From Pseudoduganella albidiflava (lineage in GTDB: Bacteria; Pseudomonadota; Gammaproteobacteria; Burkholderiales; Burkholderiaceae_D): a DNA stretch of 64,000 nucleotides. Shown in pieces: positions 1 through 64,000 of the stretch; the stretch's first letter is position 1, and each line of letters begins with the position of its first letter. Both the position numbers and the translations under genes were made by a program. The notes under the pieces are model-generated. The model made no database searches, was not told where the DNA came from, and saw only the letters and a list, made by a program, of their open reading frames with translations. The stretch lies in NCBI RefSeq assembly GCF_004322755.1, contig NZ_CP036401.1, positions 1,240,001 to 1,304,000 on the forward strand, given 5' to 3'.

Positions 1-53
1 GTCATCCGGGACACGGCGGAACCATCGGTGGTAATCAGAATTTTCCGGTACAT
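1..53 (-). CDS. Universal stress protein (UspA family), 5' end only
   Basis: Only the first 17 or so codons are in the window, and the gene continues off the left edge. The minus strand reads MYRKILITTDGSAVSR, the usual start of a UspA-fold protein: a first beta strand followed by the conserved Asp-Gly-Ser of the nucleotide-binding face. A strong ribosome binding site (AAGGAG) lies 6 bases before the ATG. Family members are small cytoplasmic proteins induced by starvation, low oxygen or respiratory stress. The length and ATP-binding C-terminus cannot be checked here. A possible FNR/ANR-like site lies upstream at 123-136. Confidence 0.62.
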   Translation of the reverse strand, partial: MYRKILITTDGSAVSRM

Positions 54-404
54 ACCCGCTCCTTGAATGCATGCGCACCCGCATTGTAGTCCCGATTCAC
101 GCCCTTGTCTGGATGCAAACACTTGATCTTCCTCAATGGAGAGATGAGGGAGAGATGAGCTCGGCACAACATTGCTGTCGATACTATCTTTGTACATGAC
201 AAACATCGCGGCAGGCATCGCGACCCAAATACAACAGAAACCCTTTTTTTCCAGTTGCCGCGCAGGATTGAACCAACCGAGATTGAACAAGCGGACGGGC
301 CCCTGCTACACTCGCGGAAGTGCGTTAATATTGCCGTGAGTCATCAAGCAAGACACACAGGTAGTTGATACGAAAGCATTTTTTGAATATGGAGAAGCAG
401 GGAT
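54..404. other. Divergent intergenic region, usp / cheZ
   Basis: This 351-base stretch separates the minus-strand usp gene from cheZ. It is clearly more AT-rich than the flanking genes and has no convincing ORF. It contains the FNR-like dyad at 123-136 and a TACAAT -10-like box for usp (plus-strand ATTGTA at 83-88). I found no sigma-28 flagellar promoter for cheZ, although its function would suggest one. Confidence 0.5.
123..136 (-). promoter_or_regulatory. Possible FNR/ANR-type site upstream of usp
   Basis: TTGAT-CTTC-CTCAA matches the FNR/CRP-family consensus TTGAT-N4-ATCAA with one mismatch. FNR/ANR control of usp genes is common. Spacing is imperfect: from the TACAAT box at 83-88 the start of transcription would be near 76, which puts the dyad centre near -53 rather than -41.5. 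The call is tentative. Confidence 0.3.
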
Positions 405-1250
405 ATGACCGACGCCGCTGATGATTTCGACGCATTATTCGAGGAAGTGTCCGCGCAGCGTGCCAACGCCACCCCGGCACCGGCACCGGCTCCGGCCCCC
501 GCGCCGGCCGCGGCCGCCGCCGATGACGACCTGGAAAATCTGTTCGACGAAATCGCCTCGACCCGAACCGCGGCTCCTGTAGCCACCGCAGCGCAGGCCG
601 CTGCCCAGATCGCGGATGCGCCGGTCGCCGAGGAGGGTGCGCAGGATGGCACGATGTTCGAACGCCTGGGCGGCATCGTCCGGCTATTGCACGACTCGTT
701 GCGCGAACTGGGCTACGACAAGGCGCTGACCGAGGCCTCGAGCCAGATCGTGGATGCCCAGGACCGCCTGGAATACGTGGCTTCGCTGACCGAGCAGGCC
801 GCCAACAAGGTATTGAACACCCTCGACGACGGCATGCCGGCACAGGACGTGCTGTCGAAGAAGTCGAAGGAAATGGAAGACCGCTGGGCCGCGCTGTTCG
901 AAGGCAAGCTCAGCATTGAAGAATTCAAGGCGCTGGCCGGCGATTCGCGTGCGTTCGCGCATGCCGTGTCCGAAGCCACCGAAGCGGAAAAGGCGCGCCT
1001 GCTGGAAATCATGATGGCGCAGGACTTCCAGGACATCACGGGCCAGCTGATCAAGAAGGTCGTGATCATCACCAAGACGGTCGAGCAGGAGCTGGCACAG
1101 TTGCTGAAGGATAATGCACCGCCCGACAAGCGCGAACTGATTGCGCAGAAAGAGGCCCTGGAGGTGTCGCTGATGAGTGGCCCGTCGGCCCCGTCCGTGG
1201 CCCTGAACCAGGACAACGTGGACGACCTGCTTGCCGACCTGGGGTTCTGA
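405..1250 (+). CDS. cheZ: Chemotaxis protein phosphatase CheZ
   Basis: CheZ dephosphorylates CheY-P and so ends the flagellar motor signal. The 281-residue protein has an acidic N-terminus (repeated DDLENLFDEI-like segments), an Ala/Pro-rich stretch around residues 24-40, and then the long helical hairpin typical of CheZ. The signature MMAQDFQDITGQLIKK is present and contains the catalytic glutamine region. The protein ends in DNVDDLLADLGF, the C-terminal CheY-binding helix. Its TGA overlaps the ATG of the cheA-like gene by one base, so the two should be translationally coupled. The Ala-Pro run is longer than in E. coli CheZ (about 214 residues), which explains much of the extra length. Confidence 0.93.
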   Translation: MTDAADDFDALFEEVSAQRANATPAPAPAPAPAPAAAAADDDLENLFDEIASTRTAAPVATAAQAAAQIADAPVAEEGAQDGTMFERLGGIVRLLHDSLRELGYDKALTEASSQIVDAQDRLEYVASLTEQAANKVLNTLDDGMPAQDVLSKKSKEMEDRWAALFEGKLSIEEFKALAGDSRAFAHAVSEATEAEKARLLEIMMAQDFQDITGQLIKKVVIITKTVEQELAQLLKDNAPPDKRELIAQKEALEVSLMSGPSAPSVALNQDNVDDLLADLGF

Positions 1251-3172
1251 TGGACGATATGCTCAAGGAGTTCGTCGTCGAGGCGATGGACCTGGCGGTC
1301 AATGTCGAGGAGCACCTGCTGCGCCTCGAGCGCGACCCCGACAACAAGGAAACGCTGAACGCCGTGTTCCGTTCGTTCCACACCATCAAGGGTGGCGCGG
1401 GCTTCATGAACCTCGGCGCGCTGGTGTCCGCCTGCCACCTGACGGAAAACCTGTTCGACGCGCTGCGCACCGGCGCCGCGCCCGTCACGCCGCTGTCGAT
1501 CGAGGCGGCGCTGCAGGCGTCCGGCTTCGTGGCCGACCAGCTGGCGGAACTGAATAACGGTGCGTCGCCGGACAGCATGGGGCCGATGCCGGCCGACCTG
1601 GAAGCGATCCTGAACCAGGCCATCGAAGGCAAGGAAAGCTCGGCCAAGCCGGCGGCGAAGGCTGCGCCGGCTCCCGCGCCTGCGCCCGCCGCACCTGCTC
1701 CCGTGGCTGCCCCGGCAGCCGCGGCGGCGCCGCGCGCGCCCTCGGCCGACGGTATCGACTGGGAATCGATGTACGAGGCGGTCGTGCCGCCGGGTACGTA
1801 CAGCCGTGCGGCCAGCGCGCCGGCCCCGGTCGCTGCCGCGGCCAGCGTGCCCGCCACGCCCGCGGCACCTGTCGCCGCCCCGGCTGCCGAAGCGCCGGCC
1901 GCCGCCCCTGCCAGTGATGCCACTCCCGCCAAGAAGTGGGATGGTGTCGAGCGCCGCGATGAAGCCAAGGCCGTCCACGCGGCGCCGGCGAAAGAGGAAA
2001 GCATCCGTATCGACGCGGTCAAGCTGGACGCGCTGCTGGAAGTGGCCGGCGAATCCGTGCAGGCCGCCAACCAGGCCGCCGTGCTGCTCGAGCGCCTGCA
2101 ACAGTTCAAGTTCGAAGGCCAGGCCGCCACGCTGATGTCGGCCCTGACCGAGACGCTGGAGCGTGCCTCGCGCTACTCGACCGAACTGCAGCGCGCCACG
2201 CTGGCGACCCGCATGCAGCCGGTCGGCCGCCTGTTCCAGAAGTTCCCGCGCCTGGTGCGCGAACTGGCGAAGGACCTGGGCAAGGAAGTCGAACTGGTCA
2301 TCGAAGGCGCGGAAACGGAAGTGGACCGCGTGGTTGTCGACAGCCTGTACGATCCGCTGGTGCACATGCTGCGCAACGCGCTCGACCACGGCGTGGAAGG
2401 TCCGGATGCCCGCGTGGCCGCCGGCAAGAATCCAAAGGCCACCATCCTGCTGAAAGCGTGGCAGGAAGCCAACAGCGTGATGATCGTGCTGCAGGACGAC
2501 GGCAAGGGCATGGACCCGGTCGCGCTGCGCCGCAAGGCCGGTGAAAAGGGCCTGATCTCGCCGACCGCGAACATGACGGACGACGAGTCGTACCAGCTGG
2601 TCTTCCTGCCGGGCTTCTCGACCAAGGAAGTGGCTTCGTCCGTTTCCGGCCGCGGCGTGGGCATGGATGTGGTGAAGACCGCGGTGGAAAAGAACCGTGG
2701 CGCGATCCACATCGAATCCGCGCTGGGCAAGGGCACCAAGTTCGCCATCCGCCTGCCGATCGAGCTGTCGATCGTGCCGACCATGCTGGTGTCGACCTCG
2801 GGCGCGCTGCTGGCGCTGCCGATGGCCGTCGTCGAGCGCGTGGTGGAACTGCCGGAAACCTTCAACGAAGTGGGTGGTGCCCCGGTGATGAAGGACCAGG
2901 GGCGGCCGCTGCCGGTGCGTTCGCTGGCCAATGCGCTGGGCTACGAACTGTCGACCGAACGGGTGGGCATCGTCATCAACGCGCCGCAGCCGTACATCCT
3001 GGCCGTGGGTGCCGTGGATGGCACCGCCGACCTGGTCATCAAGCCGATGACGGCCCTGACCGTGGAAGGCGTGACCGGTACCGCGCGCTCGGCCGAGGGC
3101 GAGCTGGTGCTGGTGGTCGGCCTATCGTTCCTGATGGATGGTTGCAGGAGCAGCGTGCGCATGGCAGCATAA
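1250..3172 (+). CDS. cheA: Chemotaxis histidine kinase CheA
   Basis: A 640-residue CheA-type kinase. In order: an Hpt (P1) domain with the phosphorylated His44 in FRSFHTIKGGAGFMNL; an Ala/Pro-rich linker (about 125-235) where a CheY/CheB-docking P2 domain would normally sit; a P3 dimerisation helix pair (about 245-330); a HATPase (P4) with N-box HMLRNALDHGVE, DDGKGMD and GRGVGMDVVK; and a C-terminal CheW-like P5 domain. The missing recognisable P2 suggests docking differs from the classical enzyme, or that this is a second, paralogous CheA in a genome with another che operon. No cheY, cheW or receptor gene is visible here. It is followed by a good terminator. Confidence 0.9.
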   Translation: MDDMLKEFVVEAMDLAVNVEEHLLRLERDPDNKETLNAVFRSFHTIKGGAGFMNLGALVSACHLTENLFDALRTGAAPVTPLSIEAALQASGFVADQLAELNNGASPDSMGPMPADLEAILNQAIEGKESSAKPAAKAAPAPAPAPAAPAPVAAPAAAAAPRAPSADGIDWESMYEAVVPPGTYSRAASAPAPVAAAASVPATPAAPVAAPAAEAPAAAPASDATPAKKWDGVERRDEAKAVHAAPAKEESIRIDAVKLDALLEVAGESVQAANQAAVLLERLQQFKFEGQAATLMSALTETLERASRYSTELQRATLATRMQPVGRLFQKFPRLVRELAKDLGKEVELVIEGAETEVDRVVVDSLYDPLVHMLRNALDHGVEGPDARVAAGKNPKATILLKAWQEANSVMIVLQDDGKGMDPVALRRKAGEKGLISPTANMTDDESYQLVFLPGFSTKEVASSVSGRGVGMDVVKTAVEKNRGAIHIESALGKGTKFAIRLPIELSIVPTMLVSTSGALLALPMAVVERVVELPETFNEVGGAPVMKDQGRPLPVRSLANALGYELSTERVGIVINAPQPYILAVGAVDGTADLVIKPMTALTVEGVTGTARSAEGELVLVVGLSFLMDGCRSSVRMAA

Positions 3173-3195
3173 CAAGTTCGCCAAGCAAGTCACCC

Positions 3196-3229
3196 AAAAA
3201 AGCCTGCGACCGCATCGCAGGCTTTTTTT
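3196..3229 (+). terminator. Rho-independent terminator after cheA
   Basis: Stem GCCTGCGA/TCGCAGGC (3202-3209 with 3215-3222), 5-base loop, preceded by six A and followed by seven T. Confidence 0.9.
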
Positions 3230-3249
3230 ACGACTAGAATATTGCCTGT

Positions 3250-3283
3250 ATCCGGGGTCAGACCCCGGTTTCAGGAAACATTC
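3250..3283. repeat. Palindromic GGGGTCAGACCCC repeat, copy 1
   Basis: The core GGGGTCAGACCCC lies at 3254-3266, with a right arm GGTTTCAGGAAACATT resembling the arms of the other copies. The left arm is truncated. It sits between the cheA terminator and the leuC promoter. The family also occurs at 14547-14628, 21160-21370, 56733-56910 and 63123-63168. Confidence 0.8.
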
Positions 3284-3405
3284 CCGAGAAATGGGGTCCG
3301 CCGCATCGCCGGACCGCCATTTTCGGAGCAATTTTAGCAACACGGCGCCCTAGGCGCGCAGCAGGGAAATGCAAGGGACAGCGGCCCACGAGGCGGAAAG
3401 TCGGC

Positions 3406-3436
3406 TTGTTTTGCAGCGCACAAACTGTGGCATAAT
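3406..3436 (+). promoter_or_regulatory. Possible leuC promoter
   Basis: A CATAAT -10 box lies at 3431-3436, with TTGTTT at 3406-3411 as a possible -35. The 19-base spacer is long, so the -35 assignment is weak. It would give a short leader of about 33 bases before leuC. No leader peptide or attenuator was recognised. Confidence 0.35.
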
Positions 3437-3475
3437 CAAAACGGAACTTTCTACACACAGGCAGCAAGCAGCATT

Positions 3476-4876
3476 ATGAAGACGCTTTACGACAAACTCT
3501 GGGAATCGCATGTGGTGCGCACGGAGGAAGACGGCACCGCCATCCTGTACATCGACCGCCACCTCGTGCATGAAGTCACCAGCCCGCAGGCCTTCGACGG
3601 CTTGCGCGCCGCCAACCGCGCTCTGTGGCGCCTGTCCGCCAACCTGGCGGTGGCCGACCACAACGTGCCGACCACCGACCGCTCGCACGGTATCGAGGAT
3701 CCCGTTTCCCGCCTGCAGGTGGAAACGCTGGACAACAATACCAAGGAGTACGGCGTCACGTACTTCAACATGAACGACAAGCGCCAGGGCATCGTCCACG
3801 TGATCGGCCCGGAGCAGGGCGCCACGCTGCCCGGCATGACGGTGGTCTGCGGCGATTCGCACACCTCCACCCACGGCGCGTTCGGCGCACTGGCGCACGG
3901 CATCGGCACGTCCGAGGTCGAGCACGTGCTGGCCACGCAGACACTGCTGGCGAAAAAGTCCAAATCGATGCTGGTGCAGGTCGACGGCGACCTGCTGCCC
4001 GGCGTGACCGCGAAGGATATCGTGCTGGCCATCATCGGCAAGATCGGTACCGCCGGGGGCACCGGCTACGCGATCGAGTTCGGCGGCTCGGCGATCCGCG
4101 CACTGTCGATGGAAGGCCGCATGACAGTCTGTAACATGGCGATCGAAGCAGGCGCGCGCGCCGGCATGGTCGGCGTGGACGACACCACGATCAACTACGT
4201 GAAGGGCCGTCCGTTCGCGCCCGCGGGTCCGCACTGGGAGCGCGCCGTCGAGTACTGGCGCACGCTGCACACCGAACCGGGCGCGAAGTTCGACATGGTC
4301 GTCACCCTCGATGCCGCCGAGATCAAGCCGCAGGTCACCTGGGGCACCTCGCCCGAGATGGTGGTGCCGGTCGATGGCCGCGTGCCCGATCCCGACCAGG
4401 AAAAAGACACGGTCAAGCGCGAGGCGATGGAAAAGGCGCTGGTCTACATGGACCTCAAGCCGAACACGGCGATCGAGGATATCCGCATCGACAAGGTATT
4501 CATCGGTTCCTGCACCAACTCTCGCATCGAGGATCTGCGCGCCGCCGCCGCCGTGGTGCGCGGCAAGCAGCGCGCCTCGAACGTGAAGCTGGCCATGGTG
4601 GTGCCGGGCTCCGGCCTCGTCAAGGAACAGGCCGAGCGCGAAGGGCTGGACACGATCTTCAAGGCCGCCGGTTTCGAATGGCGCGAGCCGGGCTGCTCGA
4701 TGTGCCTGGCGATGAACGCCGACCGCCTCGATCCGGGCGAGCGCTGCGCGTCCACCTCGAACCGCAATTTCGAGGGCCGGCAAGGCCAGGGCGGGCGCAC
4801 CCACCTGGTGTCGCCGGCCATGGCGGCCGCCGCCGGTATCGCCGGCCACTTCGTCGACATCCGCGGCCTGCGCTGA
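3476..4876 (+). CDS. leuC: 3-isopropylmalate dehydratase large subunit
   Basis: LeuC pairs with LeuD to isomerise 2-isopropylmalate to 3-isopropylmalate in leucine synthesis, using a 4Fe-4S cluster. At 466 residues it has the normal family length. Visible motifs include [34 protein letters not shown] and [11 protein letters not shown], which supply the three cluster cysteines. The gene begins the leuC-leuD-leuB-asd block. Its ATG has only a weak Shine-Dalgarno sequence. LeuD does not follow directly: a small lipoprotein gene and three hairpins lie between them. Confidence 0.98.
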
Positions 4877-4933
4877 TCGCGCGCCGTGGACGTGTTTGAC
4901 CCCAACGGCAAATGCCGGGGGGGCAGGGTCTGA

Positions 4934-5024
4934 AGCGGGAGATGGCAGGTATGCCGCCTCCCGCTACGCAGCGAGGAGCATGCTCCTCGAAACCCTGCTC
5001 CGCCCCCAGGTTTTGCACCTGGGG
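4934..5024. repeat. Three consecutive hairpins in the leuC-lipoprotein spacer
   Basis: Hairpin 1: AGCGGGAG/CTCCCGCT (4934-4941 with 4958-4965) with a nested GGCA/TGCC stem. Hairpin 2: the perfect palindrome CGAGGAGCATGCTCCTCG (4972-4989). Hairpin 3: CCCCAGGT/ACCTGGGG (5004-5011 with 5017-5024). None has a T tract, so they are unlikely to be strong terminators. Hairpin 2 resembles the GCATGC-centred palindromes at 15524-15541 and 56776-56816. Confidence 0.75.
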
Positions 5025-5066
5025 TTGAAGCATGAGTCCTCAACGCTTTCAAAAGAAGACAGAAAC

Positions 5067-5189
5067 ATGAAAACCCTGTTCGCCATCGCCCTCGCCACCA
5101 TCGTCCTCACCGGCTGCAACACCGTTGCCGGCTTCGGCAAGGACGTACAGAAGGTTGGCCAGGCCGTCGAACGCGGCGGCAAAAAATAA
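5067..5189 (+). CDS. Entericidin-family small lipoprotein
   Basis: A 40-residue ORF with a Lys-containing start, a hydrophobic segment and the lipobox IVLTGC (Cys17), followed by a short amphipathic, Lys/Val-rich tail ending in ERGGKK. This is the pattern of entericidin A/B-type lipoproteins, which are cell-envelope proteins of uncertain role (entericidins were described as a toxin-antidote pair in E. coli). The start has an AGAAGACAGAA purine-rich stretch upstream. It lies between leuC and leuD in the same direction, an arrangement I recall from other Burkholderiales, so it is probably cotranscribed with the leu genes. It is a single gene, with no antidote/toxin partner visible. Confidence 0.8.
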
Positions 5190-5232
5190 CACCGCGGCGC
5201 GGCCTGGTGCCGCGTCCCACCAAGAGAGCAGC

Positions 5233-5880
5233 ATGGACAAATTTACGATCTACGAGGGCCTTGTCGCCCCGCTCGACCGCTCGAACGTCGATACCGACGC
5301 CATCATCCCGAAGCAGTTCCTGAAATCGATCCGCCGCACGGGCTTCGGCCCCAACCTGTTCGACGAATGGCGCTACCTCGATCACGGCGAGCCCGGCATG
5401 GATAATTCCCAGCGTCCGGTCAATCCCGACTTCGTGCTGAACCAGCCGCGCTACCAGGGCGCGTCGATCCTGCTGACGCGCAAGAACTTCGGCTGCGGCT
5501 CCTCGCGCGAGCACGCGCCGTGGGCCCTCGAGCAATACGGCTTCCGCGCCATCCTGGCGCCCAGCTTCGCCGATATCTTCTTCAACAACTGCTTCAAGAA
5601 CGGCATGCTGCCGGTCGTCTTAACCGAAGCGCAGATCGATCATCTGTTCGACGAAGTCAAGGCCTTCCCGGGTTATCGCCTGGTGGTGGACCTTGAGCAG
5701 CAAGTCATCCGCTCCCAGGACGGCAAGATCTCCTACCCATTCCAGGTCGACGCCTTCCGTAAATACTGCCTGATGAACGGCCTCGACGACATCGGCCTGA
5801 CGCTGCGCCATGCCGACAGCATCCGTGCCTTCGAAGAGCGTCATCTGGCAAGCCAGCCCTGGCTGGCCAACTCGATCTGA
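5233..5880 (+). CDS. leuD: 3-isopropylmalate dehydratase small subunit
   Basis: LeuD is the small swivelling subunit of isopropylmalate isomerase and partner of LeuC. The 215-residue protein starts [22 protein letters not shown] and contains [15 protein letters not shown], the substrate-contact loop, and [16 protein letters not shown], both hallmarks of LeuD. An in-frame extension upstream is open but unlike LeuD, and the purine-rich AAGAGAG just before 5233 supports this start. LeuB begins 8 bases downstream. Confidence 0.97.
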
Positions 5881-5888
5881 AAACAACC

Positions 5889-6962
5889 ATGAAAATCGCA
5901 ATCCTGCCGGGCGACGGTATCGGCCCCGAGATCGTCACCCAGGCCGTCAAGGTGCTGAACGCACTGGACGAACAGTTCGAACTGGAGACCGCCCCGGTCG
6001 GCGGTGCCGGCTACGAAGCGTCCGGCCATCCGCTGCCGGAAGCCACGCTGGCACTGGCGAAGGCGGCCGACGCCGTGCTGTTCGGCGCCGTCGGCGACTG
6101 GAAGTACGACACGCTGGACCGCCCGCTGCGCCCCGAACAGGCGATCCTCGGCCTGCGCAAGAACCTGGGCCTGTTCGCCAACCTGCGTCCGGCGATCCTG
6201 TACCCGGAACTGGCCGGCGCCTCCACGCTCAAGCCCGAAGTGGTGTCGGGCCTGGATATCCTGATCATCCGCGAACTGACCGGCGACATTTACTTCGGCC
6301 AGCCGCGCGGCGTGCGCGAATGCCCGGACGGCCCCTTCAAGGGCCAGCGCGAAGGCTTCGACACGATGCGCTATGCGGAAGGCGAAATCCGCCGCATCGC
6401 CCACGTGGCGTTCCAGGCCGCGCAAAAGCGCGACAAGCGCCTGACTTCCGTCGACAAGGCCAATGTACTGGAAACCTTCCAGTTCTGGAAAGACATCGTC
6501 ACCGACGTGCACAAGGAATATCCGGACGTCGCACTGGACCACATGTATGTCGACAACGCCGCCATGCAGCTGGTGCGCGCGCCGAAGAAATTCGACGTGA
6601 TCGTCACCGGCAACATGTTCGGCGACATCCTGTCCGACGCGGCGGCCATGCTGACCGGTTCGATCGGCATGCTGCCGTCGGCCTCGCTGGACGCGAACAA
6701 CAAGGGCCTGTACGAACCGTCGCACGGCTCGGCGCCGGATATCGCCGGCAAGGGCATCGCCAACCCGCTGGCCACCATCCTGTCCGCGGCGATGATGCTG
6801 CGCTTCTCGCTGGGCAAGACCGAACAGGCCGACCGGATCGAGAACGCCGTCAAGGCCGTGCTGGCGCAGGGCCTGCGCACCGCCGACATCTACGAGGAAG
6901 GCACCACCAAGGTGGGCACCGAGCAGATGGGCGACGCCGTGGTCAAGGCGCTGGCGAAGTAA
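5889..6962 (+). CDS. leuB: 3-isopropylmalate dehydrogenase
   Basis: LeuB oxidatively decarboxylates 3-isopropylmalate using NAD+, the third leucine-specific step. At 357 residues it has the usual length. It shows the N-terminal [11 protein letters not shown], the substrate region [14 protein letters not shown], and [19 protein letters not shown] near the C-terminus, including the cofactor-binding segment. It is separated from asd by 69 bases holding a 10-bp hairpin (6977-6999). Confidence 0.98.
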
Positions 6963-6976
6963 ACAACGTGTACACG

Positions 6977-6999
6977 GAACGCGCCGCTGGCGCGTTCCC
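6977..6999 (+). other. Perfect hairpin between leuB and asd
   Basis: Stem GGAACGCGCC/GGCGCGTTCC with a 3-base loop. No T run follows, so it may be a processing or partial-termination structure rather than an intrinsic terminator. Confidence 0.6.
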
Positions 7000-7031
7000 A
7001 TAGAACATCCAAAACATCCGAGGGTATTCAC

Positions 7032-8159
7032 ATGAAATTAGTAGGTCTGGTAGGCTGGCGCGGCATGGTCGGTTCCGTGCTGATGCAGCGCATGCAGGAA
7101 GAGGGCGATTTCGAGCACATCGAGCCGGTCTTCTTCTCCACGTCCAACACGGGCGGCAAGGCCCCGGCGATGGCAAAGAACGAAACCACGCTGAAGGACG
7201 CCACCGATATCGAGGAACTGAAGCGCTGCGAGATCATCATCTCCTGCCAGGGCGGCGACTACACCAGCGAGGTGTTCCCGAAGCTGCGCGCGGCCGGCTG
7301 GAACGGCTACTGGATCGACGCGGCCTCCACGCTGCGCATGGACAAGGATGCCGTCATCGTGCTGGATCCGGTCAACCTGAACGTCATCAAGGATGCGATG
7401 ACCAAGGGCGTCAAGAACTTCATCGGCGGTAACTGCACCGTGTCGTGCATGCTGATGGGCCTGGGCGGCCTGTTCAAGGCCAACCTGGTGGACTGGATGA
7501 CGTCGATGACGTACCAGGCCGCATCGGGCGGCGGCGCGCAGCACATGCGCGAACTGCTCACGCAATTCGGCACCATCAACGCTTCCGTCAAGCCGCTGCT
7601 GGACAACCCGGCATCGGCCATCCTGGAAATCGACCGCCAGGTGCTGGCTACCCAGCATGGCCTGTCGGCTGAAGAAACCAAGCAGTTCGGTGTGCCGCTG
7701 GCGGGCAACCTGATCCCGTGGATCGACAAGGACCTGAACAACGGGCAGTCGAAGGAAGAGTGGAAGGGCGGCGCCGAGGCCAACAAGATCCTGGGCCGCG
7801 GCGAGGGCTTCGGCTCGAAAGCGATTCCGGTCGACGGCCTGTGCGTGCGTATCGGCGCGATGCGCTGCCACTCGCAGGCGCTGACCATCAAGCTGAACAA
7901 GGACGTGCCGCTGGACGAGATCAACGACATCATCGCCAACGACAACCAGTGGGTGAAGTTCGTGCCGAACACGCGCGAAGCGTCGGTGCGCGACCTGACG
8001 CCGGCCGCCGTCACCGGCAGCCTGACGATTCCGGTCGGCCGCGTGCGCAAGCTGTCGATGGGCCCGGAATACATTTCGGCCTTCACGGTGGGCGACCAGC
8101 TGCTGTGGGGCGCCGCCGAGCCGCTGCGCCGCATGCTGCGCATCGTGCTGGACAAGTAA
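7032..8159 (+). CDS. asd: Aspartate-semialdehyde dehydrogenase
   Basis: Asd reduces aspartyl-4-phosphate to aspartate semialdehyde, the branch point to lysine/diaminopimelate, threonine and methionine. The 375-residue protein has the N-terminal NADP-binding [14 protein letters not shown] and the active-site cysteine in [14 protein letters not shown]. Length and sequence fit the Gram-negative class. A good terminator follows at 8212-8241. The order leuB-asd-fimV-truA is shared with pseudomonads and other beta-proteobacteria. The later aspartate-family gene hom lies far away at 61737-63059. Confidence 0.97.
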
Positions 8160-8211
8160 GCGCTGCGCCTGGGAAAAAAACGGGGCACGTGCCCCGGTCC
8201 CGGCGACAGGA

Positions 8212-8241
8212 AGCCGGCCCTCGACAGGGCCGGCTTTTTTT
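8212..8241 (+). terminator. Rho-independent terminator after asd
   Basis: Stem AGCCGGCCCT/AGGGCCGGCT (8212-8221 with 8226-8235), loop CGAC, then seven T. A perfect palindrome CGGGGCACGTGCCCCG (8181-8196) lies just before it. Confidence 0.92.
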
Positions 8242-8279
8242 ATGCGCGTGAATTTATGTGCGTGAATTTTTGTGCGTGA
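8241..8279. repeat. 14-bp tandem repeat after the asd terminator
   Basis: Units TATGCGCGTGAATT, TATGTGCGTGAATT and a partial third copy TTTGTGCGTGA. It is short and AT-rich compared with its surroundings, and overlaps the end of the terminator T tract. Confidence 0.7.
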
Positions 8280-8502
8280 TGCCTGGATGGCCAGCACGGG
8301 TTGTTTGTTGCATTGCGGATACAACTGGCGATCCGCAAGCGGCCGGCGCGGAAAGCGGCCAGGTGCCGGCCGCCGGCTGCCGGGCCATCCTTGCCGGCCC
8401 TGTCCCATAGCCGGGCGTCGCTTGCATGCTCCGGGGCATGATGATATGTTGGGATGCCCGGGAAACCCCCGGACGCCCGTTGCCAACTTAACACCATAAA
8501 AT
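8280..8502. other. Upstream region of fimV
   Basis: This region lies between the asd terminator and repeat and fimV. I see no gene and no clear -35/-10 pair. Several short G/C-rich inverted segments are present, but no regulatory motif I recognise. Confidence 0.4.
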
Positions 8503-11367
8503 ATGCCCGTACAAAAACGCTCCAGGGTTGCTTCATTCGCGTTGTCTGCACTGGCCAGCGCCATCATCGGCGCGGCCATCCTCCCGCCGGCGCATGCCGC
8601 CGGCCTCGGCAAACTCACCGTGCTGTCCGCCCTGGGGCAACCGCTGCGCGCCGAGATCGAGCTGACAGCGGTGACCCCGGAAGAAGCGGCCGACCTGGCA
8701 GTCAAGCTGGCACCGCTGGAAGCCTTCCGGGCGGCCAACATCGAATTCAACCCCGCCCTGGTGAACCTGCGCTTCGACATCGAACAGCGCGACGGGCGGC
8801 GCTTCATCCGCGTGACGTCGGCGCAGCCGGTCAACGAGCCCTTCGTCGACATGCTGCTGGAGCTGTCATGGGCCAACGGCCGCCTGGTGCGCGAATACAC
8901 GTTCCTGCTCGACCCGGCCGAGATGCGCAATGCGCAGTCGCCGCAGGTGGCGGCACCGGTGGAAGTGAACCGCGCCGCCGCCCAGGCCGGCGCTCCGGCG
9001 CCTTCGGCTACCCCGGCCGCTCCGGCAGCCCCGGCCGCTCCCGCGCCGGCACGCGAGCGTCCCGCCACGGCCGAGCGCGAGCGCCCGGCGGCAACGGAGA
9101 CCGACAACGTCCGCGTCAAGCGGGGCGATACGCTGTCCGGCATCGCCCGCGACGTGAAGCCGGCCGACGTATCGCTGGACATGATGCTGGTCGCGCTGTA
9201 CCGGGCCAATCCCGAGGCGTTCAGCGGCAACAACATGAACCGCCTGAAATCGGGCCGCATCCTGTCCGTGCCGAGCGGGGACACGGTGCGCGCCACCGAC
9301 CGTTCCGAGGCGCGCCGCGTCGTCATCGCGCATGCGGCGGACTTCAATGCCTACCGCAATCGCCTGGCTGGCCAGGTGGAAGCGGCCACGCCGGCCCAGG
9401 CGCCGGCGCCGCAGCAAAGCGCCGGCGGCAAGATCACCGCCCAGGTCGAAGAGCGGCCGAACGCCGTCAACGAAGCGCAGGACCGGCTCAAGCTGTCGAA
9501 GGCGGGTGAAGCGTCCGGCAAGGCTGGCCAGGGCGGTGCCACCGAGGAAAAGATCGCCAAGGAACAGCAGGTCGCCGATGCCGCCGCGCGCGTCAAGGAA
9601 CTGGAAAAGAATGTCAGCGACCTGGAAAAGCTGATGGCGGTGAAGAGCCAGGCCGGCGTGGAAGCGCAGCAGGGCGCCGTGCCGGAAATGGACAACCGGG
9701 GCGCGCCCGTCGCGGCCGCGCCGCAACCGATGGCACCGGCCGCCGCGCCGGCAGCGCCGCCAGCCAGGCCGGCCGCGAAGCCGGCGGCACCGCCACCGAC
9801 AGTGGCGCCATCCCCGGCCGAGCCCGGCATCATGGATGCGATCAAGGACAACATGGCCGCCCTCGGCATCGCGCTGGCGGCGATCCTCGGCGGCACCGCT
9901 TTGATCCTGGCGCGCCGCCGCAAGGCCGCGGCCACGGTGGTGGAGCGGGAAGTGCCGGTGGCCGCCCCCGTCGAACCGGCCACGCAGTCGCTGATCGCCG
10001 AACCGGGCGGCCAGAGCGTGGACACCAGCAACAGCGTGTTCAATTCGAACTTCGCGCCTTCCGCCAGCCAGCTCGACATGAACGAAGTCGACCCGGTGGC
10101 CGAGGCCGATGTCTATATCGCCTATGGCCGCGATGCGCAAGCCGAGGAAATCCTGAAGGAAGCGCTGCGCACCCATCCGGAGCGGCACGCGGTGCGGCTG
10201 AAGCTGATGGAAATCTACGCCAACCGGAAGGACCTGCGCGCCTTCGAGGGGCAGGCCAATGAACTGTATGCGCTGACGAAAGGGCAGGGCGACGAGTGGG
10301 CGCAGGCCGCCGCGCTGGGCCGTTCGTTCGATCCGGGCAATCCGCTGTATGGCGCGCAGGGCGGTGCCGGTCCGCTGGCGGCCACCGCGGCGGCGGCGGG
10401 CGCCGCGGCGCTGGCTGCGGACGCTGTCCATTCCCCGGCGCCGCCGGCCGACTTTTCCGCCGTGCTGGACGATGCCGCGCGCGCCCGTGCCGCCGAGCCC
10501 GCCCCGCACGAAGGGCTCGATCTCGACCTGAGCCAGGAACCTGCTCCGGAAGCGGCCGTCAGCGCGCTCGACTTCGATTTCGCCGATACCCCGGCGGCGG
10601 TGGAGCCGCCGGTGGCGGAAGACCGCCTGGCGGACTTCGATTTCAGCGATGCCACGGCCCAGCCGGACGTGGCGGCCGCCGAACCGCCCGCCACGCCGGC
10701 GCAGCCCAAAATGGGCGATACGGCCGATGCGGAACATTATCTCGACTTCGACCTGGGCGGCCTGGACTTCGATCCACCGCCGCCGGCCGCGGGCGGCCTC
10801 GACAAGCCTGCCGACAAGGGCGCCGATGCGGCAGCCGACCCGTTCGACCTGGCGTTCGATGCGCCTGCCGCTTCAGCCACGCCAGCCGCGCCAGCGGCGC
10901 GGGCCGACGCGGACTTCGACTTCGACCTGGGCCCGGACGACAAGACCCCGCCTGCCGCGGCGGCCCCCGGCGCCGATCCGCTGGCCGAGCTGGACCTGAT
11001 GGACTTCGACATGCCGCCGCCGGCCGCAACGCCGTCCAGCGCGGCGGCGCCCACGCTGGACGAACCGGACATGGCGCTGCCGGACTTGCCGGAACCACCG
11101 GCCGCGGCGCCGCCGCCACCGGAATTCGACCTGTCGGGCATCGACCTGGACCTGGATGAAACGGCCACGCCGCAAGGCGGAGCGGCCGACACCCCGGCAC
11201 CCCTGACGCCGCTGCAAATGGAGATGGACACCAAGCTGGACCTGGCTGTCGCCTACCAGGAAATCGGCGACAAGGAAGGTGCCCGCGAACTGCTCGACGA
11301 AGTGCTGCGCGGCGGCAGCAGCGAACAGGTGGCGCGCGCAAACCAGATGCTGGCGCAGCTGGGCTGA
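8503..11367 (+). CDS. fimV: FimV/HubP-type polar hub protein
   Basis: A large inner-membrane protein that organises the cell pole and type IV pilus/twitching functions in pseudomonads and vibrios. The 954-residue protein has an N-terminal signal-like segment ending PPAHAAG, a conserved N-domain ([19 protein letters not shown]), and a LysM-like region around 205-270 ([14 protein letters not shown]). A coiled coil with [15 protein letters not shown] precedes a transmembrane helix near 450-467, followed by a basic RRRK. Next come TPR-like helices, a long acidic repeat region rich in LDFDF motifs, and the conserved FimV C-terminal motif [20 protein letters not shown]. There is no clear Shine-Dalgarno before the ATG, but the signal peptide fixes this start. 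Confidence 0.93.
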
Positions 11368-11485
11368 CGGCGCCCGGCGGCGGCGTAGCCATCGCGGCCA
11401 TGCCGCCGGGCCTGTGATGCAGCTGCCGTCCCAGCCGCATCGCCAGCGGCATCGCCAGCCATATTTGCCAGCCGCATTTGAACGC

Positions 11486-11491
11486 TATAAT
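11486..11491 (+). promoter_or_regulatory. TATAAT -10 box just upstream of truA
   Basis: A perfect TATAAT lies 15 bases before the truA ATG, which would leave a leader of only about 8-9 bases with no room for a normal ribosome binding site. A possible -35 TTGCCA lies at 11465-11470 with a short 15-base spacer. Confidence 0.45.
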
Positions 11492-11506
11492 GCCCGCTCT
11501 TTCATC

Positions 11507-12358
11507 ATGATCGGGCAGGCATTGAAACGCATCGCATTGGGCGTCCAGTACAACGGCGCCGACTGGCAGGGTTACCAGGTCCAGCCGCATGGCCAGACCG
11601 TGCAGGACAAGCTGGAGCAGGCGATCGAGCGTTTCGCCTGCGTCCGCATCGGCACCACCTGTGCCGGCCGCACCGATGCGGGCGTGCATGCGCTGGGGCA
11701 GGTCGTGCATTTCGATACCCCCCTGCAGCGCGAGCCGCATGCCTGGGTGCGCGGCATCAACGCCTTCCTGCCCGATTCGATCGGCGTTCGCTGGGCCAAG
11801 GAATTGCACGAGGTAGGGCCGCCGTTCGACCCGTCCAGTGCCGACGAATTCCAGCCCGACAAGGATTTCCATGCGCGCTTTTCGGCACGGTCGCGCACTT
11901 ACCACTACCTGCTGTACAACAATGCGGTACGGGCGCCGCTGCTGTCCGGCCGTGCCGGCTTCACGCACCGCCCGCTGGACGTGGAGCGGATGCGCGCAGC
12001 CGTCCAGCCGCTGCTGGGCAAACATGATTTTTCCGCGTTCCGCGCCGCCGGCTGCCAGGCGAAAACGCCGGTCAAGGACATGTACGAGATCGGCATCGAG
12101 CGCCACGGCGACATGATCCTGTTCACGCTGCGGGCCAGCGCCTTCCTGCACCACATGGTGCGCAACCTGGTCGGTTCGCTGGTCTACGTGGGCCAGGGCC
12201 GCGAGCATACCGGGTGGCTGGGCGAACTGCTGGCCGCCCGCAACCGCACGCTGGCCGCGCCCACCTTCATGCCGGACGGCCTGTACCTGGCGCAGATCGA
12301 ATACGACGCCAAGTGGGGCCTGCCGCAGGAAACGCCGCGCATCCTGCCGGCTTTCTGA
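11507..12358 (+). CDS. truA: tRNA pseudouridine(38-40) synthase
   Basis: TruA modifies uridines 38-40 in the tRNA anticodon stem-loop. The 283-residue protein contains the catalytic motif [14 protein letters not shown] with Asp57 (equivalent to Asp60 of E. coli) and the C-terminal [20 protein letters not shown]. The reading frame stays open upstream, but family alignment begins at [11 protein letters not shown], which supports the ATG at 11507. It is followed by trpF at a 32-base spacing. Transcription is probably driven by the nearby TATAAT box and by read-through from fimV. Confidence 0.95.
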
Positions 12359-12390
12359 CGCACCACCGAGACCCGATCGAGGACATGACC

Positions 12391-13065
12391 ATGCACCGTA
12401 CCCGCATCAAGATCTGCGGCCTGACCCGCGAAGAAGACGTGGCCGCCGCCGTGGCCGCCGGGGCCGACGCGATCGGCTTCGTGTTCTACCCGAAGAGTCC
12501 GCGCTACGTGGCGCCGGCCCGCGCGGCCGAACTGATCGCCACCTTGCCGCCCTTCGTCACGGCGGTCGGCCTGTTCGTCAACGCCTCGGCGGAGGAAGTG
12601 GCGGACATCGTGCGCGTGGCGCCGGTGGGCCTGCTGCAATTCCACGGCGATGAAACGGCCGGGCAGTGCGCCCAGGCCGCCGCCGCGGCCAACCGCACGT
12701 ACCTGCGCGCCTTCCGGGTAAAACCGTCCACGACCGGCAGCGAGCTGCTAGAATACGAAGCTCAATGCCGCGCCTCTTCGCGGCTGTTCGCCGGGCTTCT
12801 GTTCGACACCTATGTCGATGCCTATGGCGGCGCAGGAAAGGTTTTCGATTGGTCTGTCATTCCAAAAGAACTCGCGCATCGGGCCGTTTTGAGTGGTGGC
12901 TTGAGCGTGCAAAATGCGACTGGCGCGGTGGCGCAGGTTCGCCCGTTCGCGGTTGACGTCAGTTCCGGCGTCGAAGCCGCGAAAGGCATCAAGGATGCCA
13001 GCCTGATCGCGCAATTCATTGCCGCGGTGAAGGCTGGCGATGCGACCCCCGGGAACGACGCATAG
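12391..13065 (+). CDS. trpF: Phosphoribosylanthranilate isomerase
   Basis: TrpF catalyses the Amadori rearrangement of phosphoribosylanthranilate to CdRP in tryptophan synthesis. The 224-residue protein shows RIKICGLTREEDV (catalytic Cys), GFVFYPKSPRYV, LLQFHGDE (catalytic Asp region), and a phosphate-binding VLSGGLSVQN with DVSSGVE. An ATG two codons earlier (12385) is possible, but GAGGA at 12379-12383 is too close to it and correctly spaced for 12391. trpF, trpB and trpA are in order, but each pair is separated by repeat-filled spacers rather than tightly overlapped. Confidence 0.95.
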   Translation: MHRTRIKICGLTREEDVAAAVAAGADAIGFVFYPKSPRYVAPARAAELIATLPPFVTAVGLFVNASAEEVADIVRVAPVGLLQFHGDETAGQCAQAAAAANRTYLRAFRVKPSTTGSELLEYEAQCRASSRLFAGLLFDTYVDAYGGAGKVFDWSVIPKELAHRAVLSGGLSVQNATGAVAQVRPFAVDVSSGVEAAKGIKDASLIAQFIAAVKAGDATPGNDA

Positions 13066-13075
13066 TTCGACCATC

Positions 13076-13140
13076 CGGCTTTATTGCCCGTTCGGCTTTA
13101 TTGTCCGTTCGGCTTTAGTGCCCGTTCGGCTTTATTGCCC
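13076..13140. repeat. 17-bp tandem repeat in the trpF-trpB spacer
   Basis: The unit CGGCTTTATTGCCCGTT is repeated 3.8 times with one or two substitutions. More decayed CGGCTTGA-type copies follow up to about 13190. It lies between two genes expected to be cotranscribed. Confidence 0.85.
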
Positions 13141-13270
13141 TGCGTGAATGCTCGGCTTGAATGCCCGGCCTGACTCTTCGGCTTGATTTCATCGGCGCGA
13201 AGTTCCAGGCTGGATGTTCAACCGGTATTCGGCTGGTACGGCGGCGGCGTTCCCCTTTCGAGAAAACGCC

Positions 13271-14512
13271 ATGAATTCCCCATCCGATCTTGCCGTACCC
13301 CTGTTCCACGCCACCGATTACCAGCTGCCCGACGCGACCGGCCACTTCGGCCCGTACGGCGGCTCCTTCGTTGCCGAAACCCTGACCTATGCGCTGGCCG
13401 AGCTGAACGAAGCCTATGCCCGCTACAGCCAGGATCCCGAATTCCTCGAAGAATTCCGTTACGAGCTGAAGCACTTCGTCGGCCGGCCATCGCCGATCTA
13501 CCACGCCAAGCGCTGGTCCGAACTGGCCGGCGGCGCGCAAATCTACTTCAAGCGCGAAGACCTGAACCACACCGGCGCGCACAAGATCAACAACGTGATC
13601 GGCCAGGCGCTGCTCGCCAAGCGCATGGGCAAGCCGCGCATCATCGCCGAAACCGGCGCTGGCCAGCATGGCGTGGCCACGGCCACTATCTGCGCCCGCT
13701 TCGGCCTCGAGTGCGTGGTGTACATGGGTGCCGAGGATGTCAAGCGGCAGGCCCAGAACGTCTACCGGATGAAACTGCTGGGCGCCACCGTCGTGCCCGT
13801 CGAATCCGGTTCGAAAACGCTCAAGGATGCGCTGAACGAAGCGATGCGCGACTGGGTCACCAACATTGAAAACACCTTCTACATCATCGGCACGGTGGCC
13901 GGCCCGCACCCTTACCCGATGCTGGTGCGCGACTTCCAGTCCGTGATCGGCGAGGAATGCCTGGTGCAGATGCCCGAGATGACGGGCCGCCAGCCCGACT
14001 ACGTGCTGGCCTGCATCGGCGGCGGCTCGAACGCGATGGGCATCTTCTACCCGTACATCGACCAGAAGGACACCCGGCTGATCGGCGTGGAAGCGGCCGG
14101 CGAGGGCCTCGACACGAACAAGCACGCCGCTTCGCTGACGAAGGGTTACCCGGGTGTGCTGCACGGCAACCGCACCTACCTGCTGCAGAGCGACGATGGC
14201 CAGATCATCGAAACGCACTCGGTGTCCGCCGGCCTCGACTACCCGGGCGTGGGCCCCGAGCATGCCTGGCTGAAGGATTCCGGCCGCGCGCAGTACGTGT
14301 CGATCACGGACGAGGAAGCGCTAAAGGCATTCCACGACTGTTGCCACATCGAAGGCATCATCCCCGCGCTGGAATCGTCGCACGCGCTGGCCTACGCCGC
14401 CAAGCTGGCCGCCACGCTGCCGAAGGACCAGATCGTGCTGGTCAACCTGTCCGGCCGCGGCGACAAGGACATGCATACCGTGGCCGAGCGCATGGGCATG
14501 AATTTCGGCTGA
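13271..14512 (+). CDS. trpB: Tryptophan synthase beta subunit
   Basis: TrpB condenses indole with serine to give tryptophan, using PLP. The 413-residue protein contains the PLP lysine in [11 protein letters not shown] (Lys105), [13 protein letters not shown], and [15 protein letters not shown] (phosphate-binding glycine loop). It ends with [12 protein letters not shown]. In-frame ATGs exist upstream, but the chosen ATG gives the standard N-terminus. The ribosome binding site is weak (CGAGAAAA). The 129-base spacer to trpA holds two palindromic repeats. Confidence 0.98.
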
Positions 14513-14546
14513 TCGTTGCCTGAACATGGCGGTCCCCGCCGCGAAA

Positions 14547-14628
14547 TGTTTCCAGAAATCGGGGTCTGACCCCGATTTGAAGAAACATTTCCAAAAATCG
14601 GGGACTGTCCCCGAATTTGAGAAACATT
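14547..14628. repeat. Palindromic repeat pair between trpB and trpA (copies 2 and 3)
   Basis: Core GGGGTCTGACCCC is at 14561-14573 and core GGGGACTGTCCCC at 14600-14612. Both are flanked by arms of the type ATGTTTCCAGAAATC and GAAACATTT. The two core variants lie side by side and share the central arm. They are inside an expected operon, so they should be transcribed and could form hairpins in the trpB-trpA mRNA. Confidence 0.88.
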
Positions 14629-14641
14629 TGCCGAGAATAAT

Positions 14642-15439
14642 ATGTCCCGTATCGCCCAGACGTTCGACGCGCTGAAAGCGCACAACAAGACCGGTCTCGT
14701 GACCTTCATCACCGCTGGCGATCCCGCGCCGGCATCCACGGTGCCACTGCTGCATGCCCTGGTGGCGGGCGGCGCCGACGTGCTGGAACTCGGCGTGCCG
14801 TTTTCCGACCCGATGGCCGAAGGCCCCGTCATCCAGCGCGCCTGCGAGCGCGCCCTGGTGCATGGCGTCGGCATCCGCCACGTGTTCGAGTACGTGCGCG
14901 AGTTCCGCAAGACCAACCAGCACACCCCGGTGGTACTGATGGGCTACGCCAATCCGATCGAGCGCATCGGCGTCGACGCTTTCGTCGAGCAATCGCGCGA
15001 AGTGGGCGCCGATGGCGCGATCGTCGTCGACTACCCGCCCGAGGAATGCGAAGAATTCGCCGCCAAGATGCGCGCCGCCGGCCTCGACCTGATCTTCCTG
15101 CTGGCGCCCACCTCGACCGAGGCGCGCATCGCGCAAGTGGCCAAGGTCGGCAGCGGCTTCTCGTATTACGTGTCGCTGAAGGGCGTGACGGGTGCCGGCC
15201 ATATCGATACCGCCGAGGTGGCCGAGCGGATCGCGGAGATCCGCCGGCATGTCAGCCTGCCGATCGGCGTGGGCTTCGGCATCCGCGACGCGGCCACCGC
15301 GAAGGCACTTGCCGGCGTGGCGGACGCCGTCGTCATCGGCAGCCGGATCATCCAGGAAATCGAGGCGGCCGAGCCCGCGCAGGCGCCGGCCGCCGTGCAG
15401 GCGTTCGTCGCCGGCATCCGGCAGGCGCTGGACGAATAA
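14642..15439 (+). CDS. trpA: Tryptophan synthase alpha subunit
   Basis: TrpA cleaves indole-3-glycerol phosphate and channels indole to TrpB. The 265-residue TIM-barrel protein has [29 protein letters not shown] (catalytic Glu and Asp) and [15 protein letters not shown] (phosphate-binding). It has the normal length and no missing key residue. A 13-bp tandem duplication straddles the stop codon (15434-15459). The upstream spacer carries the repeat pair, and a GCCGAGAA purine stretch is the only ribosome binding site candidate. Confidence 0.97.
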
Positions 15440-15459
15440 GCCGTGCGAATAAGCCGTGC
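15434..15459. repeat. 13-bp direct duplication spanning the trpA stop codon
   Basis: GAATAAGCCGTGC is repeated twice head to tail. The first copy includes the last codon and TAA stop of trpA. It looks like a recent slippage or duplication event. Confidence 0.85.
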
Positions 15460-15490
15460 TGCCTAGCCCGTATCAGCGTGCCTGGAGGGA

Positions 15491-15541
15491 GTGCGGCCCT
15501 GCATGGCCGCACCGTTGTGCGGGCGCGAAGCATGCTTCGCG
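15491..15541. repeat. Two hairpins in the trpA-accD spacer
   Basis: GTGCGGCC/GGCCGCAC (15491-15498 with 15505-15512) is followed by the perfect palindrome CGCGAAGCATGCTTCGCG (15524-15541). The layout (a larger hairpin, then a GCATGC-centred palindrome, then a C-rich run) resembles 4934-5024. Confidence 0.75.
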
Positions 15542-15648
15542 AATTCCCCGCTCCCCCCATGACACGGGCTCATCAATTCTCCGCAGGCGTTCGCGCGCAG
15601 GCCGCATGAAAGCTTACGTTCGTTCGGAAAATTGTCAATTTTGAATGT

Positions 15649-15677
15649 TCGACACGACTGGCATAAACGGCTACACT
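15649..15677 (+). promoter_or_regulatory. accD promoter
   Basis: TCGACA (15649-15654), a 17-base spacer, then TACACT (15672-15677) fit a sigma-70 promoter. It is followed by a short leader with CAGGAGA before the accD ATG. Confidence 0.6.
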
Positions 15678-15708
15678 TCGCCCCTCAGTTAGAGCAACAG
15701 GAGAAAAT

Positions 15709-16581
15709 ATGAGCTGGTTGGAAAAACTGCTTCCCCCCCGCATCCAGCGCTCGGAAGCCGCCGCCCGCAAGACGATGCCGGAAGGGCTGTGGGTCAAGTG
15801 CCCCTCCTGCGAGGCGGTCCTGTACCGTACCGACCTCGAGTCGAACCTGCATGTCTGCCCGAAATGCGATCACCACATGCGCATCCGCGCCCGCGAGCGC
15901 CTCGATGCCCTGCTCGATGCCGGTGGCCGCTATGAAATCGGCCAGGAAACGCTGCCGGTCGATACGCTGAAGTTCAAGGACAGCAAGAAATACCCGGATC
16001 GCCTGAAGCAGGCCATGGAAGCCACCGGCGAAACCGATGCGATGGTGTGCATGGGCGGTTCGATCATGAGCCTGCCGGTCGTGGTCGCCTGCTTCGAGTT
16101 CGAATTCATGGGCGGCTCGATGGGTTCCGTGGTCGGCGAACGCTTCGCCCGCGCGGCCCAGGTGGCGCTCGAGCAGAAGGTACCATTCATTTGCATCACC
16201 GCCACCGGCGGCGCGCGCATGCAGGAAGGCTTGCTGTCGCTGATGCAGATGGCCAAGACCACCTCGATGCTGACCAAGCTGTCGGAAAAGAAGCTGCCGT
16301 TCATCAGCGTGCTGACCGACCCGACGATGGGCGGCGTGTCCGCTTCGTTCGCCTTCATGGGCGACGTGGTGATGGCCGAGCCGAAAGCGCTGATCGGCTT
16401 TGCCGGCCCGCGCGTGATCGAGAACACGGTGCGTGAGAAGCTGCCGGAAGGCTTCCAGCGCAGCGAGTTCCTGCTGACCAAGGGCGCCATCGACATGATC
16501 GTCGACCGCCGCAAGATGCGCGAGGAAATCGCCCGCCTGCTGGCACTGCTGCAGAACCAGGCCGCCGAAGTGCTGGCATGA
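15709..16581 (+). CDS. accD: Acetyl-CoA carboxylase carboxyltransferase beta subunit
   Basis: AccD with AccA transfers CO2 from carboxybiotin to acetyl-CoA, giving malonyl-CoA for fatty-acid synthesis. The 290-residue protein has the N-terminal zinc finger (Cys31, Cys34, Cys50, Cys53), the carboxyltransferase core with [20 protein letters not shown], and [13 protein letters not shown]. The strong ribosome binding site AGGAGA and a clear promoter mark the beginning of the accD-folC-dedD-cvpA-purF group, an order also found in E. coli. Confidence 0.98.
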
Positions 16582-16619
16582 CCGCCTGACAGCAGTCCGC
16601 CGCTCCGCGGCATCATGTG

Positions 16620-16653
16620 AACGGGGCCGGGTCCGCAGGGACCCGGCCCCGTT
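16620..16653 (+). terminator. Long hairpin between accD and folC
   Basis: A perfect 15-bp stem (16620-16634 with 16639-16653), very G/C-rich, with loop GCAG. Only three T follow, so termination may be partial. A TAGAAT -10 box for folC comes soon after (16667-16672). Confidence 0.7.
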
Positions 16654-16711
16654 TCGCGTCGTGCGCTAGAATCACGTCTTTGCGCTTACTCCCCGCTTTT
16701 CTCCAACTCAC

Positions 16712-17998
16712 ATGTCCACCCCGTCCACCTTGCCTGAATGGCTCGCGCTGCTGGAATCGCGCCACGCCGAAACCGTCATCAACATGGGCCTCGACCGCGT
16801 GCGCGCCGTCAAGGAACGCCTGCAACTGCAGTTCACCTGCCCGGTGATCATGGTGGCCGGCACCAACGGCAAGGGGTCCACCTGCGCGATGCTGGAATCG
16901 ATCCTGCTGCGCGCCGGCTACCGGGTCGGGCTGTACATCAAGCCGCACTTCCTCGACTTCAACGAGCGCGCCCGCGTCAATGGCGACCTGGCCTCCGACA
17001 GCATGCTGGTCGAGGCCTTCGATGCCGTCGAGGCGGTGCGCGGCGATACGCCGCTGACCTATTTCGAGTTCACCACGCTGGCCATCCTGCACCTGATGAG
17101 CAAGTCCTCGCTCGACGTGGCGATCCTCGAAGTGGGGCTGGGCGGCCGGCTCGATGCCGTCAACGTCATCGATGCCGACGTGGCCATCGTCACCAGTGTC
17201 GATATCGACCACGTCGATTACCTGGGTGGCACGCGCGAACAGATCGGCTTTGAAAAGGCCGGAATCTTCCGCCCCGGCAAGGCGGCCATTTGCAGCGACC
17301 CGGTGCCACCGCAGGCGCTGGTCGAGCACGCCACCGCGATCGGCGCCGACCTGTGGCTGATGGGGCGCGACTTCAACTATTCCGGCGACAAGCAGCAGTG
17401 GAACTACGGCGGCCGCGGCCAGCGCCGCAACGCGCTGGCTTACCCCAGCCTGCGCGGCGCCAACCAGTTGCTGAACGCTTCGGCCGCGCTGGCCGCGCTG
17501 GAAGTGTTGAAGAACGAATTGCCGGTCGGCGCGCAGGAAGTGCGACACGGCCTGGTCACCGTCGAGCTGCCGGGCCGCTTCCAGGTGCTGCCGGGCCGCC
17601 CCACCGTGATCCTCGACGTGGCGCACAACCCCCATGCGGCCTCGGCGCTGAACCAGAACCTGGGCAATATGGGCTTCCACCCGTACACGTTCGCCGTGTT
17701 CGGCTCGATGCACGACAAGGATATCGATGGCGTCATCAAGGCCATCGGCGGCTCCATCGATCACTGGTGCGTGACCACGCTGCCATCGCCGCGCGCCGCC
17801 AGCGCATCGGAACTTGCCGCGAAAGTGCAGGCATTGGCGCCCGATCTGCATGAAAAAACCGTGCATATATTCGATACCCCGGCACAAGCTTTTGCAAATG
17901 CAATGAGCCGCGCGGGCGAGAATGATAGAATTGTGGTCTTTGGCTCGTTCCTGACGGTGGCTGGCGTCATGGCCGCCCGAAAATCTTCCCTTCACTGA
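16712..17998 (+). CDS. folC: Bifunctional dihydrofolate synthase / folylpolyglutamate synthase
   Basis: FolC adds glutamate to dihydropteroate and then to tetrahydrofolate. The 428-residue Mur-ligase-fold protein shows the P-loop VAGTNGKGSTCAM, a family loop read here as KPHFLDFNERARVNG (SPH in most homologues, so the Ser is replaced), and GLGGRLDAVN. It also has VDIDHVDYLG and the C-terminal domain LDVAHNPHAASAL with FGSMHDKD. Length is normal. DedD starts 8 bases after the stop, so the two are one operon. Confidence 0.95.
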   Translation: MSTPSTLPEWLALLESRHAETVINMGLDRVRAVKERLQLQFTCPVIMVAGTNGKGSTCAMLESILLRAGYRVGLYIKPHFLDFNERARVNGDLASDSMLVEAFDAVEAVRGDTPLTYFEFTTLAILHLMSKSSLDVAILEVGLGGRLDAVNVIDADVAIVTSVDIDHVDYLGGTREQIGFEKAGIFRPGKAAICSDPVPPQALVEHATAIGADLWLMGRDFNYSGDKQQWNYGGRGQRRNALAYPSLRGANQLLNASAALAALEVLKNELPVGAQEVRHGLVTVELPGRFQVLPGRPTVILDVAHNPHAASALNQNLGNMGFHPYTFAVFGSMHDKDIDGVIKAIGGSIDHWCVTTLPSPRAASASELAAKVQALAPDLHEKTVHIFDTPAQAFANAMSRAGENDRIVVFGSFLTVAGVMAARKSSLH

Positions 17999-18006
17999 AA
18001 TCACGC

Positions 18007-19044
18007 ATGGGCTTGTTCTCGAAATTCGGTAAAAACAAGCAGCAGTCCCCAGAAGACAGCGGCTACTACCGCGCCGCGGATGACCGCGCCATCACGGAGC
18101 GGGCCCGCTCCAAGCGCGCCTCGTCCGCCGACAGCGCCGGCGCCACCCGTGGCCGCGCCCGCAAGGATGCTCCCGATCCCGTATTGCCTGAAAAGAAGCG
18201 CGCGCGCCGCCGCCTGGTGGGGGCGATCGCGCTGGCGCTGGCCGTGGCGATCGGCCTGCCGATGGTGCTCGATTCCGAGCCGAAGCCGCTGAACAACGAC
18301 ATCGCCATCCAGATTCCGCCGCGCGACAAACCCGACAACAGTGCCAAGGCCGCCGCGGACGACACTGCAGCCGAGGACGCCGCTGCCGCCGCCGACGCCA
18401 AGGAACCGGAAGAATCCCTGGCCGATGCCAAGACCGCCCAGGCCGAGGCGCTCGACCAGAGCGAGGAAATCGTCGAGCCGGAAGACCATACACCGGTCGT
18501 TGCCGCACCGCCGCGGCCGCTGCCGAAGCTGGAAGAACGGCCCGTGCCGGTGAAAACCGAGCCGCCGAAAGTGGCCAAGCTGGAAGTCAAGCCCGAACCC
18601 AAGCCGGAAGCTAAGCCGAAGCACGAGCCGAAAGCGGCCGGCTGGGACGAGCCCAAGGTGGAGCCGAAAAAGCTGGCCGAGGCCAGGCCGGAACCGAAGA
18701 AACCGGAACCGAAGGCGGAAGCCAAGCCTGAAGCGAAGCCGGTGCCGAAGACGGACGACGCGGCACGCGCCCTGGCGCTGCTGGAAGGGAAGGCCGCGCC
18801 GGCCGCGGCGCCCGCCGACAGCGGCCGCTACGTGATCCAGGTGGCGGCGCTGGCCGCCAAGGACAAGGTCGAGGAATTGCAGGGCAAGCTGCGCGATGCG
18901 GGCATCAAGTCGTTCACGCAGAAATCGCCCTCCGGTGAATTGACCCGCGTAAAAGTGGGGCCGTTCGGCAGCCGCGAGGAAGCCGAGAAGGCCAAGGCGA
19001 AGTTGCAGAAGATCGGCCTGTCCGGCAGCCTGAGCCCGGCGTGA
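18007..19044 (+). CDS. dedD: SPOR-domain protein, DedD-like
   Basis: An inner-membrane cell-division accessory protein that binds denuded septal peptidoglycan through its SPOR domain. The 345-residue protein has a short cytoplasmic N-terminus, a basic KKRARRR followed by one transmembrane helix (about 63-82), a long periplasmic linker very rich in Pro, Lys and Glu (PEPKPEAKPK type), and a C-terminal SPOR domain (about 268-343: RYVIQVAALAAKDKVEELQ, TRVKVGPFGSREEAE). The folC-dedD-cvpA-purF context supports the DedD assignment. The linker is longer than in E. coli DedD (220 residues). Confidence 0.88.
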   Translation: MGLFSKFGKNKQQSPEDSGYYRAADDRAITERARSKRASSADSAGATRGRARKDAPDPVLPEKKRARRRLVGAIALALAVAIGLPMVLDSEPKPLNNDIAIQIPPRDKPDNSAKAAADDTAAEDAAAAADAKEPEESLADAKTAQAEALDQSEEIVEPEDHTPVVAAPPRPLPKLEERPVPVKTEPPKVAKLEVKPEPKPEAKPKHEPKAAGWDEPKVEPKKLAEARPEPKKPEPKAEAKPEAKPVPKTDDAARALALLEGKAAPAAAPADSGRYVIQVAALAAKDKVEELQGKLRDAGIKSFTQKSPSGELTRVKVGPFGSREEAEKAKAKLQKIGLSGSLSPA

Positions 19045-19079
19045 CGTGATGCCGTGGCATTGACCTTTTCATTGCTCCT

Positions 19080-19568
19080 GTGACGATTTTTGATTACGTG
19101 GTGCTGTTCGTGCTGATCGCTTCCATCATCGTCAGCACGCTGCGCGGCCTGGTCAAGGAAATGCTGTCCTTGCTGGGCTGGATCGTGGCCTTCGTGGTGG
19201 CCAATGCGTACAGCGCGGCATTGGCGGTGCTGTTGCCGGCCGTGATTCCCGGCGAGATCGTGCGGCTGATCGTGGCGTTCCTGGCGCTGTTCATCGGCGT
19301 GCGCATGCTGATGGGGCTGCTGTCGATGGCCGTGTCGGCACTGATCGAGGCGGGCGGCATGTCGCTGGCGGACCGCGGACTGGGCGGCCTGTTCGGCCTG
19401 GGGCGCGGCCTTGTAATCGTGCTGGCGGGCGTCATATTGTGCGGCATGACGTCGATCCCGCAGCAGGACTTCTGGCGGGAGGCCATGTTCTCCCCCATCG
19501 CGGAAACGGGCGTGCGCACCGTGAAACCGTTCCTTCCCGCTGCCGTGGCGCAGCATGTGCAATTTTAG
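19080..19568 (+). CDS. cvpA: CvpA family membrane protein
   Basis: A small integral membrane protein first found as needed for colicin V production. The family has also been linked to envelope integrity. The 162-residue protein starts with GTG (MTIFDYVVLFVLIASIIVST), which is the standard family N-terminus, and has four predicted membrane helices with a GLVKEMLSLLGW motif after the first. The ribosome binding site is weak. The genes on either side (dedD, purF) are the expected neighbours. Confidence 0.92.
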   Translation: MTIFDYVVLFVLIASIIVSTLRGLVKEMLSLLGWIVAFVVANAYSAALAVLLPAVIPGEIVRLIVAFLALFIGVRMLMGLLSMAVSALIEAGGMSLADRGLGGLFGLGRGLVIVLAGVILCGMTSIPQQDFWREAMFSPIAETGVRTVKPFLPAAVAQHVQF

Positions 19569-19608
19569 AGTTTCTTACATCAAGTAGCACCCTGTTCAGG
19601 AGCACAAT

Positions 19609-21129
19609 ATGTGTGGCATTGTCGGCGTCGTTTCCCATCAACCTGTCAACCAGCTGCTGTATGACGCGCTGCTGCTGTTGCAGCACCGCGGCCAGGATGC
19701 GGCCGGTATCGCAACGAATCACAGCAGCATGTTCTCGATGCACAAGGCCAATGGCCTCGTGCGCGACGTGTTCCGTACACGGAACATGCGTTCGCTGATG
19801 GGCAATTCGGGCATCGGCCATTGCCGCTACCCCACGGCCGGCTCGTCGTCGGAAGAGGAAGCGCAGCCGTTCTATGTCAACGCGCCGTTCGGCATCACGC
19901 TGGCCCACAACGGCAACCTGACCAACTGGGAACAGCTCAAGACCGAGATGTTCAAGAACGATCGCCGCCACATCAACACCGATTCCGACTCGGAAGTGCT
20001 GCTGAACGTGCTGGCCCACGAAATCATGCGCGCCACCACCGGTTATTCGCTGGACGCCGGCACGCTGTTCGACGCGGTCACCGTGCTGAACCGCCGCGTG
20101 CGCGGTGGCTACGCGGCCGTGGCGCAGATCGCCGATGTCGGCCTGCTGGGCTTCCGCGATCCGCACGGCATCCGTCCGCTGTGCCTGGGCATCAATGAAA
20201 CCGAGAACGGCACCGAATACATGCTGGCTTCGGAATCGGTGGCGCTGGAAGGCGCCGGCTTCCACTTCGTGCGCGACGTGGAACCGGGCGAAGCCGTGTT
20301 CATCGATGCCGACAACAAGCTGCACGCGCGCATCTGTGCCGACAATCCCACGCTGAACCCGTGCGTGTTCGAGTATGTGTACCTGGCCCGCCCCGATTCC
20401 GTGATCGACGGCGCCTCCGTCTACAGCACCCGCCTGAAGATGGGCGAATACCTGGCCGAGAAGATCAAGCGCGAAGGCCTGGCCGACGACATCGACGTCG
20501 TCATGCCGATCCCCGATTCGTCGCGCCCGGCTGCGATCCAGCTGGCGCTGCGCCTCGGCAAGGAATACCGCGAAGGCTTCATCAAGAACCGCTACATCGG
20601 CCGCACCTTCATCATGCCGGGCCAGGCACTGCGCAAGAAATCGGTGCGCCAGAAGCTGAACGCCATCGGCGACGAGTTCAAGGGCAAGAACGTGCTGCTG
20701 GTCGACGATTCCATCGTGCGCGGCACCACCAGCCGCGAGATCGTGCAGATGGCGCGCGATTCCGGCGCCAAGAAAGTGATCTTCGCCTCGGCCGCGCCGC
20801 CGGTGCTGTATCCGAACGTGTACGGCATCGACATGCCGACCCGCGACGAGCTGATCGCCCACGGCCGCACCGTCGAGGAGGTGTGCAAGGAAATCACCGC
20901 CGACGCGCTGGTGTACCAGGACCTGGACGACCTGAAGCGTGCCATCTCGGACGTCAACCCGGCGCTGACGAGCTTTGAGGCATCGTGCTTCGACGGCAAG
21001 TACATCACCGGCGACGTATCGGCCGACTACCTCGACCGCATCGAGCACGCCCGGCACAATCCCAAGGTGAAGGTCGAGGACGCCGCGCGCACCCAGCTGA
21101 ACCTGAACGCGGCCACCACCGAAGCGTAA
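19609..21129 (+). CDS. purF: Amidophosphoribosyltransferase
   Basis: PurF makes 5-phosphoribosylamine from PRPP and glutamine, the first committed purine step. The 506-residue enzyme begins [14 protein letters not shown], so the nucleophilic Cys becomes the N-terminus after Met removal. It has a glutaminase domain ([15 protein letters not shown]) and a phosphoribosyltransferase domain with the PRPP loop [26 protein letters not shown] ribosome binding site lies 6 bases upstream and a terminator follows directly. Confidence 0.98.
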
Positions 21130-21135
21130 GCACCA

Positions 21136-21158
21136 GGGCTCCTCGCGGAGCCCTTTTT
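21136..21158 (+). terminator. Terminator after purF
   Basis: Stem GGGCTCC/GGAGCCC (21136-21142 with 21147-21153), loop TCGC, then five T. It abuts the repeat array that follows. Confidence 0.88.
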
Positions 21159-21159
21159 G

Positions 21160-21370
21160 TTTCCAGAAATCGGGGTCAGACCCCGGTTTTCGGCAACTTT
21201 TTTGTTTCCGGAATTTGGGGACAGTCCCCTTTTTCAGGAAATATTTCCAGGAATCGGGGACAGTCCCCTTTTTTCGGAAACCTTTCTCCGATTCGGGGGA
21301 GGGCGGGGTCAGACCCCAAGATTTGGCAATATTTCCAGGAATCGGGGTCAGACCCCGGTTTTCGGCAACT
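21160..21370. repeat. Array of five palindromic repeats (copies 4-8)
   Basis: Cores GGGGTCAGACCCC lie at 21172-21184, 21305-21317 and 21344-21356, and cores GGGGACAGTCCCC at 21217-21229 and 21256-21268. Arms are variants of TTTCCAGGAATC on the left and TTTTCGGCAAC or TTTTCGGAAAC on the right. Core spacing is 39-49 bases. The array fills the whole purF to PLP-enzyme gap, so that gene's promoter must be within or before it. Confidence 0.9.
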
Positions 21371-21383
21371 ATCCCGGTGAGAC

Positions 21384-22625
21384 ATGAACGATAAAAAAAC
21401 CTACGGTTTCACGACCACGATCCTGCACGGCGACCGCCAGAAAACCATCGAGCAGGGTTCGCTGCACAAGCCCGTCCACACGTCCGTGGCGTTCGGCTAT
21501 ACGGATGCGCGCCAGCTGGCGTCGGTGTTCCAGGGCCGCGAGCCGGGCTTCCGCTACGGCCGCCAGGGCAATCCGACCGTCTCCGCGCTGGAGGAAAAGA
21601 TCACCAAGATGGAAGGCGGCGTGGCCACGCTGTGCTTCGCCACCGGCATGGCGGCGATCGGTGCCGTGTTCCAGGCGCTGCTGCGTGCCGGCGACCACGT
21701 GGTGTCGTCGTCCTTCCTGTTCGGGAACACGAATTCGCTGTGGCAGACGGTGGCGGGGCAGGGCGTCGGCGTCGATTTCGTCGATGCGACCGATGTCGCC
21801 AATGTCGAAAGCGCGCTGAAGGACAATACGCGCATCGTGTTCGTGGAAACGATCGCCAATCCGCGCACCCAGATTGCCGACCTGGAGCGTATCGGCGCGC
21901 TGTGCGCCGCGAAGGGCATCCTGTACATCGTCGACAACACGATGACCACGCCGTACCTGTTCCAGCCGAAAACCGTGGGTGCCGGCCTGGTCGTCAATTC
22001 GCTGACGAAGTCGATCGCCGGCCACGGCAATGCGCTGGGCGGCGCGCTGACCGATACCGGCGCCTATGACTGGCAGCGCTTCCCGAACATTTTCGAGAAC
22101 TACAAGAAGGCGGCGCCGGCGATGTGGGGCATCACCCAAGTGCGCGCCAAGGGCTTGCGGGACTTCGGCGCCTCGCTGGGGCCGGAGGCGGCGCACCACA
22201 TCGCGGTGGGTGCGGAAACGCTGGCGCTGCGCATGGAGCGCACCTGCGCCAACGCCGTGGCCGTGGCGAACATGCTCGCGGCCGATCCACGCGTGGCGGC
22301 TGTGCACTATCCAGGCTTGCCGTCGCATCCCCAGCACGGTATCGCCACCGACCTGTTCAAGGCCTATGGCTCGCTGTTCAGCTTTGAACTGCGCGAGGGC
22401 ATCGACTGCTTCGATTACCTGAACCGCCTGAGGATCGCCGTGCCGGCGTCCAACCTGGGCGATACGCGCACGCTGGTGATTCCCGTCGCGCACACGATCT
22501 TCTACGAGATGGGCGCCGAGCGCCGCGCGTCGATGGGGATTGCGGAATCGCTGATCCGCGTATCGGTCGGCATCGAGGATACCGCCGACCTGGTCGAGGA
22601 TTTCCGGCAGGCGCTGGACGCATGA
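21384..22625 (+). CDS. Cys/Met-metabolism PLP-dependent enzyme (cystathionine gamma-synthase family)
   Basis: A 413-residue member of the trans-sulfuration PLP family. It has the substrate/PLP loop YGRQGNPTVSALEEKI, the FATGMAAIGAVFQALL helix, VDNTMTTPYLFQP, and the Schiff-base lysine in VVNSLTKSIAGHGN. The location after purF recalls metZ (O-succinylhomoserine sulfhydrylase) in pseudomonads, but the sequence is of a distinct subgroup often annotated only as cystathionine gamma-synthase family. Whether it uses O-acyl-homoserine with cysteine or sulfide, or acts as a lyase, cannot be told from sequence. Its upstream region is entirely palindromic repeats. Confidence 0.85.
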   Translation: MNDKKTYGFTTTILHGDRQKTIEQGSLHKPVHTSVAFGYTDARQLASVFQGREPGFRYGRQGNPTVSALEEKITKMEGGVATLCFATGMAAIGAVFQALLRAGDHVVSSSFLFGNTNSLWQTVAGQGVGVDFVDATDVANVESALKDNTRIVFVETIANPRTQIADLERIGALCAAKGILYIVDNTMTTPYLFQPKTVGAGLVVNSLTKSIAGHGNALGGALTDTGAYDWQRFPNIFENYKKAAPAMWGITQVRAKGLRDFGASLGPEAAHHIAVGAETLALRMERTCANAVAVANMLAADPRVAAVHYPGLPSHPQHGIATDLFKAYGSLFSFELREGIDCFDYLNRLRIAVPASNLGDTRTLVIPVAHTIFYEMGAERRASMGIAESLIRVSVGIEDTADLVEDFRQALDA

Positions 22626-22728
22626 TGCGCCGGCGCGACGGCCGCGGCTGGATGCCGCAACCGTCGCGCCGGCTGCAGCCCGGTGCCGCCGTGCTTCAGC
22701 AGGGTTTTCCGGGCAGTGTATTCACCGT

Positions 22729-22847
22729 GTCCAAGCCTCAGCCTGTCCCAGCCTCAGCCTGTCCAAGCGTCGGCTTGTCCAACCCTCAGCCTGTCCAAGC
22801 CTCAGCCTGTCCAAATCTGAGCCTGTCCAAGTACGAGCCTGTTCAAG
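22729..22847. repeat. 16-bp tandem repeat, seven copies
   Basis: The unit GTCCAAGCCTCAGCCT is repeated seven times from 22729 to 22840 with scattered substitutions, then decays. It lies between the convergent PLP-enzyme gene and lexA. The AGCCTGTCC element reappears at 49990-50030. The spacer has no T-tract terminator that I can see, so the repeat occupies the place of one. Confidence 0.88.
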
Positions 22848-22904
22848 CGGATGATGGACGAGAAGGGCAGCCCGGGTAACTGATACCCGGCCACCCAGTG
22901 GCCA

Positions 22905-23588
22905 TCAATGCCAGGTGCGCAGCAGCCCGACGGCCAGCCCTTCCAGCGCGAACTCGTCTTCCGGCGTCACAGTGATCACCTTGAAGTCGGGATTTTCCGG
23001 CAGCAGTTCGATGGTGGAGCCGGTGCGGCGATAGCGCTTCACGGTGACCTCGCTGCCGATGCGGGCCACGACGATCTGGCCGTTCTTGGCGCTGTCCACC
23101 TTCTTCACGGCCAGCAGGTCGCCGTCCATGATGCCGACATCGCGCATCGATTCGCCGCGCACCTTCAGCAGGAAATCCGGTTTCGCCGAGAACAGGGCCG
23201 GATCGACGCTGTAGGTTTTTTCCAGGTTTTCCTGCGCCAGGATCGGCGAGCCCGCGGCCACGCGGCCGATCAGCGGCAACTGCATCAGCAATGCCGCCGG
23301 CACTTGCGGCAGGGAGTCGAAGCCGGACTGCGATGCCGCGGCTGATGCCGTGGACGATGCCGGGCGCGCCGCCCGATCGCCCAGCAGGCGGATGCCGCGC
23401 GAAGTGCCGGCGGTGATTTCGATCGCGCCCTTGCGCGCGAGCGCCTTCAGGTGCTCCTCGGCCGCGTTGGCCGACTTGAACCCCAACTCGGCGGCGATCT
23501 CGGCGCGGGTTGGCGGGAAGCCGGTGGACTCGATGGCATCCCTGATCAGGTTGAGAATTTGTTCCTGCCTAGCGGTGAGCTTGATCAT
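22905..23588 (-). CDS. lexA: SOS repressor LexA
   Basis: LexA represses DNA-damage genes and self-cleaves when RecA filaments form. The 227-residue protein has an N-terminal winged helix ([18 protein letters not shown]) and a flexible Ala/Ser linker. The cleavage site is Ala112-Gly113 (VAAGSP), with catalytic Ser147 (RGESMRDVG) and Lys163 (AVKKVDS). The linker is longer than in E. coli LexA (202 residues). Two SOS boxes lie immediately upstream, so the gene is autoregulated. Confidence 0.97.
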
Positions 23589-23611
23589 GATGCGAATAGC
23601 CGTGAAATTAG

Positions 23612-23627
23612 CTGTGGATATGAACAG
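23612..23627 (-). promoter_or_regulatory. SOS (LexA) box 1
   Basis: CTGT-GGATATGA-ACAG matches CTGT-N8-ACAG exactly and starts 24 bases upstream of the lexA start codon. Confidence 0.92.
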
Positions 23628-23628
23628 T

Positions 23629-23644
23629 CTGTATTTTTGTACAG
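23629..23644 (-). promoter_or_regulatory. SOS (LexA) box 2
   Basis: CTGT-ATTTTTGT-ACAG is an exact match, one base from box 1, so two LexA dimers would bind on nearby faces. Paired boxes also occur upstream of E. coli lexA. Confidence 0.92.
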
Positions 23645-23855
23645 TGCTAAAGGGAATGCAAGGGAAAACACCGCTGGAACATGAAATATTTGCGGAATCC
23701 GGCCGAAGGGCACGGTGAGCGGCGGAAATAGTCGAAAAAAGGGCGCCTGCCCTGGGGTTTCAGCCCTGCCGCGCAGCGCGGCGGAGCGCGCATTCACGGC
23801 CCCGCGGCAGGGGTGCGGGCCTTCCCGGTGGCTAGCAATCGCTGAAAATTCCTGC

Positions 23856-23905
23856 TATGCTTGCGGGCTTACCTCTTCCCACACCTGTCTTGACGCCAGG
23901 GTGGG
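23856..23905 (+). promoter_or_regulatory. rpsF promoter -10 and leader hairpin
   Basis: An extended -10 (TGC-TATGCT, 23856-23861) precedes a leader with the stem CCCAC-a-CCTG / CAGG-GTGGG (23878-23887 with 23897-23905) and a 9-base loop. Leaders of rpsF operons can bind S6:S18 for autoregulation. This hairpin is at the right place but lacks an obvious CCG loop motif, so the role is uncertain. Confidence 0.4.
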
Positions 23906-23932
23906 CTATCAACAGTCCTTAAGGGAGTTTGC

Positions 23933-24319
23933 ATGCGTCACTACGAAATCGTATTTATCGTCCATCCGGACCAGAGCGAGCAAGTGCCCGCGATGATCGA
24001 ACGTTACAAAGCCAGCGTGACCTCGCGCGGCGGTAACGTGCACCGCGTGGAAGACTGGGGCCGCCGTCAAATGGCGTACTCCATCCAGAAGCTGGCCAAG
24101 GCTCACTACATCTGCATGAACATCGAGTGCGACAACGACACTCTGGTCGAACTGGAAACCGCGTTCAAATTCAATGATGCCGTGCTGCGCCACCTGACCG
24201 TCAAGATGAAGAAAGCGGAAACCGCTCCTTCGCCGATGATGAAGTCGGTCCAGCGTGAAGACGCCGCCAAGAGCCACCGCGCTGAAGCCGCGGCCGCTCC
24301 TGCAGCAGCTGCAGCCTAA
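23933..24319 (+). CDS. rpsF: 30S ribosomal protein S6
   Basis: S6 binds S18 on the small-subunit platform. The 128-residue protein starts [17 protein letters not shown] and contains [21 protein letters not shown] and VLRHLTVKM, all standard. The C-terminus is an Ala-rich tail after RED, as in many beta-proteobacteria. It is the first gene of rpsF-priB-rpsR-rplI. Confidence 0.98.
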
Positions 24320-24331
24320 ATCCGGGGAGTC

Positions 24332-24625
24332 TTGCTGAACGAGCTGAGGTTCACCGGCCTGATCGCCGAGCGGGAAGTCATTCGCTACACCCCCGCCGGG
24401 CTGCCAATCGTGAATGCAGTATTGCAGCACAGTTCGCAGCAGGTCGAGGCAGGCATTGCCCGCCAGACGGAATTTGAAATCGCCGCGGTCGCCGCGGGAG
24501 AGATTTCAGGCCGTTTCAGCGCCGCGCCACTGGGAGGTGCCTACGAATTTTCGGGGTTCCTTGCCAGGAAAAGCCGCAACAGCAAGAGCCTGGTTTTTCA
24601 CATCATTGATTTTCGTGCCGCCTGA
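24332..24625 (+). CDS. priB: Primosomal replication protein N
   Basis: PriB is a small OB-fold single-stranded-DNA-binding protein that helps PriA restart stalled forks. The 97-residue protein (LNELRFTGLIAEREVIRYTPAG, then AGEISGRF and YEFSGFLARKSRNSKSLVFHI) fits the family. The start is TTG at 24332, 8 bases after GGGGAG. There is no ATG in the right place. The rpsF-priB-rpsR-rplI order is the classical operon. Confidence 0.93.
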   Translation: MLNELRFTGLIAEREVIRYTPAGLPIVNAVLQHSSQQVEAGIARQTEFEIAAVAAGEISGRFSAAPLGGAYEFSGFLARKSRNSKSLVFHIIDFRAA

Positions 24626-24658
24626 GAGCGACACAATATTTAGATACAGGAGCCTAAA

Positions 24659-24949
24659 ATGGCATTCGGTAAAAAGTTCGACAAAAACAAAGCCAAGCTG
24701 AAAGAAAAGCGCAAACAGCAGAACCCGCTGTTCAAGCGTAAGAAGTTCTGCCGCTTCACCGCCGCTGGCGTTGAGCAAGTCGATTACAAAGACGTCGACA
24801 CCCTGAAAGATTTCATCCAGGAAAACGGCAAGATCATGCCGGCACGCCTGACCGGCACGAAGGCGCACTACCAGCGTCAAGTGGATACCGCGATCAAGCG
24901 CGCGCGCTACCTGGCCCTGCTGCCGTACACCGATCTGCACCACGCCTAA
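24659..24949 (+). CDS. rpsR: 30S ribosomal protein S18
   Basis: A 96-residue S18 with [45 protein letters not shown] and [14 protein letters not shown]. It is slightly longer than E. coli S18 (75 residues) because of a basic Lys-rich N-terminal extension, common in this group. Ribosome binding site GGAG. Confidence 0.98.
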
Positions 24950-24982
24950 TCGGCAGCAGTACAGATAGAACTGGAGAACATT

Positions 24983-25435
24983 ATGCAAATCATTCTGCTG
25001 GAAAAAGTTATCAACGTCGGCAACCTGGGCGACGTGGTGAAGGTCAAGGACGGCTACGCACGTAACTTCCTGATCCCGCAAAAACTGGCACGCCGCGCCA
25101 CCACGGCCGCAGTGGCCGAGTTCGAAACCAAGCGCGCCGAACTGGAAAAAGCCGCCGCTGAAAAGCTGGCTGCCGCACAAGGCCAGGGCGAAAAGCTGAA
25201 CGGCATGACCGTGACCGTGGCGCAAAAAGCCGGTGTCGATGGCCGCCTGTTCGGCTCCGTCACCAACTTCGACATCGCCGAAGCGCTGACCAAGGCCGGT
25301 TTCCCGGTCGAGAAAGCCGCCGTGCGCCTGCCGAACGGCCCGCTGAAGACCACCGGCGAGCACCCGGTGTCGGTGTCGCTGCACACGGACGTGGTGGTCG
25401 ACGTGACCGTCGCCGTCGTGGGCGAAGCTGCTTAA
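24983..25435 (+). CDS. rplI: 50S ribosomal protein L9
   Basis: A 150-residue L9 with the N-terminal rRNA-binding domain ([32 protein letters not shown]), the long connecting helix ([19 protein letters not shown]) and the C-terminal domain ([21 protein letters not shown]). It is the last gene of the operon and is closed by a strong terminator. Confidence 0.98.
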
Positions 25436-25474
25436 TTATCGGGATCTTTTCCTCGGTAAGACAGTCGTGCATGT

Positions 25475-25502
25475 AAAAAAGCCGGGTTCGCCCGGCTTTT
25501 TT
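25475..25502 (+). terminator. Terminator of the rpsF-rplI operon
   Basis: AAAAAA, stem GCCGGG/CCCGGC (25481-25486 with 25491-25496), stable TTCG loop, then six T. It is nearly symmetric, so it might also act on the other strand. Confidence 0.92.
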
Positions 25503-25507
25503 ATTGC

Positions 25508-25579
25508 CGGCCCGCTTATCGGCCCGCTTATCGGCTCGGTTATCGGCCCGCTTATCGGCTCAGTTATCGGCTCGATTGC
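25508..25579. repeat. 12-bp tandem repeat, six copies
   Basis: The unit CGGCCCGCTTAT is repeated six times (25508-25579) with decay at the end (CGGCTCGATTGC). It starts a few bases after the rplI terminator. Confidence 0.88.
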
Positions 25580-25968
25580 ATGCACGGAAGCCGTCATGCT
25601 GTGACAGGCCGCGCGATGCGCCGCGCTGCACCGGAACACGCAGCGATACCGCGCATGCAGATTCGCCAATCGCGACCGCAAATGGTTTCCACGAACCGTT
25701 TCGGAGCGAACCCGGAGCGCCTCGCGCAAGCCTGTGCCGTTTCCACCAGGATTCGCCCTGTTTCCACCACATTCGCGCTGTCTCCACCATCGTCCGTGTC
25801 GTTTTCGCCACCGTCCGCGCTGCCGCATGAAGGGCGACAGGCCCGCCATTTGGCTGCTATAACAGACAGGTAGAGCGACGATGCACGGCCGCTGCAAGGC
25901 CGTCGCGAAAGCTGCCCGCAGGGCAGCGATCTTGCCAACCATTATGAACTTTGGCCTGCTTATGCAGG
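25580..25968. other. Gene-free region upstream of dnaB
   Basis: About 390 bases without a convincing gene. From about 25737 to 25820 a degenerate unit of roughly 20-21 bases (TTTCCACCAGGATTCGCC, TTTCCACCACATTCGCG, TCTCCACCATCGTCCG and so on) is repeated four times. Short ORFs here have atypical composition and no recognisable domain. An inverted repeat CCTGC-TTAT-GCAGG (25955-25968) abuts the dnaB -10 box. Confidence 0.5.
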
Positions 25969-25974
25969 TATAAT
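25969..25974 (+). promoter_or_regulatory. dnaB -10 box, near-leaderless start
   Basis: A perfect TATAAT ends 7 bases before the dnaB ATG at 25982. Transcription would start at or next to the A of the ATG. Confidence 0.55.
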
Positions 25975-25981
25975 GCGCGCC

Positions 25982-27367
25982 ATGAATGCCCCATCCGACC
26001 CGCAAGTCGATTCCCTCCGTATCCCGCCCCATTCCATCGAAGCCGAACAATCGGTGATCGGCGGTTTGCTGCGCGATAACGCCGCATGGGACCGCATCGC
26101 CGACTTCATGCACGCGGAGGATTTCTATCGCTACGACCACCGGATCATCTTTGAACAGATGGTCCGCCTGATCAATGCCGGCAAGCCGGCGGACGTGATC
26201 ACCGTGTTCGAAGCGCTGACGATGCTGGGCAAGGCCGATGAAGTGGGCGGCCTGCAATACCTGAATGCGATGGCGCAAAACACGCCATCGGCGGCGAACA
26301 TCCGCCGATATGCCGAGATCGTGCGCGACCGCGGCGTGCTGCGCCAGCTGATCACGGTGGCCGATGAAATCTCCGGCAACGCCTTCAGCCCGCAGGGCAA
26401 GGAAGTCAAGCAGATGCTCGACGAAGCCGAGTCGAAGATCTTCGCGATCGCCGAGCAGGGCGCGCGCGGCTCGTCCGGCTGGACCGCGGTGCAGCCGCTG
26501 CTGACCCAGGTGGTCGAGCGCATCGATGAACTGTACAGCCGCGACAGCGGCAGCGAGATCACCGGCGTGCCGACCGGCTTTGCCGACCTGGACAAGATGA
26601 CGTCCGGCCTGCAGCCCGGCGACCTGGTCATCGTGGCCGGCCGCCCATCGATGGGCAAGACGGCATTTTCCGTCAACATCGGTGAAAACGTCGCGATCGA
26701 AGCGGGCCTGCCCGTCGCCGTCTTCTCGATGGAGATGGGTGGCGCGCAGCTGGCGATGCGTATGCTGGGCTCCGTTGGCCAGCTCGACCAGCATCGCCTG
26801 CGTACCGGCAAGCTGAACGACGAAGACTGGCCGCGCCTGACGCACGCGATCCAGAAAATGAATGAAGCCCAGCTGTACATCGACGAGACGCCGGCGCTGA
26901 ACCCGATCGAGATGCGCGCGCGCGCGCGCCGCCTGGCGCGCCAGTGTGGCAAGCTGGGCCTGATCATCGTCGACTACCTGCAGCTGATGACGGGCTCGCA
27001 GGCGGGCGACAACCGCGCCGCCGAGATCTCGGAAATCTCGCGGTCGCTGAAGGGCCTGGCGAAGGAACTGCATTGCCCGGTGATCGCGCTGTCGCAGCTG
27101 AACCGCTCGCTGGAACAACGACCCAACAAACGTCCCGTGATGTCCGACCTGCGCGAATCCGGCGCTATCGAACAGGATGCGGACGTGATCATCTTCCTGT
27201 ACCGCGACGAAGTCTACAACCCCGATTCGCCGGACAAGGGTACCGCCGAGATCATCATCGGCAAGCAGCGTAACGGCCCGATCGGCGCGATCCGACTCAC
27301 GTGGATGGGCATGTACACCAAGTTCGGCAACTACACCGGTAACCTGTCGATCTACCAGGGCGACTGA
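25982..27367 (+). CDS. dnaB: Replicative DNA helicase
   Basis: DnaB is the hexameric 5'-3' helicase of the replication fork. The 461-residue protein has an N-terminal DnaG-binding domain (IPPHSIEAEQSVIGGLL), a linker helix, and a RecA-like C-domain. The Walker A is VAGRPSMGKTAFSVNIGE and the Walker B region is IIVDYLQLM, with SRSLKGLAKELHCPVIALSQLNRSLEQR and a terminal segment FLYRDEVYN. An ATG three codons upstream (25973) lies inside the -10 box and is unlikely. It stands alone downstream of rplI with its own promoter. Confidence 0.97.
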   Translation: MNAPSDPQVDSLRIPPHSIEAEQSVIGGLLRDNAAWDRIADFMHAEDFYRYDHRIIFEQMVRLINAGKPADVITVFEALTMLGKADEVGGLQYLNAMAQNTPSAANIRRYAEIVRDRGVLRQLITVADEISGNAFSPQGKEVKQMLDEAESKIFAIAEQGARGSSGWTAVQPLLTQVVERIDELYSRDSGSEITGVPTGFADLDKMTSGLQPGDLVIVAGRPSMGKTAFSVNIGENVAIEAGLPVAVFSMEMGGAQLAMRMLGSVGQLDQHRLRTGKLNDEDWPRLTHAIQKMNEAQLYIDETPALNPIEMRARARRLARQCGKLGLIIVDYLQLMTGSQAGDNRAAEISEISRSLKGLAKELHCPVIALSQLNRSLEQRPNKRPVMSDLRESGAIEQDADVIIFLYRDEVYNPDSPDKGTAEIIIGKQRNGPIGAIRLTWMGMYTKFGNYTGNLSIYQGD

Positions 27368-27443
27368 TACCCGGCAGCACCAAGAGGGGCCGTATAGAGC
27401 AACGGCCCTGGCAGCACCCCCGAATCAACCAACGGAGAATAAA

Positions 27444-28070
27444 ATGTTTGGACGCCTGATGCCCACCGAGGGCAAATTCTTTGACCTGTTCAACCAGCAT
27501 GCTGAACTGTGCGTCAAGGGCGCGAAAGAAATGCTGGGCCTGATGACCAATTTCGATGACCTGGAAAACCGCGTGCATGCGATCGAAAGCATCGAGAAAC
27601 AGGCCGACAAGATCACCTACACCACGGTGGACCTGCTGCACAAGACGTTCATCACGCCGATCGACCGGGACGATATCCACAAGCTGATCACCAAGATGGA
27701 CGACATCCTGGACATGATGGAAGACGCCGGCCAGACCGTGTCGCTGTACGACCTGCACGCCGTCACGCCGGAAGCCAAGCGCCTGGCCGAACTGGTGCTG
27801 GCCTGCTGCGAGAAGGTCAAGGAAGCGGTGGCCCTGCTGTCGAACATGGACAATGCCCGCGACATCGTCGGCATCTGCGAGGAAATCGACCGCCTGGAAT
27901 CGGACGCCGACCACGTGATGCGCGCCGCCATGTCCAAGCTGTTCCGCGACGAACCGGACGTGCGCAACCTGATCAAGATGAAGGCGATCTACGAGATCCT
28001 GGAAACCGTGACCGACCGCTGCGAAGACGTGGCCAACATCATCGAAGGCATCATCGTCGAGAACGCGTAA
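27444..28070 (+). CDS. DUF47 family (PhoU-like) phosphate transport regulator
   Basis: A 208-residue all-helical protein (MFGRLMPTEGKFFDLFNQHAE, VHAIESIEKQADKITYTTV, DRDDIHKLITKMDDILDMM). It belongs to the DUF47/YkaA family, PhoU-like proteins nearly always encoded next to Pit transporters. It is thought to modulate Pit activity. An optimal GGAG ribosome binding site precedes the start, and pit begins 25 bases after its stop, so the two form an operon. Confidence 0.92.
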   Translation: MFGRLMPTEGKFFDLFNQHAELCVKGAKEMLGLMTNFDDLENRVHAIESIEKQADKITYTTVDLLHKTFITPIDRDDIHKLITKMDDILDMMEDAGQTVSLYDLHAVTPEAKRLAELVLACCEKVKEAVALLSNMDNARDIVGICEEIDRLESDADHVMRAAMSKLFRDEPDVRNLIKMKAIYEILETVTDRCEDVANIIEGIIVENA

Positions 28071-28095
28071 GCGTCCGCACGGGTAAAACAATAAC

Positions 28096-29106
28096 ATGCA
28101 GACCTTAGAAATCAGCATCTACGCGCTGGGGCTCCTGATCGCCCTGGCGCTGGTTTTCGACTTCATGAACGGCTTCCACGATGCCGCGAACGCGATCGCC
28201 ACGGTGGTCTCGACCGGCGTGCTGAAGCCGCAGACCGCCGTGGCCATGGCCGCCTTCTTCAACTTCGTGGCGATCTTCGTCGTCGGCCTGCATGTGGCGA
28301 CGACGATCGGCAAGGGCACCATCGACCCGCACGTGGTGGACCACCACGTGATCTTCGGCGCGCTGGTCGGCGCCATCGTGTGGAACGTGATCACCTGGTA
28401 CTACGGCATTCCCTCGTCGTCGTCGCACGCGCTGATCGGCGGCCTGGTCGGCGCCGCGGTCGCCAAGGCGGGTACCGGCGCGCTGATCGCCAGCGGCCTG
28501 ATCAAGACGGTGGTGTTCATCGTCGTGGCGCCGCTGCTGGGCTTCTTCCTCGGCACGCTGATCATGCTGATCGTGTCGTGGGTGTTCGTGAAGTCCACGC
28601 CGCGCCGCATCGACACGTGGTTCCGCCGCCTGCAGCTGGCATCCGCCGCCGCCTACAGCCTGGGCCACGGCGGCAACGATGCGCAGAAGACCATGGGCAT
28701 CATCTGGATGCTGCTGATCGCCTCCGGCCACGTGGCCGCCGATGCGACCGAGCCGCCTACCTGGGTCATCGTGTCCTGCTACGGCATGATCAGCTTCGGC
28801 ACGCTGTTCGGCGGCTGGCGCATCGTCAAGACGATGGGCCAGAAGATCACCAAGCTGAAACCGGTGGGCGGCTTCTGCGCCGAAACCGGCGGCGCGATCA
28901 CCCTGCTGATGGCGTCCTTCTGGGGCGTGCCTGTCTCGACCACGCACACCATCACCGGCGCCATCGTCGGTGTCGGCTCGGCGCAGCGCCTGTCGGCGGT
29001 GCGCTGGGGCGTGGCCGGCAATATCGTCTGGGCCTGGGTCTTCACGATCCCCGCGTCCGCCTTCGTGGCCGCCATCGGCTGGTGGATCGGCACGCAGATC
29101 CTGTAA
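28096..29106 (+). CDS. pit: Low-affinity inorganic phosphate transporter Pit
   Basis: A 336-residue integral membrane protein of the PiT family, which imports metal-phosphate with protons. It has the two inverted signature motifs FDFMNGFHDAANAIATVVSTGVL near the N-terminus and YSLGHGGNDAQKTMGII in the middle, plus VPVSTTHTITGAIVGVGSA. About ten transmembrane helices are visible as hydrophobic runs. It is shorter than E. coli PitA (499) and typical of the compact class paired with DUF47. Confidence 0.95.
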   Translation: MQTLEISIYALGLLIALALVFDFMNGFHDAANAIATVVSTGVLKPQTAVAMAAFFNFVAIFVVGLHVATTIGKGTIDPHVVDHHVIFGALVGAIVWNVITWYYGIPSSSSHALIGGLVGAAVAKAGTGALIASGLIKTVVFIVVAPLLGFFLGTLIMLIVSWVFVKSTPRRIDTWFRRLQLASAAAYSLGHGGNDAQKTMGIIWMLLIASGHVAADATEPPTWVIVSCYGMISFGTLFGGWRIVKTMGQKITKLKPVGGFCAETGGAITLLMASFWGVPVSTTHTITGAIVGVGSAQRLSAVRWGVAGNIVWAWVFTIPASAFVAAIGWWIGTQIL

Positions 29107-29147
29107 GCAGGGTAGAAGCAGGGTAAAGCAGACTGATGCGGTAAAGA

Positions 29148-29171
29148 AAGGGAGCCAAGGCTCCCTTTTTT
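29148..29171 (+). terminator. Terminator after pit
   Basis: Stem AAGGGAGC/GCTCCCTT (29148-29155 with 29160-29167) followed by a T run ending about 10 bases before the next gene's -10 box. Confidence 0.85.
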
Positions 29172-29180
29172 GTATTCGGC

Positions 29181-29186
29181 TAGAAT
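29181..29186 (+). promoter_or_regulatory. -10 box of the SBF transporter gene, leaderless start predicted
   Basis: TAGAAT ends 5 bases before the ATG at 29192, so the transcript should begin at the start codon. No Shine-Dalgarno is present between them. The only upstream sequence is the pit terminator. Confidence 0.5.
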
Positions 29187-29191
29187 GCCGC

Positions 29192-30175
29192 ATGTCTTCC
29201 GTTCTCGCTACCCTCTCCAGATTCAAGCCCGACAATTTCACGCTGGTCCTGCTGGTTACCGTCGGTGTCGCCACGCTGCTGCCCTGCACCGGCCAGGTAG
29301 CCGTGGTGCTCGGCGACTTCACCACCTTCATCATCGGCCTGCTGTTCTTCCTGCACGGCGCCAAGCTGTCGCGCCAGGCCGTCATCGCCGGCATCACGCA
29401 CTGGCGCCTGCACCTGCTGGTGCTGTGCAGCACCTTCGTGCTGTTCCCCATCCTCGGCCTGGCGTTCAAGCCGATCGCCCTGCGGGTGCTGACACCCGAG
29501 CTGTATGTCGGCCTGCTGTTCCTGTGCATGCTGCCATCCACCGTGCAGTCGTCGATCGCGCTGACCGCGATGGGCCGCGGCAACGTGCCGGCCGCGGTCT
29601 GCAGCGCCTCGGCGTCGAACTTCCTCGGCATCTTCATCACGCCGCTGCTGGTGTCCGCCTTTGTCGTGCAGGGCCACGCCGAACGCTCCACCGGCGACGC
29701 GGTGCTGGCCATCGTGCTGCAGCTGCTCGTGCCGTTCATGGCAGGCCAGCTGCTGCGCCCCGTGATCGGCCACTGGATCGATCGCCACAAGCCGATGCTG
29801 CGCTATGTCGACCAGGGTTCGATCCTGCTGGTGATCTATACAGCGTTCTCGGCGGCGGTCAACGAAGGGCTGTGGCACAAGCTGTCGCCCGAGGTGCTGG
29901 TCACGCTGGGCGTGGTTTGCTGCGTGCTGCTGGCGATCGTGCTGGCGCTGACGATGTATGCCAGCCGCAAGCTGGGCTTTTCCCGCGAGGATGAAGTCAC
30001 GATCGTGTTCTGCGGTTCGAAGAAGAGCCTGGCCTCCGGCGTACCGATGGCCAAGGTGCTGTTCGCCACGTCGTCGGTGGGCATGGTCATCCTGCCGATC
30101 ATGCTGTTCCACCAGATCCAGCTGATGGTGTGCTCCGTGCTGGCGCAACGCTTCGCGGAACGGACGGCCGACTGA
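29192..30175 (+). CDS. SBF-like sodium/bile acid symporter family transporter
   Basis: A 327-residue membrane protein with nine or ten hydrophobic helices, of the SBF-like (bile acid:sodium symporter, YfeH type) family. Recognisable segments are TTFIIGLLFFLHGAKLSRQA, MLPSTVQSSIALTAMGRGNVPAAVCSA (conserved crossover region) and VTIVFCGSKKSLASGVPMA. The substrate is unknown; the bacterial relatives are seldom characterised. The long in-frame upstream extension overlaps pit and has no membrane-protein features, so the ATG at 29192 is preferred. Confidence 0.88.
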   Translation: MSSVLATLSRFKPDNFTLVLLVTVGVATLLPCTGQVAVVLGDFTTFIIGLLFFLHGAKLSRQAVIAGITHWRLHLLVLCSTFVLFPILGLAFKPIALRVLTPELYVGLLFLCMLPSTVQSSIALTAMGRGNVPAAVCSASASNFLGIFITPLLVSAFVVQGHAERSTGDAVLAIVLQLLVPFMAGQLLRPVIGHWIDRHKPMLRYVDQGSILLVIYTAFSAAVNEGLWHKLSPEVLVTLGVVCCVLLAIVLALTMYASRKLGFSREDEVTIVFCGSKKSLASGVPMAKVLFATSSVGMVILPIMLFHQIQLMVCSVLAQRFAERTAD

Positions 30176-30192
30176 TCTTCCCATCTTCTCAG

Positions 30193-30213
30193 ATCCGGGA
30201 TATATTCTCGGAT
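30193..30213 (+). promoter_or_regulatory. Promoter and possible autoregulatory operator of the XRE-cupin gene
   Basis: TTCCCA (30178-30183), a 17-base spacer and TATATT (30201-30206) form a plausible promoter, with the start of transcription at the ATG (30214). An inverted repeat ATCCG-N11-CGGAT (30193-30213) covers the -10 box and ends exactly at the start codon, as expected of an operator for the encoded repressor. Confidence 0.45.
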
Positions 30214-30780
30214 ATGGGAAATCACGAACATTTCGAAGCGAGGCTGGTCGCCCGGCTGGCCGCCCTGCGCATGGAGCGCGGCTGGCCGCTGGAAGAGCTG
30301 GCGCAACGCGCGGGCATCAGCCGCGCCACGCTGTCGCGCCTGGAGCGGGGCGAAACCAGTCCCACGGCCGCGCTGCTGGGCAAGCTGTGCGCGGCCTACG
30401 GCTTGCCGATGTCGCGCCTGATCGCCGCCGTCGAGGAGGGCGGGGCGCAACTGGTCAGGGCGGCCGACCAGGCCACCTGGACCGATCCCGCCAGCGGGTT
30501 CACGCGGCGCATGGTGTCGCCGCCCTCGCAAGGCCTGCGCGCCGAACTGATCGAGGGGAGGCTGCCGGCCGGCGCCCTGATCGACTACGAGCAGCCGCCC
30601 CAGGCGGGCCTGGAACAGCACATCTGGATGCTCGACGGCCTGCTCGACTACACGCTCGACGGCGTCACGTACCGGCTGCAGCCGGGCGACTGCCTGCGCT
30701 TCCGCCTCCATGGCGCCACGCGTTTTTCCTGCCCCGGGCCGGACGGGGCCCACTACCTGATCGCCATCTGCGAACCATGA
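30214..30780 (+). CDS. XRE-family transcriptional regulator with cupin domain
   Basis: A 188-residue regulator. Residues 12-65 are a lambda-repressor-like HTH (LAALRMERGWPLEELAQRAG, RATLSRLERGETSPT). The C-terminal half (about 110-188) is a cupin beta-barrel (EQHIWMLDGLLDYTLDG, LQPGDCLRFRLHG) that probably senses a small ligand. The next gene, a double acetyltransferase, overlaps its stop by four bases (ATGA), so both are coregulated. Such regulators commonly control an adjacent GNAT or transporter. Confidence 0.88.
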   Translation: MGNHEHFEARLVARLAALRMERGWPLEELAQRAGISRATLSRLERGETSPTAALLGKLCAAYGLPMSRLIAAVEEGGAQLVRAADQATWTDPASGFTRRMVSPPSQGLRAELIEGRLPAGALIDYEQPPQAGLEQHIWMLDGLLDYTLDGVTYRLQPGDCLRFRLHGATRFSCPGPDGAHYLIAICEP

Positions 30781-31748
30781 CCACGATTGCTGAACTGTCG
30801 GGCGACGGCGTGCGCGCCGTCGCCGATGAACTGGCCGATGTGCTGCATGACTGCGTGGCGCATGGCGCCAGCGTCGGCTTCCTGCCGCCGTTCACGCTGG
30901 CCGATGCGCGCCGTTTCTGGCTCGATGTCGCCAGCCAGGTCGATGCCGGCGCGCGCACGCTGTTCGTGGCCCGCGACGGCGAAGGCGTGGTGCGCGGCAC
31001 CGTGCAACTGGCGCTGGCCACGCCCGCGAACGGCGCCCACCGCGCCGAAGTGAACAAGATGCTGGTGCACACGCGCTGCCGCCGCCTGGGACTGGGCCGG
31101 CGCCTGCTGCAGGCGGCCGAGGCGCGCGCACGGGCGCTGGGCCGCACGCTGCTGGTGCTCGACACGTGGGTCGGCAGCGGTGCCCAGCACCTGTATGCCG
31201 GCCTGGGTTACCGTACGGCCGGCGACATTCCCCAGTTCGCCATCCTGTCCGGCACCACGCTCGGCGCCACCCGCGTCATGTACAAGCTGCTCGGCCCCGC
31301 CGTCGAATTGGCCAGCGCCGATCCCGCCTCGGCCGACGCGCTGGCGCTGATGCGTGAACTGTCCGGCGTCCTGCGCGGCATCACCGGCGACGACGGCACC
31401 GCATCGTTCGATCCCGCCGGCTGCACGGTGTTCGCGATCGCCCGCGACGGCGCGGGCACGGCGGTCGGCTGCGGCGCGCTGCGCCCGCTGGATGGCGAGT
31501 TCAGCGGGATCGCCGAGATCAAGCGGATGTATGCGCGGCCCGGCAGCGGCGCCGCGGTCGGCTCGGCCGTGCTGGCGTTCCTCGAGGCGCAGGCCGCCGC
31601 GCTGGGCTACCACGGCCTGTGGCTGGAAACCCGCAAGGTCAATACGCGCGCGGTGCGCTTCTATGAAGGACTGGGTTACCTGCGCATCCCGAACTTCGGC
31701 AGGTATGCCGGCAACGACGCCGCGGCCTGCTTCGGCAAGCGGCTGTAG
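30777..31748 (+). CDS. Tandem GNAT acetyltransferase
   Basis: A 323-residue fusion of two GNAT domains. The N-domain (about 1-165) has VNKMLVHTRCRRLGLGRRLL, the acetyl-CoA pyrophosphate loop (R/Q-x-x-G-x-G/A), and LLVLDTWVGSGAQHLYAGLGY. The C-domain (about 175-323) has EIKRMYARPGSGAAVGSAVL and LETRKVNTRAVRFYEGLGY, in which the canonical R-x-x-G loop reads RPGSGAAVG. Both resemble small-molecule or antibiotic-type N-acetyltransferases. The substrate is unknown. It is translationally coupled to the XRE-cupin regulator. Confidence 0.87.
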   Translation: MTTIAELSGDGVRAVADELADVLHDCVAHGASVGFLPPFTLADARRFWLDVASQVDAGARTLFVARDGEGVVRGTVQLALATPANGAHRAEVNKMLVHTRCRRLGLGRRLLQAAEARARALGRTLLVLDTWVGSGAQHLYAGLGYRTAGDIPQFAILSGTTLGATRVMYKLLGPAVELASADPASADALALMRELSGVLRGITGDDGTASFDPAGCTVFAIARDGAGTAVGCGALRPLDGEFSGIAEIKRMYARPGSGAAVGSAVLAFLEAQAAALGYHGLWLETRKVNTRAVRFYEGLGYLRIPNFGRYAGNDAAACFGKRL

Positions 31749-32265
31749 CACGCCCGGCACGACCGCTTTCACCGGCGGGGCATCAAGTCCCGCCGCAGCG
31801 CTCCGCCCCAGGAACGCTTCTCCGACTTGCGGATCCACGCCATGGCACGCGGCGCGACCATCGTTCACGCCTCGCCGGCCCGCCCGTCATATCGATCCAT
31901 CGGCAGCCGGGAGCCTCTCTCCAGCCCAGGTATCCCATGCGGAATTTCGCGCCACTTTCCTCAAACTACGCGGCACGAAGCCAGGAGCGTTCTAGTCTTC
32001 CGGCAACCATCGCCCGACCATCGAAGCGTAGATACGTGTAACCATTAACATAACTTCCCGCGAAAAGGAACAAGCTGTACCAAAACTACATCAGCTCCGC
32101 ATTATATTTTTCTAAACTTGCAGTATTGACATACCATCGCTCTTCACCGGCACATGGCACGCGTCAGCCTGTCCTGCCCCTTGCCGGCCCGCTGTGCTCG
32201 CGTCGTCCGCAGCGCGAGAGTCTTCCCACCCCAAAGCACAACAATACAAGGAGTAGAGGAGCGAG
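31749..32265. other. Gene-free region upstream of the TonB receptor
   Basis: 517 bases without a supported gene. The last 230 bases become AT-rich, with TATATTTTTC near 32103-32112 and TTGACA at 32126-32131, suggesting a regulated promoter region. I could not place a -35/-10 pair with good spacing. The gene ends with a strong ribosome binding site (GAGGAG). Confidence 0.45.
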
Positions 32266-35070
32266 ATGAAAAATAGAAACGTTTCCAATGCCGTGTTGGC
32301 CTTCACGGCAATGTTGACAACCGCGCAGCACAGCGCGGCGCAGGAGGTGCCGCCCGAACCGGCCGGCGAAGGCGCAAAGATCAATGCCGTGGTGGTGAAG
32401 GGGATCCGGCGCAGCCTGATCAATTCGCTCGACACCAAGCGGGAAGGCAACGGCATTGTCGACGCCATTTCGGCGGAAGACATCGGCAAGTTCCCCGACC
32501 AGAACCTGGCCGAATCCCTGCAGCGCATCACCGGCGTGTCGATCGACCGTTCGGGCGGCGAGGGCAAGCAGGTCACCGTACGCGGCTTCGGCCCCGACTT
32601 CAATACCGTGCTGGTGAACGGTCGCCAGGTCGCCTCCGAGAATGAAAACCGCGCCTTTAATTTCGATACCGTCTCGGCCGACCTGGTCAACAGCATCAAT
32701 GTCTTCAAGACGGGCACCGCGACCCAGCAGTCGGGCGGCATCGGCTCGACCATCAACATCACCACGGCCCGGCCTTTGAACCTGGGCGGCTTCAAGGTGG
32801 CCGGGTCGGTCAAGGCGCTGCACGACGATAACAGCGGCGAGACCACGCCGGAATACTCGCTGCTCGTCAGCGATACCTTCGCCAACGGCAAGTTCGGCGC
32901 GCTGCTGGCGGTCTCGCGCAAGAAGGCCAGGACGCGCCTGAACCAGGCGCAAACCGATGGCTGGCTGCAAAACGCCGGCATCCTGACCAGCGAACTCAAT
33001 GACGGCGCCGGATTCGCGGGCAACGTGTTTTCACCCCGCAACTACGACACCAAGGTGACGTTCGAAGAGCGCACCCGCACCAATGCCAACCTGGTGCTGC
33101 AGTACCGGCCGTCGAGCAGCCTGACCCTGACCGCCGACGCGCTGTATTCCGACTTCGACATCAAGACCGATGCCACTTCCTACGGCCACTGGTTTACCGC
33201 GCCGAACGTGGAGCGCGCCCGCACCGACGCCAACGGTACCATCACGGACCTGTACCAGGAAACCGGCCTGGCGACGGACTTCCATGCCAAGAAATTCGAC
33301 CGCCTGACCAACACCAGGTCGTTCGGCCTGCAAGCCGACTGGAAAATCTCGAACAAGCTCAATTTCGTCTTCGACGCCTGGAAATCCGATGCGACCCGCG
33401 AGCCCAACAACGGTGGCGGCGACCAGCTTTCGCTGATCGGCTACAAGAACCGCGCGCGCTTCCAGTCCGATTCCGCCACCTTGCCCTGGGTAAGCGAATT
33501 CGCCACCCCGGCGACCGGGCTGGTGTACGAAAACGATGCCCAGGGCCGGCCGATCACCCATTCCGTCGGCAATTACCTCGACCCGGCCAACGCCCGCGCG
33601 CACGTGATGCTGCGCCGTGGCTGGGCCGTCGACGACGAGGTGCGCCAGTACAAGGTCGATGGCGTCTGGAAGGAGGGCAGCGGCGAAGGGCTGGTCTCGG
33701 CCCGCTTCGGCCTCCAGCGCTCGCAGGAAACCAAGGCGCTGACCCGTTGGGACAACGAGGGCGTGGGGATTCACTGCACGTACTGCGGCTATGCCGATAC
33801 CCCGGTCATTCCGGCCGGCACCCTCAGCGTGTTCAACGCGGGCAGCGACTTCCTGAAGGGCGTCAGCGGCAGCGGCCGCACGCCGACTTCCTGGCTGCGC
33901 CACGACGGCGAGAAGCAGTTCGCGTTCGTCGAGCAGCAGAGCGGCAAGAACTTCGACGCCGTGGTGCGCGACAACTCCTATGCGGTCGAGGAGAAAACCA
34001 CCTCGGGCTACCTGGAACTGGCCTTCGCCGGCACGCTGGCCGACAGGCCCGTGCGGATGACCGCCGGCGCGCGGCTGGAACACACCGATATCAAGGTCTC
34101 GGGTACCCAGGGCAATATCGAGCGGCTGAACGTGCTCGATGCCACCGAGCTCAGCGCCGTGTATGGCGCCAAGTCGGCCATCAACGTCAGCAATTCGTAC
34201 TACTCGGTGTTGCCCAACTTCAGCGCGAATGTCGAGCTGACGGACACGCTGATGGTGCGCGTGGCCGCCTACCGCTCGCTGACGCGGCCGCGCCTCGACG
34301 ATCTGTCTCCCGCCACCAACATCGTCACGACGCGTCCCGGCACGCTGACCGCCTCCTCGGGCGATCCGGCATTGAAGCCCTTCGAGTCGAATAACCTCGA
34401 CCTGTCGCTGGAGTGGTACTACAAGCCGGCCAGCTATGTCTCGGGCGGATTCTTCTGGAAAGACGTCAGCAATTTCATCGTTTCCAGCAACACGACGCGG
34501 CAATTCAACACCAGTACCGGCGTGCTGACCGACCCCAGCACAGGGACCGACAAGCTCAAGCCCGATCCGGCCGATGGCCCGGCCGTGTTCACCCTGACCC
34601 GGCCCAGCAATGGGCCATCCGCGGTGGTACACGGCTTCGAGCTGGCCGTGCAGCACACGTTCGACAACGGCCTGGGCTTCATCGTCAACGGCACCATCGT
34701 GCGCAGCGACTCCAACCTGAACCCGGGCGACGTCAACCAGAAGTTCGCGGTGACCGGCATCAGCGATTCGGCCAACGTCGTCGGCTTCTACGAACGGGGC
34801 CCGTACCAGCTGCGCCTGGCCTACAACTGGCGCGACAAGTTCCTGCAATCGCTGACCCAGCAAAACGGCGACGGCGTGACCCAGGTGGCGGCCTATGGCC
34901 AATGGGACCTGAGCGGCAGCTACGAAGTGTCGAAGAACCTGTCGGTGGTGTTCGAGGCAAGCAACCTGAACGAAGCGGTGGTCAAGAAGTATGGCCGCTA
35001 CACCAACCAGTTCCTGCTGGCGGAAGATTCCGGCCGCCGTTTCGCGCTCGGCCTGATCGCCAAGTTCTGA
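32266..35070 (+). CDS. TonB-dependent receptor (Caulobacter/Xanthomonas type)
   Basis: A 934-residue outer-membrane active transporter. It has a signal peptide (about 1-26), a TonB-box-like INAVVVKGI, a plug domain (EDIGKFPDQNLAESLQRITGV, then VTVRGFGPDFNTVLVNGR), and a long 22-strand barrel ending in the C-terminal aromatic FALGLIAKF. The plug motif is typical of the large group of receptors used by Caulobacter, xanthomonads and sphingomonads for carbohydrate-like ligands. The genes downstream (halogenase, SapC, 2OG-like) are the usual companions of this type. The ligand cannot be inferred. Confidence 0.93.
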   Translation: MKNRNVSNAVLAFTAMLTTAQHSAAQEVPPEPAGEGAKINAVVVKGIRRSLINSLDTKREGNGIVDAISAEDIGKFPDQNLAESLQRITGVSIDRSGGEGKQVTVRGFGPDFNTVLVNGRQVASENENRAFNFDTVSADLVNSINVFKTGTATQQSGGIGSTINITTARPLNLGGFKVAGSVKALHDDNSGETTPEYSLLVSDTFANGKFGALLAVSRKKARTRLNQAQTDGWLQNAGILTSELNDGAGFAGNVFSPRNYDTKVTFEERTRTNANLVLQYRPSSSLTLTADALYSDFDIKTDATSYGHWFTAPNVERARTDANGTITDLYQETGLATDFHAKKFDRLTNTRSFGLQADWKISNKLNFVFDAWKSDATREPNNGGGDQLSLIGYKNRARFQSDSATLPWVSEFATPATGLVYENDAQGRPITHSVGNYLDPANARAHVMLRRGWAVDDEVRQYKVDGVWKEGSGEGLVSARFGLQRSQETKALTRWDNEGVGIHCTYCGYADTPVIPAGTLSVFNAGSDFLKGVSGSGRTPTSWLRHDGEKQFAFVEQQSGKNFDAVVRDNSYAVEEKTTSGYLELAFAGTLADRPVRMTAGARLEHTDIKVSGTQGNIERLNVLDATELSAVYGAKSAINVSNSYYSVLPNFSANVELTDTLMVRVAAYRSLTRPRLDDLSPATNIVTTRPGTLTASSGDPALKPFESNNLDLSLEWYYKPASYVSGGFFWKDVSNFIVSSNTTRQFNTSTGVLTDPSTGTDKLKPDPADGPAVFTLTRPSNGPSAVVHGFELAVQHTFDNGLGFIVNGTIVRSDSNLNPGDVNQKFAVTGISDSANVVGFYERGPYQLRLAYNWRDKFLQSLTQQNGDGVTQVAAYGQWDLSGSYEVSKNLSVVFEASNLNEAVVKKYGRYTNQFLLAEDSGRRFALGLIAKF

Positions 35071-35172
35071 CGTGACGGGAGGGGCGCCGGAAAGTGGGTC
35101 AAATGCGGGCCAAAAACCGCGCCGGCGCCCCGCCGTTTCAACTGTCTCATGCCCAACATCGATAAGGCAGAC

Positions 35173-36711
35173 ATGAACCAGCACATCAAACACATCGTCA
35201 TCGTCGGCGGCGGCGCGGCCGGCTGGATTACCGCGGGCCGCATCGCTGCCCGGCACGCCCGGGACAGCGGCATCACCGTCACCCTGGTCGAGTCGCCCAC
35301 CATCGGCCCGATCGGCGTGGGCGAGGGCACCTGGCCCACCATGCGCAGCACGCTGATGAAAATGGGCATTTCGGAAACCGACTTCATGCGCGAATGCGAA
35401 GCGACCTTCAAGCAGGGGGCCAAGTTCGCACGCTGGGTCGACGGCACCGCCGACGATTTTTATTACCACCCGCTGATGCTGCCGCAAGGCTTCGGCCAGC
35501 TGGACCTGGTGCCTTACTGGCAGACCGCCTGCGCCGGCCGCTCGTTTTCCGACACCGTGTGCCTGCAGGAGCAGGTCTGCGAACACGGGCTGGCGCCGAA
35601 GATGATCACCACGCCGGAATACGCGTCGGTGGCCAACTACGCCTACCACCTGGACGCCGGCAAATTCGTCGGGTTCCTGACGCGCCATTGCACCACCAAA
35701 CTGGGTGTGACGCATATCCAGGGCGACGTCACTGCCGTCAACAGCACGCCCAATGGCGATATCGCGGCCATCGTCACCGCGCAGCAGGGCGAAATCGCGG
35801 GCGACCTGTTCATCGACTGCACCGGCTTCAACTCGCTCCTGCTGGGCAAGCACCTGGGCGTGCCCTTCGTCGACCGGGGCGACGTCCTGTTCATCGACAA
35901 GGCCATCGCCGCCCAGGTGCCGTACGAGCGCGAGGATGCGCCGATCGCCTCGCACACCATCTCGACCGGCCAGGCCGCCGGCTGGATCTGGGATATCGGC
36001 CTGGTGACCCGGCGCGGCATCGGCTACGTGTATTCCAGCCGGCACACGAGCGACGAGCAGGCCGAAGCCGCGCTGCGCGCCTATATCGGGCCGGCGGGAA
36101 AATCGGTCGGCACGCGCAGTATCCCGATCCGCTCCGGCCATCGCCAGCTGTTCTGGAAAAACAACTGCGTCGCGGTGGGCCTGGCCGCCGGATTCCTGGA
36201 GCCGCTGGAAGCCTCGGCGCTGGTGCTGGTGGAACTGTCGGCCGACATGCTCGCCGAGCAGTTGCCCGCGACCCGCGACACCATGGACATCGTCGCCCGG
36301 CGCTTCAACGAGACCTTCCTGTACCGCTGGGACCGGATCATCGATTTCCTGAAGCTGCATTACATCCTCAGCAAGCGTACCGACAATGCGTTCTGGACCG
36401 ATAACCGGGCGCCGGAAACCATTCCCGACAGCCTGAAGGACCTGATGCGGCTGTGGCGCCATCGCCCGCCCGGCAACTGCGACTTCACCAGCAATAACGA
36501 GGTGTTCCCGGCCGCCAGCTATCAGTATGTCCTGTACGGCATGGGCTTCAGGACGGACCCGGAATTCCTGCGGCCGTCGCCAGGCGAGCAGCGCGCGGCG
36601 CAGGAGCACCTGTCGCAGAACAGCGCGGCCGTCAGGAAGGCGCTGAAAATGCTGCCGGCCCATCGCGAGCTGATCGCCAAGATCCACGCCTACGGCCTTC
36701 CGGCGGTATAG
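35173..36711 (+). CDS. Flavin-dependent tryptophan-halogenase family protein
   Basis: A 512-residue FAD enzyme. The N-terminal FAD-binding loop is IVGGGAAGWITAG (GxGxxG). Starting from this ATG the catalytic lysine of halogenases falls at Lys80 in FKQGAKFARW (Lys79 in PrnA and RebH). The WxWxIP motif reads GWIWDIG (about 268-275), with Pro replaced by Gly. An ATG eight codons earlier lacks a ribosome binding site, while AAGGCAGAC precedes this one. Family members chlorinate or brominate aromatic rings, but homologues in TonB-receptor clusters have poorly known substrates. A separate flavin reductase would be required and none is adjacent. Confidence 0.9.
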   Translation: MNQHIKHIVIVGGGAAGWITAGRIAARHARDSGITVTLVESPTIGPIGVGEGTWPTMRSTLMKMGISETDFMRECEATFKQGAKFARWVDGTADDFYYHPLMLPQGFGQLDLVPYWQTACAGRSFSDTVCLQEQVCEHGLAPKMITTPEYASVANYAYHLDAGKFVGFLTRHCTTKLGVTHIQGDVTAVNSTPNGDIAAIVTAQQGEIAGDLFIDCTGFNSLLLGKHLGVPFVDRGDVLFIDKAIAAQVPYEREDAPIASHTISTGQAAGWIWDIGLVTRRGIGYVYSSRHTSDEQAEAALRAYIGPAGKSVGTRSIPIRSGHRQLFWKNNCVAVGLAAGFLEPLEASALVLVELSADMLAEQLPATRDTMDIVARRFNETFLYRWDRIIDFLKLHYILSKRTDNAFWTDNRAPETIPDSLKDLMRLWRHRPPGNCDFTSNNEVFPAASYQYVLYGMGFRTDPEFLRPSPGEQRAAQEHLSQNSAAVRKALKMLPAHRELIAKIHAYGLPAV

Positions 36712-36723
36712 GCCATCTTCCCC

Positions 36724-36754
36724 AGAACACAGGACACAGAACACAGGACACAGG
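36724..36754. repeat. 14-bp tandem repeat carrying Shine-Dalgarno motifs before sapC
   Basis: AGAACACAGGACAC is repeated twice (36724-36737, 36738-36751), followed by AGG. Each unit holds an AGGA. The second AGGA is 7 bases from the ATG and is the likely ribosome binding site. Confidence 0.8.
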
Positions 36755-36755
36755 C

Positions 36756-37481
36756 ATGGCACATCTGATTTCACTGGACAACACGGCGCACCGGCAGGTC
36801 CGCGTCGACAGCCGCCGGGTGGAAGCGGCCGGCGCGGCGCTGAACATGGTGCCGGTGGTATTGACCGAGTTCCTGAAGCTCGTCGTCCAATACCCGATCG
36901 CCTTCACCAAGGACAAGGACACGGGACGCTTCGCCTGCGTCGCCCTGTTCGGCTTCCACGACAACGAGAACCTGTTCGTCGACGATGGACGGTGGGACGC
37001 CATCTACGTCCCGCTGCAAGTGTCGCGCCAGCCGTTCTTCCTCGGAAAAGCCGCCGACAAGCCAGGCGAGGGCGACCACTTCGTCGTGTGCATCGACACC
37101 GGGCACGCCAGCATCGGCGGCGACGGCGAGCGCATCTTCGACGCCGACGGGCGGGAAACGGCGTACCTGGAGGAAGCCAAGGGGCGGCTGGCCGAACTCC
37201 TCAACGGCGAGGCGCCGACACGGCAATTCATCGACACGCTGCTGCACTACAAGCTGCTGGTGCCGATGCAGCTGGAGATCACGTTCGGGAACCAGGAGTC
37301 GACCCAGGTGCAGGGCCTGTACACCATCGACGACGCCCGCCTGGAGCAGCTCGACGCGGAAGCGATCGCCAGCCTGCACGCGCATGGCTTCCTCGGCCCG
37401 GCCTATACCATGCTGGCGTCGCTCGGCCACGTCTACGCCATGATCGACCGGCGCAACAAGCGTCTCGAGCGCGCGGCGTAG
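36756..37481 (+). CDS. SapC family protein
   Basis: A 241-residue member of the SapC family (Pfam PF07277), named after a Campylobacter S-layer gene region but of unknown biochemical role. Diagnostic stretches are VLTEFLKLVVQYPIAFTKD, CVALFGFHDNENLFV and GRWDAIYVPLQVSRQPFFLG. Together with its neighbours it forms a conserved locus in proteobacteria that have Caulobacter-type TonB receptors. No signal peptide is visible, so it is probably cytoplasmic. Confidence 0.88.
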   Translation: MAHLISLDNTAHRQVRVDSRRVEAAGAALNMVPVVLTEFLKLVVQYPIAFTKDKDTGRFACVALFGFHDNENLFVDDGRWDAIYVPLQVSRQPFFLGKAADKPGEGDHFVVCIDTGHASIGGDGERIFDADGRETAYLEEAKGRLAELLNGEAPTRQFIDTLLHYKLLVPMQLEITFGNQESTQVQGLYTIDDARLEQLDAEAIASLHAHGFLGPAYTMLASLGHVYAMIDRRNKRLERAA

Positions 37482-37483
37482 CC

Positions 37484-38230
37484 ATGGATGCGGCCATGAA
37501 TGACGCGGTGTTCGCGCTGCATCCTTCCCCCGCGCACCAGGTGCTCCATGTCGGGGCCGACCGGGAGCCGGTGCTGATCGTCGACGGCCTGCTGCTCGAT
37601 CCCGAGGCCATCGTGCGCTGGGCGGAAACGGGAACGGCGTTCCAGCGGCAGGACGGCGATTTCTATCCGGGCGTCCGCAAGCCCCTGGACATGGCGTATG
37701 CAAGCGCGGTGCATGCCCGGCTGCGCGAGCTCCTGCTGTCCACCTTCGGCGCCGGCGGCGATGCGGCGATCACGCCGCTGTCCTGCGTGCTGTCGCTGGC
37801 CACCACGCCGCCGGAAGCACTGCGGCCGATCCAGAGCGTGCCCCATTTCGACAGCGTCGAGCGCAACCGGATCGCCAGCGTGCATTACCTGTGCGATGAA
37901 CGGTTCGGCGGCACCTCGTTCTACCGCCATCGCAGCACCGGTTTCGACAGCATCGACGGGCAGCGCCTCGCCGATTATGCGCCGCGCCTGAAACGGGAAG
38001 TGATGGAGGAAGCAAGGCGGCAGCCGGGACGCGGCTTGAGCTACATCCGCGGCGACACGGCGCTGTTCGAACGCACCGCAAGCGTCGAGGCGAAGTTCAA
38101 CCGCGCCATCTTCTACCGCAGTAACCTGCTGCATTCCGGCGACATCGCGGTCGACGCCGGGCTGTCGTCCGACCCGCGCAGCGGGCGCCTGACCGCCAAC
38201 ACGCTGGCGGTGATCGGCGCTCCGCGCTGA
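37484..38230 (+). CDS. 2OG-Fe(II)-oxygenase-like protein (DUF6445 type)
   Basis: A 248-residue protein starting two bases after the sapC stop. Residues consistent with a 2-oxoglutarate/Fe(II) dioxygenase fold are visible: an HxD pair in SVPHFDSVERNRIASVHYL, a distal His in RSNLLHSGDI, and an Arg downstream (GRLTANTLAV) that could hold 2OG. I place it in DUF6445, a family recurring in SapC/halogenase loci, on sequence pattern alone. The substrate is unknown. It ends convergent to the minus-strand operon. Confidence 0.75.
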   Translation: MDAAMNDAVFALHPSPAHQVLHVGADREPVLIVDGLLLDPEAIVRWAETGTAFQRQDGDFYPGVRKPLDMAYASAVHARLRELLLSTFGAGGDAAITPLSCVLSLATTPPEALRPIQSVPHFDSVERNRIASVHYLCDERFGGTSFYRHRSTGFDSIDGQRLADYAPRLKREVMEEARRQPGRGLSYIRGDTALFERTASVEAKFNRAIFYRSNLLHSGDIAVDAGLSSDPRSGRLTANTLAVIGAPR

Positions 38231-38279
38231 GTTACGGGGCGAGGCTGGTCACTATTCCGGCTCGCCCGGCGCCAGGTGT

Positions 38280-38705
38280 TCAGCGGCGCAGCAGCACCAG
38301 CGCCTGCACCACTTCCAGCGAGCGCCACGCCATCGCGAAGCCGAGCGCCACGAACACGATGCCGGACACCACCGCATACTGGCCGCCCATCAGGGAGCCC
38401 AGCCACAGCGCGGCGGTGACCACGAAGATCGTCACCAGCAGCCGCGTGGCCCAGCCTTCATGGCCTTCGTGGCCGGTGGTAAGGTTGCGGTGGGCGTAGG
38501 CCACGAACACCTTGGCGCGGCGCCGGCCGACCACCACGATGTCCTGTCCCTCGGCGATCACGAGCGGGGTCGACGAGACGATCTTCACCAGCTGGCCATC
38601 GAGCCGGAATACCGCCGCGTGGATCACGCTGGTGCCCGTCTTCGGGTTGTACGACACGCTTTTGCCGCGCCGCAGTTCGGTCACGGTACCTTTCAGTTTG
38701 TCCAT
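38280..38705 (-). CDS. Unrecognised two-helix membrane protein
   Basis: A 141-residue protein I do not recognise. The N-terminal 85 residues look soluble and beta-rich (MDKLKGTVTELRRGKSVSY, VFRLDGQLVKIVSSTPLVIA) and include a basic GRRRAKVF. Two hydrophobic helices follow (about 91-108 and 113-130). It is the last gene of the MBL, GAF-GspE, membrane-protein operon. Its start lies 13 bases inside the end of the GspE-like gene, so it is coupled to it. It could be the membrane anchor of that system. No Pfam family came to mind. Confidence 0.72.
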   Translation of the reverse strand: MDKLKGTVTELRRGKSVSYNPKTGTSVIHAAVFRLDGQLVKIVSSTPLVIAEGQDIVVVGRRRAKVFVAYAHRNLTTGHEGHEGWATRLLVTIFVVTAALWLGSLMGGQYAVVSGIVFVALGFAMAWRSLEVVQALVLLRR

Positions 38706-40738
38706 GCGCTTCCTTGCCGCGCGCACGCCGCGCGCACCATGCCGATGTCGGTAATGCCGGCCAACACCTTGTCGATCCCATCCATCTTCAGCGTGCGCAT
38801 GCCGTCTTCCAGCGCCGCCGCGGCGAGCGGCGCGGGCGCGCCGCGCCGTGCCAGCAGCCGTGCGGTACGCTCGCCCACCGCCATCAGTTCGAACAGCCCG
38901 GCGCGGCCCCGGTAGCCGCCGCGGCATTCGGCGCAGCCCACCGCGCGGTACAGCGTGAAGCGCCCGCCGGCATCGGCATGGCGCTCGCGCCAGCGGGCCA
39001 GCACTTCCTCGCGCGCGAAGCCGGCATTGTTCGCGGCGACATAGGCGGCGACGCGGGCGTCGTTGTCGGCGGCGGCATCGTCGCCGGGCTGCAATTCGGC
39101 ACAGTACTCCGTCAGCAGCAGGTCCAGCTCCGCCGCGCCGGGGTGATACGGCTGGCGGCACGCCGTGCACAGTTTCCTGGCCAGCCGCTGCGCCAGCACG
39201 CCGGCCAGCGCGGCGGCGGCGCCGAACGGATCGGCGGCCATGTCGAGCAGGCGCCGTGCTCCTTCCACCGCGTTCCGCGCCGGCAGCGCCGCCAGCACCA
39301 GCCGGCCCGACAGCGCCGCTTCGACCGCCAGGCCAGCCGCCGGAGCATCGCACGGTGCGTCGACCATGATCACATCGGCGTCGGCCTGCCGGAACGCTTC
39401 CAGGGCGGCGGCGACCGCCAGGCCGGACGCACGGCCGGCGTGTACCTGGCGCAGGCCGGGCTGCACCAGCGTCACCGGGTCCTCGGCGGTGCAGATCTTG
39501 CGCTCCGGGTGGTTCAGGCCAGCCAGCAGCGCATGCAGCGTCGTGCTCTTGCCAGAATCGGCGGGGGCGCACACCAGCAACAGGCCGCGCGCTTCGTCGA
39601 GCATTCCGCGCAGGCGGGACAGATCGTCCGGCGCCATGCCCAGCCGCGCCAGCGGCACCGCCGCGTTGGGCGCGGCGATGCGCAGCACCATGTCCACGCC
39701 GGCCGTCGACGGGAGCGTGGCCGCGTGCAGCACCATGTCCGGCAAGCCATGCGCGCCGCCGCGCAGCGTGCCGTAGCGCGGCTGCCCGTGGCGGAGATTG
39801 TCATCATGGGGCCGGCCATCATGGCGCTTGCCATCCCGGGGTTTGTTATCGGCCAGAGTGTCCGCCGCTGCGCCGCTCCAGTGGACGACGGCGTCGAGGT
39901 GCATTGCCAGCGCCGCGGCCTGGGCGGGCGGCAGGGTGGCATAGGGCGCCAGCGCGCCATCGCGGCGCAGGCGGATCGCGCTGCCGGCGCGGCCGGCAGC
40001 CTCCACGTGGATCGCGGCCGCGCCCAGCCGCTGCGCATCGGCCACGATCCGCGCCAGCAGCCGGGCCCCATCGTCGCCGGCGGGCGCGGGCACCACCGCG
40101 CGCGTGGCGACCGGCCGATCCGCTGCCGCCGGCGGGGTGGGGCGGGTAGATGGCGCGGCTGGTGGCGGCGGTGTCCTGCGTGACCCTTCCTTCTGCGCGC
40201 CTGCCAGCGCTTCCGCCAGCGCTGTGGCCAAATCCGTGGCGCCCGCCAGCGCGTGTTCCGGGAACGGCGCGCCGTCGCGCGTGTTGACCAGCTGGATCAC
40301 ACCCAGCAGCGCGCCCGACCCTGGGGCCAGCACGGGCACGGCCAGCACCTGCCGCGTGCGGTAGCCGGTGCGCTGGTCGACGCCGCGCGGGAAGCGCAAT
40401 CCCGGCGCGATCCGCGCCAGTTCGGCATCGTCGTACGCATCGGCAATGTTGACGGCCCGGCGCGCCAGTGCCACGTGGCCCGCAATGCCGTGCGGCGCGA
40501 TCGCCACCTTCACGTCGCGCCACGCGCCCGCCGCGCTCTTCGCCTTCGATACCAGGTAATCGCCTTCGGCATCGACCGCGTACAGCGTGAAGCGGTCGCA
40601 GGCGAACAGGCCGGCCACCGTACCGGCCGGATCGGCCATCACTTCATCCAGGCTGCCGGCATCGCGCAGCCGTGCCACCACCGCGGCCAGCGCCTGCAGG
40701 AACGGCATGTGCGTGTCGCCATCGGCCAGCGTGTTCAT
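38693..40738 (-). CDS. GAF-domain protein fused to a degenerate GspE/PilB-like ATPase
   Basis: A 681-residue protein. Residues 1-185 are a GAF domain (FACDRFTLYAVDAEGDYLV, LAVPVLAPGSGALLGVIQL), followed by a Pro-rich linker (187-220). A type II/IV secretion ATPase-like region follows, with a His/Asp-rich insert (about 298-322). The Walker A reads APADSGKSTT (391-400), where GspE has GPTGSGKTT. The Walker B region reads VIMVDAPCD, lacking the conserved Gly-Glu. The zinc-binding CTAC and CAEC cysteine pairs and RAGLFELM are kept. It may bind nucleotide without driving secretion. No pseudopilin genes are nearby. Its ATG overlaps the MBL stop by four bases. Confidence 0.83.
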   Translation of the reverse strand: MNTLADGDTHMPFLQALAAVVARLRDAGSLDEVMADPAGTVAGLFACDRFTLYAVDAEGDYLVSKAKSAAGAWRDVKVAIAPHGIAGHVALARRAVNIADAYDDAELARIAPGLRFPRGVDQRTGYRTRQVLAVPVLAPGSGALLGVIQLVNTRDGAPFPEHALAGATDLATALAEALAGAQKEGSRRTPPPPAAPSTRPTPPAAADRPVATRAVVPAPAGDDGARLLARIVADAQRLGAAAIHVEAAGRAGSAIRLRRDGALAPYATLPPAQAAALAMHLDAVVHWSGAAADTLADNKPRDGKRHDGRPHDDNLRHGQPRYGTLRGGAHGLPDMVLHAATLPSTAGVDMVLRIAAPNAAVPLARLGMAPDDLSRLRGMLDEARGLLLVCAPADSGKSTTLHALLAGLNHPERKICTAEDPVTLVQPGLRQVHAGRASGLAVAAALEAFRQADADVIMVDAPCDAPAAGLAVEAALSGRLVLAALPARNAVEGARRLLDMAADPFGAAAALAGVLAQRLARKLCTACRQPYHPGAAELDLLLTEYCAELQPGDDAAADNDARVAAYVAANNAGFAREEVLARWRERHADAGGRFTLYRAVGCAECRGGYRGRAGLFELMAVGERTARLLARRGAPAPLAAAALEDGMRTLKMDGIDKVLAGITDIGMVRAACARQGSAWTN

Positions 40739-41631
40739 CCCAGATCGACTTCCAGGCCTTCGTATGCAAGGAAAACCTGCAGGCCGCCGGGCAGCGGCGC
40801 GTGGCGCGCCATCACCTCGGCGAACACGGCTTCGAGCTCGTCGTCGCTGCGGGTCGGTTCATGGTGCGTGCAATACAGGCGCCGGGCGCCGGTGCGCACG
40901 GCCATCGCCAGCGCGCCGTCGAAGGTGCCGTGGCCCCAGCCGACCTTCGACGGATATTCCTCGCGCGTGTACGAGCAGTCGACGATCAGCGCATCCACGC
41001 CGCGCGCCAGGTCGTCGATGGCGGCCGTGCGCTGCGCCACATGCTGCGCGAACGCCGCGTGTTCCGGCTGGTCTTCGCGATACAGGTTGAACAGCGGTTC
41101 ATGGTCGCCGGTGAAGAACACCGACTTGCCGTTGCAGTCGACGCGGTAGCCCAGGTCGGTCACCGGGTGGCTCATCACTACGTTGCGCACCAGCGCGTCG
41201 CCGACCGGCAGCGCCTCGCCGACCGCCAGCGTGCGGTATTCGATGGTCGCCGCCATCTGCGCCTCGCCGACCGGGAAATAGCTGTTCTGCAATTGCACGC
41301 CCATCACGTGCTCGATGCCGTTGCCGGTATCCGGGTCGGTCGCGCCATGCAGGCGCACGCGGCTGCCCTTGATGAACAGCGGCGTGAAGAAGGGCAGGCC
41401 ATGGATATGGTCCCAGTGGCTGTGCGTGATGAAGATATTGGCCTCGATGGGGCGGTGCGGCGCGGCCACCAGCGCCTGGGCCAGGCAGAACAGGCCGGTA
41501 CCGCCATCGAGCACGATCAGGGTATCGTCGTCGCTGCGGATCTCGATGCAGGTGGTATTGCCGCCATAGCGCACCGTGCGCGGCCCCGGCGAGGGGATCG
41601 AGCCGCGTACCCCCCAGAATCTGAATTTCAT
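40735..41631 (-). CDS. MBL-fold metallo-hydrolase
   Basis: A 298-residue metallo-beta-lactamase-fold protein. It begins MKFRFWGVRGSIPSPGP, has LDGGTG and the metal motif THSHWDHIHG (His70, His72, Asp74, His75), then FFTGDHEP (bridging Asp) and YCTHHEP. This subgroup includes RNase Z-like, PhnP-like and class II cyclic-nucleotide phosphodiesterase-like enzymes, and the exact reaction is unknown. It is first in an operon whose next gene has a GAF domain, and lies divergent to an adenylate cyclase, so cyclic-nucleotide hydrolysis is a testable guess. Its 5' leader carries a 12-bp tandem repeat. Confidence 0.85.
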   Translation of the reverse strand: MKFRFWGVRGSIPSPGPRTVRYGGNTTCIEIRSDDDTLIVLDGGTGLFCLAQALVAAPHRPIEANIFITHSHWDHIHGLPFFTPLFIKGSRVRLHGATDPDTGNGIEHVMGVQLQNSYFPVGEAQMAATIEYRTLAVGEALPVGDALVRNVVMSHPVTDLGYRVDCNGKSVFFTGDHEPLFNLYREDQPEHAAFAQHVAQRTAAIDDLARGVDALIVDCSYTREEYPSKVGWGHGTFDGALAMAVRTGARRLYCTHHEPTRSDDELEAVFAEVMARHAPLPGGLQVFLAYEGLEVDLG

Positions 41632-41640
41632 CCGAATCTC

Positions 41641-41700
41641 ATCCTGTGCTCATTCCTGTGCTTGTTCCTGTGCTTGTTCCTGTGTTTATTCCCGTGCCTT
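41641..41700. repeat. 12-bp tandem repeat in the MBL gene leader
   Basis: Five units of the type TTCCTGTGCTTG (minus strand CAAGCACAGGAA), 41641-41700. On the minus strand each unit carries AGGA, and the array ends 10 bases before the MBL ATG. Copy number may tune translation or promoter spacing. Confidence 0.85.
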
Positions 41701-41934
41701 GCGGCCCGGCCGTGCCGGCAAGTCTCAACGGATGATAGCGGTTTTTTTGCCGCTTCTGGCGCCTTTCCGTCGCGCTCGATCATTTCCTGTTGGCAAAATC
41801 GCACGCGCTGGTGTTTCCTCGCCCGTGTTGGATTTCTACACCCATTTACCCATGTACATCCGCCGCGCCGTGCCGTTACACTGCCCGTCCGATGCCTTCC
41901 TTCCGCCTCCCCATGCCGCGTGCGGCACCCCGCG

Positions 41935-44226
41935 ATGACGATGCCGGCCCTTGCTGACAGGCTGGGCCGCGTGCGCCAGCGCGTGCGCCGCCATGCGGCG
42001 CGCACGCTGGCCGGCCTGCTGCTGACGCTGGGCGCGGCGCTGCAGGCCGGCGGCTGGCTGCACCTCGACACGGTGGCGCGCATGGACACCTTCATCGCCG
42101 GCCTGCGCATGCGCATCGAGCCGGCCGAACTCGATCCGCGCATCGTCATCGTCGACATCGACGACCGCAGCCTGACCGAGGTGGGCCGCTTCCCGTGGAG
42201 CCGCGACGTGATGGCGCGGCTCGTCACGCAACTGACCCGGCACCATGGCGCAACGGCGGTCGGCTTCGACATCGCGTTCCCGGAACCGGACAACAGTTCC
42301 GGCTACGGAGTGCTGCAGGGGCTGGCGCGGAATGAATTGCGCGACGTCCCCGGCCTGGCCGCGCAGCTGGCGCGGCTGCGGCCGCGGCTCGATTACGACG
42401 GCCAGCTGGCGGCGGCGCTGGCCGGCCAGCCGGTGGTGCTGGGCTACGCCACCGGCAGCACCCAGGCAAAGGGCGTGCTGCCGCGGCCGGCGTTTACCGA
42501 GGAAGCGCTGAACGGGCGCACCCTGCACGCTTACCGCGCCCCCGGCTACGAGGCGAACATCGCCCGGCTGCAATCGGCCGCGCGCGGTGCCGGCATCTAC
42601 TCGGTGGTGCCGGATGCCGACGGCGTGGTGCGCCAGGCACCGCTGCTGCAAAGGATCGGCAACGGCTATTACCCGGCGCTGTCGCTGGCCACGGTGGCCG
42701 CGGCACTCGACGCGCGCGCCATCGCGCCGCTGTGGGAAGGTACGGTCGACACGCTGTCCGCGGCCGGCCGCGCCGCCGGCGGCCTCGATGCGATCGCGCT
42801 GTTCCACCCGCATGGCAGCGTCCGCATCCCGGTCGGCGAAGGCCTGACGACCACCGTGCAGTTTCGCGGCACGGGCGGGCCGCGCGGCGGCGCCTTCCGC
42901 TATGTATCCGCCGCCGACGTGCTGCGCGGTGCCGTGCCGGCCGGGGTGCTGGAAGGCGCGATCGTCCTGGTCGGCACCACGGCGGTCGGCCTGAACGACC
43001 TGCGTGCCACCCCCGTCTCGGCGGTGTATCCCGGCGTCGAAGTCCATGCGAACCTGATCCGCTCGATCCTGGATGGCAGCTTCAAGGCCCGTCCCGACTA
43101 TGCGCCGGCCGCCGAACTGCTGCAGGTGCTGGCGCTGGGCGTGCTGCTGTCGTTCGCGCTGGCCGTGCTGGCGCCGGCCCCGTCCATCGTGCTGGCGCTG
43201 GGCGCCGCGCTGGCGGCGGGGTGGCTCAATGTCCACCTGTACGCGATACATGACATGGCGCTCGACGTGTCGATGGCGCTGCTGCTGGTCCTCGCGCTGT
43301 TCATCCTGAACCTGGCCTGGGGCTACTTCTTCGAAGTGCGGCGCGGCCGCGCGCTGGTGGCGCGCTTCGGTGAATACGTGGCGCCTGAACTGGTGGCAGA
43401 AATGGCCGAGGACCCGCGGCGCTACGGCATGGAGGGCGAAAGCCGCGAGCTGACCGTGCTGTTCGCCGACGTGCGCGGCTTCACCACGATCTCGGAAGGC
43501 CTGGCGCCGCAGGTGCTGCGCGAGTACATCAACCGCTACCTGACAGCCATGTCGGCCGACATCCGCGACAGCCATCGCGGCACGCTCGACAAGTACATCG
43601 GCGACGCGGTCATGGCGTTCTGGGGCGCGCCGGTGCCGTTCGCCGACCATGCGCGCCGTGGCGTGGCGACGGCGCTGGCGATGCAGGCCACGGCGGCGCG
43701 GCTGAACGCCGAGTTCATCGAACGCGGCTGGCCGCCACTGGCGATCGGCATCGGTCTCAACAGCGGCACCATGCACGTGGGCGACATGGGTTCGTCGATC
43801 CGCCGCGCCTACACGGTGATGGGCGACGCGGTCAACCTGGGCGCGCGGCTGGAAGGCCTGACCAGGATCTACGGCGTGGGCATTTGCGCAGGCGCCGCCA
43901 CGCGCGCCGCCGCGCCGCAATTCGCCTGGCGCGAGCTGGACCTGGTGCGCGTGAAGGGCAAGCAGGAGCCGGTGGCGATCCACGAACCGGTGGCGCCGCT
44001 GGACGGGATCGACGGTTCCGTCCAGGCCGAACTGGCCGACTGGCACGAGGCGCTGGCGCTGGTGCGCGCACAGCGCTGGGACGATGCCGGGGCGCGCCTT
44101 GCCGACCTGCACGCGCGCTTCCCGGAACGCGCGCTGTACACGCTGTACGCCAGCCGCGTGGCGCGCTACCGGCAGCACCCGCCGGGCGCTGACTGGGATG
44201 GCGTGACGACGTTCGACAGCAAGTAA
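41935..44226 (+). CDS. CHASE2-domain class III adenylate cyclase
   Basis: A 763-residue membrane cyclase. An N-terminal helix (about 18-40) is followed by a periplasmic CHASE2 sensor domain (about 45-385: [24 protein letters not shown]). Two or three membrane helices (about 390-465) precede a class III cyclase domain ([19 protein letters not shown] with the first metal Asp; [17 protein letters not shown] with the ATP-selecting Lys and second Asp; [15 protein letters not shown] with the catalytic Asn and Arg). All key residues are present, so it should make cAMP. The start is uncertain: the frame is open upstream, 41935 and 41941 are both ATG, and neither has a clear ribosome binding site. Confidence 0.9.
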
Positions 44227-44408
44227 GGTTACAGCGTGCCCGGCGGGAGCTCGCCATCCCTGCGCGAAATGCCCGCAACGTTGTCCTGGTTCGGCCAAGG
44301 CCGGCGCGCGTGCGCGCAGTCCCGGCAACGTTGCCTTGGTTCTCGTTGCCTTGGTTTTATCAACCGCTGGCAATCTGTCGCTTTTTCGTTGCACTTCCGG
44401 TCAGTGCT

Positions 44409-44448
44409 ATATCGAAATTGATATTTCTTTGTATAAATACCGGATAAT
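44409..44448 (+). promoter_or_regulatory. AT-rich promoter region upstream of tpsB
   Basis: A distinct AT-rich patch in a G/C-rich window, holding the inverted repeat ATATC-GAAATT-GATAT (44409-44424), TTGATA (44418-44423) and GATAAT (44443-44448, 19-base spacing) or TATAAA (44432-44437). Exact promoter elements are uncertain. It may be a silenced or regulator-bound site. Confidence 0.4.
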
Positions 44449-44514
44449 GCGCGCTCAACCGCGGCCGCGCAGCGCTGCGCGGGCCGACAGCCATATCCGG
44501 AATCAACGCACACC

Positions 44515-46107
44515 ATGAATCACCGCTCCGCGCGCCTGCTGGCAGGCGCGATCCTTGCCGCCGCAGCCGGCGCGCCCAGTACCGCCAGCGCCATGCAGGA
44601 CACCGGCCCCGCGCCGCTCCGCTTCGAGATCGACCGCTTCGACGTCACCGGCAACACGCTGCTGCCGGCCGCCGTGGTGGAGCGGGCGGTGGCGCCCCAT
44701 GCCGGCAAGGAGCGCGATTTCGGCGACGTGCAGCGCGCGCTGGAGGCGCTCGAAGCGGCGTACCAGCAGGCCGGCTACAGCGTGGTCACCGTCGAACTGC
44801 CGGAACAGGAACTCGATGGCGGCGTCGTGCGGCTGCGCGTGGTGCAGGCGAAGATCGGCCGCGTCACCGTGAAGAACAACCGTTATTTCGACGAGGCCAA
44901 CATCCGCCGCAGCGTGCCGGGCCTGCAGGGCGGGCAGACGCCGAACATCGCCGCCATTTCCGCCAGCCTGAAACTGGCCAACGAGAATCCGGCCAGGAAG
45001 ACCGCGCTGAAGCTGCAGGGCGGCAGCGCCGGCGACGAGGTGGACGCGGTGCTGGACGTGGCCGACGAGCAGCCGTGGAAAGTCATGGCCAACCTCGACA
45101 ACACCGGCTCCAGCCAGACCGGCAGGACCCATGCCGGCTTCGTGCTGCAGCATGCCAACCTGTTCAACCGCGACCACGTGCTCTCGCTGCAGTACACCAC
45201 CACGGTCGAGCGGCCGGGGCGCGTCAAGGTGTACGGCGTCGGCTACCACGTGCCGCTGTATGGGCTGGGCGGCTCGCTCGACGTGTTCGGCAGCTATTCG
45301 AACATCGATTCGGGCAGCGTCACGGCCGGCGTGTTCGACCTGGCAGTCAGCGGCAAGGGTGCGGTGTACGGCGCCCGCTACACGCACGCCCTGGCCCGGC
45401 GCGGCCGCTACGATGCCCGGCTGGTATTCGGCATCGACTACAAGGCGTTCCGCAACAGCATCGTGCTGCTGGGGCAGGAACTGGGCAACGACGTGACGGT
45501 GCGCCCGCTCAGCGCCGCGTACCTGGGCACGTGGACGCTGCCGGACGGCGAGCTGGCCGGCTCGGCCACGCTGGTGCGCAACGTGCCGGGCGGCTCGCGC
45601 GGCAGCCAGGCCGATTTCACACGCGCGCGCAGCCATGCCAGGGATGACTACACGCTGCTGCGCCTGTCCGGCAGCTACAGCCGGCTGCTGCCGGGCGAAT
45701 GGCAGGCGCGCGCCATCGTCAACGCGCAGCTGACCGGCGCCGCGCTGGTGCCGGGCGAGCAGTTCGGTGCCGGCGGCGTGGCCTCGGTGCGCGGCTTCGC
45801 CGAGCGCGAGATCGCCAGCGACGCGGGCGCCGGCGGCAACCTGGAACTGTACACGCCGAACCTGTGCGGCAAGCTGGCCTGGCAGTGCCGCGCGCTGGCC
45901 TTCTACGACACCGCGTACGTGAAGCGCAACCATGCGCTGCCCGGCGAGCTGCAAAGCACCGCGATCGCCAGCGCCGGCCTGGGCTTGCGCGTGATGCTGC
46001 CCGGCCACGTCAACCTGCAACTGGATTACGGCCACGTGCTGCGCGGCGGCGCCACCGGCCGCGACGATGCGAACCGCCTGCATGTGCGGCTCGGCCTTTC
46101 CTACTGA
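44515..46107 (+). CDS. Two-partner secretion transporter TpsB (ShlB/FhaC/HecB family)
   Basis: A 530-residue outer-membrane transporter that exports the TpsA partner. It has a signal peptide (about 1-26), two POTRA domains (about 35-190: FEIDRFDVTGNTLLPAAVVE, VVTVELPEQELDGGVVRLRV), and a 16-strand barrel. The family VRGF motif is present (SVRGFAEREI), as is the C-terminal aromatic (LHVRLGLSY). It is directly upstream of tpsA (15-base gap), as expected for a TPS pair. Confidence 0.93.
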   Translation: MNHRSARLLAGAILAAAAGAPSTASAMQDTGPAPLRFEIDRFDVTGNTLLPAAVVERAVAPHAGKERDFGDVQRALEALEAAYQQAGYSVVTVELPEQELDGGVVRLRVVQAKIGRVTVKNNRYFDEANIRRSVPGLQGGQTPNIAAISASLKLANENPARKTALKLQGGSAGDEVDAVLDVADEQPWKVMANLDNTGSSQTGRTHAGFVLQHANLFNRDHVLSLQYTTTVERPGRVKVYGVGYHVPLYGLGGSLDVFGSYSNIDSGSVTAGVFDLAVSGKGAVYGARYTHALARRGRYDARLVFGIDYKAFRNSIVLLGQELGNDVTVRPLSAAYLGTWTLPDGELAGSATLVRNVPGGSRGSQADFTRARSHARDDYTLLRLSGSYSRLLPGEWQARAIVNAQLTGAALVPGEQFGAGGVASVRGFAEREIASDAGAGGNLELYTPNLCGKLAWQCRALAFYDTAYVKRNHALPGELQSTAIASAGLGLRVMLPGHVNLQLDYGHVLRGGATGRDDANRLHVRLGLSY

Positions 46108-46122
46108 GGCAACGGAATCACC

Positions 46123-49100
46123 ATGAACCACATCATTTCCCGTGCGCCCTTGCGGCGCAAGCTGCTGGCCGCCACCATCGCCGCCTGCTGCGCCACCTGG
46201 CTGTCCGCTGTCCATCACGCGCAGGCCAATCCCACGCTGCCGCAGGTGGTGGCCGGCCAGGCCGCGTTCAGCCAGGACGGCAAGGTGTTCTCGATCACCA
46301 ACGCGCCGAACACGATCATCCACTGGCAGAGCTTTTCGGTGGGCAGCGACGAAATCACCCGCTTCATCCAGCAAAGCGCCGACAGCCGGGTACTGAACCG
46401 TATCACCGGGGGCGACCCCAGCACCATCCTCGGCTCGCTGCAGTCGAATGGCAAGGTCTACCTGGTCAACCCGAACGGCGTGCTGTTCGGCGCCGATGCG
46501 CGGGTCGACGTCAACGGCCTGGTGGCATCGGCGCTGAACCTGTCGAACGGGGACTTCCTGGCCGGCAAGCACATCTTCGAGGGCGCCGGGGGCAGTGTCG
46601 TCAACCAGGGCACCATCACCACGCCGCAGGGCGGGCAGGTGCTGCTGGTCGCGCCGAACGTGCACAACACCGGCATCATCAGCGCGCCGAACGGCGACGT
46701 GCTGCTGGCCGCCGGCCGCAGCGTGCAGCTGGTGGACTCGAACGACCCGGCGGTGCACGTGGTGGTGTCGGCGCCGGAAGACCAGGCGCTGAACCTGGGC
46801 GGTATCGTTGCCGCGGGCGGCCGCGTGGGCATCTACGGCGCCTTGCTGAGCCAGCGCGGCACCGTCAACGCGGACAGCGCGGCGGTCGGCGCCAACGGCC
46901 GGATCGTGCTGAAGGCCAGCCGCACGGCGCTGCTCGAAGCGGGCAGCGTGACCAGTGCCCGGAGCCCCGGCGGGGGCGACGTCCAGGTGCTGGGCGGGCA
47001 GGTGACGCTCACCGGCGAGGCGCGCATCGACGCCGGCGCCGGCGTGCTGCTGAAGGCCGCCGCCGGCGGGCAGGTCGCCATGGATGCGGGCACCCTGGTG
47101 CATGCCGGCGGCGATGCAGGCGCCATGCCGCAGGTATCGTTCGTGGCCGATCACGTGCGCCTGGGTGGCAAGGTGGACACGGGCGGCAACGGCTTTGTGT
47201 CCTTCACCACGGCCAGCGCCGGCCGGCCCATCGCGCTGGGCCGCGGCGACGCATCGAGCCTGGTGCTGGCGCAGGCCGGCCTGGCCAATGTGGACGCGTG
47301 GGAAATCAACGTCGGCAACAGCGCCCACACGGGCGGCATCGCGGTCGCCGATGCCATCGCGCTGGAAAACACCGCGCTGTTCCTCGAATCGCGCGGCGAC
47401 ATCTCGGTGGCCTCGGCCATGCGCACCGGCGGCACCCTGTACCTCGCCAACACCACCTCGGCCGGCCGCATTGTGCTGGGGGCGGGCGCCGCGCTCGCCG
47501 GCCAGCGCGTCATCCTGCGCTCGGACGACGTGGCGATCGACCCGGGCGCCGGCATCGGCGCCGGCGACGTGGCCATCGATACCTATTCCGACACGGCCGC
47601 GATCACGCTGGGCGCGGGCGCCGCCTACCTGGACAGCGCCGAACTGAACACCGTGCAGGCGGGCAGGCTGGCGGTCGGCACGCGCGACGGCTACCGCGGC
47701 AAACTCACGGTCACCGGCGCGCTCGACCTGTCCGGCACGCCGATCGCCGGCGGCATGCTGGCGCTGCAGGGCGCCAGCGTGGCGATCGACGGCGCGCTGC
47801 GCGTGAAGGACGGCGTCACGCTGGTGGCCACCGGAGGGGCTGTCGCCCAATCGGCGCCGATCCAGGCCGCCACGCTGGCGGTTTCGGGCACCGCCGTGGC
47901 GCTGGACCATGCCGCCAACCACGTCGGCCAGCTGGCCGTGGCATCGGCGGGCAGTGTCGGCTTCCGCAACGACGGCGACCTGGCCATCGCGCGGCTGGCC
48001 GGCATCGACGGCATCCATGGCACCGATATCGCCCTCGCGGTGACCGGCTCGCTGGCGTCGGCCGGCGGCACGATCGCCGGCGAAACGCTCGCGGTCACGG
48101 CCGGCGGCAGCGTCGGCGCGGCCGGGGCACCGCTGCTGACGGCGGTCGGCCTGCTGGACATCGCCGGCACCGCCACCGAGGGCAGCATGCCGATCGTCAT
48201 CACCAACAACCGCCCCGGCTACGCGAATGCGCTGACCGTGCACCGCCTGAAACTCGACCTGGGCAACGGCGGCGCGATCACGCTGCGCAACTATGGCGCA
48301 ACGACGATCGGCGCGGCAGGGCTGGTGCAGTCCGGCAGCGGCGCCATCGCGATCACCGCGCACAGCCCGCTCACGGTGGATGGTACCGTGGTGTCGCGCA
48401 GCGGCGACATCGCGCTGGAAGCTGCCCGCAGCGGTTCCCCGGACGACCGGCTGACCGTGGGCGACACCGCCAGCGTGACTTCCGACACGGGCGGGATCCG
48501 GCTGACGGCCGGCGACCGGATCACGGTGTCGCCTGGCGCCACCCTGGCCACGCGCGGGACGCTCACGCTGCAGGAAAACACGAATATCCCGTCGCCACCA
48601 CCACCACCGCCACCGCCGGAACCACCGCTACCACCGCCGCCTCCACCGGTGCCGACACCGGAGCCGCCGCCCCCGCCGGTGCCGGCACCGGAGCCTCCTC
48701 CTCCTCCTCCGCCGCCAGCGCCGACGCCGGAGCCGCCCCCGCCGCCACCAGCGCCGGCACCGGAGCCTCCGCCACCACCGCCGGTCCCGGCACCGGAACC
48801 TCCGCCGCCCCCGGCACCGGTACCGGAACCCCCGCCAACGCCAGCACCGGTGCCGGTACCGGAACCTCCGCCGCCGCCAGCACCGGCACCGTCGCCGGAG
48901 CCGCCACCGCCACCGTCGCCGGTGTCGGTGGATCAATGCCGGCTGGCGCCGCAGCTGCCGGCTTGCCAGGCCATCGCGCCGCCGACGGCGGCCGAACCGG
49001 TCAAGCCCGTGCAGGTGGCGTTGAACGAGTTCATCGCGACCGTCCCCCGCGACGTGAAGAAAAGCGACGCGCGTTCCGTTCCTGCCGCGCCAGGCAGCGG

Positions 49101-49206
49101 CGACGCGGCGCCGGCCGAGGATGTAGAAGACACCGGCGGAGGCAATGCCACCGCGCAACAAGGATCCAGAAATGACAAACCCGTGGTCAAGAACTATTGC
49201 AACTGA
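46123..49206 (+). CDS. Two-partner secretion exoprotein TpsA (filamentous-haemagglutinin N-terminal domain)
   Basis: A 1027-residue secreted beta-helix protein. It has a long signal peptide (about 1-36) and the TPS recognition domain (about 37-290) with the NPNGVLFGADARV motif and VFSITNAPNTIIHWQSFSVG. Glycine-rich beta-helix repeats run to about 820, followed by a Pro/Glu-rich stalk (about 824-932, mainly PEPPPPP units). The C-terminus carries a Cys pair nine residues apart (Cys939, Cys948) and a final Cys1026. The Cys pair recalls HMW1-type TpsA proteins that stay anchored at the surface. It is short for a haemagglutinin, so it is likely an adhesin or matrix protein. Confidence 0.9.
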   Translation: MNHIISRAPLRRKLLAATIAACCATWLSAVHHAQANPTLPQVVAGQAAFSQDGKVFSITNAPNTIIHWQSFSVGSDEITRFIQQSADSRVLNRITGGDPSTILGSLQSNGKVYLVNPNGVLFGADARVDVNGLVASALNLSNGDFLAGKHIFEGAGGSVVNQGTITTPQGGQVLLVAPNVHNTGIISAPNGDVLLAAGRSVQLVDSNDPAVHVVVSAPEDQALNLGGIVAAGGRVGIYGALLSQRGTVNADSAAVGANGRIVLKASRTALLEAGSVTSARSPGGGDVQVLGGQVTLTGEARIDAGAGVLLKAAAGGQVAMDAGTLVHAGGDAGAMPQVSFVADHVRLGGKVDTGGNGFVSFTTASAGRPIALGRGDASSLVLAQAGLANVDAWEINVGNSAHTGGIAVADAIALENTALFLESRGDISVASAMRTGGTLYLANTTSAGRIVLGAGAALAGQRVILRSDDVAIDPGAGIGAGDVAIDTYSDTAAITLGAGAAYLDSAELNTVQAGRLAVGTRDGYRGKLTVTGALDLSGTPIAGGMLALQGASVAIDGALRVKDGVTLVATGGAVAQSAPIQAATLAVSGTAVALDHAANHVGQLAVASAGSVGFRNDGDLAIARLAGIDGIHGTDIALAVTGSLASAGGTIAGETLAVTAGGSVGAAGAPLLTAVGLLDIAGTATEGSMPIVITNNRPGYANALTVHRLKLDLGNGGAITLRNYGATTIGAAGLVQSGSGAIAITAHSPLTVDGTVVSRSGDIALEAARSGSPDDRLTVGDTASVTSDTGGIRLTAGDRITVSPGATLATRGTLTLQENTNIPSPPPPPPPPEPPLPPPPPPVPTPEPPPPPVPAPEPPPPPPPPAPTPEPPPPPPAPAPEPPPPPPVPAPEPPPPPAPVPEPPPTPAPVPVPEPPPPPAPAPSPEPPPPPSPVSVDQCRLAPQLPACQAIAPPTAAEPVKPVQVALNEFIATVPRDVKKSDARSVPAAPGSGDAAPAEDVEDTGGGNATAQQGSRNDKPVVKNYCN

Positions 49207-49984
49207 CACGGCCATCGGCCGCCGGCCCGCGCCGGCGCCGTGGTGCCTGTCGCCCTGGCATGTCCTGTGGCTGTGCCTGCTGCTGGGCTGCGCGCAGCTG
49301 GCGTGGGCGGCGCCGGTGGCCGGCATCGTGGTGCGCCTGTCCGGCCCGCTGCTGGCGAAAAAGGCCAACGGCGCCGTGAAGATCCTCGCGCTGAAATCCG
49401 AGGTCGAGAACGGCGACACGCTGGTGACGGAAAAGAACACCTACGCGATGGTGAAATTCATCGACAACAGTGAAATCACGCTGCGCCCCGGCTCCACGAT
49501 GACGATCGAGAACTTCAGCTTCGCCGCCGACCGCCCGGAAGGCGACGCGGCGACGTTCAACCTCGTCAAGGGCGGGCTGCGCTCGGTCACCGGCCTGCTG
49601 GGCAAGCGCAGCAAGGAAAAGTTCGAGATGAAGACGCCGGCTGCCACGATCGGCATCCGCGGCACCACGTTCATCGCCGAGTTCGTTGCACCACCGGATG
49701 GCGCCGCGCCCGCGTTACCGTCCGGCGCCCAACCCGCGCGTCCACCGGGCCTGTACGTGCAGGTACTGGACGGCATGATCTTCGTCGCCAACGGTGCCGG
49801 CGGCGCCGCTTTCAACGCCGGCCAGTTCGGCTACGTGCCGGGCATTACCCGGCCGCCGCAGCTGCTGCCGGCCAATCCCGGCATCCAGTTCACGCCGCCG
49901 GTCAAGTTCAACAGTCCGATCGGTCCAGGCGACAGCGGACCCGGCAGCGCGGCGCCGAACAGTGTCGACTGCGAGGTGCGCTGA
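49172..49984 (+). CDS. FecR-domain protein, third gene of the TPS cluster
   Basis: A 270-residue protein with a signal-anchor or signal peptide (about 28-50, ending AQLAWAAP) and a FecR-like beta domain. Diagnostic parts are VVRLSGPLLAKKANGAVKIL, NSEITLRPGSTMTIENFSF and TPAATIGIRGTTFIAEF. A Pro-rich C-terminus follows. The start at 49172 has AAGGA 8 bases upstream; an ATG at 49145 is also open. It overlaps the end of tpsA by 35 bases, so it is coupled. This is not a classical anti-sigma FecR (no sigma-factor gene is near). Such periplasmic FecR domains often sit by CHASE2 or surface-protein genes. Confidence 0.85.
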   Translation: MTNPWSRTIATDTAIGRRPAPAPWCLSPWHVLWLCLLLGCAQLAWAAPVAGIVVRLSGPLLAKKANGAVKILALKSEVENGDTLVTEKNTYAMVKFIDNSEITLRPGSTMTIENFSFAADRPEGDAATFNLVKGGLRSVTGLLGKRSKEKFEMKTPAATIGIRGTTFIAEFVAPPDGAAPALPSGAQPARPPGLYVQVLDGMIFVANGAGGAAFNAGQFGYVPGITRPPQLLPANPGIQFTPPVKFNSPIGPGDSGPGSAAPNSVDCEVR

Positions 49985-50035
49985 GCCGGCCGTTGCGCTG
50001 AGCCTGTCCTTGCGCTGAGCCTGTCGAACGGCTGC
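49985..50035. repeat. Short TGCGCTGAGCCTGTC repeats after the FecR gene
   Basis: GCGCTGAGCCTGTC occurs twice, with a partial GCTGAGCCGG upstream. The AGCCTGTC element matches the core of the 22729-22847 minisatellite. It lies just before the copA promoter. Confidence 0.55.
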
Positions 50036-50047
50036 AGCAGAAATGCC

Positions 50048-50078
50048 TTGACCTTCCCATCATGGGATACTTGATGAT
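50048..50078 (+). promoter_or_regulatory. CueR-type promoter of copA
   Basis: TTGACC (50048-50053), a 19-base spacer, GATGAT (50073-50078). The left half of the dyad, ACCTTCCC, is canonical for CueR. The right half, GGGATAC, is degenerate. The 19-base spacing is characteristic of MerR-family activated promoters. Confidence 0.72.
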
Positions 50079-50107
50079 GGCGACATCATGGCAGCAGGAG
50101 TATCCCG

Positions 50108-52363
50108 ATGAGCAATCAGCTTTCCCACGACGTCCGCATTGGCGGCATGAGTTGCGCGGCCTGCGTGGGCCGCGTCGAAAAGGCCCTGGCCGCCGTGCCG
50201 GGCGTACGCAGCGCCAGCGTCAACCTGGCCACCGAAACCGCCCGTGTCGAGACCGACGCGCCGCTGCCGTTCGACACGCTGCGCGCGGCCGTCGAGCACG
50301 CGGGCTATGAAGCGGGGCCGGTCGCCGCGGCGGCCGCTCCCGCCGAGCAGGCGCCGGATCGCGGCAATTTCGCGCTGCGCTGGCTGCGCGGCGCCAACGA
50401 GGGCTTGCCGGTGCTGCTGGCGGCCCTGTTATCGCTGCCGCTGGCCGCGCCGATGCTGCTTGCCCCGCTGGGCGTCGACGCGATGGCGCCGCCCTGGCTG
50501 CAATGGCTGCTGGCCACGCCGGTGCAATTCCTGTTCGGCGCGCGCTTCTACCGGGCCGGGTGGAAGGCGGTGCGGGCAGGGGCCGGCAACATGGACCTGC
50601 TGGTGGCGCTGGGCACCAGCGCGGCCTATGGGCTGTCGGTCTACCTGATGCTGGCCGGCCATGCCGCCCACCTGTACTTCGAAGCGTCTTCCGTCGTCAT
50701 CACGCTGGTCTTGCTGGGCAAGTGGCTGGAAGCGCGCGCCAAGCGCCAGGCCACGTCGGCGATCCGCGCCCTGCGCACGCTGCGGCCCGAATCGGCCCGC
50801 GTGCGCCGCGACGGCATCGACAGCGACGTGCCGGTCGATACCGTGCGCCCCGGCGACCTCGTGGTGGTGCGGCCCGGCGAGCGGATCGCCATCGATGGCG
50901 AGGTGGTGGAAGGCACCAGCGACGTCGACGAAGCGCTGGTCACCGGCGAAAGCCTGCCGGTAGCGCGCCGGCCGGGCGACCGCGTGACGGGCGGCGCGAT
51001 CAATGGCGCCGGCCTGCTGCTGGTGCGCACTACGGCCACCGGTGCCGAGACCACGCTCGAGCGCATCATCCGCCTGGTCGAGGATGCCCAGGCGGCCAAG
51101 GCGCCGGTACAGCACCTGGTGGACCGCGTCAGCGCCGTGTTCGTGCCGGTCGTGCTGGCGATCGCCGCGCTGACGCTGGCCGGCTGGTGGCTGGCGTCCG
51201 GCGACCTGGAAACGGCGACGATCAACGCGGTGGCGGTGCTGGTGATCGCCTGCCCGTGCGCGCTGGGGCTGGCGACGCCTGCGGCGATCATGGCCGGCAC
51301 CGGCGTGGCGGCCCGCCACGGCATCCTGATCAAGGATGCCCAGGCGCTGGAAACCGCGCACGGCATCACCACCGTGGTCTTAGACAAGACCGGCACGCTG
51401 ACGCAAGGCCGTCCCGTGCTTGCCGCGTTGCGCGCGCACGGCATCGCGGAACCGGAATTGCTGGCGCTGGCCGCCGCGCTGCAGCGTGGCAGCGAGCATT
51501 CGCTGGCCCGCGCCGTGATCGATGTGGCCCTGGAGCGCGCGCCGGATCTGCCGGCGGTCCCGGCGGCGCAGGCGGTGACGGCGTTGCCCGGCCGCGGCCT
51601 GGCGGCGGCGGTGGGCGGGCGCGACCTCGTGCTGGGCAGTACCCGGCTGATGGAGGAACGCCATGTCGACCTGGCGCCGCTGCTGGCCGACGCGCATGCG
51701 CTGGAACGCTCCGGCCATACCGTGTCCTGGCTGGCCGACGCGGGCGGGCGGCAGTTGCTGGGCCTCCTCGCGTTCAACGATCCGCCGAAGGCCACGGCGC
51801 AGGCGGCGGTGGCGCGGCTGCATGCGCAGGGCATCGCCACCTCGATGCTGACCGGAGATAACGCCGGCAGCGCGCAAGCCGTGGCCGCGGCGGTGGGGAT
51901 CGGCGGCGTGGCGGCAAACCTGCTGCCGGCCGACAAGACCGCGCACATCGCGGAACTGAAAGCGCAAGGTGCGCGGGTGGCGATGGTCGGCGACGGCATC
52001 AACGATGCCCCCGCGCTGGCGGCGGCGGACGTGGGCATCGCCATGTCCACCGGCACCGACGTGGCGATGGAGGCGGCCGGCATCACGCTGATGCGGGGCG
52101 ATCCGGCGCTGGTGGCCGATGCGCTCGACATCTCGCGGCGCACCTTCGCCAAGATCCGCCAGAACCTGTTCTGGGCCTTCGTCTACAACCTGGCCGGGAT
52201 TCCCCTGGCGGCGCTGGGCATGCTGAGCCCCGTGATGGCGGGTGCGGCGATGGCGCTGTCGTCGGTCAGCGTGGTCACCAATGCGCTGCTGCTCAAGCGC
52301 TGGAAACCCGGCCGCTGGCAACCCGGCACCCGGCATGGGGCATCGCGGGAGGAAAAGGCATGA
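50108..52363 (+). CDS. copA: Copper-exporting P1B-type ATPase
   Basis: A 751-residue Cu(I) pump of the inner membrane. It has one N-terminal HMA domain ([10 protein letters not shown], Cys16/Cys19), a copper-type CPC in membrane helix 6 ([12 protein letters not shown]), the phosphorylated Asp in DKTGTLTQG, and the ATP-binding [10 protein letters not shown] segment (normally HP). [16 protein letters not shown] follows. The serine in SGHTVS is within a region the family usually reads as the HP locus, but [10 protein letters not shown] supplies an acceptable SEHPL-like motif (HS here). A good AGGAG ribosome binding site precedes the start. The cueR ATG overlaps its stop by four bases. Confidence 0.95.
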
Positions 52364-52761
52364 ATATCGGGCAGGCAGCCGCCGCCTCGGGCGTCACGGC
52401 GAAGATGATCCGCTACTACGAAAGCATCGGCCTGGTGCCGGCGGCGCAGCGCACGGAGAGCGGCTACCGCGTCTACGGCGACAGGGAAATCCACACGCTG
52501 CGTTTCATCCGCCGCGCGCGCAAGCTGGGTTTTTCCCTGGAACGCATCGCCGGCCTGCTGTCGCTGTGGCAGGATGGCAGCCGCGCCAGCGGCGACGTGA
52601 AACGCATCGCCCTGGACCACGTGGCCGAACTGGAAGAGCGCATCCGCGAACTGACGGAAATGCGCGACACGATCGCCACGCTGGCCGCCTGCTGTCATGG
52701 CGACGAGCGGCCCGATTGCCCGATCCTGCGCGGCATCGCGGCCGGGACCGAAGCGACGTAG
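52360..52761 (+). CDS. cueR: MerR-family copper regulator CueR
   Basis: A 133-residue activator that bends copper-efflux promoters when bound to Cu(I). The N-terminal winged helix ([19 protein letters not shown]) is followed by a dimerisation helix and the metal loop with Cys112 and Cys120 ([13 protein letters not shown]), at the same positions as in E. coli CueR. It overlaps copA. Predicted targets in this window are copA itself (50048-50078) and copZ (53779-53809). Confidence 0.93.
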
Positions 52762-52795
52762 CGTCACGATGGCGCCGTACTCTGCCGCGCCGGGC

Positions 52796-52801
52796 TAGAA
52801 T
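52796..52801 (+). promoter_or_regulatory. -10 box of the GST gene
   Basis: TAGAAT, followed by a short leader with a strong AAGGAGG (52818-52823). Confidence 0.4.
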
Positions 52802-52827
52802 CGCCGCCAACCGACCAAGGAGGCGCT

Positions 52828-53547
52828 GTGGAACCTTATACCCTGTATTACTGGCCCACCATCCAGGGCCGCGGCGAGTTCGTGCGGCTGGCGCTGGAAG
52901 AAGCCGGCATCGACTACCGCGACGTGGCGCGCGGCGCGAAAGGCATGCCGCAGGTGAGCGCGTCGCTGGACTTCCGCTGCGAGCCGCTGGCCGCGTTCGC
53001 GCCGCCCGTGCTGCGCGCCGGCGAACTGCTGATCGGGCAGACCACCAACATCCTGCTGTTCCTCGGCGCCCGCCATGGCCTGGCGCCGCGCACCGAGAAG
53101 GGCCGGCTGTGGTGCAACCAGCTGCAGCTGACGATCGCCGACATCGTGGCCGAGGCGCACGACTCGCACCACCCGATCTCGGTGAACAGCTATTACGAGG
53201 ACCAGAAGAAGGAAGCGCGCGCCCGTTCCAAGGACTTTCGCGCGGAACGGATCCCGAAATTCCTGGGCTATTTCGAGAACGTGCTGGCGGCCAATCCGGC
53301 GCGCGGCAATTTCGCCGTCGGCGCGCGGCTGACCTACGTGGACCTGTCGCTGTTCCAGCTGCTCGAAGGCTTGCGCTACGCATTCCCCAAGACGATGGCG
53401 CAGCTCGAACCGCAGTGGCCGCGGCTGGTGGCGCTGCGCGACGAGGTGGCGGCGCGGCCGAACATCGCCGCGTACCTGAAGTCGAAGCGGCGGATTCCCT
53501 TCAACGAGGACGGGATCTTCCGCCGCTATCCGGAGCTGGAGAAGTAG
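52828..53547 (+). CDS. Glutathione S-transferase family protein
   Basis: A 239-residue protein with an N-terminal thioredoxin-fold domain (YTLYYWPTIQGRGEFVRLALEEAG) and an alpha-helical C-domain. It begins with GTG after AAGGAGG. The catalytic Tyr of alpha/mu/pi-type enzymes may be Tyr7 or Tyr8 here. Segments such as RLTYVDLSLFQLLEGLRYAFP resemble the sigma/pi-like bacterial group. Its position after cueR may be coincidental, although GSTs can buffer copper and thiol stress. Confidence 0.85.
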   Translation: MEPYTLYYWPTIQGRGEFVRLALEEAGIDYRDVARGAKGMPQVSASLDFRCEPLAAFAPPVLRAGELLIGQTTNILLFLGARHGLAPRTEKGRLWCNQLQLTIADIVAEAHDSHHPISVNSYYEDQKKEARARSKDFRAERIPKFLGYFENVLAANPARGNFAVGARLTYVDLSLFQLLEGLRYAFPKTMAQLEPQWPRLVALRDEVAARPNIAAYLKSKRRIPFNEDGIFRRYPELEK

Positions 53548-53550
53548 CGG

Positions 53551-53751
53551 TCAGCGCGCGCTCGTGACCGGGTAGCCCGCGTCCACGATGGCCGCCTTCA
53601 CCGCGTCGAGCGGCGCGCCCGATTGCACCTTCACCCCCTTGGCTGCCAGGTCGACATCGACCTGGGCATTGCCGTCGACGGCCTTGACGGCTTTCGTGAC
53701 CGCGGCGACGCAGTGGCCGCAGCTCATATTTTCAACTTGCAGTTCGTACAT
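53551..53751 (-). CDS. copZ: Copper chaperone CopZ (HMA domain)
   Basis: A 66-residue heavy-metal-associated domain with the Cu(I)-binding MSCGHC motif, a ferredoxin-like fold pattern (VDVDLAAKGVKV), and a C-terminal GYPV. It hands Cu(I) to CopA. It is driven from a near-perfect CueR promoter just upstream and is convergent with the GST gene. It is not in the LytTR transcript unless read-through occurs. Confidence 0.92.
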   Translation of the reverse strand: MYELQVENMSCGHCVAAVTKAVKAVDGNAQVDVDLAAKGVKVQSGAPLDAVKAAIVDAGYPVTSAR

Positions 53752-53778
53752 GATGACTCCTCGATTGACGATGGCGCC

Positions 53779-53809
53779 ACTGTAACCCTTCCCACGGGGG
53801 GAAGGTCAA
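53779..53809 (-). promoter_or_regulatory. CueR-type promoter of copZ
   Basis: On the minus strand, TTGACC (plus 53804-53809), an exact 19-base spacer holding the dyad CCTTCCC-N5-GGGAAGG, and TACAGT (plus 53779-53784). This is a textbook MerR/CueR promoter. Its -35 overlaps the stop codon of the LytTR gene (53806-53808). Confidence 0.9.
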
Positions 53810-54564
53810 GCCTGCAGCGCCGCCTTCAGCGCCGCCACGTAGCTGGCGCTGACGGGCACCACGCCGCCACAGCGGAGCATCAGCTTGTGGCTGCCTTCGC
53901 CGCCGCTGACCAGGCTGGCGATCTGGTCGCGCCGCACGATCGCGCCGCGGTGCACGCGCAGGAAGCACGCCGGGTCGAGCAGGGCTTCGAGGCGGTTGAG
54001 CGTGATCCTGTGCAGCACCGTGCGGGCCGGCAGATGCAGCTCGACATAATTGCCCGCCGCTTCCATCCACAGTATCTCGTCGACGATGACTTGCTCGATG
54101 CGGCCCACCGAGCGTACGCCGATGCGCTCCGGGTACGGCGATGCACCGGCCTCGGCATGGTCGCGCAGTGCGGCGCCATAGGCTTCGCGCTGGCGCTGGC
54201 GCAGCATCGCCGCGGCGCGTTCCACGGCCTGGGCCAGCCGCGCATCGTCCAGCGGTTTCAGCAGGTAGTCCAGCGCATGCACTTCGAACGCGTCGACGGC
54301 ATGCGCGCCATAGGCGGTGACGAACACGATCAGCGGCGGCTCGCGCAGCCGCGACAGCTCGCGCGCCAGCACCAGCCCCGTCTCGCCGGGCATCTGCACG
54401 TCGAGGAAGATCACGTCGACCTCGTGCTGCGCCAGGCTGGCGCGGGCCGCCCCGTTGCCGTCGCATTCGGCCACCAGTTCCCAGCCGGGATGGTCGGCCA
54501 GCGCCAGGCGCAGGTTGGCGCGGCCCGGTTCCTCGTCGTCGACGATCAGGTAGCGGATCGGCAT
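53806..54564 (-). CDS. LytTR-family response regulator
   Basis: A 252-residue regulator with a REC domain (about 1-118: YLIVDDEEPGR with the acidic pair; VDVIFLDVQMPGETG with the phosphoacceptor Asp near 54) and a C-terminal LytTR DNA-binding domain (about 145-250: DEILWMEAAGNYVELHL, FLRVHRGAIVRRDQI). It starts one base after the stop of the upstream sensor kinase, so the two form a coupled two-component system. An AlgR/LytR-like role in envelope or virulence traits is possible. Confidence 0.9.
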   Translation of the reverse strand: MPIRYLIVDDEEPGRANLRLALADHPGWELVAECDGNGAARASLAQHEVDVIFLDVQMPGETGLVLARELSRLREPPLIVFVTAYGAHAVDAFEVHALDYLLKPLDDARLAQAVERAAAMLRQRQREAYGAALRDHAEAGASPYPERIGVRSVGRIEQVIVDEILWMEAAGNYVELHLPARTVLHRITLNRLEALLDPACFLRVHRGAIVRRDQIASLVSGGEGSHKLMLRCGGVVPVSASYVAALKAALQA

Positions 54565-54565
54565 G

Positions 54566-55678
54566 TCATTCCTTCGCCAGCGGCAGCCGCAGCTCGGCCA
54601 CGAAGCGTTCGCCGCGCACGCCGGCATGCAGCGCGGCGCCGGGCGTGATGCGCTGCAGCCGGTCGCGCGTGTTGGCCAGTCCCAGGCCGGCGCCGGGGTT
54701 CGGCGACGCTTGCGCGGGCACGCGGTTGGTGACGGTGACGACCATGGCGTCGCCGTCGCGGGCGAAGGACAGCGTGATGTCGCCCGGGCCATCGTGGCAA
54801 TCGATGTCGTGGCGCAGCGCGTTTTCCACCAGTGGCTGCAATGACAGGGGCGGGCAGTCGACTTCGTCCAGCAGCGCGTCGCCGGCTCCCTCGATGGCCA
54901 CGCGCAGCCGGTCGCCGTAGCGCAGGCGCTGCAGGTCGAGGTAGTCGCGCACGAACTGGAGTTCGGCCGCCAGGGTCGCCGTGTTGTCCGTGCTGGCCGC
55001 CAGCGCATAGCGCAGCAGGGTGCTGAGGCGGCCGATGCCGGCCAGCGCCACGGGCTTGTCGCCGGCGCGGACCAGGGCGCTGATGGCATTGAGGGCGTTG
55101 AACAGGAAGTGCGGTTCCAGCTGCGCGCGCAGCGCCAGCATGCGCTGTTCCTCCAGCTGCAGGCGCAGGTTCAGCATGTCGTTCTGGGCGCGCTGCCAGG
55201 CCAGTTCGCGGTCCTTGGCCTGGCGCCAGTAGTGGATCGCCAGGATGGCGGCGAAGGTGGCGGTGGTGGTGAACCAGCCGACCAGCAGCATCTTCATCAG
55301 CAGGCGGCGCACGTCGGCGAAGCTGGCGATGTCGAGGTAGTCGCGCAGCCAGGCGATGTACAGCCATTGCGCTGGCTGGAACAGCAGCACCAGGCCGATG
55401 AACAGCAGCACCACGTTGCGCGGCCGGGCCACCAGCACGGGCCAGCGGCCCAGCGCGGTGACCAGCACCGCGGACAGCACCATCAGCGGAACCGCGTATT
55501 CGATGAACCAGGTGGCCAGCAGCACCGGGTAGCGGCTGGCCACGCCGGTGCGCAGGTTGTCGCTGTAGGTCTGCAGCGCGCCGAGGGCGCTGATGGCTGT
55601 CCAGACCAGCGCGCTGAGGATTACGGTCCGCGCGGCGGGCCTGGGAAGGTGGAAAGGGGAAGCGCTCTGCATGGTCAT
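54566..55678 (-). CDS. LytS/AlgZ-type sensor histidine kinase
   Basis: A 370-residue kinase with an N-terminal membrane region of about four helices (SALVWTAISALGALQTY; WFIEYAVPLMVLSAVLV; VVLLFIGLVLLFQ; VGWFTTTATFAAILAIHYW), a His_kinase domain with RAQLEPHFLFNALNAISAL (phosphoacceptor His), N-box PLVENALRH and GAGLGLANTRDRLQ. No periplasmic sensor domain is visible, so it probably senses a membrane or small signal. The start is the first of two close ATGs; neither has a ribosome binding site. Confidence 0.88.
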   Translation of the reverse strand: MTMQSASPFHLPRPAARTVILSALVWTAISALGALQTYSDNLRTGVASRYPVLLATWFIEYAVPLMVLSAVLVTALGRWPVLVARPRNVVLLFIGLVLLFQPAQWLYIAWLRDYLDIASFADVRRLLMKMLLVGWFTTTATFAAILAIHYWRQAKDRELAWQRAQNDMLNLRLQLEEQRMLALRAQLEPHFLFNALNAISALVRAGDKPVALAGIGRLSTLLRYALAASTDNTATLAAELQFVRDYLDLQRLRYGDRLRVAIEGAGDALLDEVDCPPLSLQPLVENALRHDIDCHDGPGDITLSFARDGDAMVVTVTNRVPAQASPNPGAGLGLANTRDRLQRITPGAALHAGVRGERFVAELRLPLAKE

Positions 55679-55815
55679 TGGCGAAAAGTATACCAGCGGC
55701 CCCGCGGCGCGCCGGGGCCGGCCGTCCCGCGCATGCCGCAATCCGTCCCACGCGGCTCGGCGGCGCGGGCAGGGCGCGGCACAATCGGCGACCCGATCAT
55801 GAAGGAGACTTTGCA

Positions 55816-56733
55816 TTGAAAACGCTGCTTGCTTTGCTCACCCTGTGCTGGAGCTGCGCCGCCGCGTCGGCCACCCCATCCGCCCCATCCGCCCCATCCA
55901 TCCCCTACACGCTCGATAACACCGAGGTGCGCGACGTGCATGCCACCGCGCTCAAGCGCGACTACCAGGTGTTCGTGGCGCTGCCGGACTCGTATCGCAC
56001 CTCGACCCGGCGCTATCCGGTCGTCTTCGTCGTCGATGCCAACTACGCCTTCCCGGTCGCGCGCAATATCGCCTCGCGATTGCACAGGCATGCGGGCATG
56101 GAGGAGGCGATCGTGGTCGGGCTGTCGTATGCGCAGGGCGACTCGGGCTCGTACAGCCGCGGCCGCGATTACACGCCGAGCGTGCCGCGCGCCAGCGCCA
56201 CCCGCTACCACTCCGACATGCCGGGCCGGGCCCCCGCATTCGGCGAGGCGGCCGCCTACGCCCGCTTCATCGCCAGCGACGTCTTCCCGCTGATCGCGGC
56301 GGGCTACCGGGCCGACATGGGCCGCAAGATCTTCGTCGGCCACTCCTACGGCGGCCTGCTGGGATTGCAGGTGCTGCTGACGAATCCGCGCACCTTCGAG
56401 CACTACATCCTCGGCAGCCCGTCGCTGTGGTTCGACCGCGGCGTGATGTTCGACCGCGAGCAGGCCTACGCCGCCGCGCACAAGGAGATGCCGGCCTCGG
56501 TCTTCTTCGGCATCGGCGCCCGAGAAACGCTGGCGCCCGGCAAGACGCGCTCGCGCAGCAAGGAGCAGGCCGACATGGTCGCCGACCTGCGCGAGTTCCA
56601 GGCCTCGCTCGCCGCGCACCGCTACCGCGGCCTGTCCACCACCGTGAAAGTGTTCGCCGACGAAGACCACGCCAGCGTCTTCCCGCTGGTCTTCACCCAT
56701 GGGCTGCGTGCCTACCTGAAATCGACGAAATAG
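55816..56733 (+). CDS. Secreted esterase (putative esterase, alpha/beta-hydrolase fold)
   Basis: A 305-residue protein of the esterase D / ferric-enterobactin esterase-like family (Pfam PF00756 type). It has a signal peptide (KTLLALLTLCWSCAAASA), the RRYPVVFVVDANYAFPVA strand, the nucleophile motif GHSYGG and a catalytic His in EDHASVF. The TTG start with GAAGGAG 8 bases upstream is preferred. It is divergent from the histidine kinase with overlapping upstream regions. Trilactone siderophores or acyl esters are possible substrates. Confidence 0.85.
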   Translation: MKTLLALLTLCWSCAAASATPSAPSAPSIPYTLDNTEVRDVHATALKRDYQVFVALPDSYRTSTRRYPVVFVVDANYAFPVARNIASRLHRHAGMEEAIVVGLSYAQGDSGSYSRGRDYTPSVPRASATRYHSDMPGRAPAFGEAAAYARFIASDVFPLIAAGYRADMGRKIFVGHSYGGLLGLQVLLTNPRTFEHYILGSPSLWFDRGVMFDREQAYAAAHKEMPASVFFGIGARETLAPGKTRSRSKEQADMVADLREFQASLAAHRYRGLSTTVKVFADEDHASVFPLVFTHGLRAYLKSTK

Positions 56734-56910
56734 TTGCCAAAAACCGGGGGCGTAGCCGGGGTTTCTAGGAGCATCGCTCCTTGCCGGCGTAGCGGTAATG
56801 CCATGCATGGCATTACTCCTTCCTGTCCCCGATTCTTGGAAAAATTTCCTTCCGTCACTAAAATGGCCGGAGTTGCCAAAAACCGGGGTCTGACCCCGGT
56901 TTCAAGAAAC
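56733..56910. repeat. Composite palindromic repeat region (copy 9 plus interrupted halves)
   Basis: An intact core GGGGTCTGACCCC lies at 56885-56897. An identical left half TTGCCAAAAACCGGGG also occurs at about 56734-56749, and a right half CTGTCCCCGATTC at 56823-56835. Between those halves are an AGGAGC/GCTCCT hairpin and a 22-nt perfect palindrome (56795-56816, GTAATGCC / GGCATTAC around CATGCA). It looks like a repeat interrupted by another hairpin element. Confidence 0.75.
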
Positions 56911-56922
56911 ATTGCGGGCAGT

Positions 56923-56954
56923 AAAAAGCCCCGCCGGCTTGCGCGGGCGGGGCT
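56923..56954 (-). terminator. Terminator after phoH
   Basis: Minus-strand stem of 9 bp (AGCCCCGCC/GGCGGGGCT on plus, 56927-56935 with 56946-56954) followed by a T run (plus AAAAA 56923-56927). Confidence 0.85.
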
Positions 56955-56971
56955 GGATGGAGCGGGAGTGC

Positions 56972-58870
56972 TTACAGCACGTCGCTCGCGTGGTCGGCCA
57001 GGCGCGAGCGTTCACCGCGCGCCAGCGTGACGTGGCCACTGTGGGCCCAGCCCTTGAAGCGGTCGACTACGTAGGTCAGGCCGCTCGAGCCTTCCGTCAG
57101 GTACGGCGTATCGATCTGCGCGATATTGCCGAGGCAGAGGATCTTCGTGCCCGGGCCGGCGCGCGTCACCAGCGTCTTGATCTGCTTCGGCGTCAGGTTC
57201 TGCGCCTCGTCGATGATCAGGAACTTGTTGACGAACGTGCGGCCGCGCATGAAGTTCAGCGACTTGATCTTGATGCGCGAACGGATCAGGTCCTGGGTGG
57301 CCGCGCGGCCCCATTCGCCGGCGTCGTTGTCGGACTTGTTCAGCACTTCGAGGTTGTCGTCGAACGCACCCATCCACGGCCCCATCTTTTCTTCCTCGGT
57401 ACCCGGCAGGAAGCCGATGTCCTCGCCCACCGGCACGGTGACACGGGTGACGATGATCTCGTTGTACAGCTTCGTCTCCAGCACCTGGGCCAGGCCGGAA
57501 GCCAGCGCCAGCAGGGTTTTACCGGTACCGGCCTGGCCCAGCAGCGTGACGAAGTCGCATTCCGGATCCATCAGCAGGTTCAGCGCGAAGTTCTGCTCGC
57601 GGTTGCGCGCGGTGACGCCCCACACGTTATTCTTGTTGTGCGAGTAGTCGCGCAGCACGCGGATCACGGCCGTCTTGCCGTTCAGCTGCTTGACCTGGCC
57701 GTAGAACGACGCTTCGCCATTGTTCGGCTCCAGGTACACGAACTGGTTCACCAGCAGCGATGGCACGAACGGCCCGGTCACGCGGTAGAACGTGGTGCTG
57801 TAGCCATTCTTGTTTTCCTGCCACGACTCCATGTCCTTGCCGTGCTTGTTCCAGAAGTCGTCCGGCAGCTGCACGATGCCGGAGTACAGCAGGTCGGTAT
57901 CTTCCAGCACGTGGTCGTTGAAGTAATCCTCGGCAGGCAGGCCCAGCGCGCGCGCCTTGATGCGCATGTTGATGTCCTTCGACACCAGCACCACGGCGCG
58001 GCCTTCCTGGTCCGCTTCCAGCGAGCGGACGACGGCCAGGATCTGGTTGTCCGCCTTCCCTTGCGGCAGGCCTTCCGGCAGGTCGGCGATCTGCAGGCGG
58101 GTCTGGAAGAACAGGCGGCCCTTGGCATCCTTGTTGCCCAGCTTGGACAGGGGGATGCCCTGTTCGATCGCATCGTCATCCGTGTTGGCGACGAGCGCAT
58201 CGAGCGTGCGCGAGACCTGGCGCGCGTTGCGGGCGACCTCGGACATGCCCTTCTTGTGGTTGTCCAGTTCTTCCAGCGTCATCATCGGCAGGTACACATC
58301 GTGTTCCTCGAAGCGGAACAGCGATGTCGGGTCATGCATCAGCACGTTGGTGTCGAGCACGAACAGCTTGGTGCCGCCGATCTGGTCGGCATGGCGGCTG
58401 GTCGACGACTTGATCGTCACCTCGACCGGCTTGTGCTTGGCCGGATGCGGTGCCTCGGCCTTGATCGGCGTGACCTTCGCGCGCGGTGCCTTGGCCGTTG
58501 CCGGCGCGGCTTCGGCGGCTACCGGCGCAGCAGCGGGGGCAGGGGCGGCGGCGACCGGCGCCGGGTAGTTCACCTTGGCCGGGGCGGGCGGCGCCACGGC
58601 GGGTGTTTCGGCCGCGGTCTTCGCGGCACCCTTGCGGGCGGTCTTCTTCGCCACCGGCGGCAGCGGCTCGGCCAGCACGGTCGGCGTCACGACATCGAGC
58701 ACAGGAATCGATTGCTCGCTGCGCTCGGAAGCGGACTTGCCGCGCGCGGATTTCTTCTTCGGCACTTCGTCATGTTCGGGGAACGGTACCGGGTTGGCGC
58801 CGCTCGCCTTCGGGTAATCTTTTGCCAGCAGCAGGGTGGCCGGCTTGGTGGGCAATTTTGGCAGTGGCAT
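56972..58870 (-). CDS. PIN-PhoH (PhoH2-type) RNA helicase/nuclease
   Basis: A 632-residue fusion of a PIN RNase-like domain (about 167-310: FVLDTNVLMHDP, LEELDNHKKG, VLVSKDINMRIKA, with conserved acidic residues) and a PhoH ATPase domain (about 380-632: GQAGTGKTLLALASGLAQV Walker A, FLIIDEAQNLTP Walker B). PhoH2-like proteins are toxin-related RNA-unwinding/RNase enzymes. An unusual N-terminal extension of about 165 residues is rich in Lys/Ala/Pro and probably disordered. The family is commonly chromosomal and not part of a toxin-antitoxin pair here. Confidence 0.9.
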   Translation of the reverse strand: MPLPKLPTKPATLLLAKDYPKASGANPVPFPEHDEVPKKKSARGKSASERSEQSIPVLDVVTPTVLAEPLPPVAKKTARKGAAKTAAETPAVAPPAPAKVNYPAPVAAAPAPAAAPVAAEAAPATAKAPRAKVTPIKAEAPHPAKHKPVEVTIKSSTSRHADQIGGTKLFVLDTNVLMHDPTSLFRFEEHDVYLPMMTLEELDNHKKGMSEVARNARQVSRTLDALVANTDDDAIEQGIPLSKLGNKDAKGRLFFQTRLQIADLPEGLPQGKADNQILAVVRSLEADQEGRAVVLVSKDINMRIKARALGLPAEDYFNDHVLEDTDLLYSGIVQLPDDFWNKHGKDMESWQENKNGYSTTFYRVTGPFVPSLLVNQFVYLEPNNGEASFYGQVKQLNGKTAVIRVLRDYSHNKNNVWGVTARNREQNFALNLLMDPECDFVTLLGQAGTGKTLLALASGLAQVLETKLYNEIIVTRVTVPVGEDIGFLPGTEEEKMGPWMGAFDDNLEVLNKSDNDAGEWGRAATQDLIRSRIKIKSLNFMRGRTFVNKFLIIDEAQNLTPKQIKTLVTRAGPGTKILCLGNIAQIDTPYLTEGSSGLTYVVDRFKGWAHSGHVTLARGERSRLADHASDVL

Positions 58871-59083
58871 CAGGATCTCGTCTTAAAAAATGTCCCGCGC
58901 GGCCGGATGGGCCACGCAGACAGGTCGATGGGGAATACAGGGGATGCCAAGAGGGCAGCAGGGTGCCCGGATAGCGGAACCACCGGAGTGGTTACAACAA
59001 GGAGAGGAGAACGCTGTCGACTCAAAATCTGGCTGCACGTACTACGGTTAGGGTTAACCGGAATGTGCGCGCCGCACTCGATG
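58871..59083. other. Spacer upstream of phoH
   Basis: About 210 bases with no gene. It holds a small hairpin CGGTTA-GGGT-TAACCG (59045-59060). The ATG of phoH has only a weak ribosome binding site (GAGATCCTG). Confidence 0.45.
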
Positions 59084-59220
59084 CCTGGTTCAGGACCTGG
59101 TCCGAAACCTGGTTCAAGAACTGGTCCAAGAACTGGTTCGAAACCTGGTTCGGGACCTGCTTCGATCCCGGGTTTGCTACCGAGCTTGGTGCCGGGCTTG
59201 ATGCCGGGCTTGTAACCGAG
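59084..59220. repeat. 12-bp tandem repeat, 11 copies
   Basis: Units of the type CCTGGTTCAAGA drift to CCGGGCTTGATG across 137 bases. It begins right after the bcp stop codon (in bcp's direction). Both strands translate in some frame to Pro-Gly-rich repeats, but no start or gene context supports coding. Confidence 0.88.
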
Positions 59221-59228
59221 TCCGATAC

Positions 59229-59747
59229 TTAGCCCCGGCGCGCTACAAATTCCAGCACTTCATCGACGTGACCGGGTACCTTCACGCCACGCCATTCTTT
59301 CACCAACCTGCCTTGGGCGTCAATGACAAACGTACTGCGCTCGACCCCCCGGACTTCCTTGCCGTACATCTTCTTCTGCTTCATCACGCCGAAGGCCTGG
59401 CAGACCGCTTCCTCGGGATCGGAAATCAGTTCGAACGGCAGTCCCAGCTTGGCCTTGAAGCTTTCGTGCGAGCGCAGCGAATCGCGGCTGATGCCATAGA
59501 TTTCCACCCCGGCCGCCGTGAACTGTTCATGCAGGTCGCGGAACGCCATGTTCTCCGTGGTGCAGCCGGGCGTATTGTCCTTCGGGTAGAAGAACAGCAC
59601 GGTGGCGCGAGCGGGACGCCCGGACAGCGTGAACGTCTGGCCGCTCGTCATCGCGGCGCTGAAATTGGGCAAGGATGCGTCGGGAAGTGACGCGGCGAGC
59701 GCTACGGCCACCACGGGGGCATCGGTTTGTTCGGGGCTATCGGCCAC
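59229..59747 (-). CDS. bcp: Bcp/PrxQ-type peroxiredoxin
   Basis: A 172-residue thiol peroxidase with the peroxidatic motif YPKDNTPGCTTENMAF. The resolving Cys that normally sits five residues later (PGCTxxxC) is replaced by Met, and no Cys is at the alternative alpha-3 position; the only other Cys is in EEAVCQAFGV, 54 residues away. It could be a 1-Cys type. It starts with GTG after AGGAGAA, since no ATG is suitably placed. An Ala-rich leader of about 20 residues precedes the fold. Confidence 0.92.
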   Translation of the reverse strand: MADSPEQTDAPVVAVALAASLPDASLPNFSAAMTSGQTFTLSGRPARATVLFFYPKDNTPGCTTENMAFRDLHEQFTAAGVEIYGISRDSLRSHESFKAKLGLPFELISDPEEAVCQAFGVMKQKKMYGKEVRGVERSTFVIDAQGRLVKEWRGVKVPGHVDEVLEFVARRG

Positions 59748-59863
59748 GCTGGTTCTCCTGGAAGCATTGGTATGCACCGGCGACGCGGGCGTCGGGCGAT
59801 GCAGCTTTGATATGGCGGCGCCATACGGTAAATCAAGGGATGGCCCGATGCCGGGCCGGGTCC

Positions 59864-60250
59864 TTACCGGGGCGCGTCTTTCTCGATGATGAGGGCCAGC
59901 AGCGCCTTGCGCCCTTCGCCCATCAGGATGTTGTAGGTGCGGCAGGCCGCGTTGGTGTCCATGCACTCGACGCCGATCTGCTTCGAGGTCAGCGGCGCCG
60001 ACAGGCGCGGGTGCACGAAACGCTGCCGTTCGCCGGTGCCGAGGATCACCACGTCCGGCCCTTCGGCCAGCAATTGCTCGAAATGCGCCACGGTCAGGTC
60101 CTCGAAGCGCGCCACCGGCCATGGCTGGGGCGCCTTTTCAGGCAGCACGAGCAGGCTGTAGTCGAACGGCTGGGCATTGATTTCCACGCCGCCGGCGAAA
60201 TAACCGGTGACGGTCTGGTATTGCTGGGTGTTGCTGGAATGGAGCTTCAT
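59864..60250 (-). CDS. Mth938-like domain protein (DUF498)
   Basis: A 128-residue single-domain protein of the Mth938/DUF498 family (related to mitochondrial complex I assembly factor NDUFAF3). It has SKQIGVECMDTNAACRTYNILMGEGRKALLALII and the strand PDVVILGTGERQRFV. Its bacterial role is unknown. The ATG at 60250 gives the family N-terminus; an open extension to 60319 is likely leader. Confidence 0.85.
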   Translation of the reverse strand: MKLHSSNTQQYQTVTGYFAGGVEINAQPFDYSLLVLPEKAPQPWPVARFEDLTVAHFEQLLAEGPDVVILGTGERQRFVHPRLSAPLTSKQIGVECMDTNAACRTYNILMGEGRKALLALIIEKDAPR

Positions 60251-60423
60251 GGGACTCGCCGCTTCATGTTCATCTGGATTCGCGAAAGAGACGCTATTGT
60301 AACGTTTTGCCATCGCCATCGGCCCGGCGCGGTTGCCTAATCGAACTTTATTCGGCAGAATGGGTCATTTTCGCAATGCAGCATTGGTATTTCGCGCTGC
60401 GTGCAACACTCGCGTTTCCGGGG

Positions 60424-61659
60424 ATGATTTTGCGACCGATTCAGAAATCGAACAAGCTGGCAGAAGTCTGCTATGAGATCCGTGGTCCCGTGCCGGAGAA
60501 GGCCCGGCAGATGGAGGAAGAAGGCCACAAGATCACCAAGCTCAACATTGGCAACCTGGCCGTGTTCGGCTTCGATCCGCCCGACGAGATCGTGCAGGAC
60601 ATGAAGATCCAGCTGCCGAACGCGGCCGGCTACACGGACTCGAAAGGCATGTTCGCCCCGCGCAAGGCGGTGGTCCACTACACGCAGGGCAAGAACATCG
60701 CCGGCGTGACGATCGACGACGTCTACCTGGGCAATGGCGCCTCCGAGCTGATCGTGATGTCGATGAACGCACTGCTCAACAACGGCGACGAAGTGCTGGT
60801 GCCGGCGCCCGATTATCCGCTGTGGACCGCCGCCGTGAGCCTGTCCGGCGGCCGCCCGGTGCACTATATCTGCGACGAGCAGCAGGACTGGTTCCCGGAC
60901 ATCGACGATATCCGCAAGAAGATCACGCCGAACACGCGCGCGATCGTCGTCATCAACCCGAACAACCCCACCGGCGCGCTGTACCCGGACGAGGTACTGC
61001 TGCAGATCATCGAGCTGGCGCGCCAGCACCAGCTGATCATCTACGCCGATGAAATCTACGACAAGGTCCTGTACGACGGCGCCCGCCACACGTCGATCGC
61101 CTCGCTGTGCGAAGACGTGCTGTGCGTGACCTTCAACGGTTTGTCGAAAAACTACCGCGCCTGCGGCTACCGGGCCGGCTGGATGGTCGTCTCGGGCGAA
61201 AAGCGGCATGCCAGGGATTACATCGAGGGGCTGAACATGCTGGCCTCGATGCGCCTGTGCGCGAACGCACCGGGCCAGTTTGCGATCCAGACTGCGCTCG
61301 GCGGCTACCAGAGCATCCAGGACCTGGTCGGCCCCGGCGGGCGCCTGCTCAAGCAGCGCGACCTGGCCTACCAGCTGCTGACCGATATCCCCGGCGTCAG
61401 CGTGGTGAAACCCAAGGCGGCGCTGTACATGTTCCCACGCCTCGATCCGAAGATCTACCCGATCGCGGACGACCAGCAGTTCGCCTACGACCTGCTGGCC
61501 GAGACCAAGGTGCTGATCGTGCAGGGCACCGGCTTCAACTGGATCGCGCCGGACCACTTCCGCGTCGTGTTCCTGCCGAATACTGACGACATGACGGAAG
61601 CGTTCGGGCGCATCGCGCGCTTCCTCGAAGGCTACCGCCGCAAGCACGGGCATGGCTGA
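60424..61659 (+). CDS. alaA: Alanine transaminase / aspartate-family PLP aminotransferase
   Basis: A 411-residue class I aminotransferase. It has LNIGNLAVFGFDPPDEIV, YTDSKGMFAPRKAVVHY, INPNNPTGALYPDEVL, the PLP lysine in FNGLSKNYRACGYRAGW, and LVIQGTGFNW near the C-terminus as KVLIVQGTGFNW. It fits AlaA (glutamate-pyruvate transaminase) best. The frame is open upstream, but the start at 60424 (MILRPIQKSNKLAEV) matches the family. It precedes hom in the same direction (77-base gap), a frequent arrangement in beta-proteobacteria. Confidence 0.92.
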   Translation: MILRPIQKSNKLAEVCYEIRGPVPEKARQMEEEGHKITKLNIGNLAVFGFDPPDEIVQDMKIQLPNAAGYTDSKGMFAPRKAVVHYTQGKNIAGVTIDDVYLGNGASELIVMSMNALLNNGDEVLVPAPDYPLWTAAVSLSGGRPVHYICDEQQDWFPDIDDIRKKITPNTRAIVVINPNNPTGALYPDEVLLQIIELARQHQLIIYADEIYDKVLYDGARHTSIASLCEDVLCVTFNGLSKNYRACGYRAGWMVVSGEKRHARDYIEGLNMLASMRLCANAPGQFAIQTALGGYQSIQDLVGPGGRLLKQRDLAYQLLTDIPGVSVVKPKAALYMFPRLDPKIYPIADDQQFAYDLLAETKVLIVQGTGFNWIAPDHFRVVFLPNTDDMTEAFGRIARFLEGYRRKHGHG

Positions 61660-61736
61660 GCGAGACGACTGACGACATCGGCTGACCGATCAACCCGGCG
61701 CGCGGCGAACCGCGCGCCAGCAATGAAACTGGAAAC

Positions 61737-63059
61737 ATGAACTCGATCAAAGTAGGTTTGCTGGGCGTGGGCAATGTCGGAGGCGGTACCTTCGACGTCC
61801 TGAAGCGCAACCAGGAAGAGATCCGCCGCCGCGCCGGCCGCGGCATCGAAGTGGTGGCCGTGTCGGCCCGTAACCTGGAACGCGCCAGGACCCGTACCCA
61901 CGGCGAAGTGCGGGTGGTGGCCGATCCCTTCGAGATCGTCGACGATCCGTCGATCGACATCGTCGTCGAACTGATCGGCGGCTACGACACCGCCCGCGAG
62001 CTGGTCATGCGCGCCATCGCCAACGGCAAGCACGTGGTCACCGCCAACAAGGCGCTGCTGGCCGTGCACGGCAACGAAATCTTCAAGGCGGCCCAGGAAA
62101 AGGGCGTGATGGTGGCGTTCGAGGCGGCCGTCGCCGGCGGCATCCCCATCATCAAGGCGCTGCGCGAAGGCTTGACGGCCAACCGCGTGCAATGGCTGGC
62201 CGGCATCATCAACGGCACCACGAACTTCATCCTGTCCGAGATGCGCGACAAGGGCCTGGACTTCGACACGGTGTTGAAGGAAGCGCAGGCGCTGGGCTAC
62301 GCCGAAGCGGATCCCACCTTCGACATCGAAGGCGTGGACGCGGCGCACAAGGCTACCATCCTGTCGGCGATCGCGTTCGGCATCCCGGTGCAGTTCGCCA
62401 AGGCGCACGTGGAAGGCATCACCAAGCTGGAAGCCATCGACATCCGCTACGCCGAGGAGCTGGGCTACCGCATCAAGCTGCTGGGCATCGCCAAGCGCAC
62501 CCGCGTCGACGGGGCGGACGGCATCGAACTGCGCGTGCACCCCACGCTGATCCCGGCCAAGCGCCTGATCGCCAACGTGGAAGGCGCGATGAACGCCGTG
62601 CTGGTGCAGGGCGACGCGATCGGCGCCACGCTGTACTACGGCAAGGGCGCCGGCGCCGAGCCGACCGCGTCGGCCGTGATCGCCGACCTGGTCGACATCA
62701 CCCGCCTGGCCACCGCCGACCCGGAACACCGCGTGCCGCACCTGGCCTTCCAGCCGGACGAACTGGCCGATATCGCCATCCTGCCGATGGCCGAGATCAC
62801 CACCAGCTACTACCTGCGCATGCGCGTGGCCGACCAGCCGGGCGTGCTGGCCGACCTGACCCGCATCCTGGCCGACAGCGGCATCTCGATCGACGCGATG
62901 ATGCAGAAGGAGCCGGGTGAAGGCGAAGTCCAGGCCGACATCATCATGCTGACGCACCAGACGCAGGAAAAGAAAGTCCTGGCCGCCATCGCCCGCATGG
63001 AAGGCTTGCCGACCGTGCTGGGCAGCGTGACCAAGATCCGCCTCGAGAACCTGGCCTGA
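61737..63059 (+). CDS. hom: Homoserine dehydrogenase
   Basis: A 440-residue NAD(P)-dependent enzyme reducing aspartate semialdehyde to homoserine. The N-terminal GLLGVGNVGGG binds cofactor, KHVVTANKALLA and GTTNFILSEM (catalytic Lys/Asp region) mark the core, and a C-terminal ACT domain (about 350-440: MRVADQPGVLADLTRILAD) should give threonine feedback control. It has no aspartokinase fusion. thrC does not follow; a terminator ends the unit. Confidence 0.97.
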   Translation: MNSIKVGLLGVGNVGGGTFDVLKRNQEEIRRRAGRGIEVVAVSARNLERARTRTHGEVRVVADPFEIVDDPSIDIVVELIGGYDTARELVMRAIANGKHVVTANKALLAVHGNEIFKAAQEKGVMVAFEAAVAGGIPIIKALREGLTANRVQWLAGIINGTTNFILSEMRDKGLDFDTVLKEAQALGYAEADPTFDIEGVDAAHKATILSAIAFGIPVQFAKAHVEGITKLEAIDIRYAEELGYRIKLLGIAKRTRVDGADGIELRVHPTLIPAKRLIANVEGAMNAVLVQGDAIGATLYYGKGAGAEPTASAVIADLVDITRLATADPEHRVPHLAFQPDELADIAILPMAEITTSYYLRMRVADQPGVLADLTRILADSGISIDAMMQKEPGEGEVQADIIMLTHQTQEKKVLAAIARMEGLPTVLGSVTKIRLENLA

Positions 63060-63080
63060 TCCGGCTTCTCTTCCAGTAAA

Positions 63081-63106
63081 AAACGGCCTGCGGGCCGTTT
63101 TTTTTT
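63081..63106 (+). terminator. Terminator after hom
   Basis: Stem AAACGGCC/GGCCGTTT (63081-63088 with 63093-63100) with a TGCG loop and a T run. Confidence 0.9.
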
Positions 63107-63122
63107 ACTCTTGCCTTGGCGG

Positions 63123-63168
63123 AACATTTCCAAAAATCGGGGTCTGACCCCGGTTTTTGGAAATGTTT
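63123..63168. repeat. Palindromic repeat, near-complete copy (copy 10)
   Basis: The best-preserved member. Core GGGGTCTGACCCC (63139-63151) lies inside a near-perfect inverted repeat of about 46 bases with arms AACATTTCCAAAAATC and GGTTTTTGGAAATGTT. It sits between two terminators of opposite strand. Confidence 0.92.
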
Positions 63169-63177
63169 GGTAGAGGC

Positions 63178-63211
63178 AAAAAAAAGCGGGCGACACTTGC
63201 GTGCGCCCGCT
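63178..63211 (-). terminator. Terminator of the BON gene
   Basis: Minus-strand stem of 8 bp (plus AGCGGGCG 63185-63192 with CGCCCGCT 63204-63211) with an 11-base loop and a T run (plus A7 from 63178). Confidence 0.8.
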
Positions 63212-63319
63212 GGAAGGGGAGGTACTTCTGCTACTCTCAGATGCTACTTACTACCGGTACTACTACTCCATACAAGCCCCTGCTCCGGGGCCGAAAAATC
63301 GGTGATGCTCTCCTGGTGA

Positions 63320-63637
63320 TTACTTGGATGCGACGGTCAGTTCGCTCTTCACTTCCTTGACGCCTTCGACGGCCGAAGCAGCCTGGATGGCCTTGGTGCC
63401 TTCGTCGGTGCTCGGCACGGAGCCGGTCAGCGTCACTACGCCCTGGTTGGCGGAAACACCGATCTGTTTCTGGTCAGCCAGCGCAGCCTTGACTTTCGAG
63501 GTCAGCGCAGAGTCGCCGGCAGCAGCGGCGGCTCCTGCCATGGCGGCATCCTGTTGCGGCTCGGCGGCAAAGGCGGCGGAACCGAAAGACAGGGAAGCGG
63601 CAGCCAGCAGGGAGGCGATCAGTTTGGTGTTCGTCAT
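63320..63637 (-). CDS. BON-domain periplasmic protein (OsmY-like)
   Basis: A 105-residue secreted protein with a signal peptide (about 1-24, ending AAFAAEP), an Ala-rich linker, and one BON domain (about 45-105: SALTSKVKAALADQKQIGV, VTLTGSVPSTDEGTKAIQ, VEGVKEVKSELTV). BON proteins such as OsmY are periplasmic envelope-stress proteins. The ribosome binding site GGAGA is 7 bases from ATG. It is preceded by a consensus sigma-54 promoter and two TGTC-N10-GACA dyads. Confidence 0.9.
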   Translation of the reverse strand: MTNTKLIASLLAAASLSFGSAAFAAEPQQDAAMAGAAAAAGDSALTSKVKAALADQKQIGVSANQGVVTLTGSVPSTDEGTKAIQAASAVEGVKEVKSELTVASK

Positions 63638-63691
63638 GGTATGAATCTCCATCGTAGTTTAAGGAACGCCGTGTGACGTTGCGCTACTACT

Positions 63692-63707
63692 TGCAAGCGC
63701 CGTGCCA
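63692..63707 (-). promoter_or_regulatory. Sigma-54 (-24/-12) promoter of the BON gene
   Basis: On the minus strand TGGCACG-N4-TTGCA (plus 63692-63707) matches the sigma-54 consensus (YTGGCACGrNNNTTGCW) at every conserved position. The start of transcription would be about 45 bases before the ATG. It has no competing sigma-70 promoter that I recognised. Confidence 0.85.
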
Positions 63708-63801
63708 GCTCAAAAAAATCGAGCAGAATCAAGGGCTTGGAGATTCAGGCAAGGTTATCTTGCCGACAAGAATTACAATTCGAGACAATTCGGGGCCGTT
63801 T

Positions 63802-63819
63802 TGTCGTGAAACGGCGACA
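63802..63819 (-). promoter_or_regulatory. Putative GlrR activator site 1
   Basis: TGTC-N10-GACA, exactly the consensus reported for GlrR in enterobacteria, about 120-140 bases upstream of the predicted sigma-54 start of transcription. Confidence 0.65.
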
Positions 63820-63861
63820 GGGCCCCGGTACAGCTAAGCCAACTATTTGATTCTTATGGGA

Positions 63862-64000
63862 TTAGTCCTGTCGCTCTTCAGCGACAGTGCCGCCTTCGCG
63901 GAACTGGGCCGCGTTCAGGTCGTACTTCGACAGCAGGCGGTAGAACTCGGTCCGGTTGCGTTCGGCCAGCCGTGCGGCATCGGAGACATTGCCATCCGTG
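63862..64000 (-). CDS. glrR: GlrR/QseF-type sigma-54 response regulator, C-terminal end
   Basis: Only the last 45 residues are in the window. The minus strand reads GNVSDAARLAERNRTEFYRL followed by LSKYDLNAAQFREGG, the Fis-type helix-turn-helix that ends NtrC-family activators. It closely resembles the end of E. coli GlrR (GNVTHAARMAGRNRTEFYKL). A short acidic tail (VAEERQD) is specific to this protein. The stop is TAA at 63862. The AAA+ and receiver domains lie outside the window. It is oriented the same way as the BON gene. Confidence 0.82.
   Translation of the reverse strand, partial: TDGNVSDAARLAERNRTEFYRLLSKYDLNAAQFREGGTVAEERQD
63869..63886 (-). promoter_or_regulatory. Putative GlrR activator site 2, inside the glrR-like gene
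   Basis: A second exact TGTC-N10-GACA dyad, which is also a near-perfect hairpin (TGTCGCT / AGCGACA), 67 bases upstream of site 1. It lies inside the last codons of the activator gene and so could help activate the downstream sigma-54 promoter. Confidence 0.6.

Follow-up and report, generated by a model that had tools for sequence, protein, structure and literature searches.

A candidate GlrR-σ54 circuit for a BON-domain envelope protein encoded directly behind glrR in Pseudoduganella albidiflava

Introduction

What does the response regulator GlrR (QseF) control outside the enterobacteria, and does it control the gene that lies directly behind its own? In the accessible text of the papers cited here, the small RNA GlmY and rpoE are the enterobacterial outputs through which the QseE/QseG/QseF system is known. 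In E. coli, QseF activates glmY as well as rpoE (PMC6075780), in agreement with what a first-pass annotation of the DNA analyzed here had stated for GlrR. The available portions of two papers describe enterobacterial glmY as being assisted by IHF and having QseF sites of the consensus TGTN12ACA (PMC6075780), and as having two putative IHF sites and three putative QseF sites, whose printed consensus, TGTCN10GACA (PMC8745638), is the one that the annotation had given for GlrR. According to the accessible parts of the respective papers, qseEGF clusters with qseG between qseE and qseF also occur in Betaproteobacteria (PMC12691602), QseF-like activators are listed as a class (PMC3162934), and GlrR/GlrK groups exist in Acidithiobacillia (PMC12194929).

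Here, we present an analysis of a BON gene and its upstream region at the end of a 64-kb stretch of the P. albidiflava genome (the window), and of the corresponding regions in related genomes. With a probability that we put at roughly 0.85, the sequence evidence points to a local circuit in which GlrK/QseG would act through GlrR, two dyads, and IHF on a σ54 promoter to bring about transcription of the BON gene. In such a circuit, which would be a new form of QseE/QseG/QseF signaling, a protein would be made where enterobacteria make the small RNA.

Results

The features of the locus are collected in Table 1. glrR is the last gene of an operon in which a kinase, a lipoprotein-like protein, and a σ54 response regulator are encoded in the order of QseE/QseG/QseF; in the accessible text of PMC12691602, this is the same three-gene cluster as betaproteobacterial qseEGF. 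The GlrK-like kinase has HAMP, HisKA, and HATPase domains. GlrR (459 aa) consists of a receiver domain, a σ54 AAA+ domain, and a segment that weakly matches a Fis-type HTH; its best NCBIfam model, NF011695, gives 603.8 bits, which is below the cut-off of 763, and the next model gives 414.6 bits. Among the matches listed, the closest named GlrR is that of Duganella radicis, with 86% identity. When the window's GlrR was aligned with three enterobacterial ones, all four proteins had the HTH segment RNRTEFYxLL. The middle protein (210 aa) has the position of QseG and, by eye, a lipobox and a C-terminal motif that is common to the enterobacterial middle proteins; it had no match in NCBIfam, Pfam, or the PDB sequences.

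Table 1. Features of the glrR-BON locus. Positions are those of the window unless preceded by a locus name.
Feature	Position	Strand	Basis or remark
BON gene (105 aa, single BON domain)	63320..63637	-	ORF from inner ATG
BON 5′ leader (inferred)	63638..63681	-	Sequence; start site inferred
-24/-12 σ54 promoter TGGCACGGCGCTTGC	63693..63707	-	Pattern match
IHF-consensus site 2 AATCAAGGGCTTG	63727..63739	+	Exact consensus match, 32 bp upstream of -24
Proximal TGTC-N10-GACA dyad, putative GlrR site	63802..63819	.	Centre ~-130 from inferred start
IHF-consensus site 1 AATCAAATAGTTG	63840..63852	-	Exact consensus match, between dyads
glrR (qseF), 3′ end	63862..64000	-	Whole gene L005:1863-3242 (minus), beyond window edge
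Distal TGTC-N10-GACA dyad, putative GlrR site	63869..63886	.	Centre ~-197, in coding 3′ end of glrR
qseG-like gene	L005:3242-3874	-	Upstream of glrR, outside window
glrK	L005:3864-5291	-	Upstream of qseG-like gene, outside window

The BON gene follows glrR on the same strand, with a gap of 224 bp to its start. We placed this start at 63637 and not at the upstream ATG at 63652, based on a Shine-Dalgarno-like GGAG and on the relatives. The protein scores 61.4 bits with the Pfam BON model, above the gathering score of 27, and by eye, it has a signal peptide that ends in AFA-AE. By sequence, the solved structures nearest to it are those of OsmY (8.8e-15) and YraP (5.1e-6). Like OsmY and DolP (YraP), which are exported E. 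coli proteins with two BON domains each, it contains a BON domain; unlike them, it contains only one, and it scores below the curated NCBIfam cut-offs for OsmY (48.0 bits; cut-off, 174) and DolP (27.4 bits; cut-off, 184).

Upstream of this gene, the complete -24/-12 promoter proposed in the first-pass annotation is present on the minus strand, with GG at -24, GC at -12, and the canonical spacing between them. It is the sole exact match to TGGCAC-N5-TTGCW in the window; with one mismatch, this pattern is as common in the window as expected by chance (2 found, 2.56 expected). RpoN is encoded in the genome (459.7 bits; cut-off, 277.35). From the spacing of σ54 promoters, we put the probable transcription start about 12 nt downstream from the GC at -12. 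A short stem-loop (63665-63680, minus strand) lies immediately after this start site and recurs with an altered sequence in the relatives L088, L092, L010, L140, and L216; as a strong element, this hairpin was rejected, its folding energy being unremarkable in the window (z, -0.38). Downstream, between the BON gene and a homoserine dehydrogenase-like gene, a copy of the palindrome GGGGTCWGACCCC at 63139 sits in the middle of an inverted repeat that is longer; the window contains seven copies of this palindrome (0.00 expected), the others being at 3254, 14561, 21172, 21305, 21344, and 56885.

Both exact TGTC-N10-GACA dyads were found again 67 bp apart, as annotated, the proximal one 94 bp from the -24 element. 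The distal one, which had been assigned to the 3′ end of a GlrR-like gene, indeed overlaps the last codons of glrR (stop codon, 63862-63864). Exact dyads occur 5 times in the window (0.65 expected) and 119 times in the genome, compared with 85 times for a reversed control pattern; single dyads are frequent in the genome and, therefore, prove little alone, and we rejected the dyad by itself as evidence. In combination with the promoter, the dyad is strong evidence: a dyad located 68-98 bp before a strict TGGCAY-N5-TTGC element has one match in the 7.44-Mb genome, and this match is the BON site. With a relaxed -24 element and a distance of 69-99 bp, the same single genomic match was obtained; the reversed control had one match as well, in only one of its directions. 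At a distance of 38-68 bp, there was no match in the window's genome, and at 100-130 bp, there was one, at genomic position 6614107 (L233).

The same upstream region contains two IHF-consensus sites that the earlier reading of the sequence did not list. Using WATCAANNNNTTR, which we take to be the IHF consensus, both exact matches of the window fall in this region, in opposite orientations (0.37 expected in the window; at least two matches in 2 of 100 shuffles). IHF alpha is encoded in the genome with a score over the cut-off.

We then compared the locus with its counterparts in 145 family genomes, a set that includes close relatives. Counted as present at an E value of 1e-120 or better, GlrR is encoded in 28 of them, with one match each, and in 26 of these 28, a BON gene lies directly after glrR. 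A strict -24/-12 element precedes 25 of the 26 glrR-linked BON genes (that of G107 has one mismatch), and both dyads are exact in 19 of the 26 regions. The seven genomes of one genus, g27, which is probably Herbaspirillum by its likeness to L007, keep the BON gene and the promoter with no exact dyad; they have degenerate dyads with one or two mismatches each at the same places, of which only the distal one was found in L099. The two GlrR-bearing genomes in which these searches revealed no linked BON gene also have elements of the module: in G141, both dyads and a strict σ54 site are followed by a cyanophycin synthase-like gene, and in G043, glrR is followed by a single exact dyad and by a strict -24/-12 element, with no BON match. 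Eight BON genes located away from glrR (L002-L004 and L110-L114) have neither an exact dyad (0/8) nor a strict σ54 site (0/8) within approximately 1.5 kb on each side. The comparison of upstream regions thereby upheld the proposal that the GlrR site and the -24/-12 element are conserved in relatives. In the seven genomes of genus g6 and in G141, there is an in-frame TAG within the GlrR alignment; because this TAG falls inside the distal dyad in those sequences of these genomes that were displayed, it suggests that what is kept here is the DNA site rather than the GlrR protein tail.

The combined pattern of dyad and strict σ54 site was found in 24 of the 145 family genomes, and its reversed control in none (0/145). 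It is present in 20 of the 28 genomes with GlrR versus 4 of the 117 genomes without (Fisher p, 1.5e-14, with kinship ignored), and it adjoins glrR in 18 of those 20, lying elsewhere in G067 and G107. At the order level, where a gap of 62-92 bp was searched that excludes the window's own site with its 94 bp, 52 of 399 genomes have the pattern (reversed control, 0/399). The family and order searches together yielded 85 distinct matches, and in 45 of them, a GlrR ortholog lies no more than 400 bp upstream; a GlrR neighbor was defined by >55% identity within 400 bp in the family and order and by >48% identity within 500 bp in the class, a criterion that may miss some neighbors.

Taking as the downstream gene the best-scoring ORF of our script and not an annotation, we found BON next to 27 of the 45 glrR-adjacent matches (28 by our own BON profile, for which 12 of the loci later counted had served as input) and next to 3 of the remaining 40. 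The protein encoded at L186 matches the profile at 3.6e-5 and was removed from the BON count, as Pfam shows only an EF-hand. By Pfam, the other glrR-adjacent cargo comprises a weak EF-hand together with BON (L162), glycine zipper proteins (L164 and L190), a CsbD-like protein (L187), a rhodanese (L195), a cyanophycin synthase-like protein (L124), and a glycosyltransferase (L152), while the cargo at L188 and L174 has no Pfam match above the cut-off; at L012, a locus found through GlrR, the cargo is MdoG. Throughout the order, the module often retains its position next to glrR, whereas the gene downstream of it varies. At the class level, 23 of 369 genomes have the pattern (reversed control, 2/369). 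Of the 25 matches that were new at this level, 4 adjoin GlrR and 3 match the BON profile, one of them weakly. Small EF-hand proteins are encoded behind 6 of the 25, and 2 of these 6 matches adjoin GlrR.

The association with glrR bears on the question of which activator serves the σ54 promoter. It could instead be driven by a different enhancer-binding protein of the NtrC type that recognizes a similar site, glrR being a mere neighbor. This idea draws on the TGTCAC-type dyads at L133, L137, and L138, which lie near NtrC-type regulators that are 38-43% identical to GlrR, and on the 40 of 85 matches that are not beside GlrR. Since these 40 lie elsewhere, some of them beside other NtrC-type regulators, the pattern alone is not specific, and away from glrR, we regard it as suggestive but not as proof. 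However, the other 45 matches directly follow glrR, the pattern is concentrated in the family genomes that encode GlrR, and the dyads are of the type that precedes GlmY in enterobacterial loci: at L019, L023, and L027, where Rfam detects GlmY, this RNA is preceded by dyads, by IHF-like sites (exact or with one mismatch), and by a -24/-12-like site. Altogether, we consider it improbable that a regulator other than GlrR accounts for the BON promoter. A GlmY-like RNA at the BON promoter itself was considered and rejected, as L005 has no Rfam match.

The arrangement of the elements was analyzed in 41 distinct regions that follow a GlrR of at least 65% identity. Geometry was counted in the 38 of them that have a promoter together with a pair of dyads (no such combination was present at L011 and L013, and L099 was left out), with dyad pairs sought at a spacing of 60-82 bp only. 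Both dyads are exact in 25 of the 38 regions, and they are spaced by 66-68 bp in 29 regions and by 77 bp in 9, i.e., by distances that differ by about one helical turn. With up to one mismatch, IHF site 1 is present in 33 of the 38 regions, all 33 having one 34 bp from the distal dyad, and IHF site 2 is present in 35, at 32-33 bp from the -24 element in 32 of them, at 31 bp in two, and at 21 bp in one. The distance between the proximal dyad and the -24 element takes 13 distinct values from 60 to 113 bp, which cluster by helical phase (p, 0.002 versus uniform). In an alignment of ten loci that were chosen by protein similarity and not by motif, the columns of the IHF sites, dyads, and promoter are more conserved than the rest, a comparison that relates to this one alignment with its gapped middle and to background columns taken from it. 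The fixed IHF spacing and the helical phasing are what a looped protein-DNA complex would require.

This geometry speaks against the idea that the dyads act as hairpins in RNA or DNA, for instance as an end signal of glrR, with BON expressed by read-through or from an unrecognised promoter. The dyads are inverted repeats, and one of them spans the glrR end, as this idea would have it. Nevertheless, a terminator scan revealed nothing terminator-like at the dyads; the fixed spacing to the IHF-consensus sites and to -24, with its helical phasing, fits DNA looping; and L102 retains TGTC and GACA although the inner bases of the dyad differ. We therefore give hairpins very little weight compared with GlrR sites.

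Least probable of all, in our view, is that the GlrR sites mainly regulate the glrK-qseG-glrR operon, with BON as a bystander: one dyad is inside glrR, and exact dyads are located upstream of glrK in L009 (1808-1890), L013 (1709-1792), and L011 (1806-1823), but the window's genome has no exact dyad in the examined stretch upstream of glrR, including the region before glrK, and the conserved -24/-12 element points into BON with a near-fixed geometry. L011 and L013 have no module after glrR, while L009 also has one there, in degenerate form. In these three loci, the dyads before glrK have the place of glmY in enterobacteria; neither an Rfam GlmY match nor a strict -24/-12 element was seen upstream of glrK in any of them.

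Discussion

We propose the following model for GlrR-dependent expression of BON. GlrK (QseE), together with the lipoprotein QseG, would sense the state of the envelope and phosphorylate GlrR (QseF). GlrR would then bind both dyads, which lie approximately 130 and 197 bp before the predicted transcription start of BON; the distal dyad belongs to the gene of GlrR itself. IHF may introduce one bend between the dyads and a second one between the proximal dyad and the promoter, and these bends would bring the ATPase of GlrR to the σ54 RNA polymerase waiting at the -24/-12 element, such that BON would be transcribed; the exported BON protein would finally act at the envelope. The elements, their conservation and spacing, and the linkage to glrR were observed; the steps from GlrR phosphorylation through DNA binding and bending to activation, as well as the action of BON at the envelope, are extrapolated from the enterobacterial system.

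As far as the accessible text of PMC6075780 and PMC8745638 goes, the locus resembles the QseE/QseG/QseF-glmY system in having the kinase, a putative lipoprotein gene, and the σ54 activator in one operon, with TGTC-N10-GACA sites, putative IHF sites, and a σ54 promoter next to it. It differs as follows: the promoter lies after glrR here and before qseE in the glmY system; the distal site is within glrR; the product is a BON protein and not, as in Enterobacteriaceae, the small RNA GlmY; and glmY has an overlapping σ70 promoter (PMC6075780), while a simple scan found none at BON. With QseF-dependent rpoE of E. coli, as described in the accessible part of PMC6075780, it would share a σ54 promoter of a protein-coding envelope gene; the E. 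coli target is a sigma factor gene, while the proposed target here is an exported protein encoded beside the regulator.

Among the papers listed from the open-licence literature in PubMed Central, we found no description of a GlrR/σ54 circuit for a BON protein, no joint report of QseF with a BON domain or with an EF-hand, and no report of a BON domain with an RpoN promoter. Within the available text of the individual papers, PMC1084347 contains the term GlrR as well as the term BON domain; in the main text of PMC12691602, neither BON nor sigma54 occurs as a whole word.

If the model is correct, BON would be a direct output of QseE/QseG/QseF outside the enterobacteria; in this genome, there may be no other strong one. 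It would provide a simple reporter of the signal to which the system responds, and it would permit a clean genetic test in harmless soil bacteria. Moreover, a regulatory module would have kept its place and geometry although its output changed from an RNA to a protein, and the gene of a regulator would carry a binding site for that same regulator.

More tentatively, and with somewhat less than even confidence, we speculate that the module of dyads, IHF sites, and σ54 promoter is old and that its cargo has been swapped during evolution, between small envelope proteins that are exported (BON, EF-hand, EF-hand/BON fusion, and glycine zipper) and enzymes of the envelope, for example MdoG; the enterobacterial small RNA GlmY would then be one derived cargo, and direct control of an envelope protein would be the general output of QseE/QseG/QseF.

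Several further occurrences of the elements deserve mention. Away from glrR, four bactofilin genes (L173, L177, L180, and L183) have the dyad and σ54 pattern. In four genomes of family f27, matches to this pattern (L148, L149, L150, and L168) have no convincing downstream gene; a small RNA is possible there. The TGTCAC-type dyads and σ54 sites at L133, L137, and L138 precede repeat-rich exported proteins, and they probably belong to another regulator with a similar site. In a gammaproteobacterial MAG (L020:5374-6600), dyads and a σ54 site after glrR are followed by genes that, by eye, are ybgC- and tolQ-like. Finally, in loci of Desulfobulbaceae, Desulfocapsa, and Nitrospirota (L021, L026, and L030), the gene after glrR seems by eye to encode an exported fibronectin-type protein, with dyads seen at L021 and L030 and a σ54-like site at L026 and L030.
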